From the IMG/VR virus record IMGVR_UViG_3300030117_003836, positions 1 to 56,056 of that record: a stretch of 56,056 nucleotides of DNA. One strand, given 5' to 3'. This stretch comes from a virus. A program made the position numbers and the translations under genes. The stretch's first letter is position 1, and each line of letters opens with the position of its first letter. This document shows positions 1 through 56,056 of the stretch, in pieces. The notes beneath the pieces were generated by a model. That model saw only the letters and a list, made by a program, of their open reading frames with translations. It searched no databases and had not been told where the DNA came from.

Positions 1-99
1 TGCAAAGGCAAGTTGAAATTAATATACCTGTTTACAATGATTTAGGAGAAGCAGTAGGTAAGATAAAGGATTATAGTGCTGCAAAATTTGATGTAAGAA
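1..99. repeat. Terminal redundancy, left copy
   Basis: Bases 2-99 are identical to bases 55959-56056; only base 1 (t against a) differs. The repeat lies inside the portal coding sequence and keeps its reading frame across the join. I infer an assembly overlap of a circular or circularly permuted genome, giving about 55,957 unique bases. A true 98-bp physical terminal repeat is possible but less likely, because it would cut the portal gene. Confidence 0.9.
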
Positions 100-560
100 T
101 TATAGCAGGGTCTACAATGCCAATTAATAGATGGGCATATATTTCTGAACTTAAAGAAATGATGCAAATGGGTATTGTTGATGATATAGCAGTATTAGCA
201 GAGACAGATTTGCGTAATAAAGAACAAATTGCTAAGAGAAAAAGTATTTATTCTCAATTGCAAGGACAAGTTCAAAGCATGGAAAGTCAACTTAAAAAAC
301 AATCTGGAACTATCGAGACATTAGAAAGACAATTAGTTCAAGCAGGTATTAAAGATAAAGTCAATCAAGCTGAAGTTGAATTAGCTAAGAAGAAAGGGCA
401 AGTTGATTCTAATTTAGAAAAACAGTATCTAGAAACAGAAGCTAAACAGAAATTAGCACAGAAAATGTTTATGGATAATGCTAACTTGCAAAAGCAAAGA
501 ATTAAAATGGAAGCAGATAATATAATAAAAGACTTGACAGATAATAATGAAAGTGATTAG
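1..560 (+). CDS. Portal protein, C-terminal part (gene continues from the right end of the window)
   Basis: This is the 3' end of the portal gene that begins at 54217. Joining the two ends through the 98-bp overlap keeps one open frame and gives a protein of about 766 residues, in the range of P22-type portals. The C-terminal part is a long charged coiled coil rich in K, Q and E (about 250-530), typical of the portal barrel/crown. A short gap and a GGAG ribosome site lead into the scaffold gene. The in-frame ATG at 117 is an internal methionine, not a start. Confidence 0.9.
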   Translation, partial: QRQVEINIPVYNDLGEAVGKIKDYSAAKFDVRIIAGSTMPINRWAYISELKEMMQMGIVDDIAVLAETDLRNKEQIAKRKSIYSQLQGQVQSMESQLKKQSGTIETLERQLVQAGIKDKVNQAEVELAKKKGQVDSNLEKQYLETEAKQKLAQKMFMDNANLQKQRIKMEADNIIKDLTDNNESD

Positions 561-595
561 ATTACGCACAGATTTCTTAAACAAAAGGAGAAATA

Positions 596-1492
596 ATGAC
601 AGAAGAACAAGCAGGTAACTCAATTCCAGCTAATGAAGCAAGTGCTGAAGAAGCTGTTTTTGACTCAGGCGATTTCTTTTCTGAACTAGAAGATTCCGTA
701 AATGGAATGCAAACAGACGGGGAAGTTAGACAAACGCAAGAAGTAACCCAACCAGATGTTGGCCCTGAACAGGTAACCCAAAATACATCTACTGGCACTT
801 CGGTAAACTGGGATGACGAGAACAATCCTTATAAACAGAGGTACAAGGATTCAAGCAGAGAAGCTGTTCGTATTAACGATGAGCTTAAAGACTTGAAACC
901 TTTTGTTCCAGTTCTCGAAGCGATGAAACGAGACAGTGGTCTTGTTGAACATGTTCGTAACTATTTGCAAGGCGGTGGGCAACCACAGCAAGGCATAAAA
1001 GATCAATTGAATCTTCCTGAAGATTTTGAATTTGATGCAGAAGAAGCGATGAAAAATCCTGAATCAGCATCAGCAAAAGTTCAAAATGCTCATATAGATC
1101 AAATTGTTCAAGGTAGAGTTAATCAAATGATGACTAGAGAAAAAGAGAATGCTAAAAAAATGCAAGCTCAGTTTTTATATAAAAAGCAAGAAGAAGATTT
1201 CAAAAAGAAACATAATATGTCTGATGAAAAATTCGAAGCTTTTAAAAAAGCTGCAGCTGCTAAGCCTATGACTCTTGATGATGCATATTACTTAATTAAT
1301 AGAGATATGCAAGCTAGAAACATTGCTAACAATACTAAAAAAGATATGCTTGGACAAATGCAAAATGTACGAAACATTCCGACAAGTGCTTCTGACTCTA
1401 ATAATCAAGGCAACTCGCAAAAATCGCCAGACAATCAATTGTTTGACAATATGCTAGGTCTTGATGAAGATGTAGATAACTTGTTCGGGTAG
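596..1492 (+). CDS. Probable capsid scaffolding protein
   Basis: The protein has 298 residues and starts after AAAAGGAG. The N-terminal third is acidic and low-complexity, with many E, D, S and T. The middle and C-terminal parts are predicted alpha-helical and rich in K, Q, M and E. No enzyme motif is visible. Its composition and its place between portal and major capsid protein are those of scaffolds in P22-like and other podoviruses, which assemble the procapsid and then leave. The assignment rests on composition and synteny, not on recognised sequence identity. Codons in the first 400 bases look slightly less AT-biased than downstream. Confidence 0.7.
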   Translation: MTEEQAGNSIPANEASAEEAVFDSGDFFSELEDSVNGMQTDGEVRQTQEVTQPDVGPEQVTQNTSTGTSVNWDDENNPYKQRYKDSSREAVRINDELKDLKPFVPVLEAMKRDSGLVEHVRNYLQGGGQPQQGIKDQLNLPEDFEFDAEEAMKNPESASAKVQNAHIDQIVQGRVNQMMTREKENAKKMQAQFLYKKQEEDFKKKHNMSDEKFEAFKKAAAAKPMTLDDAYYLINRDMQARNIANNTKKDMLGQMQNVRNIPTSASDSNNQGNSQKSPDNQLFDNMLGLDEDVDNLFG

Positions 1493-1530
1493 ATGCTTCG
1501 ATAGATCATCTTCCGAACTTAATTAATAAT

Positions 1531-1575
1531 AACCAACCTGACCGAAGGCACATTAAGTGCAGTTGAGTGATGGTT
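1531..1575 (+). promoter_or_regulatory. Stem-loop leader of the major capsid gene
   Basis: The outer stem AACCA (1531-1535) pairs with TGGTT (1571-1575). Inside is a perfect GCAC-ATTAA-GTGC hairpin (1548-1560). It ends directly before the AAAAGGAG ribosome site of the major capsid gene, so a role in mRNA stability or translation of this highly expressed gene is plausible. No known riboswitch class was recognised. Confidence 0.4.
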
Positions 1576-1591
1576 AAAAGGAGATGGTCAA

Positions 1592-3154
1592 ATGTCTGAT
1601 ATATTTAATTTAGAGACATACTCAGATACTAATTCGAGTCCTGGCGCTAGTGCTGGTGATACTCGATATGGTACTGGTCTTGACACAGGTGATCTTCGTA
1701 GAAAGTATAACTTTGGTGATAGAGTTTCTGAGCTTTCAATAGCTCAAGATCCGTTTTTTAGATTTGTAAGTAAAGTATCTAAAAAGCCAACTGATGACCC
1801 AAGTTTTAAATTCACAGAGAAGAGACCTTCGTGGCATAAAAGATATGCGTATCCTTCAGCATTTTCAAATGATAACGCAACTTGGGTAGAAGATCAAAGC
1901 ACTAATGCTACTACTCAATACGATACATATGAAACCGCTGGAAATACAGTATATGTAAAAATGGTAAGCGATTACCTTAATTCTGGAAACATAGCAAGTA
2001 TTTATGGAAATACAAATACTGACGTTTTATTAGGAGATAATGGAACACAACCTTCGTTCTTTATTCCTGGTCAGTTAGTTAAAATTCCATTTGCAGCATC
2101 AGCTGCAGGCGCTATGGGTTCATACGCAGTAATAAAAGTTGACTCAGTAACTTTACAAGATGAATCAACTTCACCTCCAACAGCTCACACACATGGTGAA
2201 GCTGCAATATTAAAAGCAACTGTTGTTAAAGCTAAAACAGCTGGTGATGATTATTTCGCTGGACCTTTAGGTGTTAATGCACCTGTTGGTGATGTTACAG
2301 CTAGTACATCAATTGCTGGAGCTTCTGCTGGTGCAGGTCTTGAAGCATCAAGATGTTACGTTGTTGGTTCTGCGTTTGAAGAAGGTTCTGGTTATCCAGA
2401 AACTTGGAAAGATCAACCTTACTCAACAGGGCAAGGTCAAACTCAGATTTGGAAAACTTCATGTGCTATGACAAATACTGCAAGAGCAACAGTTCTTAAG
2501 TATGAAGCAAATGAATGGGCAAGAATCTGGAAAGAAAAGTTAATTGAGCACAAATATGATATTGAGCAATCTTTATTATTTGGTTCTCAAAGTTCAGTTG
2601 ATAGTGTAAACTATACTCAAGGTGCTGTAGATTGGATTTCTACTTATGGAAATACTTTTAGCATGGCTCTTGGAACAAAAACAGCTGATGATTTCTTAAA
2701 CGATCTTTCTAATCTTTTAGATCCAAGATATAATAACAGTAAAGCTAATGTTTTCTTCTGTTCTACTGCAGTTTATAATTGGTTGCATAAATTAGGTGGA
2801 TATTTCCAAAACAATTTAGAAATTTCAACTAATTTTAGAGCTGATTTAGCTGTAACAGGCAGAAAGAAAGTTCTTGGCTTAGACACTACAACTATTTCAA
2901 CAGTATATGGTGATATGAATGTTGTAAGAAATATTCATTTAGATGGTACAAATATTGGTATTTTAGGAATCAATATGAAACATTGTGCTTATCGTCCATT
3001 GGTTGGAAATGGTTTAAACAGAGACACTTCAGTCTACGTAGGAGTTCAAACTTTAGAGAACTCAGGAGTCGATCGTAGAGTAGATATGATTCTAACTGAA
3101 GCTGGAATGCAGTGGGAGATGCCTGAATCTCACGCTGTATGGACACTATCTTAA
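1592..3154 (+). CDS. Major capsid protein
   Basis: The protein has 520 residues with a GGAG ribosome site 8 bases upstream. It directly follows the scaffold and is followed by two small beta-rich decoration-like proteins, the usual place of the major head protein. The N-terminus is an extended S/G/D/T-rich arm. The region around 60-100 has aromatic-rich segments such as WHKRYAYP, and the centre has a G/A/T-rich beta insertion (about 140-260). The C-terminal half has well-mixed helix and strand segments as in HK97-fold subunits, and it resembles the large capsid proteins of the N4-gp56 type. No protease motif is seen, so maturation cleavage cannot be predicted. Confidence 0.8.
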   Translation: MSDIFNLETYSDTNSSPGASAGDTRYGTGLDTGDLRRKYNFGDRVSELSIAQDPFFRFVSKVSKKPTDDPSFKFTEKRPSWHKRYAYPSAFSNDNATWVEDQSTNATTQYDTYETAGNTVYVKMVSDYLNSGNIASIYGNTNTDVLLGDNGTQPSFFIPGQLVKIPFAASAAGAMGSYAVIKVDSVTLQDESTSPPTAHTHGEAAILKATVVKAKTAGDDYFAGPLGVNAPVGDVTASTSIAGASAGAGLEASRCYVVGSAFEEGSGYPETWKDQPYSTGQGQTQIWKTSCAMTNTARATVLKYEANEWARIWKEKLIEHKYDIEQSLLFGSQSSVDSVNYTQGAVDWISTYGNTFSMALGTKTADDFLNDLSNLLDPRYNNSKANVFFCSTAVYNWLHKLGGYFQNNLEISTNFRADLAVTGRKKVLGLDTTTISTVYGDMNVVRNIHLDGTNIGILGINMKHCAYRPLVGNGLNRDTSVYVGVQTLENSGVDRRVDMILTEAGMQWEMPESHAVWTLS

Positions 3155-3168
3155 GAAAGGAGTAGATT

Positions 3169-3483
3169 ATGGGAATACCTTTATATGGACAAAATAAGCA
3201 TGGTGATAATCTAGACCAGTTTGCTAAAGCACTTTCTGGCTCTAAAGCGTGGAACCCAGGTGCTATTTCTGATGGCGATGAAGAAGCATTAGAAATATCT
3301 GTTCCTGGAGCAGCTCTTGGTGACTTTGTACTATCTAGTATGAGTGTTGATATAGCAGATGGTGTTTTACGTGGAGCAGTTACAGCTGCGGATACGGTAA
3401 CTCTAGTTATAGCTAATAATACAGGTGGTTCGCTTGACGTAGCATCTGGAACTGCTTACTGTTTAGTTATTAAAAAATCGTAA
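3169..3483 (+). CDS. Small virion protein next to capsid, decoration-like
   Basis: The protein has 104 residues and starts after AAGGAG, 14 bases downstream of the major capsid stop. After a polar N-terminal arm it consists of short hydrophobic beta strands separated by G/D/A turns, a pattern seen in capsid-binding decoration proteins. The close spacing to the capsid gene supports equal co-expression. No specific family was recognised, so the function is inferred from position and composition. Confidence 0.6.
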   Translation: MGIPLYGQNKHGDNLDQFAKALSGSKAWNPGAISDGDEEALEISVPGAALGDFVLSSMSVDIADGVLRGAVTAADTVTLVIANNTGGSLDVASGTAYCLVIKKS

Positions 3484-3494
3484 GGAGGTAGATA

Positions 3495-3944
3495 ATGGCT
3501 AATAAATACTGGATAGCAAATAATCCTAATAGCGAAGTAACTGACGCTGAAGCACAAAAAATAGAAGAGTTATCAGCAACAACTGTATCACTTAATGAGC
3601 TTAATTCTTCTTGTGACGCTAGTATTATAGCGCCTGTGAAGTTATTGGTTTCAGCTGCTGTACCTCAAAACACTAGACTAATTAAACTATCTCATGCCAG
3701 TACGCCAATAGAGGTTACTGGGCCTGATGGAGTTAGACTAGGTGGACAAACAATGTTTATTACCAATGTAAGTGCTAGTGGAACTGCAGCTCATACTGTA
3801 ACTTTAGCTTCAGGAACATTTGACGGAACTAATAATAAAGCAACGTTAAATGCTCCAGGAGAATCTTTACATGTATGGTTTGATTCCTCTGGTGAAGGAG
3901 CAATAATAAACAATGTAGGTTCTGTAGCGTTATCATCAGTTTAG
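3495..3944 (+). CDS. Virion protein, head-fibre/decoration-like
   Basis: The protein has 149 residues and starts after a strong AGGAGG. The N-terminal 50 residues are a polar, partly helical arm. Residues 55-149 are beta-rich with repeated T/V/G segments and an N/T/G-rich turn near 'GTFDGTNNKAT'. This arrangement of capsid-binding arm plus beta domain is common for trimeric decoration or head-fibre proteins in marine phages. It lies in the capsid block, between the decoration-like gene and the connector gene. No catalytic residues are visible. Confidence 0.5.
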   Translation: MANKYWIANNPNSEVTDAEAQKIEELSATTVSLNELNSSCDASIIAPVKLLVSAAVPQNTRLIKLSHASTPIEVTGPDGVRLGGQTMFITNVSASGTAAHTVTLASGTFDGTNNKATLNAPGESLHVWFDSSGEGAIINNVGSVALSSV

Positions 3945-3962
3945 TGATTAATAGCTAGTAAT

Positions 3963-4017
3963 ATTTGGGGCTGTGGCTGCGGAGAGCTTCCCCTCCCTGT
4001 AGTCGCAGTTCCCAAAT
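3963..4017. terminator. Long bulged hairpin between capsid and connector genes
   Basis: ATTTGGG (3963-3969) pairs with CCCAAAT (4011-4017), and inside it CTGCG (3977-3981) pairs with CGCAG (4104 minus 100, i.e. 4004-4008). The GC-rich stem stands out in AT-rich DNA. No U-run follows on either strand, so it is not a classical intrinsic terminator. It may attenuate transcription or cap the abundant capsid mRNA. Confidence 0.4.
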
Positions 4018-4030
4018 TTAACAATAACAA

Positions 4031-4061
4031 TCTCGTTCACGGGATGTCAACCCCTTAGAGA
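4031..4061 (+). promoter_or_regulatory. 31-nt two-stem RNA element, copy A
   Basis: Outer stem TCTC/GAGA (4031-4034 with 4058-4061) is followed by the fixed sequence GTTCAC, a 14-nt inner hairpin (GGGAT-GTCA-ACCCC, one mismatch), and TTA before the outer stem closes. The GGAAGG ribosome site of the next gene starts at the following base. Copy B at 6516-6546 has the same spacing and the same GTTCAC and TTA but different, still pairing, stems. It probably controls translation of the gene starting at 4071. Confidence 0.5.
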
Positions 4062-4070
4062 GGAAGGAAA

Positions 4071-5147
4071 TTGGCAACATTTAAAACACAAATAGAAAAT
4101 CTTACAAAGTTAGATACTACGGGTGATGAAAATAAAATTACTCAATGGTTAGTAGATGGTGTTAGAGAGGTAGTAAATAGGATTAGTAATATTAGTCCTG
4201 GAGAAATAGTTAAATTTACTAAATCTTCTTCGTCTCCTAATAATGATGAGTTAGTAGTAACTGGAAAACTATTATCAGTAATGAGAAATCATTTTAAAAC
4301 TTTAGGTAGAATTAATCAATTACGTAAGGCAACATTAATAGATCCTAATAATAGAGCAGATGCTTTAGATAAGACTAGTTTGTATTATAGGTCTGAATAT
4401 AATCCAGGTTATTATATTATGAATGGAAAAATTAATGTAGTACCTATTCCAGATTCTAATAATTATATAGAATTAGCTCAAATAGCATATGATAGTGATG
4501 TAACATATGCATCTGAATCAATAAGCGACTTTCCTTATGAATATGAACATTTAATAGTTCAATATGCTGCAATTAAAGTATTATTTAGACATTTAACAAC
4601 TGTAGAAGAAACAATGGGCACGATGACACTGCCTGACATTCCTACAGCTCCTGTTAATTTAGATAATTTGACAGATATAAATCATTTAACTATTCCTGAA
4701 TTTACTGCTCCTCAAATGAGTTATTTAGATTGGACAGATACAAATAATTGGATTTCAACAGAAGAAGATAGTGAAATGTTAGCATCCAGAATGAGTGAAA
4801 TTGATGGTAAGTTAAAAGAATATGGTACTTTATTAGAAACAGAAAAAACAAAATTTGAAGAAGCAAATACTAAATTTCAAGCTGAATTACAAATAGCTAT
4901 AGAAAATACTAGAAGTGAAAATGAAAAAGATACAAGAGCATTGCAAATATTTTCTCAAGAAGTTATTCGTTATCAGCAAGAAGTTACAAAAGAAATACAA
5001 CGTTATCAATATGAAGTAATTACAAAAGCAACTAAAAAATATGAATGGGTTGCTAATAGGTATAGCGGATTAGTAAAAGATTATACAGACGCTTTTGCTT
5101 TAATGGGTAACATTCAAAAACAAAGCCAACCAAAAGGAGATAAATAA
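4071..5147 (+). CDS. Head-tail connector/adaptor-like protein with long coiled coil
   Basis: The protein has 358 residues. The start is a TTG at 4071 behind AGGAAGG; no better ATG lies near. The N-terminal 170 residues are helical with a 'PIPDS..Y..LAQIAYDSD' segment typical of phage gp4/gp7-type connector proteins that sit under the portal. The C-terminal part (about 235-350) is an extended E/K/Q-rich coiled coil. It stands between the capsid block and further connector-like genes, so a head completion or tail attachment role is likely. The long coiled coil is unusual for a plain adaptor and could reach into the tail or capsid. Confidence 0.55.
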   Translation: MATFKTQIENLTKLDTTGDENKITQWLVDGVREVVNRISNISPGEIVKFTKSSSSPNNDELVVTGKLLSVMRNHFKTLGRINQLRKATLIDPNNRADALDKTSLYYRSEYNPGYYIMNGKINVVPIPDSNNYIELAQIAYDSDVTYASESISDFPYEYEHLIVQYAAIKVLFRHLTTVEETMGTMTLPDIPTAPVNLDNLTDINHLTIPEFTAPQMSYLDWTDTNNWISTEEDSEMLASRMSEIDGKLKEYGTLLETEKTKFEEANTKFQAELQIAIENTRSENEKDTRALQIFSQEVIRYQQEVTKEIQRYQYEVITKATKKYEWVANRYSGLVKDYTDAFALMGNIQKQSQPKGDK

Positions 5148-5518
5148 TGGCAAATGAAATAAAAGTAAGTATCTCTATTACAGCTGAAAAAAATGGTGCT
5201 AAATTTACAAGAAGCGAATCTTTTATGGATGATATGACTGGAGATGCTTGGAGTACAGGTATTGTAGATGTTGCTGAAGCAGGAACTCAATTAACAGAAT
5301 TAGACGTAGGGACATATGGATGGGTTTTTGTAAAAAATTTAGGAACTGACAATGCTAAATATGTAGATATACAACATACTCAAAATACTGCAGATGATAG
5401 TTTGTGCAGATTATATGGCGGCGAATCTACTATATTAAAAACTGCTGCATTAACAGCATTATGGGGTGATTCAAGCAGTGGCACACAAGCAGTAGAGTAT
5501 GCAATAATAGAATTATAG
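5147..5518 (+). CDS. Small beta-rich virion protein
   Basis: The protein has 123 residues and starts at an ATG sharing bases with the previous stop (TAATG). It is beta-rich, with a strand pattern 'YGWVFVKNLG...YVDIQ...LYGGESTIL...VEYAIIEL'. The same pattern (VKN, Y-V-x-I, ES-hydrophobic, final strand) is seen in the two paralogues at 10078 and 10570, so the three may share one fold. It is probably a structural protein of head or connector; no enzymatic motif is seen. Confidence 0.5.
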   Translation: MANEIKVSISITAEKNGAKFTRSESFMDDMTGDAWSTGIVDVAEAGTQLTELDVGTYGWVFVKNLGTDNAKYVDIQHTQNTADDSLCRLYGGESTILKTAALTALWGDSSSGTQAVEYAIIEL

Positions 5519-5526
5519 GAGTTATT

Positions 5527-5808
5527 ATGACTGTTAAAGAAATAATGGAAAGAGCTGGAATGACAGAGACTGGTAGAGCTATAGCTTATATTAAAGATGG
5601 ATTAGAAGAAATTAATTTAATTTCAGAAACACATATTAAAACGGCTAGAAAAGATATTACTAAAGATAAAAGATTATATGAACTTCCTAATGAAGCATTG
5701 CAATTAAAAGATATTAGAATAAAAAATCATTTTAATAGTAAAGATGAATATAGAAGCATTCCTCGATTATTATATAATCCATTAATTAAAGATGCAGACG
5801 GAGAATAA
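5527..5808 (+). CDS. Connector-type protein, N-terminal unit
   Basis: The protein has 93 residues with AGGAG 7 bases upstream. It contains the helical motif 'MTETGRAIAYIKDGLEEIN' and 'DKRLYELP', typical of phage gp4-like head-tail adaptor proteins. It ends in '..IKDADGE', two bases before the ATG of the next gene, whose beta domain looks like the continuation of the same adaptor. The GGAG inside its last codons serves as ribosome site for that gene. The pair may be one ancestral gene split in two. Confidence 0.6.
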   Translation: MTVKEIMERAGMTETGRAIAYIKDGLEEINLISETHIKTARKDITKDKRLYELPNEALQLKDIRIKNHFNSKDEYRSIPRLLYNPLIKDADGE

Positions 5809-5810
5809 AA

Positions 5811-6512
5811 ATGGCTGATTCAAAAGAATACGGATATTATATAGAAGGAAATAAAGTAGCTATTGTTCAAAGAGACACTTCTTTTGATAATGATGCTAAT
5901 TCAAGAGATTATGGACCAGGTTCTGATAAATTTCAATGGAAATCACCATTAGAAAATGTTAATGAAGGCATTGAATTTCAATATTCATATTCCCCTGAAT
6001 ATAAAGAAACTAATCAATCTGGGAGAGTTTCTTCTAATCCTATTTCTTATACAGGAGGAGATAATGCAACTAGTGGAAAAACTGGAACTGTAAAATTTAC
6101 TTTTAATGACAATTTTGATTTTGAACCTTATATAGGCCAATACATTTTGTTGATAAATGCTGGTAGGTGGAGTGGTGTACATAAAATAGCTTTACAATCT
6201 ACAACTAATATAGTATATACTGAAACTCATTATCCAGAAGCAGACATTAGTACTACAATTAATTTTGAAAGCGGGACTAAGTATAATTTACATATATTAG
6301 TTTTAGAAGATGAATCTTATGAGATAGATCTTCCAGTTTATTTGCAAAAATCATTAGTATATTATTTAAAATCTAGATTATTTGAAGATATAGGTGATAT
6401 GAAAATGAAAGAATATTATTATAGAGAATTTACAAGACAACTAGAAAAAAACAATAACAGCAAAGTGCCAGGTATGAGAATGATTACACCTGGTATCAAT
6501 GCAATAAAATAA
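5811..6512 (+). CDS. Connector/adaptor-type protein, C-terminal unit
   Basis: The protein has 233 residues and starts 2 bases after the previous stop, with GGAG at 5800-5803 as its own ribosome site. It begins with 'KEYGYYIEGNKVAIV', which follows naturally on the preceding protein. It then has a beta-rich middle (about 60-160) and a C-terminal helical segment 'YLQKSLVYYLKSRLFED.GDMKMKEYYYREF' as found at the end of podoviral adaptor proteins. It probably forms the dodecameric ring below the portal together with the preceding product. It works as a separate but translationally coupled gene. Confidence 0.55.
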   Translation: MADSKEYGYYIEGNKVAIVQRDTSFDNDANSRDYGPGSDKFQWKSPLENVNEGIEFQYSYSPEYKETNQSGRVSSNPISYTGGDNATSGKTGTVKFTFNDNFDFEPYIGQYILLINAGRWSGVHKIALQSTTNIVYTETHYPEADISTTINFESGTKYNLHILVLEDESYEIDLPVYLQKSLVYYLKSRLFEDIGDMKMKEYYYREFTRQLEKNNNSKVPGMRMITPGINAIK

Positions 6513-6515
6513 CAA

Positions 6516-6546
6516 ACCCGTTCACGCACTTGCCAGTGCTTAGGGT
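6516..6546 (+). promoter_or_regulatory. 31-nt two-stem RNA element, copy B
   Basis: Outer stem ACCC/GGGT (6516-6519 with 6543-6546), then GTTCAC, inner hairpin GCACT-TGCC-AGTGC, then TTA. It ends directly at the AGGAGG ribosome site of the gene at 6558. All spacings equal copy A at 4031-4061, while both stems have changed bases that still pair. That is evidence for a selected RNA structure rather than chance. Confidence 0.5.
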
Positions 6547-6557
6547 AGGAGGTAAAA

Positions 6558-6902
6558 ATGGCACATAGATATACAGTACAGGAATCAAATAACTTAGCTA
6601 TTGGACAAGGTCCTTCAATATTCTTAAATGAAAATAGTAGCGATGACAGTAAATCAATAACACCGCCAACTGGCACAGTGTTTATTGCAATACAAGTTAT
6701 TAATGATTGTCAATTTAGTCAACTACTTGCAGAAGATAATACAAAATGTTATGGAACTGATGGTATAGACAATAGTCATTTAGGTGGGGTTGGTGACAGA
6801 ATACCTAATAGTCAAACTTTTCCAGCAGGAACAGTTATATATGGAAGATGGACTAAAATAGAGACAAATAATGGCGTAATAATTGCTTATTCTGGAGGGT
6901 AA
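6558..6902 (+). CDS. Small beta-rich virion protein of unknown role
   Basis: The protein has 114 residues with AGGAGG 5 bases upstream, preceded by RNA element copy B. It has alternating short strands and G/N/D turns, and a phrase 'FIAIQVINDCQFSQL' as seen in structural proteins of marine phages. It is followed after 2 bases by the LamG-like gene, suggesting they act together, perhaps as a surface or fibre-attachment protein. No family was recognised with certainty. Confidence 0.45.
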   Translation: MAHRYTVQESNNLAIGQGPSIFLNENSSDDSKSITPPTGTVFIAIQVINDCQFSQLLAEDNTKCYGTDGIDNSHLGGVGDRIPNSQTFPAGTVIYGRWTKIETNNGVIIAYSGG

Positions 6903-6904
6903 TA

Positions 6905-7762
6905 ATGTTAGGCATTAAACAAATTTGTCAAAATAAACCTGGTACAGACAGCTTTAAATATCCTGCATTATTTTTAGGCCCTGGTAAATATGCTCAAGCA
7001 GCTAGTAATTCTAGTCTAAATAATTATACAGCATTTACTGTAGCAAGTAGCTATAATTATACAGATTTAAGTATTCAAGGAAGTTCACAATTCTATGAAT
7101 TTATAATAATGAAAAATAATAATTCTAGTATATTTTCAGGCAATGATACAGCAGGAGCATCTGTTAGTTTTTGGGGGATAACAGAACAGCTTGTATTCAT
7201 TTGTAATGGAAGCACTAAACATCTTGCATCAATTGTTGCTACAAATAACCATAAAAAAAGTCATAGTACCAGAGTAACAAGCCCTATTATAACAACAGTT
7301 TTAACAGGAGACGCTTCTTCAAATTCTTATGCACTCCATGTAATAGCATCAAATGGATACCAAAAAAATAATTCTCTTGTACATTTTAAAAGTACTGGTA
7401 GTTACACTTTTACTAATTGGGGTACGTTTGATACAGATGGATTTGTAAGCGCTGGAGCATATAGACAAACAGGAATAGCTCAAGATAGTAGCAATGCAAA
7501 TTTAACGTCTTCGCATGGTTTTCTTAGAGCTCAGCTTTGGAATTCTGCTTTAACAGACGAGCAAATATTAAATACTGTTGGTGGTGATGGTACTGTTTTT
7601 TCAATGCCTTCATATTCAGAAGGTAGTTATCCAGAGCCAAATCATGAATGGATACCTGTTTTAGGAAATAATTCAACTGTTCCAGATACAGGTAGTGACA
7701 CTGCTATTAATTTAACAATTGAGGGTAGTGCAAAAGTTGGTTATTATCCAGCAAGGGTATAA
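6905..7762 (+). CDS. LamG/concanavalin-like surface protein
   Basis: The protein has 285 residues and is translationally coupled to the upstream gene. It is rich in S, N, T and aromatic residues. The C-terminal section 'FLRAQLWNSALTDEQILNTVGG' is the typical closing segment of LamG/concanavalin A-like jelly-roll domains, in which a '...ALTDEQI' helix ends the fold. Such domains bind carbohydrate or protein and occur in phage fibres and decorations. A role in host-surface or particle binding is inferred; no hydrolase residues are evident. Confidence 0.55.
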   Translation: MLGIKQICQNKPGTDSFKYPALFLGPGKYAQAASNSSLNNYTAFTVASSYNYTDLSIQGSSQFYEFIIMKNNNSSIFSGNDTAGASVSFWGITEQLVFICNGSTKHLASIVATNNHKKSHSTRVTSPIITTVLTGDASSNSYALHVIASNGYQKNNSLVHFKSTGSYTFTNWGTFDTDGFVSAGAYRQTGIAQDSSNANLTSSHGFLRAQLWNSALTDEQILNTVGGDGTVFSMPSYSEGSYPEPNHEWIPVLGNNSTVPDTGSDTAINLTIEGSAKVGYYPARV

Positions 7763-7764
7763 AT

Positions 7765-8001
7765 ATGAATATAAAAGAAAGATACATATATATAGACACT
7801 AGTGAAGTAACTCAAGAAATGAAAGATAATAGTATTATTTATCAAATTAGCGCAGATAAAAGTAAAACAATATTATCTTGTGATGAGCAAAATAGGCCTA
7901 GTTGTTTTGATGGAATAGATTTAATTACAGAAAAAGAATTGTACGAAATTTATTGGAGTGATGAAAACGAAGGTGTTTGGTATTTTAAACCACCAGTATA
8001 A
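7765..8001 (+). CDS. Small acidic protein of unknown function
   Basis: The protein has 78 residues, starts 2 bases after the LamG-like gene, and has only a weak ribosome site, so coupling is likely. It is acidic, with a beta-like 'RYIYIDTSEV' opening and a 'YWSDENEGVWYFKPP' end. It is not recognised. Given its spacing it is probably an accessory to the upstream surface protein. Confidence 0.5.
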   Translation: MNIKERYIYIDTSEVTQEMKDNSIIYQISADKSKTILSCDEQNRPSCFDGIDLITEKELYEIYWSDENEGVWYFKPPV

Positions 8002-8015
8002 ATAAAGGAGAAATA

Positions 8016-8174
8016 ATGAGTAAGCAGGGGAAAAAGGAAGCTATGACTAATCAACAGAGATTAGAAAATTTGAAAAAACAAAAAGCGGAATGCGAAATCT
8101 TTTTTCATAGGCTTCAAGGCGCAATAGAATTGCTTGAAAATATGATAAAGGATGAAGATGAAAAAACAAATTAA
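8016..8174 (+). CDS. 52-residue basic helical protein
   Basis: This short frame starts at an ATG behind AAAGGAG and runs to TAA at 8172-8174, overlapping the next gene by 17 bases. The product is K/E/Q-rich and almost wholly helical. It opens the lysis-like group, so a spanin-like or regulatory role is possible, but no lipobox or membrane segment is present. Function unknown. Confidence 0.6.
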   Translation: MSKQGKKEAMTNQQRLENLKKQKAECEIFFHRLQGAIELLENMIKDEDEKTN

Positions 8175-8604
8175 AGATATTATTGAATGGAGTTTAAAAG
8201 AAATGGATCTCTATTCAAAAGACGCAGCAGACCTTGTTTATAAAACAGGCAATGCAGAAACAGGTTATAGACATTTAAAACAAATGGGTAGTGGACCTGC
8301 AATTGGGTTCTGGCAAGTAGAACCCGCAACGCTTATTGACATAATGAATAATTACGTAAAATATCGTCCTAAGCTCGAAAAAGGGCTTAAATCGCTAGGA
8401 TTTGATGAAAGTGATATGGAGGTAAGGGTAATGAGTAATATTGCCTTACAAGCAGTATTTTGTCGCTTAAAGTATAAAAGAGATAAATACGCATTACCTA
8501 AGTCAAGTGACTTAAAAAAACAAGCTGAGTATTGGAAACGTGTATATAATACCCATCTTGGAAAAGGAACTATAAAACATTTCATGGAGGCAAACGATGA
8601 GTGA
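8158..8604 (+). CDS. Lysozyme/transglycosylase-fold endolysin candidate
   Basis: The protein has 148 residues from the ATG at 8158, which has AAAGGA with 5-base spacing; the ATG at 8152 lies directly on that site and is less likely. The motif 'NAETGYRHL..MG.GPAIGFWQVEPAT' contains the candidate catalytic Glu34, followed by G-F-W-Q-x-E-P-A-T. This parallels E...GLMQ..PATA of lytic transglycosylase/lysozyme-superfamily enzymes that cleave peptidoglycan. No signal peptide is seen, so release would need a holin, and several tiny membrane proteins follow. It overlaps the phosphoesterase gene by 8 bases. Confidence 0.6.
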   Translation: MKKQIKDIIEWSLKEMDLYSKDAADLVYKTGNAETGYRHLKQMGSGPAIGFWQVEPATLIDIMNNYVKYRPKLEKGLKSLGFDESDMEVRVMSNIALQAVFCRLKYKRDKYALPKSSDLKKQAEYWKRVYNTHLGKGTIKHFMEANDE

Positions 8605-9370
8605 ATTAGTAAAAAGAGCAATAGTAACGCCAGATAAACATTTTCCTGTGCATGACCCTAAAGCAATTGATGTGGTGTGTCAAGCAATAGAAATAGTTAA
8701 ACCTGATGCTTATGTTGATTTAGGAGATACTGGAGAATGGGAACATTTTAGTACTCATTACTGGAAAGGACGATCTGCAAAACCTATGGAAGATTTAATA
8801 CCATTATTAGATAAAGATGTAAAAGATGTAAACGATGGTATGGATTTAATAGATGCTTCCTTAGATAAAGCAAATTGTACAGAAAGACATTTTGTGCAAG
8901 GGAATCATGAAGTTTGGTTAGATAAATTTGTTATAAGGTATCCGTATTTAAGTCATTACATGACTGCTAAAGCTTTAAAGCTTAAAGAAAGAGGATATAA
9001 ATATCATCCATACAATAGAAAGAAATGCTTAAAAATTGGTAAATTAAATTTTACACATGGAAAGTTTACTTCTAAATACCATTCTTATAAACATTTAGAT
9101 GTATATGGTGAAAGTATCATGTATGGACATACTCATGATTTGCAACGACACACTAAAACAAATGCTGGCGGTACAATAAGTGGATGGAGTTTGGGATGCT
9201 TAAAGGATATAGAAGCAGATGAAGATTGGTTAAGCGGTAGACTAACAAATTGGAATCATGCTTTTGCAATAATAGATTTTTTTAAAAATGGGGATTATAA
9301 AGTTGAAATAGTAGAAATTATAAAAGGTAAAACGACTTTATGGGGAAAAGCTCTTTATGGGAATAAATAA
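8597..9370 (+). CDS. Calcineurin-like metallophosphoesterase
   Basis: The protein has 257 residues with GGAGG upstream. All blocks of the metallophosphoesterase superfamily are present: D13-x-H15, G43-D44, G102-N-H-E, H154 in 'FTHGKFT', and G177-H-T-H180. These residues bind two metal ions and hydrolyse phosphomono- or diesters. The substrate cannot be predicted. It lies between the lysozyme-like gene and small membrane proteins in the late operon; the lack of a signal peptide suggests cytoplasmic action. Phage relatives are often annotated as DNA repair exonuclease-like or nucleotide phosphatase. Confidence 0.85.
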   Translation: MSELVKRAIVTPDKHFPVHDPKAIDVVCQAIEIVKPDAYVDLGDTGEWEHFSTHYWKGRSAKPMEDLIPLLDKDVKDVNDGMDLIDASLDKANCTERHFVQGNHEVWLDKFVIRYPYLSHYMTAKALKLKERGYKYHPYNRKKCLKIGKLNFTHGKFTSKYHSYKHLDVYGESIMYGHTHDLQRHTKTNAGGTISGWSLGCLKDIEADEDWLSGRLTNWNHAFAIIDFFKNGDYKVEIVEIIKGKTTLWGKALYGNK

Positions 9371-9446
9371 TAAAATTACTTTATTATTATTGCTATGGTT
9401 TTTGGATAAGTTAATTATGCTCATAATGTTAATATATTTCAGTTAA
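9357..9446 (+). CDS. Tiny hydrophobic peptide, possible membrane protein
   Basis: A 29-codon frame overlaps the end of the phosphoesterase gene and ends before the ribosome site of the next gene. After a short NNK start it is almost wholly L/I/M/F, one membrane helix. The ribosome site (GGGGAAAAG) is only fair. It fills an otherwise empty 85-bp gap and fits the run of small membrane proteins in this group, but chance cannot be excluded. Confidence 0.3.
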   Translation: MGINNKITLLLLLWFLDKLIMLIMLIYFS

Positions 9447-9455
9447 TGGAGAAAA

Positions 9456-9818
9456 ATGGAACAAGAAGCAATAGAAAGTTTAATTGGTCAATATGGCTGG
9501 ATGGCTGTAGTTGCTTTTGTATTCCTAATAGGCAGAAAAACTATTGAATCTAGTATCGAAGCAATAAAAGTATTTGCTGGAGATGATTTAAATACAGATG
9601 ATGTTATTATATTTGATGGTAGACCTGCAAGAGTAGTAAGAGTTGGTTTTTGGAAAACTATATTATTTGTTTATGAGGTAGGATGTGCAAATGGAAAAGC
9701 TTTTGTAAAAGGTGGAAATAAGGTAGCTATACAAAATGATAAACTAAAGGATCATATGATAGAAAAACCACTTCCAATGTTAGATTTAAAGAAGTGGGAT
9801 AATTGTGATGATGATTGA
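9456..9818 (+). CDS. Single-span membrane protein with MscS-like beta domain
   Basis: The protein has 120 residues with a TGGAG ribosome site. Residues 12-27 form a hydrophobic membrane helix. Residues 42-105, 'GDDLNTDDVIIFDGRPARVV..GFWKT.LFV...GNKVAIQNDKL', resemble the beta domain after the pore helix of MscS channels, where GD-x-I...G-x-V and a final IPN-x-L motif are usual. The three-helix membrane part and the C-terminal vestibule of full MscS are missing. In a lysis-like group it could act as a pore or holin-like protein; this is inference. Confidence 0.55.
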   Translation: MEQEAIESLIGQYGWMAVVAFVFLIGRKTIESSIEAIKVFAGDDLNTDDVIIFDGRPARVVRVGFWKTILFVYEVGCANGKAFVKGGNKVAIQNDKLKDHMIEKPLPMLDLKKWDNCDDD

Positions 9819-9906
9819 GTTTATTATAGAGTTAGGACATTTTTTACTAGGATTTATAATAACATTTTTTGGAGGATTATATATAATGGGATATTTAGAT
9901 GAATGA
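9808..9906 (+). CDS. 32-residue membrane peptide
   Basis: This short frame starts with two methionines, overlapping the end of the MscS-like gene, and stops inside the start of the next small gene. It is one hydrophobic helix with a GG turn (FIITFFGGLYIMG) flanked by acidic residues. Size and place are those of accessory lysis or holin peptides. The evidence is the overlap pattern and composition only. Confidence 0.45.
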   Translation: MMIEFIIELGHFLLGFIITFFGGLYIMGYLDE

Positions 9907-10078
9907 TACACTAAGAGTTTTAGGTAACAATCCTGAAATAGGATTAACTACAAGCATTGGTACTGGAATTATACAATGTTTAAATATATTAAATCCAATA
10001 TTAACTTTTATATCTTTGACTATTGGTATAAGTATAGGTATCTTAACATTATATAAATTAATAAAAGGAGGTAAATAG
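9899..10078 (+). CDS. Holin-like small membrane protein (59 aa)
   Basis: The frame starts at ATG 9899 with AGGAT/GGAGG-like sequence some distance upstream and overlaps the preceding peptide. The product has a polar N-terminus followed by a long hydrophobic span (about 22-53) that could cross the membrane once or twice, and ends in K-rich KLIKGGK. A positively charged tail and small size fit class II/III holins, which release the lysozyme-fold enzyme encoded upstream. The stop codon shares bases with the next GTG start. Confidence 0.55.
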   Translation: MNDTLRVLGNNPEIGLTTSIGTGIIQCLNILNPILTFISLTIGISIGILTLYKLIKGGK

Positions 10079-10551
10079 TGGCTACAATGACAGTAAGTAT
10101 TAAAGAGGCTGTAACCATTAATGGTAAAGACCAGGGTGGAACTTATGCTGGATTTACTACAACAATAACACAAGTAGAAAAAAGACTGCTTAATGCTACA
10201 ACTGCAGAAGTAACATTATATGAGACTGCTGCTGCTCAAAATGATGCAGAAGACGAAGAATATGGAGGAGCTGCTTGGGATCATGATTCAGTAAAGTATG
10301 TAAGAATAACTAATTTAGCAGGTAATAGTAATTTTATTTACATTATTGTTAAAAATAGTGCTAATGATGAAGCAGTATTTAAAATATATGGAACAGAATC
10401 ATTATTGTTATATAGACATACAGGAACATTTGAAGCTATAGCTGGTGCAGCAACTGCAACTAATGTAGCTGATATTGCTAAAGTAAGTATACAAGCTGAT
10501 ACATCTACACAAGCAGTTGAGTTATTTCTTGCTAGTAGTGATGCAGCATAA
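10078..10551 (+). CDS. Beta-rich virion protein, paralogue 1
   Basis: The protein has 157 residues. The start is a GTG at 10078 behind AAAGGAGG; an in-frame ATG lies 9 bases on. The sequence begins 'TMTVSIKEAVTINGKDQGGTY', almost the same as the start of the following gene, and both share 'VKYVRITN', 'VKN', 'ESLLL' and a hydrophobic last strand. The two are tandem duplicates, about 157 and 156 residues. The protein is beta-rich and acidic without enzyme motifs. It is probably a virion surface or tail component. Confidence 0.6.
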   Translation: MATMTVSIKEAVTINGKDQGGTYAGFTTTITQVEKRLLNATTAEVTLYETAAAQNDAEDEEYGGAAWDHDSVKYVRITNLAGNSNFIYIIVKNSANDEAVFKIYGTESLLLYRHTGTFEAIAGAATATNVADIAKVSIQADTSTQAVELFLASSDAA

Positions 10552-10569
10552 TTAAAGGAGAATGAATAA

Positions 10570-11040
10570 ATGGCAACATTAAGTGTAACTATAACAGAGT
10601 CATGTACATTAAACGGTAAAGACCAAGGCGGAACATATTCTAGTTTTAGTAATGCAAGTATTACACAAGTTACTAAAAAAATAGTTAAATGTTTACAAGA
10701 TACAGAAGTAGCGTTATATAAAACTGCAGATGGATTAGCTGATGCAACTGGAGGAGCTACATATAAAGAAGGTTCTATAAAGTATGTAAGAATAACTAAC
10801 AACGCATCTAGTAATCATGTTTTGTTAATGCTAAAAAATATAGCTAATGAAGAAGTGTATTATAAATTAGGAGCAAAAGAATCATTTTTATTACACTCAC
10901 ATGATGGAGCTTTAGCTGTTGGTGCTGATGATAATGCTGACCCAGCTGTTGATAGTAATGATGATGATATAGAACTTGTAGTAGCAGAAGCTAAAGGTGG
11001 TGCATCTGAACTTGAAGTATTTATAGCAAGTATAGATTAA
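10570..11040 (+). CDS. Beta-rich virion protein, paralogue 2
   Basis: The protein has 156 residues with AAAGGAG upstream. It is a diverged tandem copy of the preceding gene, sharing the 'LNGKDQGGTY' start, 'ITQV' segment, 'KYVRITN' strand and 'ESFLL' segment. Its C-terminal region is more acidic (DDNAD..VDSNDDD). The duplication suggests a hetero-oligomer or a divided binding role on the particle. The stop is one base before the next ATG. Confidence 0.6.
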   Translation: MATLSVTITESCTLNGKDQGGTYSSFSNASITQVTKKIVKCLQDTEVALYKTADGLADATGGATYKEGSIKYVRITNNASSNHVLLMLKNIANEEVYYKLGAKESFLLHSHDGALAVGADDNADPAVDSNDDDIELVVAEAKGGASELEVFIASID

Positions 11041-11041
11041 A

Positions 11042-12265
11042 ATGGATAATGCTGATGCAAGAAAACTAATTTCATATTCAACTAGGAATATTGAAAATTG
11101 GAATTTAGATACTAAATATACTGTAGCTAAAAAAGTTTCAGTAGATTCATTTAATTGGTTTGTAGATACTTGGAAGAAATCAGGTTGGGATATATCAAAA
11201 GATGATTATACTAATCTTAAAAAAGTATGGATGCTTGCAGGTTCTCCTTTTTTAAGCCATATTAATCCTGCTAATGGATCAGAATCTATTGAAATGTATT
11301 ACTTGCCTACATCTAGGCAAATAGATGTTGATACTAGAATTACTTCAGAAAATAAAAACTTTTACTTTGGTTCTCCAGATATAATAGTATTACCAACTCC
11401 TGCAAATGCAATGGCAGCAGGATATGAAGATTTAGGACCATTTGGATTATTAGATGAATTAGGACACGCTATACAATTTGCATATCCTGCAGGAATAAAA
11501 GGTAAAAATATTTCAGGTAAAGATGATTTAGCAACTTTTGTAGCATCTAATGAATTTAATAAACTATTAAAAGGCAAAACTATTGCGCAAGATGATAATG
11601 GTGATGAGTTCTTAGTAAGTTCAAAAGGGTATGGGAAGCGATTAGGTTTTGATAAAGATTTAACAGATTCTACTTTATTTATTCATGCTCAACAATTAAA
11701 AGGTCAACCATTTTTAGATAAAGGTGCAATTAATATGTTTGATAATCCTAATAATTATGATGAGCAAGGAAGATTTATGCTTAGATATGCGTTAGCATCT
11801 GAAGCAAGTGGCCAATGGTTAACAGGAGAAGCACAAGCGCATCAATTATTTGCCCCTGCTTTAAGTTTAACATTTGCTGATTTAAAAACAAGTGGTGGTC
11901 TTGGAGACGGCTCTTTATCACCCTCTGACATAGCCACTTTAAACAAAACGTCGTTAGGTAAAAAAACATTAGAAAATTTAGTATACCAATATGGAGTAGG
12001 ACAAGAAGATGTAGTATATGGTTCTAGGTCAGGTATTAATAAAACTAAATATAAAGCTGATTCTAAAGATTCTACATTAGTGCAATACAATGAAAGAATT
12101 ACAACTGATGATGATAGATATAGAATAGCAAAAGTTAATGTTGATAATTATTTAAAAGTCAATGAAAAAGGAATGAAAGATACAATAAAAAATTTAAACA
12201 AATGGAGAAAGTCTTATCCAGCAAAAAGATTAGAAGATCAATTAAAACAAATGAAGGAGAAATAA
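11042..12265 (+). CDS. Metallopeptidase-like protein with altered HExxH motif
   Basis: The protein has 407 residues and is coupled to the upstream gene. Residues 133-147 read 'PFGLLDELGHAIQFA'. Zincin metallopeptidases have 'HELGHAIQ' here; this protein has D138 in place of the first His while E139 and H142 remain. A zinc site could be rebuilt with Asp, or the protein may be an inactive structural relative. The rest is mixed alpha/beta with a K-rich C-terminal coil. It lies in the virion module, so it may be a particle protein that cuts or binds host envelope. Activity is uncertain. Confidence 0.5.
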   Translation: MDNADARKLISYSTRNIENWNLDTKYTVAKKVSVDSFNWFVDTWKKSGWDISKDDYTNLKKVWMLAGSPFLSHINPANGSESIEMYYLPTSRQIDVDTRITSENKNFYFGSPDIIVLPTPANAMAAGYEDLGPFGLLDELGHAIQFAYPAGIKGKNISGKDDLATFVASNEFNKLLKGKTIAQDDNGDEFLVSSKGYGKRLGFDKDLTDSTLFIHAQQLKGQPFLDKGAINMFDNPNNYDEQGRFMLRYALASEASGQWLTGEAQAHQLFAPALSLTFADLKTSGGLGDGSLSPSDIATLNKTSLGKKTLENLVYQYGVGQEDVVYGSRSGINKTKYKADSKDSTLVQYNERITTDDDRYRIAKVNVDNYLKVNEKGMKDTIKNLNKWRKSYPAKRLEDQLKQMKEK

Positions 12266-12267
12266 TT

Positions 12268-12396
12268 ATGCCATACGGTAAAGGTACATATGGAAGTAAG
12301 GTCGGAAGACCTCCTAAAAAAAAGAAAGCAATGAAAAAAAAGAAAGCAATGAAAAAAAACAAAAGCTATAATATAACAAGAAACCTGGGGTATTAA
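12268..12396 (+). CDS. Lysine-rich 42-residue DNA-binding-like protein
   Basis: The start ATG at 12268 follows AAGGAG; an upstream in-frame ATG lies inside the previous gene and is rejected. The product begins MPYGKGTYGSKVGRPPKKKK and then repeats KKKKAM; half of the residues are lysine. 'GRPPKKKK' resembles the AT-hook core (GRP flanked by basic residues) that binds the minor groove of AT-rich DNA. It may condense packaged DNA or bind the AT-rich genome. An 18-base tandem repeat in the DNA encodes the KKKKAM units. Confidence 0.65.
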   Translation: MPYGKGTYGSKVGRPPKKKKAMKKKKAMKKNKSYNITRNLGY

Positions 12397-12596
12397 TGTT
12401 ACAGGCTATTCTTATAAAAACAATTATAGGTAAAGTTATGGAGGCTATTGAAAAAGCAGACGATAAAAGAATTGCTAAAAGTCTTCACAAACGCATTACT
12501 AAATTAGAAAAATTAGCTCATGCACCAGCAGAATTTGTATGTACTTCATGCGGGTGTGAAGCTAAACGAAAAAAAAATAAAAAAAGGAGAAGATAA
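12396..12596 (+). CDS. Small basic protein with one Cys pair cluster
   Basis: The protein has 66 residues and starts on the last base of the previous stop (TAATG). It has an N-terminal amphipathic helix, a K/R-rich centre, a 'CTSCGC' cluster and a strongly basic tail (KRKKNKKRRR). One CxxCxC cluster alone could form half a zinc site, so dimerisation or metal-independent function is possible. Together with the preceding Lys-rich protein it may bind nucleic acid inside the capsid. Unrecognised. Confidence 0.55.
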   Translation: MLQAILIKTIIGKVMEAIEKADDKRIAKSLHKRITKLEKLAHAPAEFVCTSCGCEAKRKKNKKRRR

Positions 12597-12745
12597 TGAT
12601 GTCATTTATAAGTAGTAACTGGGAATACGTTCTTTTAAGTATTTACGTTATTGAAAAGATTGTCAAACTAAGTCCTTCTAAAAAGGATGACGTAATCTTT
12701 GATATGGTGTTAAAACCTATATTTGATAAATTGAAAACAAAATAA
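12596..12745 (+). CDS. 49-residue protein of unknown function
   Basis: This short frame starts at ATGATG overlapping the previous stop, behind AAAAGGAGA, and its stop overlaps the start of the nozzle-like gene. That gives an unbroken coupled series. It has a hydrophobic N-terminal half (WEYVLLSIYVIEKIV) and a charged C-terminal half. It is probably real because of its exact fit; it may be membrane-associated. Confidence 0.6.
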   Translation: MMSFISSNWEYVLLSIYVIEKIVKLSPSKKDDVIFDMVLKPIFDKLKTK

Positions 12746-15700
12746 TGCCAAAAAAAACCTGGAACATATTATCATTTTCCGATGGAATGAATGCTAAAAA
12801 AACTGAAAAGGATATAGACCCTAAGGGGTTTGAATTTTCTAATAATTATATATCTTTTACAGACGGAAGTATTGCTTCTAAAGGATTATTTGATACTATT
12901 GAAGGGTTTAATTTAAAAGAAGGAGGTTTTCAAGAAAACTTATCTTTTCAGGGGACACCTAATTTATATAAAGTGTTCCCTGAGATAGGTTTCAGAAAAT
13001 TTGGGAAAGCGCAATATGATTCTAGTTCTGCGTCTTGGAAAGAATTAGATTCTAATAGTAGTACAGGTACAGTTCATCACGGATTAGAAGTAGGTATATC
13101 AGTATTAATTATAGATTCTGGAGATAATGTAGTTTCTAGTGGAGGAAGAAATGAGTCTTTAATAGCAAAAAAAGGCATTGTTACTGAAGTTGTAGATTTT
13201 AATAGTTTTAAAATAGATGTAACTGGAATGGCAAATGGAAATGAAATATTTTATGCTATTAATGCTGATTATAATGTTAAAGAAGTATTAAAAAGTGATC
13301 CATCTAGTTCTTATTATGAAAATAAATATTTACTTACATCTCAAGATAGAAAATTTGGATTTTATAATATAGGTCAAAATAAAAGTTGGTTTGGAAAAGT
13401 AAATGGAACTAATACTAATGTATTTGGAAATAATTGCTGGTTTTTAGATTCTAGATATTTATGGGACACGCAACAGCATTCTAGATATGATTCTACATAT
13501 CAATATATAGTAAATACAAAAATTAATAACGCTTATTATGAAACTAGTGCTTTTAGATTATTGCCAGAAGCTCCTTTAGAATATTATAATGGAAGATGTG
13601 TTAGACCTTTTGGTTTATACGCTATAGAAAGAGAACAGCATAGATTTGCTGAAAATGCTTATGTTATATATCCAGGATGGTACGCTTTAAGATCTCATAT
13701 ATTATCTCCATCAGAATATCATAGAACCCAAGAAGAAGATACAGCTGATATTACAAATTATGGCAATGATATAAACTATAATTTAGAATATTACCAAGGT
13801 GCTGGAACAGTTAACATTAATGCTACTCCTAAATATACATTTGATGATTTAGCAGCAAATGCAGGAAATCCTACTGGACCATCTAATTATCCAAATTCAG
13901 GACCAACTACACCTTTTCAAGTTTCTATGTCAGTTTCTCATGGACAAGGAACTTCTGGAGATGCTTTAGGTGATTGGCAATTTCAAAGTGGAGACACTCA
14001 TTCTTATTTAAAGTTTGGAATGTCGTACCTTTATGATAATATAGAAGATGAGTTTGCGGTTGAATCAAATATTTCTCCTCTTACTATGCCAGATGGCACT
14101 GAAGGATGGGTGAATATGACGCAAGGAAGCCCATCAGCAGACAAAGCATTAATTATGTCTTGGTTTTTTTATGTTGGAGAAAACAGTTACACCGAAAATC
14201 AAAGTTTAATGTTTAATAGTTTTGAAGGAGATGTACCTGAAGCAAAAGCAGTTGCTGAATTTAGAGGCTCTGGTATGAATAATGGCTTTTCTAATGATAA
14301 ATGTTTAAACCCTAGAATTGTTGGTGCAAGAATATATTTGCTTGGAGATTATGCCAATTATGATGGAGAAGGTTATAATGAATATGAAGAACCGTTATAC
14401 TTAGCTAAAATTGATTTTAGTGCAAATAAAACTGGTAAATCACATGATAATTTTGTTTCTACTAGTTGGGCTAATTCATCATCATCAGCAGATGGAGTAT
14501 ATGGTCAAAAAATAGTTATTCCAGGCGTTCCTGTTTTAACTTACCCTTTAATAAATACTTATAATCATAATGAAAATATTCACGTATGGTATAAAAGTTC
14601 TGCTATTGTTAATAGAAAATTATATGCTGGAAATGTTCATTATTTTGATAAAAATCAACCAAATTGGGAAACTCACAAACCTATTCATAAACCAGATAGA
14701 ATTTTAGTATCTCCTCCTAATAAATTTGATGTATTACCATCTACTAATTATTTAGACGTAATGCAAGGAGATGGTCAAGACATAACTCATATAGAATCTT
14801 TAAATAATAAATTATTAGTTTATAAAAATGATGATATGTTTTTGATAGATTGCTCTGGAGAATTTGAAATACTTGAAGCTACAAATATTAATGCAGGAGT
14901 TACTAATTCTACAAAAGTTACAAAAACGCCTGAAGCAGTTTACTGGGTAAACAGTAGTGGCGTTTGGGGTTATGACATAGAAAATCCAATATTAAATATT
15001 ATAGAAGAAAAATTTGATGCTGAAAAATGGCATAGTCAAGTATATAATGATGAATGCTATCTTACTTACGAGCCTAAAAGTAAAATGCTATTATTATTTA
15101 CACAGTTTAAAGGAGATCACATAACAACAACAGATGACCCAACAAATGTATTATATATAAGTACTATAACAGGTTCAGTATTTTTTAAAACAGAATTAGC
15201 AAAAAATCATTTAAATCAAATACCTATAGGTGCAGCAGTAGCAGATAATTTTTTATATACTTCTATATCAGATACTACTACATCAGATTTAGGATATTTA
15301 CATCTTAATCATGTTACAACAGGCGTTGTAGGTGAAAAGCAATCAGGAATGTGGGAATTTAGAGTTGTTCAAGACGGATCATATGATTATCAATTTCCTG
15401 ATAATAGTATAAAAAAATTATCTGTAAGATATAGAGGTGGTGAGGCAAACGAATATGATAATTGGGATGAAGTAAATACTAATAATTTGACAGTTCCAAG
15501 AATTGCTGCAGTAGATACCACTAATGAAGCAGAAGTTTTAGCTGCTACTGAAGCGCAAATTATTCATTTTAATGAAATGGTAAATGATGCAACCGAAACA
15601 GAAACTCATCCTACTTCAGGCTCTGAATATGCAGATATATTTAATTGGAGTTTGGAAAGAGAGTTAGAAATAAGTGCTGGTATATATTATGTAACTTATT

Positions 15701-16728
15701 ATTTATCTATGGAAGCTAACGAATATACATCTACTAATAATTTAGTAGACGCAGATTCTGGCGTAAAATTACCTGGAGCTCAAGAATCATTATCTGTATA
15801 TGGTACTACTTGCGTAGGGTTTACAGATGGAACTGGTGCTAATGGAATTAGAAATACTCCTAATTCTTTAACATTATTTAATCAAATATTTCATAATCCT
15901 GGAGTAACTCCAGTAGCTGATGTTTGGAATGTTTTTATTAATCGAAATAATGATTATGATGCTGGTGAGTCTTTTAATATAATATATCAAATTAATGGAG
16001 GAGCAGTAAATAATAATATAGTAAGTTATACTACAGATCCTGCAAATGATGATTGCAATGTAATAGGAGCTTCCGCAGGTGGTGGGGCTACATATACTAA
16101 TGCTTACAATAGTAAAAAAGCAACAGCAGCGCTTAGAGATGCATTGCTTGCTGATTCTGATTTTTTACTATACTTTGATATTGGTTCTTTAGCCACAGGA
16201 GACCAAACAGCAGTTACAGGCTTACCAGGAGATAACGATGGAACTGGTCTTGTTCATTATGAATATTTTACAATTACAAGCAAAGCAAGCACATATCCTG
16301 ATTCAACTTTTAACATATCATGGGGTAGTAGCTCTCATTTAGGCGGCAATTTACATAGATTTAATCCAACTGCAGAGCATTCTACTGGTAATATGTTAAT
16401 TACTAAAAATATAGATTTTAAAATGCCTGGAGTAAGAAAAAAAGTATATAAAGCATATGTTAGTTATAAAACTGGAACAGGCAATACTATTACTGCTCAA
16501 TATATGATTAATGGAGATGGAACTTGGCATACTGCTGTATTAAAAAATTCTAGTAATCAAATAGTATCTGAAGTTCCCGCTTCAGCAGAATGGAGTAGAT
16601 TTTCCATAGAAGATAACGATACAAATAGAACAAATAGTATTTATTCAATACAATATAAGATAGAAGGTTCTGGCTATATTGAAATAGATGATATGAGTAT
16701 TATTTATAGAGATAAACCACCAAGATAA
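12745..16728 (+). CDS. Large tail nozzle/hub-like beta-propeller protein
   Basis: The protein has 1327 residues and is coupled to both neighbours. The N-terminus ('FSDGMNAKKTEKDIDPKGFEFSNNYIS..DGSIASKG') follows the pattern of podoviral tail tube or stabilisation proteins, which start with 'GG.N....P..I...E......N....DG.I..R.G'. Near 660-760 are propeller-like repeats ('IESLNNKLLVYKNDDMFLID', 'YWVNSSGVWGYD') as in T7 gp12 or P22 gp10-type nozzle proteins. Large D/N/T-rich insertions account for the extra length. It probably forms the lower tail tube through which DNA leaves. No enzymatic site was recognised. Confidence 0.6.
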   Translation: MPKKTWNILSFSDGMNAKKTEKDIDPKGFEFSNNYISFTDGSIASKGLFDTIEGFNLKEGGFQENLSFQGTPNLYKVFPEIGFRKFGKAQYDSSSASWKELDSNSSTGTVHHGLEVGISVLIIDSGDNVVSSGGRNESLIAKKGIVTEVVDFNSFKIDVTGMANGNEIFYAINADYNVKEVLKSDPSSSYYENKYLLTSQDRKFGFYNIGQNKSWFGKVNGTNTNVFGNNCWFLDSRYLWDTQQHSRYDSTYQYIVNTKINNAYYETSAFRLLPEAPLEYYNGRCVRPFGLYAIEREQHRFAENAYVIYPGWYALRSHILSPSEYHRTQEEDTADITNYGNDINYNLEYYQGAGTVNINATPKYTFDDLAANAGNPTGPSNYPNSGPTTPFQVSMSVSHGQGTSGDALGDWQFQSGDTHSYLKFGMSYLYDNIEDEFAVESNISPLTMPDGTEGWVNMTQGSPSADKALIMSWFFYVGENSYTENQSLMFNSFEGDVPEAKAVAEFRGSGMNNGFSNDKCLNPRIVGARIYLLGDYANYDGEGYNEYEEPLYLAKIDFSANKTGKSHDNFVSTSWANSSSSADGVYGQKIVIPGVPVLTYPLINTYNHNENIHVWYKSSAIVNRKLYAGNVHYFDKNQPNWETHKPIHKPDRILVSPPNKFDVLPSTNYLDVMQGDGQDITHIESLNNKLLVYKNDDMFLIDCSGEFEILEATNINAGVTNSTKVTKTPEAVYWVNSSGVWGYDIENPILNIIEEKFDAEKWHSQVYNDECYLTYEPKSKMLLLFTQFKGDHITTTDDPTNVLYISTITGSVFFKTELAKNHLNQIPIGAAVADNFLYTSISDTTTSDLGYLHLNHVTTGVVGEKQSGMWEFRVVQDGSYDYQFPDNSIKKLSVRYRGGEANEYDNWDEVNTNNLTVPRIAAVDTTNEAEVLAATEAQIIHFNEMVNDATETETHPTSGSEYADIFNWSLERELEISAGIYYVTYYLSMEANEYTSTNNLVDADSGVKLPGAQESLSVYGTTCVGFTDGTGANGIRNTPNSLTLFNQIFHNPGVTPVADVWNVFINRNNDYDAGESFNIIYQINGGAVNNNIVSYTTDPANDDCNVIGASAGGGATYTNAYNSKKATAALRDALLADSDFLLYFDIGSLATGDQTAVTGLPGDNDGTGLVHYEYFTITSKASTYPDSTFNISWGSSSHLGGNLHRFNPTAEHSTGNMLITKNIDFKMPGVRKKVYKAYVSYKTGTGNTITAQYMINGDGTWHTAVLKNSSNQIVSEVPASAEWSRFSIEDNDTNRTNSIYSIQYKIEGSGYIEIDDMSIIYRDKPPR

Positions 16729-18131
16729 TGAAATACAATCCAAGATATAATAATGTTTTAAATAGAAAGTCTTATTTAAGAAAAGGACAACCATCTAATC
16801 TTGAAGGAAATAATGGAGATTCTGTATTATGTTTACTAAGTAAAGGTGTGGCTTTATGCTATAAAATAGATGGTAAATGGAAAGAATTAGGGGTTTTTAA
16901 AGATATAGATAGAAAACTTAATAAAATGTCTTTAAATGAACTATCTATAACTAGTTTACAAGAAATAGGAAGTGATACAGACAAATTTTTAATGTCTGAT
17001 AATGGAACTGTTAAATATGTTACAGGTACAAATTTGCTTACATATTCAGGAGCACAACCTGCTTTAACATTTGGTATTGCTAATACTAACGCAGTTAAAA
17101 TAGATGCAGCAGATGTTGCAGATGATGATTATGCTAGGTTTACAGCTAATGGATTAGAAGGCAGAACACTTACTCAAATAAAATCTGATATAGGTACAGG
17201 TAATAGTGCATTAGTACCATCAGCTGGTACATCTGGACATTTTTTAAAACATGATGGAACTTTTGGTCAAGTAGCATACTCTAATTTATCTGGCACACCT
17301 ACTATACCTGCTAACTATATAACTGATGATGCTGATGATATAATGCTTGGTAGTTTAAATTTAAAGAAAATATCTGATGATGCTACAGCAAGAAGTTTAA
17401 TATTTGAAAAAAATAGAGCTACATCTGTTAGTGCTCAAGATGATGATGTAGTAGGTGCTGTAGAATTTAAAGCATATAATGATGGAGGAACTCCAGCTTT
17501 AGTACAAGTTGCAAAAATAGAAGCAAAAATTTCAGATGTAACAGATAACAATGAAACTGGTAAATTAACTTTAAGTGTATTGCCTACTGATGATTTTAGT
17601 GAAAATAATCAAGCTAGCGTAGGATTAACATTAGAAGGAACTACAAGTAATTATGGTCAAGTTAATGTTACCATAGGAACAAGTTATGGCACTGTAAGAC
17701 ATAATTCTTATAATAATATTTTTGCAGGAGCTTCTGCTTTTAGTTCTGGAAGAATACTTTTAGAGCCTTCAAATGCAAATGATGTTAATGATAAAAATAC
17801 TTTTATAATGGAAGCATATAATGATGCAGATGATGTATTTAAAATAGAAGTTGACGTTGCAGGAGCTACAACTATCTCAACAAATGATGATGGTGGTGCA
17901 ACAGCTCATTTAACAATAAACCCTGATGGAGATACAATATTTAATACAGATGGATTAGTAATACAAGATAATGGAGATGTTAGTACACCTGCAAGTGGAT
18001 ATGGAACTTTGTATGTTAATAGTGATGTTTTGTATTTTAAAAATGATAGTGGAACTGCTACTAACCTGTTAGCTGGCGGTGGTGGAGGAAGTGGTTTAAA
18101 TTCAATAGTAGCAGCAATGGTATTTGGATAA
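16728..18131 (+). CDS. Tail fibre-like protein
   Basis: The protein has 467 residues and is coupled to the nozzle gene (TAATG). The N-terminal 90 residues would be the particle-binding part. The middle has 'GTSGHFLKHDGTFGQVAYSNLSGTPTIP', a repeat-like phrase common in phage fibre shafts. The C-terminal half is built of repeated D/N/G-rich beta segments and ends in a glycine run and a hydrophobic tip. This layout is that of trimeric fibres or receptor-binding proteins. Direct placement after the nozzle gene supports attachment at the tail. Confidence 0.65.
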   Translation: MKYNPRYNNVLNRKSYLRKGQPSNLEGNNGDSVLCLLSKGVALCYKIDGKWKELGVFKDIDRKLNKMSLNELSITSLQEIGSDTDKFLMSDNGTVKYVTGTNLLTYSGAQPALTFGIANTNAVKIDAADVADDDYARFTANGLEGRTLTQIKSDIGTGNSALVPSAGTSGHFLKHDGTFGQVAYSNLSGTPTIPANYITDDADDIMLGSLNLKKISDDATARSLIFEKNRATSVSAQDDDVVGAVEFKAYNDGGTPALVQVAKIEAKISDVTDNNETGKLTLSVLPTDDFSENNQASVGLTLEGTTSNYGQVNVTIGTSYGTVRHNSYNNIFAGASAFSSGRILLEPSNANDVNDKNTFIMEAYNDADDVFKIEVDVAGATTISTNDDGGATAHLTINPDGDTIFNTDGLVIQDNGDVSTPASGYGTLYVNSDVLYFKNDSGTATNLLAGGGGGSGLNSIVAAMVFG

Positions 18132-18140
18132 GGAGAATAA

Positions 18141-18533
18141 ATGGCAAATGTAAATTTAGTAAGCGCAACATCAATATATGCAGGTAATGCAGGTTGGAAT
18201 TTATCTGCAACATTAACTGCTACTTTATTAACTGTTGATGCTGATAAACTAGTAAAAATTAATAGAATTACTTGTGCTAATGTAGATGGTACAAATGCAG
18301 CTGATTTAAACTTATATATAGATGGTTTAGGTTCTGGTGCATCAGGTGTTACTACAACAGGTGCAGATGCTACTGTATATTTAGCGAAGACATTATCAGT
18401 CCCACCTGACTCTACATTAGTTATATTAGATACACCTATATATTTAATGGAAGGCGATGTGCTTAAAGGTGGAGCAGGAGCAGCAAGTGATTTAGATTTA
18501 TTTATATCTTATGAAGTGTTTGATGATGCATAA
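18141..18533 (+). CDS. Beta-sandwich structural protein
   Basis: The protein has 130 residues with AAGGAG upstream. The pattern 'VKINRITCANVDGTNAADLNLYI....LAKTLSVPPDSTLVILDTPIYLMEGDVLKGGAG' is a recurrent marine phage structural family in which a 'VP..STLV..D.PIYL.EGD.L' segment is conserved. It is probably a small tail or fibre-associated beta sandwich. It is followed by a coupled gene for another fibre-like protein. No enzyme residues. Confidence 0.6.
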   Translation: MANVNLVSATSIYAGNAGWNLSATLTATLLTVDADKLVKINRITCANVDGTNAADLNLYIDGLGSGASGVTTTGADATVYLAKTLSVPPDSTLVILDTPIYLMEGDVLKGGAGAASDLDLFISYEVFDDA

Positions 18534-19405
18534 TGGCTAAATGGAATGCAAATATTATTAGTAAAGATGCAAGGTATAGAACTCAAAGTGTAAATCAATC
18601 AAGAGGTATATACACTTTAGATGAACAACTACAGCATAAAGCTGCAGATAATTGGTTTAAACCAAAAAGCCTTGCTGATAATATAGGTTATCATTTTGAC
18701 ACTTTAACAATAAAAGAAACTACAACTAATGGAGATGATACGGATGCTTTTAGTGTGGTTACAGCTCCTATGCCTTCATCAGCTTCACAGGGAAGAGTTT
18801 ATCTTGCGGTAGGAGTTACAGCATCTACAACTTTTTATAATGATTTTTGTGTTGGAACAGTTCAAATACCTCACGACAATGGAGCTAGTTTAAATTCTAC
18901 ATTAGATACATCTACAAATGTTAGTTGGGCAATGTCAAATCCTATTACAGGTGTTGGTTATGCTAGTTGGGAAAGAGGTTCTTTAGTTACTGCTGGAAAT
19001 ACTACTTTATCTTCTGTTTCAGGATATACTTGGACAACTATAGCCACAGGTACTAGTAATAATAGATGGAACGCAGCAACATCTACAGGTAGTAGTCGTA
19101 CAGGAGCACAAGGTGGAATAAGTAATGATCCAAGTTATAATATTTTTGATGAACTTGGCGACCTTGCAGTTGCAGGGAATTCTGCTAACAGAATGGCTCA
19201 AACTAATGCTAATTTATATATATACACAGAAACAAGCGGAACTGCAGCTAATAGTGTTATATGGTGTAGGAGTCCTGAAGTTACATTAACAGGAAGTAAT
19301 CATATATTAGTTATAGCATATCACGCTTGTACAAGTAGTGGTGGTATAGGTATGGTAAATACTACTGATAAACCACTATTTAAAGCTTTTTGGGATGAAT
19401 CATAA
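18533..19405 (+). CDS. Fibre-associated protein of unknown role
   Basis: The protein has 290 residues and is coupled (TAATG) to both neighbours. After a polar N-terminal arm (1-60) it is S/T/G/N-rich with short strands and a tryptophan-containing 'SGYTWTTIATG' phrase, as in fibre heads or carbohydrate-binding parts. It is unrecognised as a family. Position directly after two fibre-type proteins suggests a role at the host-contact end. Confidence 0.5.
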   Translation: MAKWNANIISKDARYRTQSVNQSRGIYTLDEQLQHKAADNWFKPKSLADNIGYHFDTLTIKETTTNGDDTDAFSVVTAPMPSSASQGRVYLAVGVTASTTFYNDFCVGTVQIPHDNGASLNSTLDTSTNVSWAMSNPITGVGYASWERGSLVTAGNTTLSSVSGYTWTTIATGTSNNRWNAATSTGSSRTGAQGGISNDPSYNIFDELGDLAVAGNSANRMAQTNANLYIYTETSGTAANSVIWCRSPEVTLTGSNHILVIAYHACTSSGGIGMVNTTDKPLFKAFWDES

Positions 19406-19701
19406 TGCGAGCATCTGATATAACAATGACTCAATCTGATGATACTACAACTTTAGATTTTAGTGCATTTAGTTCTATGCAAGAAAATGATTATTTAGAA
19501 TTAAATATTAATGATGTATCAATAAAATTAAATGTTAGCAATGATATGTCTATAAATGATTTCACAGAATGGATAACTAATAATTGTAATAATAATTATG
19601 ATTTTTATAGCCTAGCAACTGCTAGTAATAATAGTGCTTTATTAAACATAGTAAACAAGACATCAGATCAACTAAGTATTAATTATGATTTTAACAGATA
19701 A
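19405..19701 (+). CDS. Small acidic protein of unknown function
   Basis: The protein has 98 residues and starts at an ATG overlapping the previous stop. It is rich in D, N, S and T with short hydrophobic strands, no cysteines and no membrane segment. It closes the fibre group; a 74-base AT-rich gap with AAAGGAG then leads to the internal-protein block. Probably structural or a fibre chaperone; not recognised. Confidence 0.45.
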   Translation: MRASDITMTQSDDTTTLDFSAFSSMQENDYLELNINDVSIKLNVSNDMSINDFTEWITNNCNNNYDFYSLATASNNSALLNIVNKTSDQLSINYDFNR

Positions 19702-19775
19702 AAGTATTGGATATATATTATTTATTTTATATCTTATAAAGATGAAAACCGCTTATAAAAACAAAGGAGAGCATT

Positions 19776-20582
19776 ATGTCAAGATATAGATACAACAGAG
19801 GAGCATCTGCTGGAGATGTAATGCTTGCTGTAGATAGATCTCGTGAAGAATTTAAAGAAATTAAAGCTTATGAAGAATATTTATCAGACCTTAGAAAACA
19901 AGCCAAGAAAAAGAAAAAAGGAGGTCTTTTTGGTTCTGTTTTAGGCGCAGTTATAGGTTTTATGGTAGGTGGACCTGCTGGAGCAATGCTTGGCTATGGT
20001 GTCGGTAAAGGCACGGTAGCAGGTGCTATAGGTTATGAAAATTTTAAAAAAAGCAGAAAATCATTAGGTTCAGATGTTTGGCAAGGCGGTAAATTTGATT
20101 ATACTAAAACTAAAAATTTAGCAAAAACATCACTTGAAGACGCTAAAAAACTAAGAGATGCAGATATTACAGGAGCTGTTATAGACATTGCTTTAGGTGC
20201 TACTGGGTATGCAAGTGCTGGAGGTAGTGCTGCTACTAAAGCATGGAGAGCTTCAGATGCTACTTTTGGACAAAAACTTGGTTCTGCATTTAAACCAGAT
20301 GGTTCATCATTAAAAGCTACAACACAAAAATCTGCTGATAGTATTATGGCAGGAAAAGGAAACGTTTTAGATTTAGTGCAAAGACAAAATGCAATTTTAC
20401 AGCCATTTGGAACTGTAGGACGGTCTTTAGCAACTATTGCACGTTCTCCTTTTAATAGCTCTACTATTGGACAGCTTATGAGAATGAATACTGCAAGTGA
20501 AGCAATGAAAAGAGGTGATATAGAACTTGGAGCATATTTATTGTCAGGTTATTATGACAAATTTGGAAGACCTAAAGTTTAA
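19776..20582 (+). CDS. Glycine-rich internal/membrane-interacting virion protein
   Basis: The protein has 268 residues with AAAGGAG upstream. The N-terminus is charged and helical (1-50) with a KKKKGG run. Then follows a G/A-rich hydrophobic segment (about 50-92: 'GLFGSVLGAVIGFMVGGPAGAMLGYGVG') able to insert into a membrane. The rest is helical and A/S/K-rich. Such proteins are ejected ahead of the DNA in podoviruses and help to form the channel across the cell envelope. It opens the block of large internal proteins. The role is inferred from composition and position. Confidence 0.5.
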   Translation: MSRYRYNRGASAGDVMLAVDRSREEFKEIKAYEEYLSDLRKQAKKKKKGGLFGSVLGAVIGFMVGGPAGAMLGYGVGKGTVAGAIGYENFKKSRKSLGSDVWQGGKFDYTKTKNLAKTSLEDAKKLRDADITGAVIDIALGATGYASAGGSAATKAWRASDATFGQKLGSAFKPDGSSLKATTQKSADSIMAGKGNVLDLVQRQNAILQPFGTVGRSLATIARSPFNSSTIGQLMRMNTASEAMKRGDIELGAYLLSGYYDKFGRPKV

Positions 20583-20599
20583 AACGCAAAGGAGAGTTT

Positions 20600-21592
20600 A
20601 TGCCCGAATGGGATGAAGGCTTATTAGATTTTGATTACGACCCAAGTACTGGAGATATATCTAGTACTATGGATCCTGCGAGCATAGGTTCGGCATATTA
20701 TAATCTGAATGCAGACAATCCTTATGGAGCATCTATGTTTTGGTTTGATTTATTGCAAGAATTTTTACCAATGCCTTCAGAAGATGCCTGGTGGATGAAT
20801 AGTGGAAATCCAGATACAGTTTTAATTGGAGGTAGTAGCACTATTCCTGAGCAGGGAATTGAAATTAGTAATACTAATTTTGGATTAGGACAGTATGAAG
20901 GTTTTATGCAAATGTATGGAGAGTATTTACCACAAGACTTTGGTTTAGGTCAATCTAGAATTGCAAGAGGGAAAAGATTAAATAGAGCAGGTGTAGGAGT
21001 GTTGCATGGAGACTCTATGTCAGAAGCTGCTAATCTAAGAACTAAATATGGCAAAAGTGGTTTTGCTTCTAGTGGAATGCAAAGTAAAACAGGTCAAGAT
21101 ATATGGAAAAAATATATAGGGTCAGCTAAAGGTAGACAAGAAAATATGAGAGAAATGGAGCATGGTGTGCATGCAGAATTTGGGCAATCTGTATTAGACA
21201 CTTTACAAGGCATGGCAGCAGATAGTGCTTCTGGACAATTTTTTGTAGGTCCAGGTTCTGCTAGTTATGGTGGTTGGAATACTGATTGGTTTGGCGATAC
21301 ACTTAGTTACGATACAGCTGAATCTGGCTTTTTTAATCCAGACATGAGTGTAAACACTGAATATGCTCAATGGGTAGGAGGTATTCATGAATATTGCAAT
21401 AATCCAGACAATATTGGTCAAGAGTATTATCAAATGTGTGCTCAATGGATGCCTACCTCGTCTGAAGAAGCAGATCCAACGCCTGGTGGAGAAACGCCTG
21501 GTGGAGATGATGGCGGTTTTGGATTAGGCGATGATTGGGAATGCATAAATCAAGGACTAACTATGAATCCATATACTGGAGAATGTGAATAA
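20600..21592 (+). CDS. Acidic internal virion protein
   Basis: The protein has 330 residues with AAAGGAG upstream. It is acidic and rich in G, D, S, W and Y. The N-terminal half contains a W-rich stretch ('DAWWMNSGNPD'); a helical middle follows (about 120-210). The C-terminus is G/D-rich and ends 'CINQGLTMNPYTGECE', a short Cys-bounded 'NPxTGxC' phrase. A similar architecture appears in the next gene, so both may derive from one structural family. Function in ejection or core is inferred from the neighbourhood. Confidence 0.45.
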   Translation: MPEWDEGLLDFDYDPSTGDISSTMDPASIGSAYYNLNADNPYGASMFWFDLLQEFLPMPSEDAWWMNSGNPDTVLIGGSSTIPEQGIEISNTNFGLGQYEGFMQMYGEYLPQDFGLGQSRIARGKRLNRAGVGVLHGDSMSEAANLRTKYGKSGFASSGMQSKTGQDIWKKYIGSAKGRQENMREMEHGVHAEFGQSVLDTLQGMAADSASGQFFVGPGSASYGGWNTDWFGDTLSYDTAESGFFNPDMSVNTEYAQWVGGIHEYCNNPDNIGQEYYQMCAQWMPTSSEEADPTPGGETPGGDDGGFGLGDDWECINQGLTMNPYTGECE

Positions 21593-22752
21593 TGCCAATA
21601 AACGATATATATCCAGATTCGACTAGTACAGATTTAATGCAACAATTGTTGCCTTATTTGTATGATAGTCAAGAAAATACTATGCTTAATCCTGATGATT
21701 GGATGGCTCAATATGGTAGCTATTTAACGCCTTTTGATACACAGCCTGACTTAACTGTGCTTGAACGATTAAATCTTGTAAATAAGGATTCTAGAGACAA
21801 ATCAATGGAAACTATATCAGATATTCAATCTGGAATAGGCATGTCAGGCTTTGGAGGCTCTTATTTAGGAGATGTAGCTGCTACTGCTAGAGATAAATTA
21901 TCTTTAGAATTACAATCAAATTATGCAAATGCTTTACAAGAAACTAGGTCTGCTCAACAAATGTGGCAAACAGATTTATATCAAAGTTTAGGAGTGCTTG
22001 CAGGTATGGAAGCATTTAATACTCCTCCTGGTGTAGAACTAATTACTGATGAAAGTCAAATTAATGCAATGTTTGATAATTATTATGAAGAAACTACACC
22101 TAATCAATTTGCAATAGGTGACAATACTACTACATGCCCTTGTCCAAACGGAGGGTATTCTATAATGTGTTGTGATGAGAATATAACGACTGATTTAAGC
22201 TCACCTTGGGATTCAGTAACTGGACCTCAAGGTTTAGATGATCCTAATTTACCAGACATAAACGATCCTAATGTATCTTTTGAAGATGTTGCTGCTTGGT
22301 ATGGAAGTATGAATCCATTAAGTGTTTCAGGAGCTTATGGAGCTGTTGATGCAGATTTTATGGCTTTAATAGGACAGGCAAGTTGGGGAGAAGAAGCTAT
22401 TGAAAATTTAGCTGACATGTATGGTGACCAAAGCAATTATCAAGACTGTATTGCTGGAGCGTCTAGCGTTGAAGAAATGCAGGCATGTTATGATAACACA
22501 GTATCTGATTTTTCTGAAGCAATGAGTGATTATACAGCTGGAATAGAAATTGGAGAAGTTTGTTCGCCAAGTAGTCCTTATTACGATTATGGTTTATGTC
22601 AACAATGGACATATGAAGAAGAAGAACCTGTTACTGATGATAGTGATTATGACCCTCAAGATGAAGTAGATGAAGGTGATATTGGAGATGATTATTATGA
22701 AGATGATTATGTTTATGATGATGATGATATTGATGAAGGAGATTACAGTTAA
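21592..22752 (+). CDS. Acidic internal virion protein with D/E/Y tail
   Basis: The protein has 386 residues and is coupled by TAATG. A helical segment around 60-130 resembles the middle of the preceding protein (GMSGFGGSYLGD followed by a Q/A-rich helix). A Cys cluster 'TTCPCPNGGYSIMCC' lies near 180, and more cysteines follow at 281-300 and 348-357. The last 50 residues are almost only D, E, Y and G. Such a tail could mimic DNA or neutralise basic partners inside the capsid. Family unknown. Confidence 0.45.
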   Translation: MPINDIYPDSTSTDLMQQLLPYLYDSQENTMLNPDDWMAQYGSYLTPFDTQPDLTVLERLNLVNKDSRDKSMETISDIQSGIGMSGFGGSYLGDVAATARDKLSLELQSNYANALQETRSAQQMWQTDLYQSLGVLAGMEAFNTPPGVELITDESQINAMFDNYYEETTPNQFAIGDNTTTCPCPNGGYSIMCCDENITTDLSSPWDSVTGPQGLDDPNLPDINDPNVSFEDVAAWYGSMNPLSVSGAYGAVDADFMALIGQASWGEEAIENLADMYGDQSNYQDCIAGASSVEEMQACYDNTVSDFSEAMSDYTAGIEIGEVCSPSSPYYDYGLCQQWTYEEEEPVTDDSDYDPQDEVDEGDIGDDYYEDDYVYDDDDIDEGDYS

Positions 22753-23339
22753 TGCGTGGCAAAAAACATAATTATAAAGTTGGTTCATTTGAGACTAATG
22801 CATATAGGAAAAGACCTACTTTTGAAAGAGTTACTAATTTTTTAGATGAAATGGGCTCAGATATGTCTGACCATGATGTTTATTTGTGGGGTTCTTGGCC
22901 TGAGAAAAAATCAACATGGGATGTAGACTTATTGTTAAAAACTCCTGGAGACTTAGACTATGAACAAATGGAAAACATATCTAAAAGAGCTTTAGATGTA
23001 AGTTTAAATCAAAATCAATTTTTAGCAGATGTAGGCTATACAAATAAAGAAATAATACCTTTTAATAATTATAAAGATATGTTTTTAAAAACAGGCAGAA
23101 GAAGGCCTCATACAGGCTATGTATATGGAGAAAAATGGATGGTAGATGATAAGGTTTATAAGGATAGAAGTAAATTTCAAAATGGAGTAGTTATCCCTAA
23201 ATCTAATAATATATTAAAAATTAACAGTGTTATGCCTTATCCTAAAATGATAAAATCCTTACAAAATAAGACATATGATTCTTTATATGCAAATAAACCT
23301 ACATTAATTAAACCAAGAAGGAAAGTATATTCTATATGA
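22752..23339 (+). CDS. Nucleotidyltransferase-fold (Pol beta superfamily) protein
   Basis: The protein has 195 residues and is coupled to its neighbours. 'DVYLWGSWPEKKSTWDVDLLL' (about 42-62) matches the superfamily signature h-G-S...D-h-D-h with G47-S48, D57 and D59 as metal ligands; D93 is a candidate third carboxylate. Such enzymes transfer nucleotides to nucleic acids, proteins or drugs. Its setting among internal virion proteins is unusual and suggests delivery into the host with the DNA, or a modification made during assembly. The basic C-terminus (KPRRK) may bind nucleic acid. The substrate is unknown. Confidence 0.6.
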   Translation: MRGKKHNYKVGSFETNAYRKRPTFERVTNFLDEMGSDMSDHDVYLWGSWPEKKSTWDVDLLLKTPGDLDYEQMENISKRALDVSLNQNQFLADVGYTNKEIIPFNNYKDMFLKTGRRRPHTGYVYGEKWMVDDKVYKDRSKFQNGVVIPKSNNILKINSVMPYPKMIKSLQNKTYDSLYANKPTLIKPRRKVYSI

Positions 23340-24790
23340 GCTACAAAGACGTATTAAAAATACATAACATGAAAATGGAAAACGATAGCTTAACTAATGC
23401 GTTAGATATGTTATATAATGTAGCTGCAACAGGTTATTCTATTGAGAGTAAAAATGAAGAAGAAAGAGAACAAGAAGAAAAATTTAATAGAGAATTAAGA
23501 TCTGTTGAGGTAGGTAGATTATCAAGGCTTCACCCAGGTATACCATTAACTGATTATGGAAATCCAGTATACAACGAAGAAGATTTTCAGGCTTATAAAA
23601 ATGAAATAATACAAAAAGAAAATTTAAATACTTTAGGAAGACAATTCGTTCCTACTGATGGAGTCATATCTCAAGAAGCACAACAAGATATGTTTACATA
23701 TGGAGATACTAGATTCAGTTTAGATGAAACTGCTGGTATAGTGTCACAAGAAGATTTGTTAAATTTTGATGCATGGCTATTAGGAGAAGGAGGATATGGT
23801 AGAGATATAGCAAAAAGACACAATCATATGGGAATATTAAATGAAAGCATTACAGATTCAGATTCACCTTATTATGGTAGATATGTATTAGATGCTGGTG
23901 ATTATCACGATTTAAAAGATAAAGGACTTTTACCTAATATGATGCCTGATGCTAGTGGTAATTATTTGTTAAATGAAACTCAAAGAAATGATGTAATTAA
24001 AAAATATAATTATTGGAGAGAAGGATTTGTTTCATCTAGAGAATTGCCTACAAAAAGTTCTATATCAACATTAATAGCAGGTGAAAATGCAAGAGACTTA
24101 GAGTTTGAAAACACCTTAAGAAAAAACAAAAAATATGAAAATGTATTTAATCAATTGGATAGCTGGAAAGATGTTCTTAATCCTGAAAAACCATTGTCAA
24201 TTATAGATGATAATGGAGACTATACTGCAGATTATATTAGAGATGGTGAGTTAAGAAATGAAAGCTTAACTCAAAAACAATTTATGGAAAAATATCCATT
24301 AGTATACAATATGTTAAAAACTAATTTTACTATAGAATCTGTATTCCAAGATGTTTCTTCTAATATAGAATTGCAACAACAGCTAGAAGAAATTCCTTCA
24401 TTAAAGGAATATTTCTATCATTTATTTGGACAATTACAAGATGTTGAATCTCAAAGAAGAAAAGCTGGTATAGGTTTAAATCAATATCAACATGTTAACA
24501 ATTCTATGATCGTAGGTGAGGCAAGAGATATAGTATTAAATGATTTAAGAGGTGGTAAATTTGATTATGGTGTTTTATATGACCCTGAAAAATATGCTCA
24601 ACTCAACAGTGCTCAAAAAGATACTTTAATGGACAAATTAATTGATTTAGAAGCTCAATATGCAAATCCTCAAAGTTTAGATTATAATGAGAATGTATTG
24701 AGATTTTTAAGCTTATATGGCTATAATGATGGGCAAACTGTTCCTGGTGAAGCATTAGCTAACATTTTACAAGAATTGAGGCAGCAATAA
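23336..24790 (+). CDS. Large helical internal virion protein A
   Basis: The protein has 484 residues; the ATG overlaps the previous TGA stop. It is charged and mostly helical. An E/R-rich coil near 35-60 is followed by alternating D/Y/N-rich loops and helices, with no cysteine cluster or membrane span. It precedes a similar-sized helical protein and the two giants, the usual order of podoviral core/ejection proteins. No lysozyme or protease motif was found. The assignment is by position. Confidence 0.5.
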   Translation: MSYKDVLKIHNMKMENDSLTNALDMLYNVAATGYSIESKNEEEREQEEKFNRELRSVEVGRLSRLHPGIPLTDYGNPVYNEEDFQAYKNEIIQKENLNTLGRQFVPTDGVISQEAQQDMFTYGDTRFSLDETAGIVSQEDLLNFDAWLLGEGGYGRDIAKRHNHMGILNESITDSDSPYYGRYVLDAGDYHDLKDKGLLPNMMPDASGNYLLNETQRNDVIKKYNYWREGFVSSRELPTKSSISTLIAGENARDLEFENTLRKNKKYENVFNQLDSWKDVLNPEKPLSIIDDNGDYTADYIRDGELRNESLTQKQFMEKYPLVYNMLKTNFTIESVFQDVSSNIELQQQLEEIPSLKEYFYHLFGQLQDVESQRRKAGIGLNQYQHVNNSMIVGEARDIVLNDLRGGKFDYGVLYDPEKYAQLNSAQKDTLMDKLIDLEAQYANPQSLDYNENVLRFLSLYGYNDGQTVPGEALANILQELRQQ

Positions 24791-26232
24791 TGAGTATTTC
24801 AGATGATATAAAATTAAGATTAGGTAAAAAGAATGTAGAATCATTAAATGTGCTTGCACAACAGAATGAGCAATCGTTAATAGATAGCACAAAACAGGCT
24901 CGTATAGACTCTATAGCTTTCGAACAAGCAAGAAGAGATTCTATTTTAAAGCATTTAAAAACACATCAAACACTAAAGGATTTAGAAAATTTAGATAGTC
25001 AATTTAAAGAAAATCAGCCAATGTCTTCTGTATATTTAAATCCAGAATATCAAGAGCAAAGTGAAAATGCAATATATGATTTACTTACTAATATGATTGT
25101 TCATGAAGCACAAACAAACATTACTGATGACTATGGTAGATATAATACTTTACGAGAAGATTTAATTAATATACATTCTCCATATCAAAAAGTTTATAGT
25201 GGTGGATCTACTGATACAGGTTACGGAATGGGAATAGAAACTATGGAAGATATACCACCTTCAGATATATCTACTAGACCAGATTTAATAACCATAGGCA
25301 AATATTTTAGCGGACCTAATAATATAGACAGAATGTGGCCTTCAGATACTAAAAAGTTTAAAGAACCAACATCATTTGAAAGTAATTTAGACCTTACATT
25401 TAATATTAATAGATATTTAGAAGAAGGCCCATATTACAGAACAGAAAATCATGATTTTAGGTCTGCTACTGTTGCTAGAATGGTTGCCAGTGACCAAGAA
25501 ATTAGAGATTTGATATTAGGTAGAGCAGATTTAAATGAAGAAACACAAAAATGGGAAGTTTCAGGAGGCTTAGTTTCTTTAATAGATAGTTACAATCTTA
25601 CTGGAGAATCTAATATGTGGAAATGGATGAAAGAAACTTTTGGATTGCAAGATATTTATAGGTCAAATACTATGAAAATAATAGATGTTGCTTTAAAAGC
25701 AAAGAAAATGGGTAGAGATTATTTTACAGACCCTGGTGGCTTTATGACTGAAAATAAAGCAATTATGGGTAAATTTTATAATGTATCTGGAATGAGCAGA
25801 GAAATGTTAGAAAGATTATCTGCGTATCCAGAAGAACAGCAAGTAATTATTAGAAAAAGTTTACAAGAAGCAGTAGACCTTGTATACAGCAAAGGTTTGG
25901 AAATAGAAAAGCATGCTAATGAATTGGTTGACCGATTTGAAGCGTATCAAAAACAATTTCCAAGTAAAAAAGGGGTGTCTAAAATGTTAGATATGCCATC
26001 AGAAAATAAAGATTTAGTGTTATCAGAACAATATAAAAAAGATTTACAGGGATCAATAAGTGCTTATAAGTCTATATCAGGAAAAGATTTTGATGTATAT
26101 GAAGCTTTAAATAATATATCATTAACTCAATTAAATGAAGAATTAGACAAACTTCCTGATGAAGAAAGAACAGACGCAATAGACCAATATTTAATTAATT
26201 TGACGCAAGTTGGCGGTGCGCCAGCAGAATAA
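24790..26232 (+). CDS. Large helical internal virion protein B
   Basis: The protein has 480 residues and is coupled to the preceding gene (TAATG). The N-terminal 75 residues are a Q/R/S-rich coiled region. The middle has W-containing loops ('MWKWMKETFGL'), and the C-terminal 150 residues are helical and charged. It ends 11 bases before the giant RNA-polymerase-like gene. It is probably part of the internal core or cargo ejected with the DNA; no family was recognised. Confidence 0.5.
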   Translation: MSISDDIKLRLGKKNVESLNVLAQQNEQSLIDSTKQARIDSIAFEQARRDSILKHLKTHQTLKDLENLDSQFKENQPMSSVYLNPEYQEQSENAIYDLLTNMIVHEAQTNITDDYGRYNTLREDLINIHSPYQKVYSGGSTDTGYGMGIETMEDIPPSDISTRPDLITIGKYFSGPNNIDRMWPSDTKKFKEPTSFESNLDLTFNINRYLEEGPYYRTENHDFRSATVARMVASDQEIRDLILGRADLNEETQKWEVSGGLVSLIDSYNLTGESNMWKWMKETFGLQDIYRSNTMKIIDVALKAKKMGRDYFTDPGGFMTENKAIMGKFYNVSGMSREMLERLSAYPEEQQVIIRKSLQEAVDLVYSKGLEIEKHANELVDRFEAYQKQFPSKKGVSKMLDMPSENKDLVLSEQYKKDLQGSISAYKSISGKDFDVYEALNNISLTQLNEELDKLPDEERTDAIDQYLINLTQVGGAPAE

Positions 26233-26242
26233 GGGGATATAA

Positions 26243-29200
26243 ATGAGTTTGGAACGTGACATAGCTCTTTTTTTAGCTCAAGAAGAGAAACGTAAAACCC
26301 AATTAGGACAAATACCTGCCGATTCATCTACAGAAAGAATACTAGACCAAGGCAAAGAAAATCAACTTCCAGTAAAAAATTCAGTATACTCTAATGCTAT
26401 TATGAACTCTGTTGTAAATGCAGACAGAGGTCCTATGGCAGAATTTATAGGTGAAATGGCTTGGGGTTTTGCTGATGAATATACTTTAGGTGGTCTTGGT
26501 ATGGCTGAAGAATATGATTGGCTTGAAAGATCTACTGGTGCTAAACCTTTGCAGGAAGGCTTAGAAGGATTTAGAGATATAACCCAAGGTGGAAGAAAAG
26601 TAATCGACCCTGCAACAGGTGAATCTTATAGACCAGGACCTCAAAGTTTTATGGGTAAATTAGGTGGAGGTGTTGGTGTTGTAGGTGGTTTTATAGCAGG
26701 TGCTCCACAAAAAATACTTAAAATAGGTGGAAAAGCATTAACATGGACTACTGCATTAGCCACTCGTAAAAAAACATTTGCAAAAACTTTAAAACAAATA
26801 CAGAAATCTACAGAACCTCTTACTTCAGCTTCACCAGAGGCAGCAATATTTAATAATGTCTTACATGGTGCAACTGCTAGAGCTGTTATTACAGCAGCTA
26901 GACCTGGAAAATTAAATAACGTAGATAATTTTGCTCAACATATAAGTTCAGGTATTAAAGGAACTATTGATGATGCTGTAGAATCAGGTTTGTTAGATAG
27001 AAAAACTGCTGAATCATTAGGAGATGTTTATACTAAATATCTATCTGATAGACCTTTAACGTCTATGGTGGATTATTTTACAACTAATGCTACGAACTCT
27101 AGATTGGCTTATACTGTTGGTAGCATTATACAAGAAGGTTTACAATTTGGTATTTTAGATGGAATTAGAGCTGGTGTGCATGTAGGATTTGGTCTTGATG
27201 ATGAAATACACCATCATTATGATTTAATGGAACCTGTTTGGGGATTAGGTATTGGTGGAGCATTTGGTGCTTTAAAATGGATGAAACCTGCAGGTAAATC
27301 TGCATCTAGTAGAGTAGACTTTAAATCTGGTGTTAGAGCTGCTTTAGAGGATGGAAAAAACATATTAAAAACTGATGGATATGCTACCTTAAAAGCAAAA
27401 ACTGAGGCTATAGGGGCTGATGCAAAAATACTAGGTCAACATATTAAGCAAGTAAAAGTGGGTGAAAAAACATATTCTTTTGATTTAACAAGCGTAGAAA
27501 GTGAAGCTGTTAGAGTTTTAAGTGATGCTGGTAGAAAAATTAGTGACGAAGCTAAAGCTGATTTAGTTAGGGAAGTATTAGGTAAAACAGTTAATGATTA
27601 TGGAAAACAATTAATGAAATGGGCTTGGAAAGAAAACTGGGCAAATGTAGCAGAAAACTGGCCTAAGATGGTATTGGGTGCAGGTATTATGAATGCTAGG
27701 TTGTATTATGATATGTATCAAGGCCAACCTGTTGGAACAGATGATTTAATGGTAAATGTATTAATAGGTGCTTATTTAAATAGACGTGGAACACCAAGAA
27801 GGACAGACATGTTTCCAGAAACAGTTCAAAGATTAAGGTCTGGTTTACATACTTTAAATATATTGCCTAAAGAATATATAAAAACAAACCCTTTTAGACA
27901 GATGCCTACATTGGATCCTGCAAGAAGCAGTTCTATGAATCCTTTTGCATCTGATATAGAGTTAAATAAAATAGTACAAGCAGCTAAAGAATTAGGTTTA
28001 ACTACTAATAATTTTGATAAAATAGACCAACCAATAGAAATAGTTACAGAAACTCAACCAGGGACTGGATTTAAAACTATTGAATTTGCTACAGGATATG
28101 GCAAACGTTCAGTAAGTCAATCTGGAGAACCCTTACCATTGTTTCATGAATTTTATAGATTTTTAGAAGGTGCTACTACTGATAAATATGTTAGAAATTT
28201 AGATAATATACCAGAATCAGCAGCATTAAAAATAGAAGCTATGTTAAGAAAGAAATTTGATAATGAAGCTGATATGCGTACATATATGCGTAAAAGAGTT
28301 GATAATGCTGGAGATAGATTTGAAGCTGAAATAGTAGGTGCTACTGTTGATTTAATGAATATATTAGGAGTTCAAACAGGAGGTAAAGGAGAAGGAAGTA
28401 TTGGTAAAATACCTTCAGTTATTACAGTTAATGATGTAATTATGAAAGCTGCTGAAGCTGGTACTTTACATAATTATTTAGATTCTTTTAAAGGTGTTAA
28501 AAATCAAGCTGATGCATTAAGAGCATTATTGAAAAAAGCAAACATTATGACAAATACTTCATTTGAATTAATGAGAGCTAATAAAAAAGAAACAGACCAA
28601 GCATTTGTTATTAAAGATTTTGCTCAAATAGAAGCAATTAGAGAGTTAATTAAAACTAGAGAGATAGGCATTAACAATGAACTAGGAATTAAACCTGATG
28701 CTAGTAATGCATTTAAATTTGAAAACGCTTGGCAATTAACATCGTATTTAAAAAGTCGTTTAATGAATAGAAAGGCTAGTATCTTTTCTAGAATATTAGA
28801 TAGAAACTTAGACACAAATCAAGAAATGTTCCAAGTTTTATTAGATTCAGGGTTATTAAAAGCAGATGGATTAAACTTAGACCCTAGAAGAATATCAGAT
28901 ATATCTAAAATTAATATTGTTGATAATAATTTTGTTACTGTAAAAGATTCCAGATTAGTTAGTGATCATCAATTATTTTTAAGTTCTGTATTAGAAGTGC
29001 TAGGAGCAAAAGGGCAGTATAATGTACATGAAAACCCAGTTAATATTAGCTTAGGTCAAATACAAAGATTAAGAAATTATTTAAATAATAAAGGTGTCAA
29101 TACAGATGGTCCTTCTTTAGCAGCTTTTTCTACTGAAGTTGTAAGAAGAATTACATATCAAAACTTTAAAGATTCTAAATTAACTCAAGAAAACGTAGGG

Positions 29201-32200
29201 GTGTTTCAAGCATTTCATTCATTAGGTGGTGTTAATGCTCAAGATGGTAGTTTCCATATAATGAAATATGATAGAATATCAAAAGGAAAGCCTGTTGGTA
29301 TTGTAGCAAATAAAATAGCATATGAAGGTAGTGATGTAAGAATACAAGAAATAGTAAAAGAATACAATTCATATGTTGATTCTATGATTCGAAATGGTAA
29401 AATAGAAGGCAAGCAAGAAAACTTTGTAAAAGAAGGTAGTTTATATACAATTACTAATGAAAATACTTTTTTAACAATACAATCAATATTATATGATGCT
29501 ATACACAAAACTGCAGGTAGTGCAAGAAAAGAATTAATGGATTTTATGTTAGCTGATTTAAGCAAAAGTAAAGCAAGAGATGCTACATTAACCTTTATGT
29601 CTGCTTATCCTGAAAAAACGTCTAAATTAATCAAATTAATGATAAATAATGGCACTTTAGAGCTTAAAAAGAATGATGGAAGTTTAGAAGGTACTTATGA
29701 GTATTATGTTAACAAAGAAAAATTTAACCAAAAAGAGATACAAAGCAAGATATTAGAATTTATAGATAAACATGGTATCAATTTAGATACTTTAGAAACT
29801 ATGACTTCCAATGCTGAGAAACAATTAGAAACATATTTAGAGCAAAGATATGGAGTAGGCGATCATAAAGCTGGTATAACTGTAAATGATTTCTTTAAAA
29901 CTTATTTACCTGAAAAACCTTTAGACCCAACTAAAATGAGTGAATACCTTGTTGATAAACTTTATGATATAAATAATAACTTAAGAGATTTTACTGCTAT
30001 CAATGAAATATTAAATGAAATGAATATTCCTCGTGGTAAAGAACAACAAGCTTATCAGCATTTAATGCAAATTGTTTCTAATAAAGTTCAAGGAGTAACT
30101 AAAAAAGTTATTTATTGGTCTGATGGTCAAGTAAAAGTAAAAGATACAGATTTAGCATCATATAGAACTCCTTACTTTACAATGTTAGATAAAATAGGAT
30201 TAAAATATGCTTTAGTTGATGGTACTTCTCATGACTGGGTATTACATCCAGAAACAAATAAACTATTATATCAACCACTAGATATATTCCAAAACAATTC
30301 TACTATTATAGGTAAAGCAGACAGACAAATGATTCAACAGAGACGTGAATTATTTTTAGATATGCTTAATGGTAAAAAAGACATAGAAGGATTTGAATCA
30401 GGTATGACTTTTATAGAAATGCCTGGTTTAAAAATGTCTTTAGCTGTTAGTAAAGCTGATATAGATTTAGTTAGAACTGCATTTAATGAAATGTATACAA
30501 GGCAAATAGCAAATGCTCCTGAAAATAGTTTAGCTAAAAAGAAATTAGAGCATTATAAAAAAGCATTAGAACAATCGTTATCTATGGATGATTTTCATGT
30601 ACCAGAAGCAATTAAAATGTTAATAGCAGAATCTATGTTTGTTGGTAAAAATAAAAATAAACTTATAGATTATTTAGAAATGGGTCCTGGAGACCCTGAG
30701 TTAAACAAAATGTTTGTAGGTAGACAGAAATTGTTTAATACAATGAAATTTAAAAGAATAGATAAAGATTTAATTACAGCATTTCAAGAATCCAATATGT
30801 TTGAAAATGGTAGTCGTCAAGACATAGTATTAGAAAAGTATTTAACTAAAAATAAATTTGGTGTTGCTTTATACAATGATGGTTTAAATAGCTTTGATTT
30901 AAAAACTATGTTTGAAGCTGAAAATGGTAAAGGTTCATGGCAAAAATATTATGGTGAAAGAGCTAGAGAGTCTTCTCATGATAGTATTAGTTTTATATCA
31001 AGAGAAATGGCAGAGTTTTTAGGTTTAGCTTATGGAGCTCCTGGTTCTAAAGTTTTTAAACCAGTTATTAGTTCTCAAGGTAAAGGTAATTTATTATATG
31101 GTAAAACAGAATTTGTTTATGACCCTAAATTAGACAACTTTTTCAATAAGAATAAAGGCATTGATATATTGATGGCTTCATCTGCTGAAAAACTAAAATT
31201 ATATGAAGGAAAAGAGATACTTCAAGTAGAAAAACAAGATTTTTATAACATAGGAAAAGTAAGTGAGAAATTAATTATTGATATACCTTTAGAAGCAGTA
31301 GGAGTGCAAAAAATTCCTGATCATTTTACTCCAGGTAAACTAGCTCCAAGTGTTATGAATACTAATACTGATATAGATATAGCTCGTTCATTATATGCAG
31401 ATTATTTTGCAGACAATATAGCTATTGGTATGAAAAACATGTCTGAAATATTAAAAAATCCTTTTGTTGAATATGAATTAATGAGACGTATAAAAGAGGG
31501 ACAAAGCACAGGTAAATATGAAGATTTAGAATTGTTAGATAGTTATGATGCTGCTCAAAGCTTACAATTAGAATGGCTAAAAGTTAGTCCTTATGCGTCT
31601 ATAGATGTATTTGGTCCTAATGCTAAGATGAATCCATTAAAAGCTAGATTTTTAGATCAAGCTATGGCTCCTAGTACTGAATATTACCACAATAATAAAA
31701 GATATAGATTTGGTGCAAAATCAACGTTAATGCAAACAATGGATACTGCTCTTCAAGGGACATTATTTAACCCAGAAACAGGCAAAATAGAGCGTTATGG
31801 AGAGGTTATGTTGCCAGAAGCATTAGGAGCAGAAGATATTAATTTTGCAGCACGTAATTATAAGGTTAAAGTTATTAATAAAAAGACTAATGAGATTTCT
31901 GATGCAGAAGTTATTTTTAATAAATTTGGAGCTAACAAGTCTTTTTCATATAAAGATATAGCTAATAGTGCAAGACCATTAGAATCTTTATTTAATGTAT
32001 TTGAAAGAGGTGCTTTAAAAGATTATGATTTAGCTATATCTACAATGAGATTTCCTAGAACAAGACCTAATGATTTAACATTATTAAGATTAAGAGGATT
32101 TAAAAAAGGTTCTGGTAACGCAACAGAAGTCAATCCTTATGATGTTTACCATATATTTGAAGGAGATTATGATATTGATGCTGTAGACTTTACATGGGCT

Positions 32201-34867
32201 GGAAGTGATGCTTGGTATAGCAATATAAAAAGACAAAACAGAGTTTTTGTTCCTACTGCTGATGCAACTAAAACAAATGAAATACTACCAGAAATAGAAC
32301 TAGGTTCATTAAACCCATCAAAAGCATCAAGAGAATGGAGCACTTTAAATGGTAATCAAAGAGCTATGTCAGGAGCTAGAGGTTTAGTTCAAGCTACTTC
32401 AGCTTTAGTAAAACATGCTGATAATATTGCTGTTTCAAAGAAAAATGAAGATGGAAGTATAAGAAAAGTATTATTAAGAAATCCTAATAAAAAAGAAGGA
32501 GAAGTAGGTTATTGGGAAGTTGAAATGGATTGGAATAACGGTGATTTTCATTTGCGTCAAGCTTTAGAAGGTCAAATAATGCTAGATGCGTCTTCACCTG
32601 ATCCAAACCTGATCAACAAAGTTAAGGATTGGAGATATGAATTTTTATTCCCTGAATATAATCCAGACCCTATGCTAAATAAAACATTAGCAAAAGAAGA
32701 TTTTATTAGACCAGATGGAAGCTACAATACAACAAATTTAAGAAGTTTTATAAACGGTAAAAAAACAACTGCTAGTGAATATTCTAACCATAGAGTAAGA
32801 TTATTTAGAAGGTATGAATATGTAAATGAAAATGGAAACCTTGTTAAAAAAGAAGTTAGATTGCAAGAACTTGATATAGATTTAATAAAAGGCATATTTA
32901 ATGAATATTCTAAGTTACTAGAAGTATCGCCTGGAAGAAAAGTATACCAAAATGGTGGCAGTAAAAATGCTAACTATGAAGATATATTAATTAGAGGTCA
33001 AAGATATTTTTTAAATGCTAAGAATTTTAGAGGCAATATGTTTTATAAGATGAAAAATGCTAGAGAATATGATGATATTGCCAAACAAACTTATAACAAA
33101 TACACTAGAAGTGTTAATTCTTTATTAGGAAATCAATACATGGATTATTTTGGTCCAAAATCTTTTAGATATACAGATGCTAATAACAATGTTAAGTATG
33201 ATAAAACAAAGCAATATGCTACAAAATCACCGTTTCCAGAGCAATTAGAGCAAAATATGTTAGACAGGCACAATGGAACACAAGGAGGAGTAGTTGAAAG
33301 AATTATTAGAGAAATATACTCTCAAGATCCACTTAACAGCTTACATACTAATACTAAGTTTTTAACTAAAGATGCTTTTATAAAACAAGAAAATTTATCA
33401 AATCAATTATTGCATAACGATGCTATGGACATAGCAGAAATGAATAACTTTATTCCAGCATTATTAGGTAATATAAACAAAGATATATCTACTATAAATA
33501 GTTTAAAATATCAATGGGTAAAATTAAATAAAAGTTACTTTAAAGGTAAGAAAGCAAAACTAGAAGAATTAAATAAGAAAATTCAACAAATGGAAGAGAA
33601 ATTAAAACCATTATTGAATAAAGCATATTGGAAAAGCAGAAAAACAAAAGATATAGATAGATTTAGTTTAGTAGATATACAAAGTGATAAAAATATTATT
33701 GATGGAACTGTTCAGTTTTTCACTCTTGCGCATTTAGCCAGAGCTTTTCCTCATAATAAAAATAGTTTTGGATTTAAATCAGACTTAAAAGAACTTAGAG
33801 CTTTCTTAGGTTCTCAATATGCTGGACAAAGAGATCTTTGGGGTACAGGTGAATATGGAAATAGAAGCATATTTACTACAGAAACAAAAAGTAGATTAAC
33901 AGATGTTATGTCTACTAAGGATATAGAACTTAGAGCAGAAGATATGCTGCTTAGAGGTGTACAAAAACACGGAATATCATTTTTATGGGAATTTGCTATG
34001 CCTAGTGCTACAAGTACTGAAAATAAAATAGGTATATTTAACGGGAATGTTATGCCAGTGGCAATAAACCCTAGCGGTAACTATAAAAGAGCCGTAAAAT
34101 TCCTTTTAAAGGGCAAATCAGGGCAATTAGGAACACAGCCTGGTTTTTATAATAGAGATATGTTTAAAAGTGTATTAGAAGGATTAGCTGAAATAGATTT
34201 TACATGGAGAAGATTCTTTAATGGTCAAAATCAACATTTACCTTTAGATGCAATGGAAACTTCTAAACTTATTACTTATCAAATGCCTAAATGGTCTTGG
34301 AAAATGAACAATATGTTTAGTAAATATACTGATATTAAATCAGATAAAGAAATAAGCCCTTATAATCCATTTGGAATGGGCAAAAAATATGATATGAATA
34401 TTGCTTTCTTTAGGTCACTTTCCAATTTAGATAGATCAATTAACGGAGAAGCATTTGAAAGCGGTACTGCTATTTTATCTTATACTAATCAATTAATGAT
34501 GGAGAATGGATATTTAACTCCACAAAAACATTTAGCTTTAATGGCTGATATTTCTAATAGATTAGGACCTACAATGGAAAAAGTATTCCCAAGTACTGTA
34601 GATATACATACAGGCAATGTAACACCAATAAAACCTTTTGATATGTTAAACAATCCTATGTATGTTTTATTAGGTGGAAGCCACATGTCTGGCAGTGGAA
34701 TGAGCTTAGACCCTTATAGATCTTTAAATAAATATGAAAAATTAAGTATGAATAAAATGATACAGCAGGTAAAGGATATGAAGGATACAAAAAAAGATAG
34801 TTGGAGAGAATCATTCTTTGAAACAGATATTAGATTAGATATTAATAAAAAAGCGGAGGATTGCTAA
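26243..34867 (+). CDS. Giant virion protein, candidate encapsidated RNA polymerase
   Basis: The protein has 2874 residues with AAGGGGA upstream. Early G/V/A-rich hydrophobic segments (about 135-175) could interact with membranes. Near 1935-1980 it reads 'MRFPRTRPNDLTLLRLRGF', then about 15 residues, then 'NPYDVYHIFEGDYDIDAVDF'. R-x-P...P-x-D...D1975-x-D1977-x-D1979 matches the catalytic double-psi barrel of multisubunit-type RNA polymerases (DFDGD), the YonO/QDE-1 class and crAss-like phage virion polymerases (DFDID). I infer a polymerase injected with the DNA to transcribe the leftward early operon. Most of the length is unassigned and could hold further domains. If not a polymerase, it is a giant internal structural protein. 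Confidence 0.6.
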   Translation: MSLERDIALFLAQEEKRKTQLGQIPADSSTERILDQGKENQLPVKNSVYSNAIMNSVVNADRGPMAEFIGEMAWGFADEYTLGGLGMAEEYDWLERSTGAKPLQEGLEGFRDITQGGRKVIDPATGESYRPGPQSFMGKLGGGVGVVGGFIAGAPQKILKIGGKALTWTTALATRKKTFAKTLKQIQKSTEPLTSASPEAAIFNNVLHGATARAVITAARPGKLNNVDNFAQHISSGIKGTIDDAVESGLLDRKTAESLGDVYTKYLSDRPLTSMVDYFTTNATNSRLAYTVGSIIQEGLQFGILDGIRAGVHVGFGLDDEIHHHYDLMEPVWGLGIGGAFGALKWMKPAGKSASSRVDFKSGVRAALEDGKNILKTDGYATLKAKTEAIGADAKILGQHIKQVKVGEKTYSFDLTSVESEAVRVLSDAGRKISDEAKADLVREVLGKTVNDYGKQLMKWAWKENWANVAENWPKMVLGAGIMNARLYYDMYQGQPVGTDDLMVNVLIGAYLNRRGTPRRTDMFPETVQRLRSGLHTLNILPKEYIKTNPFRQMPTLDPARSSSMNPFASDIELNKIVQAAKELGLTTNNFDKIDQPIEIVTETQPGTGFKTIEFATGYGKRSVSQSGEPLPLFHEFYRFLEGATTDKYVRNLDNIPESAALKIEAMLRKKFDNEADMRTYMRKRVDNAGDRFEAEIVGATVDLMNILGVQTGGKGEGSIGKIPSVITVNDVIMKAAEAGTLHNYLDSFKGVKNQADALRALLKKANIMTNTSFELMRANKKETDQAFVIKDFAQIEAIRELIKTREIGINNELGIKPDASNAFKFENAWQLTSYLKSRLMNRKASIFSRILDRNLDTNQEMFQVLLDSGLLKADGLNLDPRRISDISKINIVDNNFVTVKDSRLVSDHQLFLSSVLEVLGAKGQYNVHENPVNISLGQIQRLRNYLNNKGVNTDGPSLAAFSTEVVRRITYQNFKDSKLTQENVGVFQAFHSLGGVNAQDGSFHIMKYDRISKGKPVGIVANKIAYEGSDVRIQEIVKEYNSYVDSMIRNGKIEGKQENFVKEGSLYTITNENTFLTIQSILYDAIHKTAGSARKELMDFMLADLSKSKARDATLTFMSAYPEKTSKLIKLMINNGTLELKKNDGSLEGTYEYYVNKEKFNQKEIQSKILEFIDKHGINLDTLETMTSNAEKQLETYLEQRYGVGDHKAGITVNDFFKTYLPEKPLDPTKMSEYLVDKLYDINNNLRDFTAINEILNEMNIPRGKEQQAYQHLMQIVSNKVQGVTKKVIYWSDGQVKVKDTDLASYRTPYFTMLDKIGLKYALVDGTSHDWVLHPETNKLLYQPLDIFQNNSTIIGKADRQMIQQRRELFLDMLNGKKDIEGFESGMTFIEMPGLKMSLAVSKADIDLVRTAFNEMYTRQIANAPENSLAKKKLEHYKKALEQSLSMDDFHVPEAIKMLIAESMFVGKNKNKLIDYLEMGPGDPELNKMFVGRQKLFNTMKFKRIDKDLITAFQESNMFENGSRQDIVLEKYLTKNKFGVALYNDGLNSFDLKTMFEAENGKGSWQKYYGERARESSHDSISFISREMAEFLGLAYGAPGSKVFKPVISSQGKGNLLYGKTEFVYDPKLDNFFNKNKGIDILMASSAEKLKLYEGKEILQVEKQDFYNIGKVSEKLIIDIPLEAVGVQKIPDHFTPGKLAPSVMNTNTDIDIARSLYADYFADNIAIGMKNMSEILKNPFVEYELMRRIKEGQSTGKYEDLELLDSYDAAQSLQLEWLKVSPYASIDVFGPNAKMNPLKARFLDQAMAPSTEYYHNNKRYRFGAKSTLMQTMDTALQGTLFNPETGKIERYGEVMLPEALGAEDINFAARNYKVKVINKKTNEISDAEVIFNKFGANKSFSYKDIANSARPLESLFNVFERGALKDYDLAISTMRFPRTRPNDLTLLRLRGFKKGSGNATEVNPYDVYHIFEGDYDIDAVDFTWAGSDAWYSNIKRQNRVFVPTADATKTNEILPEIELGSLNPSKASREWSTLNGNQRAMSGARGLVQATSALVKHADNIAVSKKNEDGSIRKVLLRNPNKKEGEVGYWEVEMDWNNGDFHLRQALEGQIMLDASSPDPNLINKVKDWRYEFLFPEYNPDPMLNKTLAKEDFIRPDGSYNTTNLRSFINGKKTTASEYSNHRVRLFRRYEYVNENGNLVKKEVRLQELDIDLIKGIFNEYSKLLEVSPGRKVYQNGGSKNANYEDILIRGQRYFLNAKNFRGNMFYKMKNAREYDDIAKQTYNKYTRSVNSLLGNQYMDYFGPKSFRYTDANNNVKYDKTKQYATKSPFPEQLEQNMLDRHNGTQGGVVERIIREIYSQDPLNSLHTNTKFLTKDAFIKQENLSNQLLHNDAMDIAEMNNFIPALLGNINKDISTINSLKYQWVKLNKSYFKGKKAKLEELNKKIQQMEEKLKPLLNKAYWKSRKTKDIDRFSLVDIQSDKNIIDGTVQFFTLAHLARAFPHNKNSFGFKSDLKELRAFLGSQYAGQRDLWGTGEYGNRSIFTTETKSRLTDVMSTKDIELRAEDMLLRGVQKHGISFLWEFAMPSATSTENKIGIFNGNVMPVAINPSGNYKRAVKFLLKGKSGQLGTQPGFYNRDMFKSVLEGLAEIDFTWRRFFNGQNQHLPLDAMETSKLITYQMPKWSWKMNNMFSKYTDIKSDKEISPYNPFGMGKKYDMNIAFFRSLSNLDRSINGEAFESGTAILSYTNQLMMENGYLTPQKHLALMADISNRLGPTMEKVFPSTVDIHTGNVTPIKPFDMLNNPMYVLLGGSHMSGSGMSLDPYRSLNKYEKLSMNKMIQQVKDMKDTKKDSWRESFFETDIRLDINKKAEDC

Positions 34868-37575
34868 TGCCTTGTGGGCCATCAAAAAGACATTTAGATA
34901 TGTATCACTTAGGAGATAAGTTTATGAATCAACCTGAGGTTAAAGCTTTATTTGCAAATCCTAGTGATTTAGTAACTAAAAAGTATTATCAATTATTTGG
35001 GTTTAAACCTAGTGAATGGAAAGCTTTCCAGCCTAGTGGAGCTGATGTTAGAAAGTTTAAGCAAGAATTAAAATATATGCTTAAACAAATTAGGAAAGAT
35101 AAAGTTGCTGGAGGTTTTGCCTCTAATCTTTATACTACTTCTGGTGTTGTAAGAAGAAATCCTTTATTAGGTGAGTTATATGATAATTATTTACATATTA
35201 ATCACGAATATAAAGGAAGACAAATAATACAAGAACAAGACTTTTTAAAAGTTATGGGTCATTTAAAGGATGAAGCAACTATTACAGGAATGCTTGGAGG
35301 CTCTGGTACATTTAAAAAGGCTACTAAAAGAGCTAGAGATTTAGAATCTAATATTGAAAAACTACTTATAGACTCTAAAAATAATGTTCCTGGAGCAGAC
35401 GTTAAGCTATCTAAAGCTATGGGTAAGCTAGATCGTTTTCTGGCAAAAGGAGAAGGTAAAATATTTAAAGACTTTGTAGAATTAGTAGAATCTCCAACTA
35501 AAGGATTAAGATCTATACCTGAAGTTCAAGATATTATTAAAGATAGACTTGGTAAAGGTTTAACTGATAAAAATATTAAAGATATAAAAACAGCTATCAT
35601 TAACTCTGGTATTACTAAATCTGCTAATATGCAAAATGCTTTATCAAAATATGTTGAAACAATGCATTCTCAATACAATACATTAGTAAATGGTGTAACA
35701 GCGTACATTAAAGGACAGCAAGAAGCTATGATTGCTAAAGGTGTTACAGATGTTAAAGCTTTAGAAGAAGTTAGAATGAAATTGTTAGATAAGTTTTTAC
35801 CAGATGAAAAAGCAGGTTATTATCCTCACTTTAGATATGATTTAAATTCTTTGTTTTTAGATGGATTAATGCCCAGATTACAAAAACTATCTGAATCTAC
35901 AACAATAGGTAAAGAAGGTGGTATAGATGCAGCAATTAATGATTTAAATGTATATGTATCATCACGAACTAAGAAAAGAACTAAAAATTTAGATAGTAAA
36001 ATGTATTCTATGAATTTTCCTGTTGTAATGAAAAGATATATGGACGAGATTAATAGATTTAATTATGTTGCTCACACTCAAATGAATACAATGAAAACTT
36101 TAAGAGAAGCTAGAAATGCTTTTGCTAAAGGAAAAGACTTAGAAGGGTATGGTGCCCAATTAGTAGAAATGATTAAAGACTTAAACCAATCTCAAATGGG
36201 GACTAAAGAAATACAAAGTGATTTTTTTAGAAATGCTAGTAGAGCTATACTAAATATGGAATTTACATCTAAATTAGGTTTTAATGTAAGGTCTGCTGCT
36301 CGTAATGCTACTCAAGGATTGTTAAACTTTGTTGAGTTTGGAACATTTCATATGCGTAAATCAAGAGAATTTTATAGAAATGAAGAAATGTCTAGATTAG
36401 TAGATAAAGCGATGGATGAATCTGGTATTAGGTTTACAGAAATGACTCCTGAATTATTAGAAACTACTGGAGGAAAAGGAGTATTTAATGAAAGAGTAAA
36501 ATTTGATTCTGGTGGTGAAATCATATTTAAAAATCCTTCTAAAATGTCACAATTTGCTGATTTTACTGGTAAAATAGCAGGATTATCTGGTAAAGCAACT
36601 ATGATTCCAAAATTAAATATGATGAACATAGAGAATGCAAATAGAAAAATGACTTACAGATTTGCTTTTTCTAAAATGTATATGCAATTAAATACTAGCA
36701 GTGGTTTTAGACGAATGATGATGGATAAGTTTCAAAAAACTAGAAAACGTGATATGACTGATGCAGAATTTAATGCAGAATTATTTAAAAGATCTAGAAA
36801 TTACGCAGAAAGAATGACAACTTTGCTTCACTTTGATTACTCTACAGTATCTAAATCTAAAATCATGAGAAGTCCTATAGGAAGATTTATGTTTCAATTC
36901 CAACATTATTCTCATAAGTTTGCAGAATACAACTTTAGAATTTTAAGAAATGCAAAACATGGCTTAATGGCTGGTGAAATTGGTTGGAATGGAGAAATGG
37001 GCAAAGCTTATAGAATGGGTATTGCTTATGCAATGGTTCCAGCTTTACTGAGTGCTTTTACAAAGAATGATTGGTTTAGAATGATTCAACATGATACTGC
37101 TCAAAGAATTGGTCAATGGTGGACATTTTTTACTGGAGACGAAGAAGAATTTGAAAAAGCAACTTATGGTAGAGGTGCTATTGGTGGAATGATTGGATTT
37201 CCAGTCTTATCAGACGCATTAGCATTAGCTGAATTAACTGAATTATGGGATTTAAGTGATGCTGATTGGCTTAGATTTGCTATAGGATATAACGATATGG
37301 CAGGTGTTAGTGGTGATCAGAAAATTGCTAAATTAGCGAGTATAGCTAATATACAAGCTGGAAGAATATTATATCATACAGGACCAATTGCGTTACGAGG
37401 AGGCATAGGTACTGCATTGCAACATGAAATGGGAATATATCCTACTGCACGTGCAAAAGATATGCAAGAAAACGTTGGACGTGTGCTGCCTAAAGCTATC
37501 GGTGATGCACTCGATAGATTAGACATACACATATCCAAAGCTCGTAAGAAAAAAGTCAAACCTAGTGGGTTTTAA
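34867..37575 (+). CDS. Giant internal virion/ejection protein (902 aa)
   Basis: The chosen start is ATG 34867, sharing an A with the previous stop and lying 6 bases after GGAGG; a TTG six bases earlier is less likely. The protein is basic and mainly helical. A segment near 470-520 ('LGFNVRSAARNATQGLLNFVEFG') and the C-terminal part with 'RFMFQFQHYSHKFAEYNF' and 'IAYAMVPALLSAF' resemble the ends of large polyvalent phage ejection proteins. A moderately hydrophobic segment near 715-730 may insert in a membrane. It ends tail-to-tail with the leftward operon, overlapping by 3 bases with no visible terminator. Confidence 0.55.
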   Translation: MPCGPSKRHLDMYHLGDKFMNQPEVKALFANPSDLVTKKYYQLFGFKPSEWKAFQPSGADVRKFKQELKYMLKQIRKDKVAGGFASNLYTTSGVVRRNPLLGELYDNYLHINHEYKGRQIIQEQDFLKVMGHLKDEATITGMLGGSGTFKKATKRARDLESNIEKLLIDSKNNVPGADVKLSKAMGKLDRFLAKGEGKIFKDFVELVESPTKGLRSIPEVQDIIKDRLGKGLTDKNIKDIKTAIINSGITKSANMQNALSKYVETMHSQYNTLVNGVTAYIKGQQEAMIAKGVTDVKALEEVRMKLLDKFLPDEKAGYYPHFRYDLNSLFLDGLMPRLQKLSESTTIGKEGGIDAAINDLNVYVSSRTKKRTKNLDSKMYSMNFPVVMKRYMDEINRFNYVAHTQMNTMKTLREARNAFAKGKDLEGYGAQLVEMIKDLNQSQMGTKEIQSDFFRNASRAILNMEFTSKLGFNVRSAARNATQGLLNFVEFGTFHMRKSREFYRNEEMSRLVDKAMDESGIRFTEMTPELLETTGGKGVFNERVKFDSGGEIIFKNPSKMSQFADFTGKIAGLSGKATMIPKLNMMNIENANRKMTYRFAFSKMYMQLNTSSGFRRMMMDKFQKTRKRDMTDAEFNAELFKRSRNYAERMTTLLHFDYSTVSKSKIMRSPIGRFMFQFQHYSHKFAEYNFRILRNAKHGLMAGEIGWNGEMGKAYRMGIAYAMVPALLSAFTKNDWFRMIQHDTAQRIGQWWTFFTGDEEEFEKATYGRGAIGGMIGFPVLSDALALAELTELWDLSDADWLRFAIGYNDMAGVSGDQKIAKLASIANIQAGRILYHTGPIALRGGIGTALQHEMGIYPTARAKDMQENVGRVLPKAIGDALDRLDIHISKARKKKVKPSGF

Positions 37576-37754
37576 CTTTTTCCCATTCTTTCTAGCATAT
37601 CGTCTTTAAAATCTTGCAATATAACTATAATTTTACCTATTAATTCGATATTTCTAGGTAAATATTCTGGATTATCTCCTTTAGCTTCCATTTTCTTTAT
37701 TAATTCAGCTAAAACAGTCAACTCATTTACTTCTTTTCTTGTTTTTCTAAACAT
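37572..37754 (-). CDS. Small helical protein at the end of the early operon
   Basis: The protein has 60 residues and is mostly helical and charged (K/E/R/L). It overlaps the nuclease gene at its start and meets the last rightward gene at its stop. The ribosome site AAAGGAG is good. Not recognised; it may be a small regulatory or nuclease-accessory protein. Confidence 0.55.
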   Translation of the reverse strand: MFRKTRKEVNELTVLAELIKKMEAKGDNPEYLPRNIELIGKIIVILQDFKDDMLERMGKS

Positions 37755-38113
37755 GGTATCTCCTTTATCAATTCAATAAATTCATTAAACTCAATTACAG
37801 CATATACTTTAGACCTGTTTTTCTTTATAACTAAAACAGGACTTCTATCTTCAGAATTTCCTTCACATTGTTCTAATGATTTCCAAAGATTTAATCGTTC
37901 AGTATTCTTGCATTCAAAACTGTAAGGAATAAACTTTTTTGCTAAAGGAGATAGCACAATATCTTCGCCTCCCATCCCCATAGTCTGTGATTTAATATCA
38001 TCATACTCTAGACTCGGAATCTTCGTCCATAGATCCACAAAGATATGTCTAAGTTTATCCCTTACTAAATTCTGTAAATTTCTACCCTTCGCTTTTGCGC
38101 TTTTTGGTTTCAT
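37727..38113 (-). CDS. PD-(D/E)XK nuclease, Holliday-resolvase-like
   Basis: The protein has 128 residues. An N-terminal helix 'AKGRNLQNLVRDKL' is followed by 'GMGGEDIVLSP' and, 14 residues on, 'SFECKN', giving the G-x-D...E-x-K core of PD-(D/E)XK nucleases. A later 'WKSLEQCEGN...PVLVIKKN' fits the usual Q-containing helix and last strand. Small phage enzymes of this form cut branched DNA during recombination or before packaging. It shares the operon with ERF recombinase and primase-helicase, which supports a recombination role. Confidence 0.75.
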   Translation of the reverse strand: MKPKSAKAKGRNLQNLVRDKLRHIFVDLWTKIPSLEYDDIKSQTMGMGGEDIVLSPLAKKFIPYSFECKNTERLNLWKSLEQCEGNSEDRSPVLVIKKNRSKVYAVIEFNEFIELIKEIPCLEKQEKK

Positions 38114-38327
38114 ATTCCTCCCTTATATTTAATTTTATTAATGCATCCCATCTATCTTCATCTTTTGTAGGCGTATTAGCCCATTCTATAGTCCCTCTAA
38201 TTAATTCTGGAGACACTATTTCTTCCAAATGATCATTATAGGGAGTTCCACACTTATCACAAACAAACCAAACATCATCTGAGTCCATAGGATATATGTC
38301 TTTATTTTTCAATGACTTTGATTCCAT
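38082..38327 (-). CDS. Small acidic protein with one CxxC pair
   Basis: The protein has 81 residues and overlaps both neighbours. It contains 'FVCDKCGTPYNDH', a C-x2-C followed by a possible His ligand, so a small zinc-binding knuckle is possible. The remainder is acidic, with helical C-terminal E/K/R. Unrecognised. It lies just before the nuclease in the operon and may modulate it. Confidence 0.5.
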   Translation of the reverse strand: MESKSLKNKDIYPMDSDDVWFVCDKCGTPYNDHLEEIVSPELIRGTIEWANTPTKDEDRWDALIKLNIREEYETKKRKSEG

Positions 38328-38529
38328 CTGATTCTCCTTTAATCTTTTTCCTTATTTCTAATATTTCTTTTTGATATTCTTGAAAATCAGCAGTATCTTT
38401 CTTATATTCTATGTATTGCTTAAGTGTATTACCTATTGCTTCAACCATATTAATCACAGTAGTATTTACTCTGTTTAACATTTCTACTTTTGCAACTATT
38501 TCTTTATTCGTTGGCTTTTTTCTTTCCAT
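38302..38529 (-). CDS. Small coiled-coil protein
   Basis: The protein has 75 residues, nearly all helical, with heptad-like I/V/L spacing and a K/E-rich second half. It overlaps the following gene by 26 bases and the preceding by 34. It has no cysteines or membrane segment. Probably an oligomerising small phage factor; function unknown. Confidence 0.5.
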   Translation of the reverse strand: MERKKPTNKEIVAKVEMLNRVNTTVINMVEAIGNTLKQYIEYKKDTADFQEYQKEILEIRKKIKGESDGIKVIEK

Positions 38530-38687
38530 GATTTTTTACCTGTTTCCCTTTCTGCACATTTAGTGCAAACTGTTAGTTCTTCTCTAGTAATATGTCCAAC
38601 CCAGAGCCACTGATCAGTAAATTTTGACTCTTTACACATACTACACTTTTTGTATTCTTTGCCTAAGTATTTTTGAATTACTCCCAT
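38496..38687 (-). CDS. Small zinc-finger-like protein
   Basis: The protein has 63 residues with two cysteine pairs, 'CSMC' near 15 and 'CTKC' near 41, separated by about 23 residues. This is the C-x2-C...C-x2-C layout of a zinc ribbon. The C-terminus is basic. The ATG overlaps the upstream stop. Zinc-ribbon mini-proteins of this kind are common in phage early regions and may bind nucleic acid or host transcription factors. Confidence 0.6.
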   Translation of the reverse strand: MGVIQKYLGKEYKKCSMCKESKFTDQWLWVGHITREELTVCTKCAERETGKKSWKEKSQRIKK

Positions 38688-38854
38688 TAAAGACCAAGAC
38701 CCTCCAATCTTTTATGCAGTTTCTTTTTATCTTTATCTGGTAGCTTATCAAAATACTCCATAAATATATCATAAGCATATTGATATTTTATTAATCCTTC
38801 TAAATCATCTATATATTCATCTTTTTTATCAAAGAATTGTTTCATATAACTCAT
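38687..38854 (-). CDS. 55-residue helical protein
   Basis: This short frame starts at ATG 38854 behind AAAGGAG and stops in the start of the next gene. It is rich in K, D, Y, F and L and predicted as two helices ('DEYIDDLEGLIKYQYAYDIFMEYF'). The overlaps on both sides and the good ribosome site make it a real gene. Function unknown. Confidence 0.65.
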   Translation of the reverse strand: MSYMKQFFDKKDEYIDDLEGLIKYQYAYDIFMEYFDKLPDKDKKKLHKRLEGLGL

Positions 38855-39012
38855 TGTACTGGCTCCTTTCCTCTTAATTTACATTGATATAAATACCTAG
38901 TTCTTTTATGACAATTCCAAGGTGTGAAATGCGTGTATTCATGTTGTCCTGGATTTCTACCTAAATGTAAATCTGTTCTTGTTATAAAGTGAAAATACTC
39001 AGTTAGTCTCAT
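38851..39012 (-). CDS. 53-residue basic protein
   Basis: A short frame between two overlapping small genes, start ATG 39012, stop TGA overlapping the next ATG (ATGA). It is rich in H, R, T and Y with two cysteines. It has no recognisable motif. The ATGA overlap indicates coupled translation. Confidence 0.6.
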   Translation of the reverse strand: MRLTEYFHFITRTDLHLGRNPGQHEYTHFTPWNCHKRTRYLYQCKLRGKEPVQ

Positions 39013-39154
39013 TGGGCATTTCCTCTCTTTTTAATCCATATGTAGGCATATCTAACAAAATAATTATTTTACCTAGTCTGTTTTTTTGCCATACTGTTTT
39101 TGTTTTAGGACAAAATTTAGGTATATGTTGTCCCCAGTTTCTTTTTTTACTCAT
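38999..39154 (-). CDS. 51-residue basic protein
   Basis: The start was set at ATG 39154 (MSKKRNWGQH), which has AAAGGGAAG just upstream; an in-frame GTG/ATG 42 bases earlier runs into the structured spacer and is less likely. The product is rich in K, R and P with a hydrophobic centre (IIILLDM). Unrecognised; a small early factor. Confidence 0.55.
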   Translation of the reverse strand: MSKKRNWGQHIPKFCPKTKTVWQKNRLGKIIILLDMPTYGLKREEMPNETN

Positions 39155-39172
39155 AATCTTCCCTTTCATTTT

Positions 39173-39245
39173 AATAAGAAAGCATCCCCAAACCAACCGT
39201 TGGCCTAGACCGCTCTTGCGATATGATGATACTGGCTCTCTTATT
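39173..39245 (-). other. Structured intergenic element (11-bp stem, two hairpins)
   Basis: As RNA from the minus strand, AATAAGAGAGC pairs with GCTTTCTTATT (11 positions, one G-U). Inside are CGC-AAGA-GCG and CCAA-CGG-TTGG hairpins, giving a three-way junction. A near-copy of the 5' arm (AATAAAAAGAGCC) lies directly upstream. It sits between the winged-helix gene and a small basic gene. An RNase III site or regulatory RNA is possible. Confidence 0.45.
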
Positions 39246-39264
39246 AGGCTCTTTTTATTCTAAG

Positions 39265-39549
39265 CTAATCAGTAACGTAAGTCACTGGCGTAACTAAACG
39301 ACCTGTGATCCGACACCTACGCTTCTGACATTCTTCAACAACTCCATTCTTTTTAAGTTCATTAACTCTACCTGATACGGCATTAATGTCGAATCCTGTA
39401 TATCTAGTTAATTCACGAAGGGTTATGCCAAAGTCTTTATCTTGATGTCCTATAGCATATACAAATGATTTAATATAATCACTTTGCGATACTACAGTTC
39501 CATCTTCATTAATTTGTTTATAAGCTAATTTAGATGTTGTTCTTGCCAT
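39265..39549 (-). CDS. Winged helix-turn-helix DNA-binding protein
   Basis: The protein has 94 residues with GAGGAGG upstream. 'GITLRELTRYTGFDINAVSGRVNELKKNGVVEE' is a classical winged-helix unit: helix, turn, recognition helix (AVSGRVNELKKNG) and wing ('RRCRITGRLVTPVTYV'). It is a likely transcription regulator of the early or late genes, or an origin-binding factor. Being in the middle of the early operon it could switch transcription to the late promoter. The target is unknown. Confidence 0.7.
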   Translation of the reverse strand: MARTTSKLAYKQINEDGTVVSQSDYIKSFVYAIGHQDKDFGITLRELTRYTGFDINAVSGRVNELKKNGVVEECQKRRCRITGRLVTPVTYVTD

Positions 39550-39725
39550 TTTCTATCCTCCTCTGTTAATTGATTAAATACTGCATTTTCTCTACATTGC
39601 ATGCATAAACCAATTGGTTCAGCATCATATTCTTCATCATAATGTATGTCATATAAAGGTGGAGCAGTACAACAATTACTCCACCACTCCTCCTCTATAA
39701 ACTCATTTGCGTGTATGTTTGCCAT
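39525..39725 (-). CDS. Small acidic zinc-binding-like protein
   Basis: The protein has 66 residues. 'WWSNCCTAPPLYD' followed by 'GLCMQCREN' gives a CC...CxxC set, as in small phage zinc proteins with a 'CC.AP......GLC..C' pattern. It overlaps the winged-helix gene by 25 bases. The ribosome site is GGAG. Function unknown; possibly a protein- or nucleic-acid-binding finger. Confidence 0.6.
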   Translation of the reverse strand: MANIHANEFIEEEWWSNCCTAPPLYDIHYDEEYDAEPIGLCMQCRENAVFNQLTEEDRKWQEQHLN

Positions 39726-40032
39726 TTTTCTCTCCTGATTCTATCATTCCCCATAATATACATAAATATACTATAGCATCAGTTAATCTTCCTCTTACAT
39801 CTTCTCTTTGAGATGTGTGTCCTTTAATATGTGAAGCAATTCCATCTATATGCTTCATTAAATATATCCAAAGAACCATTTTTTGGTCTATACTTGTTTG
39901 ATTAGCTATTCTTTGAAAGTTAGCAAATACGTTATCTTCATCCATAGCATATTCTTTTTGTCCATTAGTATGCATATTTGTAACATGGTCAAAGATTGAA
40001 TCCATCAAAGCTAGCATTTGTTTATGTTTCAT
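39703..40032 (-). CDS. DUF1599/Nmad1-like protein
   Basis: The protein has 109 residues. 'QKEYAMDEDNVFANFQRIA' and 'VLWIYLMKHIDGIASHI' followed by 'VRGRLTDAIVYLCIL' match the all-helical phage family annotated DUF1599 or nucleotide modification-associated domain 1: E-Y-A...D-N-x-F-x-N-F, K-H, R-x-x-D-x-x-x-Y. These are related in style to MazG-type nucleotide-binding helical proteins. A role in nucleotide metabolism is therefore possible. It is coupled to the primase-helicase gene by overlap. Confidence 0.65.
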   Translation of the reverse strand: MKHKQMLALMDSIFDHVTNMHTNGQKEYAMDEDNVFANFQRIANQTSIDQKMVLWIYLMKHIDGIASHIKGHTSQREDVRGRLTDAIVYLCILWGMIESGEKNGKHTRK

Positions 40033-41780
40033 TTTTCTATCCTTACATTATTTACGTTTAATCTAACATTAAGAAATTCTTTCTCTCTGTTTTTATCACT
40101 TTTGACATGTATCATTTCTATAAGATTTGTTTCTTTATTTCTGTATGGTGCTAATGATAGTAATTTATTAGCATTATACGCTACACGAAATGAACCTCTA
40201 GATGATGATATGTCCATACCTTCTTTAAAAGCAGATTTACTTATTTCACTAACAGCAAACACAACTACGTTGTATTTTACTGCAAGTTCCATAAGAGCTT
40301 GAGAAGCTTCTTCAACTTTCATGTTATTATCTTGACGTTTACTTTTAAATAAGCCCATATGATCAACAACGACAAGTTCTGGTTTGTTTTCCATCATAGA
40401 TATTTTATTTTCTATATCACTAGGATATGGAGAAGAATAATCTACAGTAAGATAATCAAACTTATCTTCTTGTCCATTTTGCAATTGACTATAATGCTGT
40501 TCTAATTGTTCATGAGTCCATTTATTTTCTATCATAACAAATCTCGACCATATTTGCCTTGGTGACATTTCCATTTCTATAAAATATGTTGGCTTCTTTA
40601 ATGCAACTATCCAATTTTGCAATAACATTGTTTTCATACTAGCAGGTGGAGCTTGAATTATCACTACTTCACCTGGATATATAGGAAAGTCTTGTCCATA
40701 TAAAGCACCAATATTAATAGGCTGATGGTCTCTAGCATAGAAATCAATTAGTTCTTTTTCCATAGCTGAAGCATTCATTACTGTTTCAGTACGCAAACTC
40801 TTTCTACCTTTATGTAGTTTACATGTACTATCGCAATAAAACTTAATTATTGGGTCGTCCCAGCCATATGTATAGCCTTCACCACCGTGACCTTCATAAC
40901 AACCTTTTATAATATTAGCCATTTCTTCTTCTTTAAATGGGTGCATACCACTTACCTTTTGACGCCAATTTTCCATAATTAAATAAACAATATCCTTAGG
41001 AAATCTCCATCTTAGATATGCTGCTAATCTTAATGCAACCATATGACGCTTACCTCTTGGTGCACCTTCCATCATTTTTTGTATGCATGTGTGATGTTTA
41101 GTATCACCTACAACTTGAACTATTTCTTTTTGTTTTATTGTTTCTTTAACAGTAACGTCAAATACAGGTTTATCTACAGGATCTACAGGTTCTACTTCTT
41201 TTTGTTCTGATGCATAGTTTTCAATAAAGCTTTTAAAATCCTCTTCATCACAATTCATCATTTTATCAACAAAATCATCTTTTATCTGTACTTTAAATAA
41301 ACCAGACTTAGTATTCTTTGTGTTAACAATTCTAATAATTCTAGTTTTATCAGTAACAGAAGGGTCAGCAATATTAAATATTCCTTTTTCTGTTAGCTCT
41401 TTCTTTACTGTTATATGTAAATCTTTATGAGCTTCCCATTTAAATGTACTTTGATGTATGCCAACATGAAAACCAGTACCACTAAAATAAACTTTACTGG
41501 GAACATCTAGTTGTTTTAGGAGTATAAGTAAACCACCTAATTTATCTCTTGCGTCTAATGTATTCTCACCATCTACATCTAATATAAATTCTTCTGGTAT
41601 ATATATTTTACCATCAAAACCTGATAATGATTTATTATTAGCATAATAACTCTTTACATCTTCATCGTAATTATATAAAGAACAAAATGTATCATTCTCT
41701 ATACCCTGCCATTGTTCAGTATTATCTGCATCTTGAAAATGATGTCTATTTGATAATCCGAACGCAAACTCTTTAATCAT
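40029..41780 (-). CDS. AEP primase - DnaB-type helicase fusion
   Basis: The protein has 583 residues with AAGGAGG upstream. The N-terminal archaeo-eukaryotic primase domain has D68-x-D70 ('FILDVDGEN'), 'SGTGFH' (100-105) and 'DPSVTDKTRIIRI' (139-151). The middle (232-320) has C232, C294, C316 and C320, like a metal or Fe-S primase C-terminal domain. The C-terminal RecA-like helicase has 'YPGEVVIIQAPPASMKT' (368-384) and Walker B 'ELVVVDH' (468-474). Walker A is unusual: Met382 stands where Gly normally precedes Lys383. It makes primers and unwinds DNA at the phage fork. No phage DNA polymerase is seen, so it must work with a host polymerase. Confidence 0.8.
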   Translation of the reverse strand: MIKEFAFGLSNRHHFQDADNTEQWQGIENDTFCSLYNYDEDVKSYYANNKSLSGFDGKIYIPEEFILDVDGENTLDARDKLGGLLILLKQLDVPSKVYFSGTGFHVGIHQSTFKWEAHKDLHITVKKELTEKGIFNIADPSVTDKTRIIRIVNTKNTKSGLFKVQIKDDFVDKMMNCDEEDFKSFIENYASEQKEVEPVDPVDKPVFDVTVKETIKQKEIVQVVGDTKHHTCIQKMMEGAPRGKRHMVALRLAAYLRWRFPKDIVYLIMENWRQKVSGMHPFKEEEMANIIKGCYEGHGGEGYTYGWDDPIIKFYCDSTCKLHKGRKSLRTETVMNASAMEKELIDFYARDHQPINIGALYGQDFPIYPGEVVIIQAPPASMKTMLLQNWIVALKKPTYFIEMEMSPRQIWSRFVMIENKWTHEQLEQHYSQLQNGQEDKFDYLTVDYSSPYPSDIENKISMMENKPELVVVDHMGLFKSKRQDNNMKVEEASQALMELAVKYNVVVFAVSEISKSAFKEGMDISSSRGSFRVAYNANKLLSLAPYRNKETNLIEMIHVKSDKNREKEFLNVRLNVNNVRIEK

Positions 41781-41802
41781 ATTATCCTCCTTGTTAGTTA
41801 GT

Positions 41803-41900
41803 ATAAGGGGTACTCACATATTCCTTTGCCTAATTTCTATGTTCGGTGAACACCACCTGTATCCATTAGGACTTATAGGACCAGTTGTTGTACCCCTTAT
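41803..41900 (-). other. Structured intergenic element (11-bp stem)
   Basis: ATAAGGGGTAC (41803-41813) pairs perfectly with GTACCCCTTAT (41890-41900). Inside, CCTAAT (41829-41834) pairs with ATTAGG (41865-41870) around a GGTG/CACC palindrome. The 98-nt element fills the gap between the SSB-like and primase-helicase genes and ends before the AAGGAGG ribosome site. A processing or regulatory role is inferred. Confidence 0.5.
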
Positions 41901-41912
41901 TACATCAGTTAA

Positions 41913-42482
41913 TTAAAATGGTATTTCTTCTCCAGTCCCTGTTGAACTTGATTCGACATTTTGACTAACTGGTGTGGAGGATACAAAACTAGAGTCTCCC
42001 TCACTTGTATTATTTAATTTAGGCATTACAAAGTCATTATAGAATTTCTTTGCTTTAGCCTTCCAATATGTTACATCATCTTCAGTAAACTTCTCTGCAG
42101 CATTTTCAAATACTGTTGGTGCAAATTGCTTTAATATTCTACTATATTTACCATCTTTATATAGATATATATTAACTTGTTTACCAGCTAATAATGCTGG
42201 GTTATCATCCATTTTGATCACCATTTTACCATCTGTACCTTCTAATGCACTAGTAATACCTGCATTAGCAAATCTGAAGACTTGACCTACTGCCCATTCT
42301 TCACCATTACTAACCTTTTCATATATTCTAGCATTAAAGTTATCAGGATAGCCTTCAAACCACACATCAAGATATTTAGCGTCATTATATACACCAAATG
42401 CAGCTCTTGATATAGTTGCAGTTTTCCAACCAGACTCGTAGCTCATGCCACCGCCTTTATTTACTGTTATTGTTCTAGCCAT
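41913..42482 (-). CDS. Single-stranded DNA-binding-like protein
   Basis: The protein has 189 residues with AAAGGAG upstream. The N-terminal 115 residues are beta-rich with aromatic residues ('YLDVWFEGYPDNFNARIY'), as in OB-fold proteins. The last 45 residues are disordered S/T/G/E and end in 'GEEIPF', the acidic peptide with terminal Phe by which bacterial SSB proteins recruit partners (DDDIPF in E. coli). It lies between the ERF annealing gene and the primase-helicase, the right place for SSB. It overlaps ERF by 8 bases. Confidence 0.7.
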   Translation of the reverse strand: MARTITVNKGGGMSYESGWKTATISRAAFGVYNDAKYLDVWFEGYPDNFNARIYEKVSNGEEWAVGQVFRFANAGITSALEGTDGKMVIKMDDNPALLAGKQVNIYLYKDGKYSRILKQFAPTVFENAAEKFTEDDVTYWKAKAKKFYNDFVMPKLNNTSEGDSSFVSSTPVSQNVESSSTGTGEEIPF

Positions 42483-42945
42483 TCGTTACTCCTTTATTTT
42501 GAATTGAATTACCATCATCATCTGTTTGTGCAATACCTATCATAGCAGATAAAGAAAATCTTCTAGCATATGTTATTGTTGCACCTACAGCCTGAGCATC
42601 TTTTTTGCCACCAATAGGCATTTTTAACTTAGATTTAATCCATTGACCTGATTCATGTAATAACATAGTAGTTACATAAAAACTACCTCTATCACAGGTA
42701 TCATTTCCCTGTATTACGGATAAACCATTTTTAGTTAATTGTGGAAAGCATGATTTAATTACAGTATCTAAATCAGCATAATTTGATTTAAAGAATGGAT
42801 TAACACTACTTGCTAATGCACCTTTTATTTCAGATTGAGCTTTTGCTAATGCTGCAGCCAATTTGTCAATTTCAGGTGACATCCATTCATCTTTTCTTCT
42901 ATTTTGAGGGACAGAAGTTCCCTTAGGTTCTTGAATTTCTTCCAT
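42475..42945 (-). CDS. ERF-family single-strand annealing protein
   Basis: The protein has 156 residues with CAGGAGG upstream. 'IDKLAAALAKAQSEIKGALASSVNPFFKSNYADLDTVIK', 'LTKNGLSVIQ', 'LLHESGQWIKSKL' and 'QAVGATITYARRFSLSAMIGI' are the core of ERF (essential recombination function) proteins. These bind single strands and anneal homologous ends, as in P22. With the PD-(D/E)XK nuclease and SSB-like protein it forms a recombination set. It follows the conjugation cassette after a structured spacer. Confidence 0.85.
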   Translation of the reverse strand: MEEIQEPKGTSVPQNRRKDEWMSPEIDKLAAALAKAQSEIKGALASSVNPFFKSNYADLDTVIKSCFPQLTKNGLSVIQGNDTCDRGSFYVTTMLLHESGQWIKSKLKMPIGGKKDAQAVGATITYARRFSLSAMIGIAQTDDDGNSIQNKGVTNG

Positions 42946-43010
42946 GAATCCTCCTGTTATTTATGTTTTTTAGTATCCCTAGATGGGGTTATAATATACG
43001 TATATTATAT

Positions 43011-43138
43011 TTATTTCGCAAGTATTAAAGAGATTGAACTTACTCGAATTACCGCGGTTAGACTTTCAACGATAGCTGCTTACCAAGTTCATGGGCCTTC
43101 TATCTTAATTCAATCTCTTTAAATTATTTAGCAAGTAT
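43011..43138 (-). repeat. 15-bp direct repeat flanking a 14-bp-stem RNA element at the end of the E1 gene
   Basis: TTATTTCGCAAGTAT (43011-43025) and TTATTTAGCAAGTAT (43124-43138) differ at one base. The right copy is the end of the E1 gene (ILAK-stop); the left copy would encode the same ILAK-stop with a synonymous change. Between them TTAAAGAGATTGAA (43025-43038) pairs perfectly with TTCAATCTCTTTAA (43109-43122) around about 70 branched bases. This looks like an inserted unit that duplicated the gene end. Confidence 0.6.
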
Positions 43139-43786
43139 CATTGTAGGAAAGTTGAATGAAAATTTCTTATCATAAGGCTGATTAGTTATTAACTTTCTCA
43201 CAGCATTACAGATAAAGCTACCACTCATATTACTACAATAACTTGTTGCTTTCATTGTACATGGCTCAGGATCAGAATCATGATCAGGATACCACGTAGT
43301 TAAGTATTGCCTTAATGTAGGTTTAGGCAATATATATTGTTGATAATGTTCTGCACCCATTCTGCCATCAATAATAGCAAATGGTTTTATTCTACTATTA
43401 GATATATGTGTCACTGCATCTAATCTAGATTGCATACTATCAAAACCAAGTATAATTATATCATTATGCTCAGTCATAGGACGATATTCATTTTGTTGTG
43501 GGAAATTACCAAAATATTTATCAACTGTTTTCTTACTTCCAGTGATATTTATAATATGATGATACAAACAATCTACTTTTCTTTTACCTACATCAGTCAT
43601 ATTATACTGACTAACACCTACATTTGGTTGCTCTACAACATCACCGTCATAAAGTGCAAAGTTTTCTGCTCCCATTCTCGCCAATTGTATGGCTGCGGAA
43701 CTTCCAATAGCTCCGCAACCAAGTATATGGTAAGAATAGTCGTTCATATTGTTAACTATATCACTGAATCTACTATTTCTTTCCAT
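43124..43786 (-). CDS. E1/ThiF-like Ubl-activating enzyme
   Basis: The protein has 220 residues with AAGGAGGAG upstream. The N-terminal nucleotide-binding motif G23-C-G25-A-I-G28 is followed by 'ALYDGDVVEQPNVGVSQYN' (D47, D49, N55, Q60), K70 and 'LGFDSMQSR' with D117. These are the ATP and magnesium residues of the ThiF/MoeB/E1 superfamily, which adenylate the C-terminal Gly of ubiquitin-like proteins. C177 ('EPCTMKATSYC') or C185 may form the thioester. The Arg usually present in N-L-x-R-Q is absent. It is single-domain, shorter than MoeB. It is the last gene of a Ubl-E2-JAB-E1 series, so it probably activates the 71-residue Ubl encoded upstream. Confidence 0.85.
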   Translation of the reverse strand: MERNSRFSDIVNNMNDYSYHILGCGAIGSSAAIQLARMGAENFALYDGDVVEQPNVGVSQYNMTDVGKRKVDCLYHHIINITGSKKTVDKYFGNFPQQNEYRPMTEHNDIIILGFDSMQSRLDAVTHISNSRIKPFAIIDGRMGAEHYQQYILPKPTLRQYLTTWYPDHDSDPEPCTMKATSYCSNMSGSFICNAVRKLITNQPYDKKFSFNFPTMILAK

Positions 43787-43795
43787 GTCTCCTCC

Positions 43796-44722
43796 TTATA
43801 TTCCATATGATTGATTATACATTTCGTAATCTAACAAAGAATCTGTTGGATCACAATCTTCATACCCTATTTCACAAGTTATAAAATCACTAGGTTCTAA
43901 ATGTAAGATTTCTTCAAAATTACATTGAGCTATTAAATTAACAGTCAATGGCATTTTTGAATTTTCTAATCTTCTATTTAAATCCTTTATTTTATTTGCG
44001 TACTTAGGATATTGATACTCTCCCATTACAAATCCATCGTTTATTTTTTGTACTTTTTCTATTAATTGAATCCATGCATTAGTAATTGTATTCTTTTTCA
44101 TGGTTTCACCTCTAAATAAACTAGTTTGATTTGGGTTAGGAACTGTAAAGTTTTTCACAACTCCATTTTCTGTAACACTTTTCCACTGAGTACCAGAATT
44201 ATACCAACTCTTTTGAGGTTGAGTACATTGTGCTTCAACTTCTTTTGCTATTTTCTTTGGTATTTTATACCCTTCTTCATCTCCTACAATTTCAAGCTCT
44301 ACATCTTCATGCATTGTAAAAGGTTTCCATACAGATACTCTACACTTATATTCTTCTTTTACGTTGACTACTAGAGCAAAGCTCAAGTCGCCATCTTCAT
44401 ATTCATCTATAGTGTTTGTATCAGTACCACTCCAAAATGCATTCATTTTAGCATGAGAATGCCACCAACAAAAGCGAATATTATCTTTCTTATACTTCAT
44501 AGCTGCTTTACTATAATATTGTGCTAATTCAGTTTTATCTAATTCACATAATGCTGATGATACTTCTTGCTTCATTATTACAGGATCAATAATTTGCCAA
44601 TCACCATCTTCATCTTGTCTAGTAACTGCCATACCACCTATTTCTGTACCCCATTTATCTGACGCACATCTAGCATAGTTAATTATTTTATCCCAATCCT
44701 TCTGTTCTATATATACTTTCAT
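43796..44722 (-). CDS. JAMM/JAB metalloprotease, deconjugase or Ubl-maturation enzyme
   Basis: The protein has 308 residues; its ATG overlaps the preceding stop behind GTAAGGAGG. The complete JAMM signature is present: E27 ('GTEIGGM'), H88-S-H90 and S98-G-T-D101, with exactly seven residues between H90 and S98. Such zinc isopeptidases remove ubiquitin-like proteins or trim their C-terminus. A further 180 residues have no known domain; they contain cysteines near 165, 275, 291 and 298 and may bind the Ubl or the neighbour proteins. Genetic context with Ubl, E2-like and E1 genes strongly supports action on the phage Ubl. Confidence 0.85.
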   Translation of the reverse strand: MKVYIEQKDWDKIINYARCASDKWGTEIGGMAVTRQDEDGDWQIIDPVIMKQEVSSALCELDKTELAQYYSKAAMKYKKDNIRFCWWHSHAKMNAFWSGTDTNTIDEYEDGDLSFALVVNVKEEYKCRVSVWKPFTMHEDVELEIVGDEEGYKIPKKIAKEVEAQCTQPQKSWYNSGTQWKSVTENGVVKNFTVPNPNQTSLFRGETMKKNTITNAWIQLIEKVQKINDGFVMGEYQYPKYANKIKDLNRRLENSKMPLTVNLIAQCNFEEILHLEPSDFITCEIGYEDCDPTDSLLDYEMYNQSYGI

Positions 44723-45993
44723 TATTGGTTCCTCCTTACCATTTGTAATGTAGCATGTTCTAATGCTTTTTGTTGTACCTCTTCAGGCGTTAGTTGTTTA
44801 GTTACACTTTTCCATGTATCGCAAGTTTCTTTTATTGTACAATACTTTATACAATAAGAATCTTCTTCTACATTTACTCCATCATTACTTAGCTGACGTA
44901 ATTCCGATCTATAATCGCAACGATTTGCATTTGTAGCCCCTTGAACATTAAAGAACTCTTCATTGTTTTCTAAGCAAGTTGGAATACCATGATATGTTTG
45001 AGTTATTCTATTCAAAGGCTGTGTATTAGTATCATAATGAGTCATTACTCTATCTATAAACAATTGCAATGATATAAAATCTAGTGATTGTATACATGCT
45101 TGAAACTCATCTTCCAAATTACCTACACACACATATTTAAAATTATAATGATGTTGATTACTATGATTATAGCTATTGTGATTTCTAGAAATATAAGGAT
45201 GTTCTATTCCCATATAACTATCCCAATTACCGCCAATAGTATAAGCACTATTTCTTGCATTGCTAGAAAATCTACTATTTCTTATATTCTTTATTTTAGT
45301 TAAATCATGTTTTGCCATAATAATACTATTTAATAGTTTGTTTAAAGAAAATCTAACAGAGATATAACCACGTCCAGGTATTTCTATCTCTGCTATTTCT
45401 TCATTACTATCAACATGCTTATATGATAGTTTGACATCTTGATAATTATATATAATATCTAGTTTATAATTACATAATTCATCATCATTATCAAATTCTT
45501 CATGTAAAGCCATTGTAAATTTATGATTAGAATTTTCATACTGTTCCATTAAATGATTATATAGTATATTCCAAGCTTCTATTACATCATCAGTATTGTC
45601 TTGCATTATTAAACCTTGTTGTCTAAAGTTTATTAATATATTTTCTATATTATATAATTCATTTTTAATACCTCTTAATCTCCAATTAGCATTATCTTGC
45701 ACTCGTTGTACAACTTTTTCTAATGAAGCTGCTTTTTTATGCATTTCACCTTGATACCATAGTATTTGTTTTATAGTATCATATGCACCTGGTTTCCAAT
45801 AAAACTTTTTAGTAATACCTAAGTTTTTAGTTGGTGCTTGTAAATAATAAGATCTATTTACGTGATTAGGTCCTTGAATATATTTATGATTAAATTCATC
45901 TATAAGTTCTAAAACTTCTGCCTGTGGACCTAATTGTACATTCTCTATCAAACGTGTTAAGTTTGGATTTAATTCGAATAAATTAGTTTGCAT
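44722..45993 (-). CDS. E2-like conjugating enzyme candidate with Cys-rich tail
   Basis: The protein has 423 residues with AAGGAG upstream. The N-terminal 165 residues are helical. From about 175, beta strands lead to 'MGIEHPYIS' (H265-P266) and, after an H/N/S-rich insert, 'YVCVGN' (C289), then 'LDFISLQLFIDRVMTHYDTNTQPL'. This order (HPx, Cys, helix, N-x-x-P-L) parallels the E2/UBC core HPN...C...P-N-x-x-x-P-L, with C289 as candidate catalytic Cys. The HP-to-Cys distance (24) is longer than usual. Five more cysteines (340, 359, 381, 385, 391) may bind zinc. Place between Ubl and JAB genes supports E2 function, but the fold needs confirmation. Confidence 0.6.
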   Translation of the reverse strand: MQTNLFELNPNLTRLIENVQLGPQAEVLELIDEFNHKYIQGPNHVNRSYYLQAPTKNLGITKKFYWKPGAYDTIKQILWYQGEMHKKAASLEKVVQRVQDNANWRLRGIKNELYNIENILINFRQQGLIMQDNTDDVIEAWNILYNHLMEQYENSNHKFTMALHEEFDNDDELCNYKLDIIYNYQDVKLSYKHVDSNEEIAEIEIPGRGYISVRFSLNKLLNSIIMAKHDLTKIKNIRNSRFSSNARNSAYTIGGNWDSYMGIEHPYISRNHNSYNHSNQHHYNFKYVCVGNLEDEFQACIQSLDFISLQLFIDRVMTHYDTNTQPLNRITQTYHGIPTCLENNEEFFNVQGATNANRCDYRSELRQLSNDGVNVEEDSYCIKYCTIKETCDTWKSVTKQLTPEEVQQKALEHATLQMVRRNQ

Positions 45994-46015
45994 TTGTATC
46001 TCTCCTTATTTAATA

Positions 46016-46059
46016 GATAGGGGGACTGTGAGTGTGAGGTGAGTTTCGCCCCCCGTATC
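46016..46059 (-). other. GC-rich hairpin between Ubl and E2-like genes
   Basis: GATAGGGGG (46016-46024) pairs with CCCCC-G-TATC (46050-46059), nine pairs with one bulged G, around a GT-rich loop. It follows the Ubl stop and precedes the ribosome site of the E2-like gene. It could protect or end the short Ubl message so that Ubl is made in excess over the enzymes. No U-run follows. Confidence 0.45.
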
Positions 46060-46072
46060 TTGTTAGAACTAT

Positions 46073-46288
46073 TTACTGACAACCACCAGATTTATTATTC
46101 TGTACAGCTGCCACTACGGAACCATCAGTAAGCTCATGTGTATCCGCCACATTAGTACCATTTACTGCTATATCAGCATTAGAACTGATTTCTAATTCAG
46201 CTCTTAATTGAGCCACAGTTAATGATGTTACTTCTTTGTCAACGAATCCACCACCCGCTAACCATCTTATTGTTCTTGTGTTTGCCAT
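46073..46288 (-). CDS. Ubiquitin-like (beta-grasp, ThiS/MoaD-type) protein
   Basis: The protein has 71 residues with a strong AAAGGAGG. The pattern is a beta hairpin ('TIRWLAGGGFVDKEV'), a helix ('TVAQLRAELEI'), then 'IAVNGTNVADTHELTDGSVVAAVQ' and a C-terminal tail 'NNKSGGCQ'. V-N-G...L-x-D-G-x-V...GG is the signature of ThiS/MoaD and small ubiquitin-like modifiers, whose last Gly is adenylated by an E1. Here G68-G69 are followed by Cys-Gln, so a JAMM enzyme may have to remove two residues first. E1, JAMM and E2-like genes follow directly. Confidence 0.8.
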   Translation of the reverse strand: MANTRTIRWLAGGGFVDKEVTSLTVAQLRAELEISSNADIAVNGTNVADTHELTDGSVVAAVQNNKSGGCQ

Positions 46289-46310
46289 AAGGCCTCCTTT
46301 TTTTAGTTAA

Positions 46311-46466
46311 CTATCTCCATTTTTCGGCTGCGTCTACGTAGCAATCCTCAGCATATTCAGCCAGTTTTTCTAAATTAAGATTATTTTCTCTGGTATCTTT
46401 TAATTTCATAGTATATGATTTCATAGTACCAGTTTTATCTAATCTCCATACTTTTACTTTTAACAT
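46311..46466 (-). CDS. 51-residue basic protein upstream of the Ubl gene
   Basis: This short frame starts at ATG 46466, overlapping the end of the 175-residue gene, and stops 23 bases before the Ubl start. It begins 'MLKVKVWRLDKTGTMKSYTMKLKD', a beta hairpin, followed by a helical 'LEKLAEYAEDCYVDAAEKWR'. The beta-helix layout is slightly like a small phage modulator. Good overlap and ribosome context (GGAGGATTTACT) support a real gene. Function unknown; its closeness to the Ubl gene is notable. Confidence 0.6.
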   Translation of the reverse strand: MLKVKVWRLDKTGTMKSYTMKLKDTRENNLNLEKLAEYAEDCYVDAAEKWR

Positions 46467-46987
46467 ATAGTAAATCCTCCTGATTCTTTGCAGAATAATG
46501 CAAATCTTTCTACATTATCTTTACTAAATGGATAACTAGCCATGAATTTCACATCTTTATCATCGCTTTTTTCCATTTTAGCTCTTTGTTTTTCATAATC
46601 TTTACTATATCTATCAACAGTTCCATCTTCAATTAAATCCATTAATCTATCAGCTATGTCAATAGATTTCTTTTCATTAATTTTGCGTCCATCATTATAT
46701 GAACCAGAAGTCATTTCTTTTTCTGTTAATATATCATCACAATGTTCACATACAAATTCCCATAATGGGCGCCACCACCATACATTATTACGAAAATATA
46801 TACCAGGATTATCGTCATGATATTTATCCATTTGCTCCCAGTATTTAGTCCTATCTTCTTTACTAAGTTGATCTTGCATTTCCCACCTTTGTTTCCAATC
46901 CTGAATAGATTCTATCATGCCATATACACTAGTATCATCCAGTTTTACATTCATTTTAGGGTTTAACCCTGATAAATCAAATCCCAT
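46460..46987 (-). CDS. Conserved phage protein of the GFDLxGLNP type
   Basis: The protein has 175 residues. It starts 'MGFDLSGLNPK' and contains 'PGIYFRNNVWWWRPLWEFVCEHCDDIL', a combination seen in many phage early-region proteins of unknown function. The C-terminal half is helical and ends near 'KESGGFTIC'. Cysteines at about 80, 83, 167 and 175 might bind zinc. Its ATG overlaps the previous small gene by 11 bases. I recognise the family pattern but know no proven role. Confidence 0.6.
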   Translation of the reverse strand: MGFDLSGLNPKMNVKLDDTSVYGMIESIQDWKQRWEMQDQLSKEDRTKYWEQMDKYHDDNPGIYFRNNVWWWRPLWEFVCEHCDDILTEKEMTSGSYNDGRKINEKKSIDIADRLMDLIEDGTVDRYSKDYEKQRAKMEKSDDKDVKFMASYPFSKDNVERFALFCKESGGFTIC

Positions 46988-47144
46988 TTAAATTCACCCC
47001 CTTACAGATCATAGGTACACCAGGTAATGGCTCTACGCATTCTGTTTTATTTTTGTTAACATTGTCTTGTTCTTTGAGAATTATTATATCTGTTGGGTCA
47101 TTTACATTAACCAATAAATATAATGTGATTACTGTTGCTTTCAT
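46977..47144 (-). CDS. 55-residue protein with hydrophobic N-terminus
   Basis: The short frame starts at ATG 47144 (overlapping the preceding TGA) and stops inside the next gene. It begins 'MKATVITLYLLVNVND', a weak membrane or beta segment, followed by an N/K/E-rich part and 'CVEPLPGVPMIC'. A GAGGCAAA ribosome site is present. Overlaps at both ends support it. Function unknown. Confidence 0.5.
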   Translation of the reverse strand: MKATVITLYLLVNVNDPTDIIILKEQDNVNKNKTECVEPLPGVPMICKGVNLNGI

Positions 47145-47296
47145 TTTGCCTCCACATCATTATCTTTTAGTATTATTTCAATTCTAGACATTATTCTATT
47201 GCCTAGCTCATCATTTTTTTGTGTAATAGCTATATATGTATATACATCTCTTAATATTGCTAATACATCTTTTACATTTCTAAAGTGTACACCCAT
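47141..47296 (-). CDS. 51-residue helical protein
   Basis: A frame from ATG 47296 (sharing a base with the previous TAA) to TGA, which overlaps the next ATG (ATGA). It is helical, 'VKDVLAILRDVYTYIAITQKNDELGNRIMSRIEIILK', like a short coiled coil. The ribosome site GGAGAG lies in the previous gene. Real because of the tight overlaps; function unknown. Confidence 0.55.
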   Translation of the reverse strand: MGVHFRNVKDVLAILRDVYTYIAITQKNDELGNRIMSRIEIILKDNDVEAK

Positions 47297-47547
47297 TATA
47301 ACTCTCCTTCCAATGCTTTTACTTTATCTACTGTTTCTTTTAAAGTATCTGCATTTAAATGTCCTACTACATCATCAGTTATAGGTGTATTATATGTTAT
47401 ATTATATGTTTTAACTTCTTTGGGCGCGTCCTTTTCATCATCCCAGGTGCCTTCCCATTCTAATACTGCTAACTCTAAGCCATAGCTATATTCACTACAT
47501 ATAATACTTACTCCATAACCATTCTTAAATAAACTTACATCTGCCAT
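47296..47547 (-). CDS. Small acidic protein of unknown function
   Basis: The protein has 83 residues with AAAGGAG upstream. Beta-like N-terminal half ('GYGVSIICSEYSYGLELAVLEWEG'), then T/D/N-rich loop and a helical C-terminus ('LKETVDKVKALEGEL'). It is the first gene after a 523-bp stretch without genes. The pattern resembles small phage proteins that bind host enzymes, but no family was recognised. Confidence 0.55.
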   Translation of the reverse strand: MADVSLFKNGYGVSIICSEYSYGLELAVLEWEGTWDDEKDAPKEVKTYNITYNTPITDDVVGHLNADTLKETVDKVKALEGEL

Positions 47548-48070
47548 TGTATTCTCCTTTTAATTGTATGTGGCTGGTGAAGGATTTGAGATTACCTTCA
47601 AGATGATATTTCCCTATGGGCTTTTGACCTCACGACACATATAATAGCGACTGTCATCACTTTACTCATATTAAGCTGCGTGCACTTAATACATTGTAAA
47701 ATCTACTACAGAATATTATATCTTATACATCTCGGGAATACGAGTTAGATTCATAGTATAAGTTAATGCCGACATAAAATCTCTGCCTCTCGGCTTCTTT
47801 TTATGTTCTCGTTTACACCTACTTACATCCAGTGAGTTACCACCATATTACTGCCATTCAACAATAATATTAGACATCTCTTAGATGCAATACCTGTGTG
47901 CTTTTATGCAAAACACTTTCACAGGTTTACCATTTAACATAGCAAATTAATATCAGATGATCAGTCTAATATCTACTACTATGTACCACATGGGAGGGTC
48001 GCGTTTCACAGGGATGAACCTGTTACTTGACTTTATAAGCTTATGAAAGCTGACCCTCAGTTCTTATTAA
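47548..48070 (-). other. Gene-free, hairpin-rich tract A of the early operon
   Basis: No convincing coding frame occurs in these 523 bases. At least five stem-bounded units are visible: TATGTG/CACATA (47567-47641), CTTATAC/GTATAAG with inner CTCG/CGAG (47722-47762), crossing stems GCCGA/TCGGC and CATAAAA/TTTTATG (47768-47805, a possible pseudoknot), ACCTGTG/CACAGGT (47892-47926) and GAGGGTC/GACCCTC with two inner hairpins (47994-48058). No tRNA could be fitted. It may hold small RNAs, processing sites or an origin. Confidence 0.5.
47994..48058 (-). other. Three-way-junction RNA element in tract A
   Basis: GAGGGTC pairs with GACCCTC (7 bp, GC-rich). Inside are a CAGG/CCTG hairpin and a CTTT-AT-AA/TTAT-AAAG hairpin, together a compact three-way junction of 65 nt. 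Its size is close to a tRNA, but the D and T arms do not fit. It follows the stop of the 91-residue gene by 12 bases. Confidence 0.45.
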
Positions 48071-48346
48071 TTACTTAGGTTCTGGTAAAGAATTATCATA
48101 CAAATCTTCTTCTCTATCAGTTTTAACACCAAATATCCTTGTGCCACACCTTTTATGTAATGCATTAGTGTGTTTCTTAAGAATATATTCAGTATTTTCA
48201 GTTAATTCTTTAAGATCTTTAATCTTTACATCTTCATTACCTAATAATTTTAGGATAATGTCGCGCTGCTCTATAATAAATGCTATTAAGTGCATTGCTG
48301 TGTTACTTTGTAACATAGTTGTGTCCAACTTTATTTTATTATTCAT
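48071..48346 (-). CDS. Small helical protein of unknown function
   Basis: The protein has 91 residues; its ATG overlaps the upstream gene's stop. Helical throughout, with 'AMHLIAFIIEQRDIILKLL' and 'LKELTENTEYILKKH', and a polar tail. No motif was recognised. It is an early gene upstream of the conjugation cassette and could be a host-directed factor. Confidence 0.5.
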   Translation of the reverse strand: MNNKIKLDTTMLQSNTAMHLIAFIIEQRDIILKLLGNEDVKIKDLKELTENTEYILKKHTNALHKRCGTRIFGVKTDREEDLYDNSLPEPK

Positions 48347-48534
48347 TTATTCCAACCCTCCACATTTAATTTGCCGTATTTATCTTCATGACATGGTACA
48401 CAATTACGCTCTTTAACTTTACCAAAATCATACTCTTGTACTACTAATTTATTCCAATCAAAATATACTTTACATTCCTTGCATTCTGATTGAAATAGTT
48501 TACCTGCATCACCACCTCTTATGTATATTATCAT
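48343..48534 (-). CDS. Small zinc-ribbon-like protein
   Basis: The protein has 63 residues with AAGGAG upstream. Two cysteine pairs, 'CKEC' (about 18-21) and 'CVPCH' (about 45-49), with a W/Y-containing loop between, form a C-x2-C...C-x2-C zinc ribbon. It is the first gene after gene-free tract B. Such small ribbons often bind host transcription or replication proteins; here this is inference. Confidence 0.6.
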   Translation of the reverse strand: MIIYIRGGDAGKLFQSECKECKVYFDWNKLVVQEYDFGKVKERNCVPCHEDKYGKLNVEGWNK

Positions 48535-49111
48535 ACATCACTCCTTATTTATTTAATTCATTAGCCTTATAACTACTGACAACTAGTTACCAATAGTGTT
48601 GAAGACATATCTATTATTAACAACTTTTATTAATTATTAAATTGTTTATTAAGATAGTTTTATGATTTGCACATAAAATATAATAGTTATACGTATCCTT
48701 GGCTATTATCTAGACTCTAGATTTCATATTGATAATTAACTGTAATACTAAGCGCTATTGCTATTATAGGGACTACTAGTCTATCTTAATATGTTAATAG
48801 TATCATGATGGATCTAAGCTCATACTCTTGTCCACCTCTACATTATGAGAGAAACCCAGTCAGGGCCCTGTAGTGATACTAATGCTAAATCATTATAAGC
48901 ATAAGCCTGATAGTTTCTATAGACAAGTCTACACTATATCCTAGGAGTATAATGCAACTATATTTTATACAGTCAGTGTTATTAATTAACTGCTTTACCT
49001 ATGCTACAAATGATATTGACTTGGGTAATAAGGCACAATAAGACCCCAGAGCTATTTCAAGGTTGTATTAGTCTGTTATCTTATTGTTCTTATTAGTCAA
49101 ATGTTTATTCA
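48535..49111 (-). other. Gene-free, hairpin-rich tract B of the early operon
   Basis: These 577 bases carry no convincing gene on either strand. Visible inverted repeats are TATTAAGATAG/CTATCTTAATA (48647-48791, 11 bp, enclosing a TTTTATG/CATAAAA hairpin), the palindrome CAGGGCCCTG near 48862, ATAGTT/AACTAT with inner TAGAC/GTCTA (48910-48961) and CAATAAGA/TCTTATTG (49036-49086). No canonical tRNA is present. It may encode structured RNAs or a replication origin. Confidence 0.5.
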
Positions 49112-49315
49112 TTAGTTAGCTAACAATCCATGTATTGGTTCATTATTAATACTAACTCCAAAGCCTTGATCAGCTTTAGCTTGACAGAATCCAGCAATGT
49201 ATTCAGGACTCTTATCATATAATACTTTACTGCCCATTATCTCAGCAGCATGGTTTTTATTTTTACCATAGTACATTTCATTGTACCATTCTATTTTTAT
49301 TTTACTTGGTTTCAC
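49112..49315 (-). CDS. Small early protein of unknown function
   Basis: The protein has 67 residues with AAAGGAGG upstream. It starts 'MKPSKIKIEWYNEMYYGKNKNHAAEIMG' and has a helical 'PEYIAGFCQAKADQGFG' part. It is isolated between a 152-bp structured spacer and tract B, so it is translated on its own. It is not recognised; probably an early host-takeover factor. Confidence 0.5.
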   Translation of the reverse strand: MKPSKIKIEWYNEMYYGKNKNHAAEIMGSKVLYDKSPEYIAGFCQAKADQGFGVSINNEPIHGLLAN

Positions 49316-49352
49316 AATTACTATCCTCCTTTTGACAGTGTTTAGTGTAAGT

Positions 49353-49438
49353 TTATGTTATATATTACTGAATCATTAGACTATTATGGGTAGCTATATA
49401 ACTACGCTTTACCCTTACTTACTATAATAATAACATAA
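49353..49438 (-). other. Structured intergenic element (9-bp stem)
   Basis: TTATGTTAT (49353-49361) pairs with ATAACATAA (49430-49438). Inside, GGGTA pairs with TACCC and GTAG with CTAC in one long bulged arm. It lies between the first two early genes. It has the same design as the other spacers of this operon. Confidence 0.45.
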
Positions 49439-49467
49439 ATAACACATAAAAGGAGAAAACCTAAGGA

Positions 49468-49704
49468 TTATTCCTCAGGTTCCTCCAAATTACTTATCAT
49501 ATCACTTAAATCATGACCAAACATCGCAGCTTCTTCAGCAATAGCTTGTATCGCAAAGTTTCTACGCTGTTTAACTTGATATTGAGACTCTACACTCTTT
49601 CTAAATATAGGATCCCAACCCTTCTTAGCAGGTGCATTCAATATCATAGGACGAAACTGATTCAACACCTTCAACATTAGATTAACGAAATATTCTTTAT
49701 TCAT
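49468..49704 (-). CDS. First gene of the early operon, unknown function
   Basis: The protein has 78 residues with AAAAGGAG upstream. It is basic at the start and acidic at the end, helical, with 'FVNLMLKVLNQFRPMI' and 'RRNFAIQAIAEEAAMFGHDL'. Being promoter-proximal it is probably made first and strongly, as are host-takeover proteins in other phages. No family was recognised. Confidence 0.55.
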   Translation of the reverse strand: MNKEYFVNLMLKVLNQFRPMILNAPAKKGWDPIFRKSVESQYQVKQRRNFAIQAIAEEAAMFGHDLSDMISNLEEPEE

Positions 49705-49836
49705 TCTATCTCCTTTTTATTTCATAATATTATTAATTATTATTAATCATAAAATTCTAAATGAATTTTAACGAAAATTTCCTTTTGGAAATCCGCCCGA
49801 TAGGGCGGTTATATATCTAAAAGACCACACGATAAA

Positions 49837-49905
49837 ATGCTACAATTTTTAAACCTTTTCTCTTCGACAAACTAACATAATTTTTCACCTCTCTCGTCGA
49901 CAAAA
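49837..49905 (-). promoter_or_regulatory. Tandem promoter-like repeats for leftward early transcription
   Basis: On the minus strand TTTTGTCGACGAGAGAGGTG (from 49905) is followed by AAAAATTATGTTAG, and 33 bases downstream GTTTGTCGAAGAGAAAAGGT (from 49872) by TTAAAAATTGTAGC. Both copies have TTGTCGAnGAGA-A-GGT and an AAAAATT block at similar distance. They could be two host-type promoters (TTGTCG, about 17 bases, TTATGT) or sites of a phage RNA polymerase. Confidence 0.45.
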
Positions 49906-49993
49906 TCTTGGATTGCATACACAAAACCGACTGATTAGTCTGTAAAAATTATAAGTCATTGTTTTTCAACAACTTATGCATCAAAAAAAACGC

Positions 49994-50020
49994 TTGATTA
50001 TTTCAAATAAAGTATATAAT
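49994..50020 (+). promoter_or_regulatory. Rightward promoter
   Basis: TTGATT (49994-49999), 15 bases, TATAAT (50015-50020), followed by further TATATA. The -10 is perfect for bacterial sigma-70; the spacer is 2 bases short, or the -10 is the shifted TAATAT. Transcription would start about 25 bases before the GGAGG of the gene at 50058. Confidence 0.55.
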
Positions 50021-50057
50021 ATATATATAATGTTTTAACAATGTAATGGAGGTTATT

Positions 50058-50246
50058 ATGGCTACTAAAAAATATGTCTTAACAATACAATACGATGATA
50101 CTGGAGATAATTGTGAGTACATACAAGAAGAAATAGTTGATGATACTCCAGAAACTAAAAGAATAGTCTACGAGGCTAATGTGCAAGATTACTTTGACAA
50201 GCCAAGCTTAGCAATGTTACTAGATGATGAAATAGCAGAAGCTTAG
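50058..50246 (+). CDS. First rightward gene, small acidic protein
   Basis: The protein has 62 residues from ATG 50058, which has GGAGG with 5-base spacing; the ATG at 50046 is too close to that site. It is acidic with beta strands ('KKYVLTIQYDD') and 'EYIQEEIVDDTPETKRIVYEA', ending in EIAEA. Being the first product of the rightward promoter it may be regulatory. A GC-rich hairpin follows its stop. Confidence 0.6.
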   Translation: MATKKYVLTIQYDDTGDNCEYIQEEIVDDTPETKRIVYEANVQDYFDKPSLAMLLDDEIAEA

Positions 50247-50251
50247 TAATC

Positions 50252-50267
50252 GGCCCCTAGGGGGGCC
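50252..50267 (+). terminator. GC-rich hairpin after the first rightward gene
   Basis: GGCCCC (50252-50257) pairs with GGGGCC (50262-50267) around TAGG, a very strong stem in AT-rich DNA. No U-run follows, so it may be a partial terminator, a Rho-independent pause site, or a 3' stabiliser that sets high levels of the first gene over terminase genes. Confidence 0.45.
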
Positions 50268-50290
50268 TCGTTAATTAACAGGGAGATAAT

Positions 50291-50500
50291 ATGGATGTAT
50301 GGACATTAAATGAGAAGCTCAAACAAGTCACTAGTGAATTAGACTTGTGTAATAAGCGTTTAACGCATATAGAAAGTTTCTTGGGTAACTTGAATAAAAA
50401 GCTAGAAAGTATAAATAAGGTTTCAAATGAGGCAGTACAAGATAAGAAGGCTAAACCATCGAGTGTACGAACCAAACGATCCGCTGCCAAAAAATCTTAA
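50291..50500 (+). CDS. Small coiled-coil protein with basic tail
   Basis: The protein has 69 residues with AGGGAGA upstream. Residues 5-50 form a heptad-type coiled coil ('LNEKLKQVTSELDLCNKRLTHIESFLGNLNKKLESI'); the last 18 residues are K/R/S-rich. It overlaps the terminase small subunit by 74 bases. A role beside TerS in DNA recognition is possible; it is not recognised as a family. Confidence 0.55.
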   Translation: MDVWTLNEKLKQVTSELDLCNKRLTHIESFLGNLNKKLESINKVSNEAVQDKKAKPSSVRTKRSAAKKS

Positions 50501-51158
50501 AGTAGTTGAGGATTGGAGGGATGGTCACATAGGTGATTGGGTACTAGCAGACGATGATTGCGTCATTCAAGTATTAAGACGGGGGCAAATGTTGCGCTCG
50601 AAAGGTAAAAATAAGGTCAGAGAATATATAGGAACATGCACAGGCACGTTTCCTATAGGTCCAAATATTAAGATGGATACTTCTAAAAGAATTAACATCT
50701 ATTCATTTGGAGGAAATAAAAATCCTGATGACATTCTCTTGGATCGGACTAAGCTCAGTAAAGCTGAACAAGTCTTCGTCTTATATATGGCACAAGGATT
50801 AAAGCCAGAACAGGCTTATATTAAAGCATTCCCTACTAATAATATTAGGTATGCTAAAGAAAAATCTACAGATTTAATAAAAACTGAGAGGGTAAAGACG
50901 GCTATGAAAGAAGAATTAAAGCCAGTATTAAAAGAATTAGGTGTTGATGAAACCTATATATTAAAAGGTATTAAATCAGAAGCAGAAACAGCTGAAAAAT
51001 CTGATACAAGATTAAAAGCTCTATTTAAACTGTCTGATATTATGGATTTAGAAGATAAAAATCAAACTAAAGTCACACAAATATCAGGAGCTGTATTTAA
51101 AGGGTTTGATGGAAATGCTTTAGAGGAAGTACAACGACCAAAGGAGATAGAAGAATGA
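50427..51158 (+). CDS. terS: Terminase small subunit
   Basis: The protein has 243 residues from ATG 50427. The N-terminal part (about 30-90) has 'GHIGDWVLADDDCVIQVLRRG' and 'YIGTCTGTFPIG', a beta domain often attached to this family in marine phages. The C-terminal part has the DNA-binding unit 'LSKAEQVFVLYMAQGLKPEQAYIKAFPT' (helix-turn-helix), followed by 'RVKTAMKEELKPVLKELGVDETYILKGIKSEAE', typical of small terminases. It recognises phage DNA and stimulates the large subunit encoded four genes on. The long overlap with the upstream gene leaves the start somewhat open; GTG 50463 is an alternative. Confidence 0.75.
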   Translation: MRQYKIRRLNHRVYEPNDPLPKNLKVVEDWRDGHIGDWVLADDDCVIQVLRRGQMLRSKGKNKVREYIGTCTGTFPIGPNIKMDTSKRINIYSFGGNKNPDDILLDRTKLSKAEQVFVLYMAQGLKPEQAYIKAFPTNNIRYAKEKSTDLIKTERVKTAMKEELKPVLKELGVDETYILKGIKSEAETAEKSDTRLKALFKLSDIMDLEDKNQTKVTQISGAVFKGFDGNALEEVQRPKEIEE

Positions 51159-51586
51159 AGGACTTTATGTTCGAACAATTAAAAAGATTAGATAAATACG
51201 ACACTATGTCTCAAAGATCTAGAGTAAGACCTAATCCTATGTCTAAACCAGCTCCAATGCCTGGACCATCACCATTAAATAGACCTGAATTTGGTCATTT
51301 AGAACACCAAGAAGAACCATTAGGGTTTGAAGATTGGTTGTCAAATCAACCTTATGGAGGTCAAATATCTCCATTTCAACCACAAGGGACAGATTTTTGG
51401 CAAGAACAGTACAATGACTATCTAAGAGGCTGGGAATCTAAGTTTGGTGAAGGACAAGGCATGGGTGGAGGTATGGGAAACTCAGGATATGGAAGTCAAA
51501 TGGGACCTGGTTCAGGAGGCCCTAGAGATATGGGCACCCCGTCTATGGGTAATTTGTTAAGAGGAAAGCCTAACAAAAGTTATTAA
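51155..51586 (+). CDS. Pro/Gly-rich disordered protein
   Basis: The protein has 143 residues; its ATG overlaps the TerS stop (ATGA) behind AAGGAG. It is rich in P, G, M, S and Q, with 'PAPMPGPSP' and a G/M/S tail; only the first 20 residues and the 'FWQEQYNDYLRGWESKFGE' segment look folded. Such proteins in packaging regions may be flexible linkers or packaging accessories. Not recognised. Confidence 0.5.
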   Translation: MKDFMFEQLKRLDKYDTMSQRSRVRPNPMSKPAPMPGPSPLNRPEFGHLEHQEEPLGFEDWLSNQPYGGQISPFQPQGTDFWQEQYNDYLRGWESKFGEGQGMGGGMGNSGYGSQMGPGSGGPRDMGTPSMGNLLRGKPNKSY

Positions 51587-51768
51587 TGGACTTTTTTAAA
51601 AATTTTGCCAATTATTTTAAGGCAGATACAGATATTATAGTAAATAGGATAAATTATTGTAAGAATTGTCCTTTTATAACGCCCAAATTTAGATGTACTA
51701 AGTGTGGGTGTTTTATGAAACTAAAAACAATGTTGGCTCATTCAAAATGTCCAATAGGAAAGTGGTAA
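51586..51768 (+). CDS. Small zinc-ribbon protein
   Basis: The protein has 60 residues and is coupled (TAATG). 'INYCKNCPFITPKFRCTKCGCFMKLKTMLAHSKCPIGKW' contains C-x2-C, C-x2-C-x-C and a final C, the pattern of a widespread phage mini-protein near terminase genes. It probably binds zinc and may assist terminase or the late switch. The first 20 residues are an amphipathic helix. Confidence 0.7.
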   Translation: MDFFKNFANYFKADTDIIVNRINYCKNCPFITPKFRCTKCGCFMKLKTMLAHSKCPIGKW

Positions 51769-52523
51769 TGGCAGAAAAAAACATAGGTATATTAGGATTA
51801 ATCACCTCTGGAATACAAGGAGGCGATAAATTAATGGAATATATTAAAGAAAATGCTACTACTGAAGCAGATATGGCATATTTAAGAGAAAAAGCTGGGT
51901 TAATGGCTAGTGATTATTATACAGGATTGCTAGGTCACCCACTTACAGGCCTTACAAATATAGATGAATTAGTCACTGGCAAAAGAGGTAGCTATAGAGG
52001 TCAAACTTTAGACTTTTGGGGAGATGGTAATTCATCAACTTTCGATATAGAACAAGCAAAAAGATATGGAATTACACCTGCTCCAGATATATTGGGCGTA
52101 TATTTAGGAGATGTTACGCCCGAAAGTCAAGGACTTAAACCTCATGATGAATTGCCATCTAAAGGTTATCCATTTAAGCCAGGACCTGTATATAATGTAG
52201 AAGATTATATATTTTTTGATGGAATTAATATTAATAATTCAGAAGTTTCTAAGTTATTAAATATGAAACCTGGCGATTCTATGAAATTAGACCAAGAGCA
52301 AGTTGCTAAATATTCTGCAATAGACATGGGTAGAAGTAATTGGAGCGTAGGAAAAAATAAAGATGGTAGTTATTATGTATCAGTTGCAGATGTCTGGGAT
52401 TTTAAAGGCGATGATTATGGGACATATCAACAAATAATGGAATATGTTGGTGCAAAACCTATAAATATGTACGGAAGGTTTCCTTTAAATATAGAAGGAG
52501 ATATACAGGTTGAGCAATATTAA
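51768..52523 (+). CDS. Unknown protein between terminase subunits
   Basis: The protein has 251 residues from ATG 51768, sharing a base with the previous stop; a longer in-frame version would begin inside the zinc-ribbon gene and is rejected. N-terminal helices (1-60), then mixed alpha/beta with G/D/Y-rich loops. No catalytic motif was recognised. It overlaps the large terminase by 14 bases, which suggests coupled expression and a packaging-related or virion role. Confidence 0.5.
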   Translation: MAEKNIGILGLITSGIQGGDKLMEYIKENATTEADMAYLREKAGLMASDYYTGLLGHPLTGLTNIDELVTGKRGSYRGQTLDFWGDGNSSTFDIEQAKRYGITPAPDILGVYLGDVTPESQGLKPHDELPSKGYPFKPGPVYNVEDYIFFDGININNSEVSKLLNMKPGDSMKLDQEQVAKYSAIDMGRSNWSVGKNKDGSYYVSVADVWDFKGDDYGTYQQIMEYVGAKPINMYGRFPLNIEGDIQVEQY

Positions 52524-54066
52524 TCTACACAATGTTTCTAAAGAAGAACAAGCTTTAGAATTAGCTAAACATGATATGATAGCATTTGGTAAATTATTTT
52601 TACCAGAAGATTTTATGAGAAGTGAAACTCCATTTTTTCATTATCAAGTAGCAGATACTATTTCAAATTTAGATAAAAAGCAAACAGCAATTATTTTACC
52701 AAGGGGACATGGAAAGACAGTACTTACAAAATGCAATATCATGCATGATTTTTGTTTTGCTAAAGATCCATTATTTTATGGTTGGGTTGCGGCCTCTTCT
52801 AAGATTTCCGTACCTAATCTCGATTATATTAAATATCATTTGGAATATAATGATAAAGTGTTGTATTATTTCGGTAATTTAAAGGGGAGGAAGTGGACCG
52901 AAGATGATATTGAACTTAAAAACGGTTGCAAACTTATTAGTAAATCCAACCTCTCAGGAATTAGGGGTGGTGCTAAATTGCATAAAAGATACGATCTTAT
53001 CGTACTTGACGACTTTGAAGATGAGAATAATACCGTTACGCCTGAGTCTAGGGCTAAAATCAGCAATCTTGTTACAGCTGTTGTGTTTCCTGCTCTCGAG
53101 CCTGGTACTGGTCGCCTTAGGATTAATGGTACACCTGTTCATTTTGATGCGTTCATCCAGAATATACTTATCGGGCATGAACGTGCTAAAAAAGAAGGTA
53201 AAAAATTTAGCTGGGATGTTATAACGTATAAAGCAATACAAGAAGATGGAACTCCTTTATGGCCTAGTTGGTTTGGTGAAAAGGAGATGGCTAGAAAAAA
53301 GAAATTTTATACTGATTCTGGACAACCTCAAAAGTTTTACCAAGAATATATGATGGAAGTTCAGTCTAAAGAAGATGCGATATTTACAAGAGAGCATATA
53401 AAATATCATAATGGAAAATACAAATATGACGAAGATCAAGGCATTTCTTACCTTATTACAGACGATGGGGGAGAAGTTCCTGTCAACGTATTCGCGGGTG
53501 TCGATCCTGCTACTGATAGCGTTAGGCGTGACACTGATTTTTCCGTTTTATGTTTTATTGCAGTTGACGGTGATAATAATGTATATGTCCTTGATTATAT
53601 ACGAAAACGTTCAATTCCTGTTCTGGGGATTCCTGGAGAAGGTAAAAAAGGTATTGTGGATTATATGTTTGATTATAATAAAATATATCATCCTTCCTTA
53701 TACGTGGTTGAAGACACGACTATGTCCAAACCAGTTTTCCAGTCGTTGGTATCAGAAATGCGTAGACGAAACGACTTTGGAGTTAAATATTGCGCTGAAA
53801 AACCTGGTACAAGGATGTCGAAACGTGATAGGATACAAGAGATTTTGGCACAAAGATTTGCAATAAAAAGTGTATATATGAAAAAAGACCACTATGAATT
53901 GCAACATGAAGTTTTAACATTTGGCCCTAGGATGGGTCATGACGATACAATAGATGCTTTAGCTTATGCTTGTAAATATGCTAATCCTCCTAAATCTATT
54001 AAAAAGAATAAAGGCGGAGATTGGTTTAAACATAAACCTAAAGCAAAAAGTTGGATAACAGCTTAG
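52510..54066 (+). CDS. terL: Terminase large subunit
   Basis: The protein has 518 residues. The start is TTG 52510 with AAGGAG 9 bases upstream; no ATG fits better. The ATPase has Walker A 'LPRGHGKT' (63-70) and Walker B 'LIVLDDFED' (163-171). The nuclease has 'VFAGVDPATD' (D332), 'RDTDFS' and a late 'HDDTIDALAYA', the RNase-H-type acidic residues. It drives DNA into the capsid through the portal encoded just after. Two stretches, about 52780-53190 and 53480-53830, use GTC, CTC, CGC/CGT and GCG codons that are rare elsewhere here, which suggests recombination with a relative of different codon use. Confidence 0.9.
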   Translation: MSNINLHNVSKEEQALELAKHDMIAFGKLFLPEDFMRSETPFFHYQVADTISNLDKKQTAIILPRGHGKTVLTKCNIMHDFCFAKDPLFYGWVAASSKISVPNLDYIKYHLEYNDKVLYYFGNLKGRKWTEDDIELKNGCKLISKSNLSGIRGGAKLHKRYDLIVLDDFEDENNTVTPESRAKISNLVTAVVFPALEPGTGRLRINGTPVHFDAFIQNILIGHERAKKEGKKFSWDVITYKAIQEDGTPLWPSWFGEKEMARKKKFYTDSGQPQKFYQEYMMEVQSKEDAIFTREHIKYHNGKYKYDEDQGISYLITDDGGEVPVNVFAGVDPATDSVRRDTDFSVLCFIAVDGDNNVYVLDYIRKRSIPVLGIPGEGKKGIVDYMFDYNKIYHPSLYVVEDTTMSKPVFQSLVSEMRRRNDFGVKYCAEKPGTRMSKRDRIQEILAQRFAIKSVYMKKDHYELQHEVLTFGPRMGHDDTIDALAYACKYANPPKSIKKNKGGDWFKHKPKAKSWITA

Positions 54067-54073
54067 GAGAATT

Positions 54074-54217
54074 ATGAAACAAAGAATGCATATATGACCA
54101 TTTAAAGGAACACCTCATTCGGTGAATGAGAAGCATACAAAAGCTCCTAAGGGAGCTAGTCACTGGAATAAAAGTGAATTTGCAGTCGCTAATAATAAAT
54201 ATAAAGAAGGCAAGTAA
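54074..54217 (+). pseudogene. Small basic ORF interrupted by an in-frame TGA
   Basis: From ATG 54074 (AGGAG just upstream) the frame reads MKQRMHI, then TGA at 54095-54097, then 39 more codons beginning PFKGTPHSVNEKHTKAPKGA to TAA, whose last base is the A of the portal ATG. The second part looks like a conserved K/H/S-rich small phage protein. Either it is a broken gene, a TGG changed to TGA, a sequence error, or translation restarts at the GTG near 54122. Confidence 0.45.
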
Positions 54218-56056
54218 TGGCTAAAAAAATAACTAAAGAAGTACAAAGAATACATGATTTATTTGAAATTGCTAATGGAGAAAATAGAGCTCAATGGGAA
54301 TATATCAATCAAAAAGGTGTAGACTTTGCTAACGATAATCAATTAACAGATGAAGAGAGGGTTACATTAGAAGAACAAGGAATGCCCACCTTCACAATAA
54401 ACCGCATATTGCCTGTAGTAGAAATGTTAAATTTTTACGCCACAGCAAACAAACCTAGATGGCAAGCTGTTGGAGTTGATGGTAGTGATACTGATGTTGC
54501 TGCTGTATTTTCCGACATGGCTGATTATATATGGGACTTGTCTGATGGATCCTCTCTTTACGCTAATTGTGTAAATGATTCTGTTACTAAAGGAGTAGGG
54601 TATATGCATGTTACTGTAGACCAAGACTCTGATAATGGAATGGGTGATGTAGTTATTAAACAGCCAGAACCATTTGATTTATTTGTAGACCCTAAGTCTA
54701 GAGATTTATTGTTTAGAGACGCTTCATTTGTTATGATAAGAAAAATATTACCTAAGTCACATTTGTTAAAAATATATCCTGATTTAGCATCTAAAATTAA
54801 AAAATCTGCTAGTTTAAATGATAATGATTATAATTATTCAGAAAAATCTAGAGATAAATATATGAAAGATTTTGGATATAAAGATGTTGATACAGATGAA
54901 AGCCCAGATAAAGATGGAGCTAGAGATGACGTAGTAGAATTTTTTGAAACTTATGAAAAAATTAAAATTAAATATGTAAATGTATTTTATCAACAACCAT
55001 TAACTAAAGAAGTATTGCAACAAATACAGCAACAAGTAAAAGTTCAAATGCAGGAAATGGCTTCTGAATTACAAGTTAAAGCTTTAGAACAGCAAAAATC
55101 TATGGAGGCAGCTGTTCAATCTGGAGAAATGATTCCAGAAAGATTTCAATTAGAAATGCAAAAAATGCAAGAAGGAATGCAACAACAATTAGCTCAAGCA
55201 GAACAGCAAATGACTGCTGAATTACAACAGCAAGCTACTATTATTCAAAATATGGTAATTACAGAAAAAGAATTTAAAGTAATATCTCAAGATAAAAAGT
55301 TTGCAGCAACTATAGTAGATGCTGTTCCTTTTCATGGAGATAGAATACAATTATGTTGCAGCACTGGTGATACAATGTTATATAAAAAAATATTACCAGA
55401 AGGAATTACAGAATACCCTATAGTACCATTTCATTATAAGTGGACAGGAACTCCTTATCCAATAAGTGCAGTTTCTCCATTAATGGGTAAACAAAGAGAA
55501 GTAAATAAAGCTCATCAATTATTAGTTCATAATGCTTCATTAGGTAGTTCATTAAGATTTGTACACGAAGAAGGTTCTATTGATACGGATTATTGGGAAA
55601 AGTATTCAAGTGCTCCAGGAGCTTTATTACCTGTAAGACCTGGATCAACTCCTCCAACACCAATACAACCTGCTCCATTAAATAGTGCATTTTTTAATAT
55701 TGTTCAAAACTCTAAATCTGATATGGAATATTTAGCAGGTATATATTCTTCTATGATGGGAGATACAGGCTCTCAACATGAAACTTATAGAGGTATGTTA
55801 GCCATGGATGAATATGGTACAAGAAGAATTAAACAGTGGATGCAAAATGCTTTAGAACCTGCATTAAAACAAATGGGAACTATTATAAAACAATTTACAC
55901 AATCTGTTTATACTGCTCAAAAAACTTTTAGAATTGTTCAACCAAGTGCATTACAAGAGCAAAGGCAAGTTGAAATTAATATACCTGTTTACAATGATTT
56001 AGGAGAAGCAGTAGGTAAGATAAAGGATTATAGTGCTGCAAAATTTGATGTAAGAA
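54217..56056 (+). CDS. Portal protein, N-terminal part (continues at base 1)
   Basis: The gene starts at ATG 54217 after AAGGCAAG and is open to the window end, continuing in frame at 1-560 for a total of about 766 residues. 'MPTFTINRILPVVEMLNFYATANKPRW' and 'QPEPFDLFVDPKSRD' with 'KGVGYMHV' are typical of P22-like portals. A Q/M/E-rich coiled insert (about 270-345) precedes 'GITEYPIVPFHYKWTGTPYPISAVSPLMGKQREVNKAHQLL'. It forms the dodecameric DNA gate. It directly follows TerL and the broken small ORF. Confidence 0.9.
   Translation, partial: MAKKITKEVQRIHDLFEIANGENRAQWEYINQKGVDFANDNQLTDEERVTLEEQGMPTFTINRILPVVEMLNFYATANKPRWQAVGVDGSDTDVAAVFSDMADYIWDLSDGSSLYANCVNDSVTKGVGYMHVTVDQDSDNGMGDVVIKQPEPFDLFVDPKSRDLLFRDASFVMIRKILPKSHLLKIYPDLASKIKKSASLNDNDYNYSEKSRDKYMKDFGYKDVDTDESPDKDGARDDVVEFFETYEKIKIKYVNVFYQQPLTKEVLQQIQQQVKVQMQEMASELQVKALEQQKSMEAAVQSGEMIPERFQLEMQKMQEGMQQQLAQAEQQMTAELQQQATIIQNMVITEKEFKVISQDKKFAATIVDAVPFHGDRIQLCCSTGDTMLYKKILPEGITEYPIVPFHYKWTGTPYPISAVSPLMGKQREVNKAHQLLVHNASLGSSLRFVHEEGSIDTDYWEKYSSAPGALLPVRPGSTPPTPIQPAPLNSAFFNIVQNSKSDMEYLAGIYSSMMGDTGSQHETYRGMLAMDEYGTRRIKQWMQNALEPALKQMGTIIKQFTQSVYTAQKTFRIVQPSALQEQRQVEINIPVYNDLGEAVGKIKDYSAAKFDVR
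55959..56056. repeat. Terminal redundancy, right copy
   Basis: This 98-base stretch is identical to bases 2-99 and overlaps the portal coding region. It shows that the sequence closes into a circle of about 55.96 kb; physical ends of the packaged DNA cannot be told from it. Confidence 0.9.

Follow-up and report, generated by a model that had tools for sequence, protein, structure and literature searches.

Discussion of ubiquitin-like protein (Ubl) conjugation in bacteria has to date centered on its role as equipment directed against phages or carried by plasmids. In CBASS, Cap2 is a fusion of an E2 and an E1 and acts on a cGAS-like enzyme. The BilABCD antiphage operon brings together a Ubl, an E2, a JAMM protease, and an E1, with two Ubl domains in BilA and two adenylation domains in BilD (PMC11354881). 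Stand-alone genes for Ubl, JAB, E1-like, and E2-like proteins occur together in one operon in row 6d of Iyer et al. 2006, and in the lambda/T1 tail genes TAPI and TAPK, a phage-encoded Ubl occurs with a JAB (PMC1779556). A prior description of the phage cassette analyzed here was not found in the open-access literature searched.

The window, i.e. the whole stretch of 56,056 nucleotides that was analyzed, represents a complete phage genome of about 55.96 kb because it carries a 98-bp direct terminal repeat; terminase and head genes are also present. The initial annotation described four consecutive leftward genes for a Ubl, an E2-like protein, a JAMM protease, and an E1, and placed them in a phage replication operon with ERF and SSB-like genes. 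We confirmed all four ORFs on the minus strand at 43124-46288, and the gene calls support this placement, with the E1 gene being followed downstream by ERF, then the SSB-like gene, and then a gene for a DnaB-type helicase. The JAB and E2-like genes share one base, which belongs to the start codon of the former and the stop codon of the latter. The relevant features are as follows:

46073..46288, minus strand: Ubl of 71 aa, a predicted ThiS/MoaD-like beta-grasp protein (ThiS match)
44722..45993, minus strand: E2-like candidate of 423 aa (conserved residues and AlphaFold2 model)
43796..44722, minus strand: JAB/JAMM metalloprotease of 308 aa (Prok-JAB and PADLOC JAB matches)
43124..43786, minus strand: E1/ThiF-type adenylating enzyme of 220 aa (ThiF match)
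42475..42945, minus strand: ERF ssDNA-annealing protein (Pfam ERF, E = 9e-25)
41913..42482, minus strand: SSB-like acidic-tailed protein (operon context; no match in a Pfam search)
40029..41780, minus strand: primase/DnaB-type replicative helicase (DnaB_C, E = 1e-11; PHROG DnaB-like, E = 3e-24)

The Ubl matches ThiS with an E value of 2e-4 and a score of 22.2 bits, which is slightly below the Pfam cut-off of 22.5, and 14 of 27 relatives also match ThiS. Its C-terminus reads NKSGG followed by the presumably removable tail CQ. The GG is kept in 81/81 proteins (80/80 unique proteins and a divergent 81st in locus L044), and is mostly followed by 0 to 3 residues, while a few proteins have tails of up to about 31 residues or longer. 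The JAB protein matches Prok-JAB (E = 2e-4) and PADLOC JAB (E = 7e-8), and its profile reaches an Rpn11-like structure (E = 1.4e-6). The JAB motif (E27, H88-x-H90-x7-S98-x2-D101) is intact, and each of these residues is invariant (46/46). The E1 matches Pfam ThiF (E = 5e-16), its profile matches structures of UBA6, UBA5, MccB, ThiF, and BubCD, and its GCGAIGS loop, D47-x-D49, N55, K70, D116, and C176 are each conserved in 49/49 proteins; C176, located in PC[TN]xKAT, is the candidate catalytic cysteine. The Arg residue of an NLxRQ motif is usual in the E1/ThiF superfamily. This residue is absent from the E1 proteins analyzed here, which have NVGVSQ (window type) or NMSGQ (crAss type), and another conserved Arg could replace it. 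An activation function for the E1 together with the Ubl and a deconjugation function for the JAB protein are both well-supported predictions.

The 423-aa family was not recognized by Pfam, NCBIfam, PHROGs, or PADLOC. H265-P266, C289, and P326-L327, which the initial annotation had noted as an E2-like HP..C..PL order, all exist, as do the residues that it named in the JAB protein and the Ubl, and these residues are not there by chance, with P266 (in HPY) and C289 of the E2-like protein present in 74/74 family members. H265 is present in 46/74, and P326, N328, and G336 follow C289. Most window-type proteins additionally have a C-terminal 4-Cys cluster (C359/C381/C385/C391). A single-sequence AlphaFold prediction was unusable (pLDDT 33), and an alignment-based AlphaFold2 run, which gave a confident model (pLDDT 90.1; pTM 0.84), was used instead. 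The UBC fold that had been proposed for this protein found partial support: the order of elements in the model resembles UBC, but sequence searches gave no match to an E2 family, and Ubc9 was among the matches in a PDB fold search only at a non-significant level (E 3-5; TM 0.28-0.35 depending on the target), with no structure in the PDB, including solved E2s, matching significantly. In fold comparisons, the model matches Fpv-type and crAss-like proteins. We have moderate confidence in the prediction that the 423-aa protein is an E2.

Among related loci in IMG/VR, all four genes are present on a single strand in 56/56 non-redundant loci, and the gene order is identical in 55 of them; ERF and SSB-like genes are present in 27/56 and 40/56 loci, respectively. 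Using a helicase-anchored search, we found that the four genes are inherited together in an all-or-none manner, with one absence of the whole block. Because the loci without the cassette form one clade in the tree, the cassette is stably inherited, and frequent gain and loss was rejected. A scan of bacterial genomes yielded generic ThiF proteins only, and plasmid matches to the cassette E1 were weak, which does not support a recent plasmid or host origin. Judging from the bacterial genome scan, the cassette family is phage-restricted.

The same cassette order was identified in 62/62 loci of a second, distant group that comprises Crassvirales, Flavobacterium psychrophilum phages, and environmental relatives, and in which the cassette again lies inside replication modules. 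Together with the 56/56 loci of the window's own group, this strongly bears out the anticipated co-occurrence in related phages. Named carriers with conserved order and adjoining replication genes, as in the window, include Steigviridae crAss-like phages and Fpv3, and are crAss001 (gp79-gp76), DAC15, cr128_1, Dulem virus 41, and Fpv3 (Fipvunavirus; gp55-gp52). In the crAss001 record, the only annotations given to the cassette genes are thiamine biosynthesis, metalloprotease, and hypothetical protein. The E1 (99.8%) and JAB (96%) proteins of crAss001 and Fpv3 are homologous to those of the window, although the crAss/Fpv E1 is only about 26-30% identical to the window E1; among the cassette queries used in tblastn against a phage collection, only E1 reached crAss and Fpv phages, whereas the E2-like and JAB proteins gave no match. 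A Cys residue equivalent to C176 is present in 62/62 E1 proteins of the crAss group. The crAss-type Ubl domain differs from that of the window in having KSG followed by a long C-terminal extension. The crAss/Fpv E2-like protein is undetectable by sequence from that of the window, and a profile comparison of the two families using hhalign gave no significant similarity. The crAss/Fpv protein has an H...C-x-G motif, as does the window protein. Each group has one invariant Cys residue (C289 in 74/74 window-group proteins and C198 in 62/62 crAss-group proteins), which follows a conserved H or HP and is usually within C-x-G. Since the crAss-type protein (62/62) has this one conserved Cys residue and lacks the 4-Cys cluster, the cluster was rejected as a universal active center.

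We suggest, with a probability of about 0.68, that the cassette encodes a reversible Ubl conjugation pathway that uses all three enzymes. In this pathway, the JAB protein would trim the Ubl back to its terminal GG, which we infer because the Ubl tails are variable. Based on its family and conservation, the E1 would adenylate the C-terminus of the Ubl and take the Ubl as a thioester on Cys176. From there, the Ubl would be handed on to Cys289 in the E2-like protein for attachment to target proteins, from which the JAB protein may remove it again at a later point. We counted the family matches and intact motifs of Ubl, JAB, and E1, the Ubl GG with variable tails, the invariant Cys, the confident UBC-ordered model, the fixed gene set, the all-or-none inheritance, and the shared order next to replication genes in the named carriers for conjugation. 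Counted against it were the lack of E2 sequence homology and of a significant PDB fold match, the missing Arg of NLxRQ in E1, the profile dissimilarity of the E2-like families, the lack of a known substrate, and our finding of neither an E3 nor a Ubl receptor.

Because all lineages seen have the cassette embedded in the replication and recombination block, and because it is vertically stable, we tentatively propose that proteins at phage DNA replication and recombination are the likeliest targets. It is possible, if somewhat doubtful, that several mutually distant lineages of phages, among them cultured crAss-like gut phages and Flavobacterium phages, have their own complete conjugation system as a stably inherited component of the replication module and use it to tag replication or recombination proteins reversibly. 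Such tagging would follow a logic like that of PCNA or Rad52 modification in eukaryotes. We considered it unlikely that the cassette is directed at the host, either by early tagging or de-tagging of host defense, transcription, or nuclease proteins or by using the JAB protein and the Ubl against host Bil/CBASS conjugation. A counter-system is plausible given that related bacterial systems function in anti-phage defense (PMC10097602, PMC11354881), and the phage restriction of the family, with only generic ThiF in bacterial genomes, is consistent with it. The cassette is located inside the replication block and not in a variable region, which argues against a role of this type. Anti-defense genes usually turn over fast, in contrast to the vertical stability of the cassette, for which only one block absence was seen. 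Another alternative is that the 423-aa protein, rather than being an E2, serves a two-enzyme E1-JAB system as its substrate or scaffold, or that an MccB-like adenylation pathway modifies a peptide. This would fit the absence of E2 sequence homology and of a significant fold match, and MccB is one of the better structures that the E1 profile matches in the PDB. The alternative appears improbable in view of the invariant Cys residue, which has comparable H-x(n)-C surroundings in each group, the invariant GG of the Ubl, and the conserved JAMM isopeptidase, which would be needless in a peptide pathway. Least probable is a sulfur carrier pathway, in which the E1 would thiocarboxylate a ThiS/MoaD-like Ubl and the 423-aa protein would be the sulfur acceptor (TtuA-like or a cofactor synthase), possibly via the 4-Cys cluster: while the Ubl matches ThiS, the E1 matches ThiF, most window-type 423-aa proteins have the cluster, and bacterial ThiS-ThiF-JAB sets work in sulfur transfer (PMC1779556), the crAss-type protein lacks the cluster and keeps the single Cys, neither E2-like family has an SGGxD(S/T) PP-loop, and no PP-loop thiolation enzyme, sulfur donor gene, rhodanese, desulfurase, or thiolase was found among the scanned part of the ORFs.

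We favor reversible tagging of replication and recombination proteins over sulfur transfer or counter-defense. If true, phages themselves would use ubiquitin-like tagging that is conserved and vertically inherited in replication modules, with cultured crAss-like phages among the carriers. The four-gene set resembles a complete miniature ubiquitin system with a tag, an activator, a probable transferase, and a remover. The question is directly testable because laboratory hosts are on record for crAss001, DAC15, and Fpv3.

With respect to the known systems, the relation to bacterial sets (Bil, CBASS, and PRTRC) noted in the initial annotation holds as an analogy of function, but not as membership. 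In bacterial row 6d/PRTRC-type loci, a single operon contains stand-alone Ubl, JAB, E1-like, and E2-like genes, as in the window; row 6d has an additional alpha-helical protein and a JAB protein with its own N-terminal domain, while the window set is phage-borne. Membership in PRTRC was rejected, as the NCBIfam models scored far under their cut-offs (PRTRC_A, 12.7 bits versus 101.8; PRTRC_ThiF, 24.9 versus 144.75). Unlike BilA and BilD, the window proteins comprise one Ubl domain (71 aa) and a single 220-aa E1. The CEHH motif of the BilB E2 (C, E+6, H+8, and H+13) is absent after C289 in its characteristic spacing; at this spacing, where the window reads CVGNLEDEFQACIQ, there is no conserved His residue. 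Based on these features, membership in Bil was rejected. CBASS Cap2/Cap3 carries out the chemistry of an E1 and an E2, includes a JAB protein, and has an E1 domain similar to that of the window, in which, by contrast, the genes are separate and a dedicated Ubl is present; membership in CBASS type II was rejected because there is no E2-E1 fusion and because the operon proteins of the window that were scanned include no cGAS-like or other nucleotidyltransferase. The lambda/T1 TAPI/TAPK proteins belong to tail assembly and occur without E1 or E2, whereas the window set contains both and is part of a replication block, and membership in the lambda tail Ubl-JAB type was rejected for its E1 and position. 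We judge that the cassette is phage-specific and distinct from the tested Bil, CBASS, PRTRC, and lambda tail types.

The initial annotation read four leftward genes of the window as a phage-encoded ubiquitin-like (Ubl) cassette beside replication genes. We find this cassette to be real and conserved rather than an artefact, with family matches for the Ubl, the JAB protease and the E1.

Genes of the cassette (46288-43124) in their order
46073-46288, leftward, first gene: Ubl, 71 aa, matching ThiS
44722-45993, leftward, second gene: E2-like candidate, 423 aa, no sequence match
43796-44722, leftward, third gene: JAB protease, 308 aa, matching Prok-JAB
43124-43786, leftward, fourth gene: E1/ThiF enzyme, 220 aa, matching ThiF

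By these coordinates, the 423-aa gene and the JAB gene share 1 base where the first stops and the second starts, and 9 bases separate the JAB stop from the E1 start, a spacing as in a co-translated operon. After the E1 gene come ERF, an SSB-like gene and a DnaB-type helicase. Two small genes of 51 and 175 aa, at 46311-46987, are immediately upstream of the Ubl gene. Downstream of the replication block, one gene encodes a phage PDDEXK endonuclease (37727-38113, E = 2e-8) and another a small protein resembling MarR/winged-helix proteins (39265-39549). Terminase and head genes are present, and a 98-bp direct repeat at the two ends (positions 2-99 and 55959-56056) shows the window to be a complete phage genome. 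We note that IMG/VR does not class the record as complete, despite this repeat.

The window E1 matched ThiF (E = 5e-16), the protease Prok-JAB (E = 2e-4) and the Ubl ThiS (E = 2e-4), which was also matched by 14 of 27 relatives. Structures reached by the E1 profile were UBA6, UBA5, MccB, ThiF and BubCD, while the JAB profile reached an Rpn11-like protein. The JAMM and E1 motifs are intact apart from one absent E1 Arg; the Arg normally present in the NLxRQ motif is missing from the E1 of both phage groups described below (NVGVSQ in the window, NMSGQ in the crAss group), which is unusual for an adenylating E1. The putative beta-grasp part ends in GG in all 80 unique Ubls, followed mostly by 0-3 residues and in a few by up to about 31 or more. 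Tails this variable would be expected of a Ubl that a protease cuts back to its GG. An activation and deconjugation core is well supported.

Relatives of the E1 and of the JAB protease were found at 385 and 347 places, respectively, in IMG/VR. Among the 56 non-redundant loci whose upstream sequence was long enough, the E2-like, JAB and E1 genes were on one strand in all 56 and a Ubl was detected in 55, the remaining locus, L044, having a divergent Ubl ending in VKGGY. The order Ubl, E2-like, JAB, E1 was kept in 55 loci, and one has the Ubl after the E2-like gene. The family of the 175-aa protein encoded just upstream of the window Ubl was present in 19 of the 56. A control search anchored on the DnaB-type helicase instead of the cassette gave 19 loci with sufficient sequence upstream, of which 15 had all four genes, four had none and none had a partial cassette; alignments of E1 and JAB against the whole cassette-less records found neither gene. 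The nine cassette-less rows of the 51-row helicase tree form one clade (100/100), so the pattern needs no more than a single loss or absence of the block. Together, the all-or-none gene sets and the single cassette-less clade argue for a functional unit with vertical inheritance. Most cassette-less relatives, and no cassette-bearing locus, carry in the slot before ERF a pair of genes for 140-144-aa and 339-375-aa proteins without a Pfam family (L364:4036-5554, numbered within that locus; also L357, L358, L369, L372 and L376), which may replace the cassette functionally without being related to it.

Of the cassette proteins, only the window E1 matched crAss-like and Flavobacterium psychrophilum phages (26-30% identity). 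In crAss001, DAC15, cr128_1 and Fpv3, and in viruses from the faeces of rodents and lemurs, three genes precede this E1 gene: the first encodes a protein whose N-terminal Ubl-like domain mostly ends in KSG, the second a protein of 370-445 aa and the third a JAB protease. Genes for DNA primase, uracil-DNA glycosylase and exonuclease are nearby. All four cassette genes were found in this order in 62/62 non-redundant loci of the group, although in a few of them a gene call is split or duplicated. Conserved co-occurrence in related phages, anticipated in the initial annotation, thus holds in both groups, with all four genes in 56/56 and 62/62 loci. Profile comparison of the groups supported homology for the E1s (99.8%) and JABs (96%) and more weakly for the Ubls (78%). 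In the crAss-group locus L066 (2295-2972) and equivalents, roughly 40-200 residues follow the KSG; either the JAB protease cleaves this Ubl from a precursor, or the whole is a separate protein that carries a Ubl tag. A conserved gene overlapping or abutting the E1 stop, before the uracil-DNA glycosylase gene (L066:6705-7517; equivalents in L067, L068, L228 and L229), could be a fifth component.

The 423-aa protein had been proposed as a UBC-fold E2. Its AlphaFold2 model is confident (pLDDT 90.1, pTM 0.84), and the modelled elements appear in the UBC order (helix, four strands, HP, Cys, helices), with one additional helix predicted after strand 3 and before strand 4, and with N- and C-terminal additions. 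Sequence searches gave no family match, and in a PDB fold search with the model Ubc9 provided the sole E2 matches, which were not significant (E = 3-5). P266 and C289 are invariant in the window type (74/74), with H at 265 in 46 and G at 291 in 55 of the 74. In the crAss-type protein of 370-445 aa, C198 is the sole conserved cysteine (62/62), with an invariant H182 before and G200 after it. Comparison of the two family profiles was not significant, and its best local alignment pairs these cysteines. When the window model was compared with viral protein folds, the search gave A0A1B0WLX5 (420 aa, probability 1.00), taken as Fpv3 gp54 from length alone (420 aa in both), a crAss-like protein (0.99) and the 435-aa cr128_1 protein (0.44), matches that appear to fit the same gene slot. 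The search also returned UniProt entry A0A516M3P8, identical to the window protein, whose sequence is therefore already deposited, without a name. Residues 359-391 hold a C-x21-C-x3-C-x5-C cluster, possibly a zinc or iron-sulfur site, kept in most window-type proteins and absent from the crAss type. We consider the protein a probable E2, with only moderate confidence because the Ubc9 matches were not significant.

In the pathway we propose, the JAB protease would mature the Ubl, and the E1 would adenylate it and then carry it as a thioester on C176; the Ubl would be handed on to C289 of the 423-aa protein and conjugated to target proteins, from which the JAB protease could remove it again. Based on the fixed place beside replication genes (ERF/SSB/DnaB in the window group, primase/UDG/exonuclease in the crAss group) and the vertical stability, we favor replication or recombination proteins over host-defence proteins as targets, at odds not far from even and from context only. 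A sulfur-carrier pathway, with a ThiS/MoaD-like Ubl thiocarboxylated by the E1 and the 423-aa protein as sulfur acceptor, is disfavored relative to conjugation: the scanned proteins include no thiolation genes, a PP-loop is absent, and the crAss group lacks the four-Cys cluster.

As identities for the cassette, Bil, CBASS, PRTRC and the lambda/T1 tail pair each fail on the defining features tested. Full-text searching of open-access papers turned up no account of such a cassette in phage replication modules. The only phage Ubl-JAB combination in Iyer et al. 2006 (PMC1779556) is the lambda/T1 tail pair. The row 6d operons of that study share Ubl, JAB, E1-like and E2-like genes with the window cassette; however, they are bacterial, whereas the window cassette is phage-borne. 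We regard the cassette as a new, phage-specific form of an already known kind of Ubl system.
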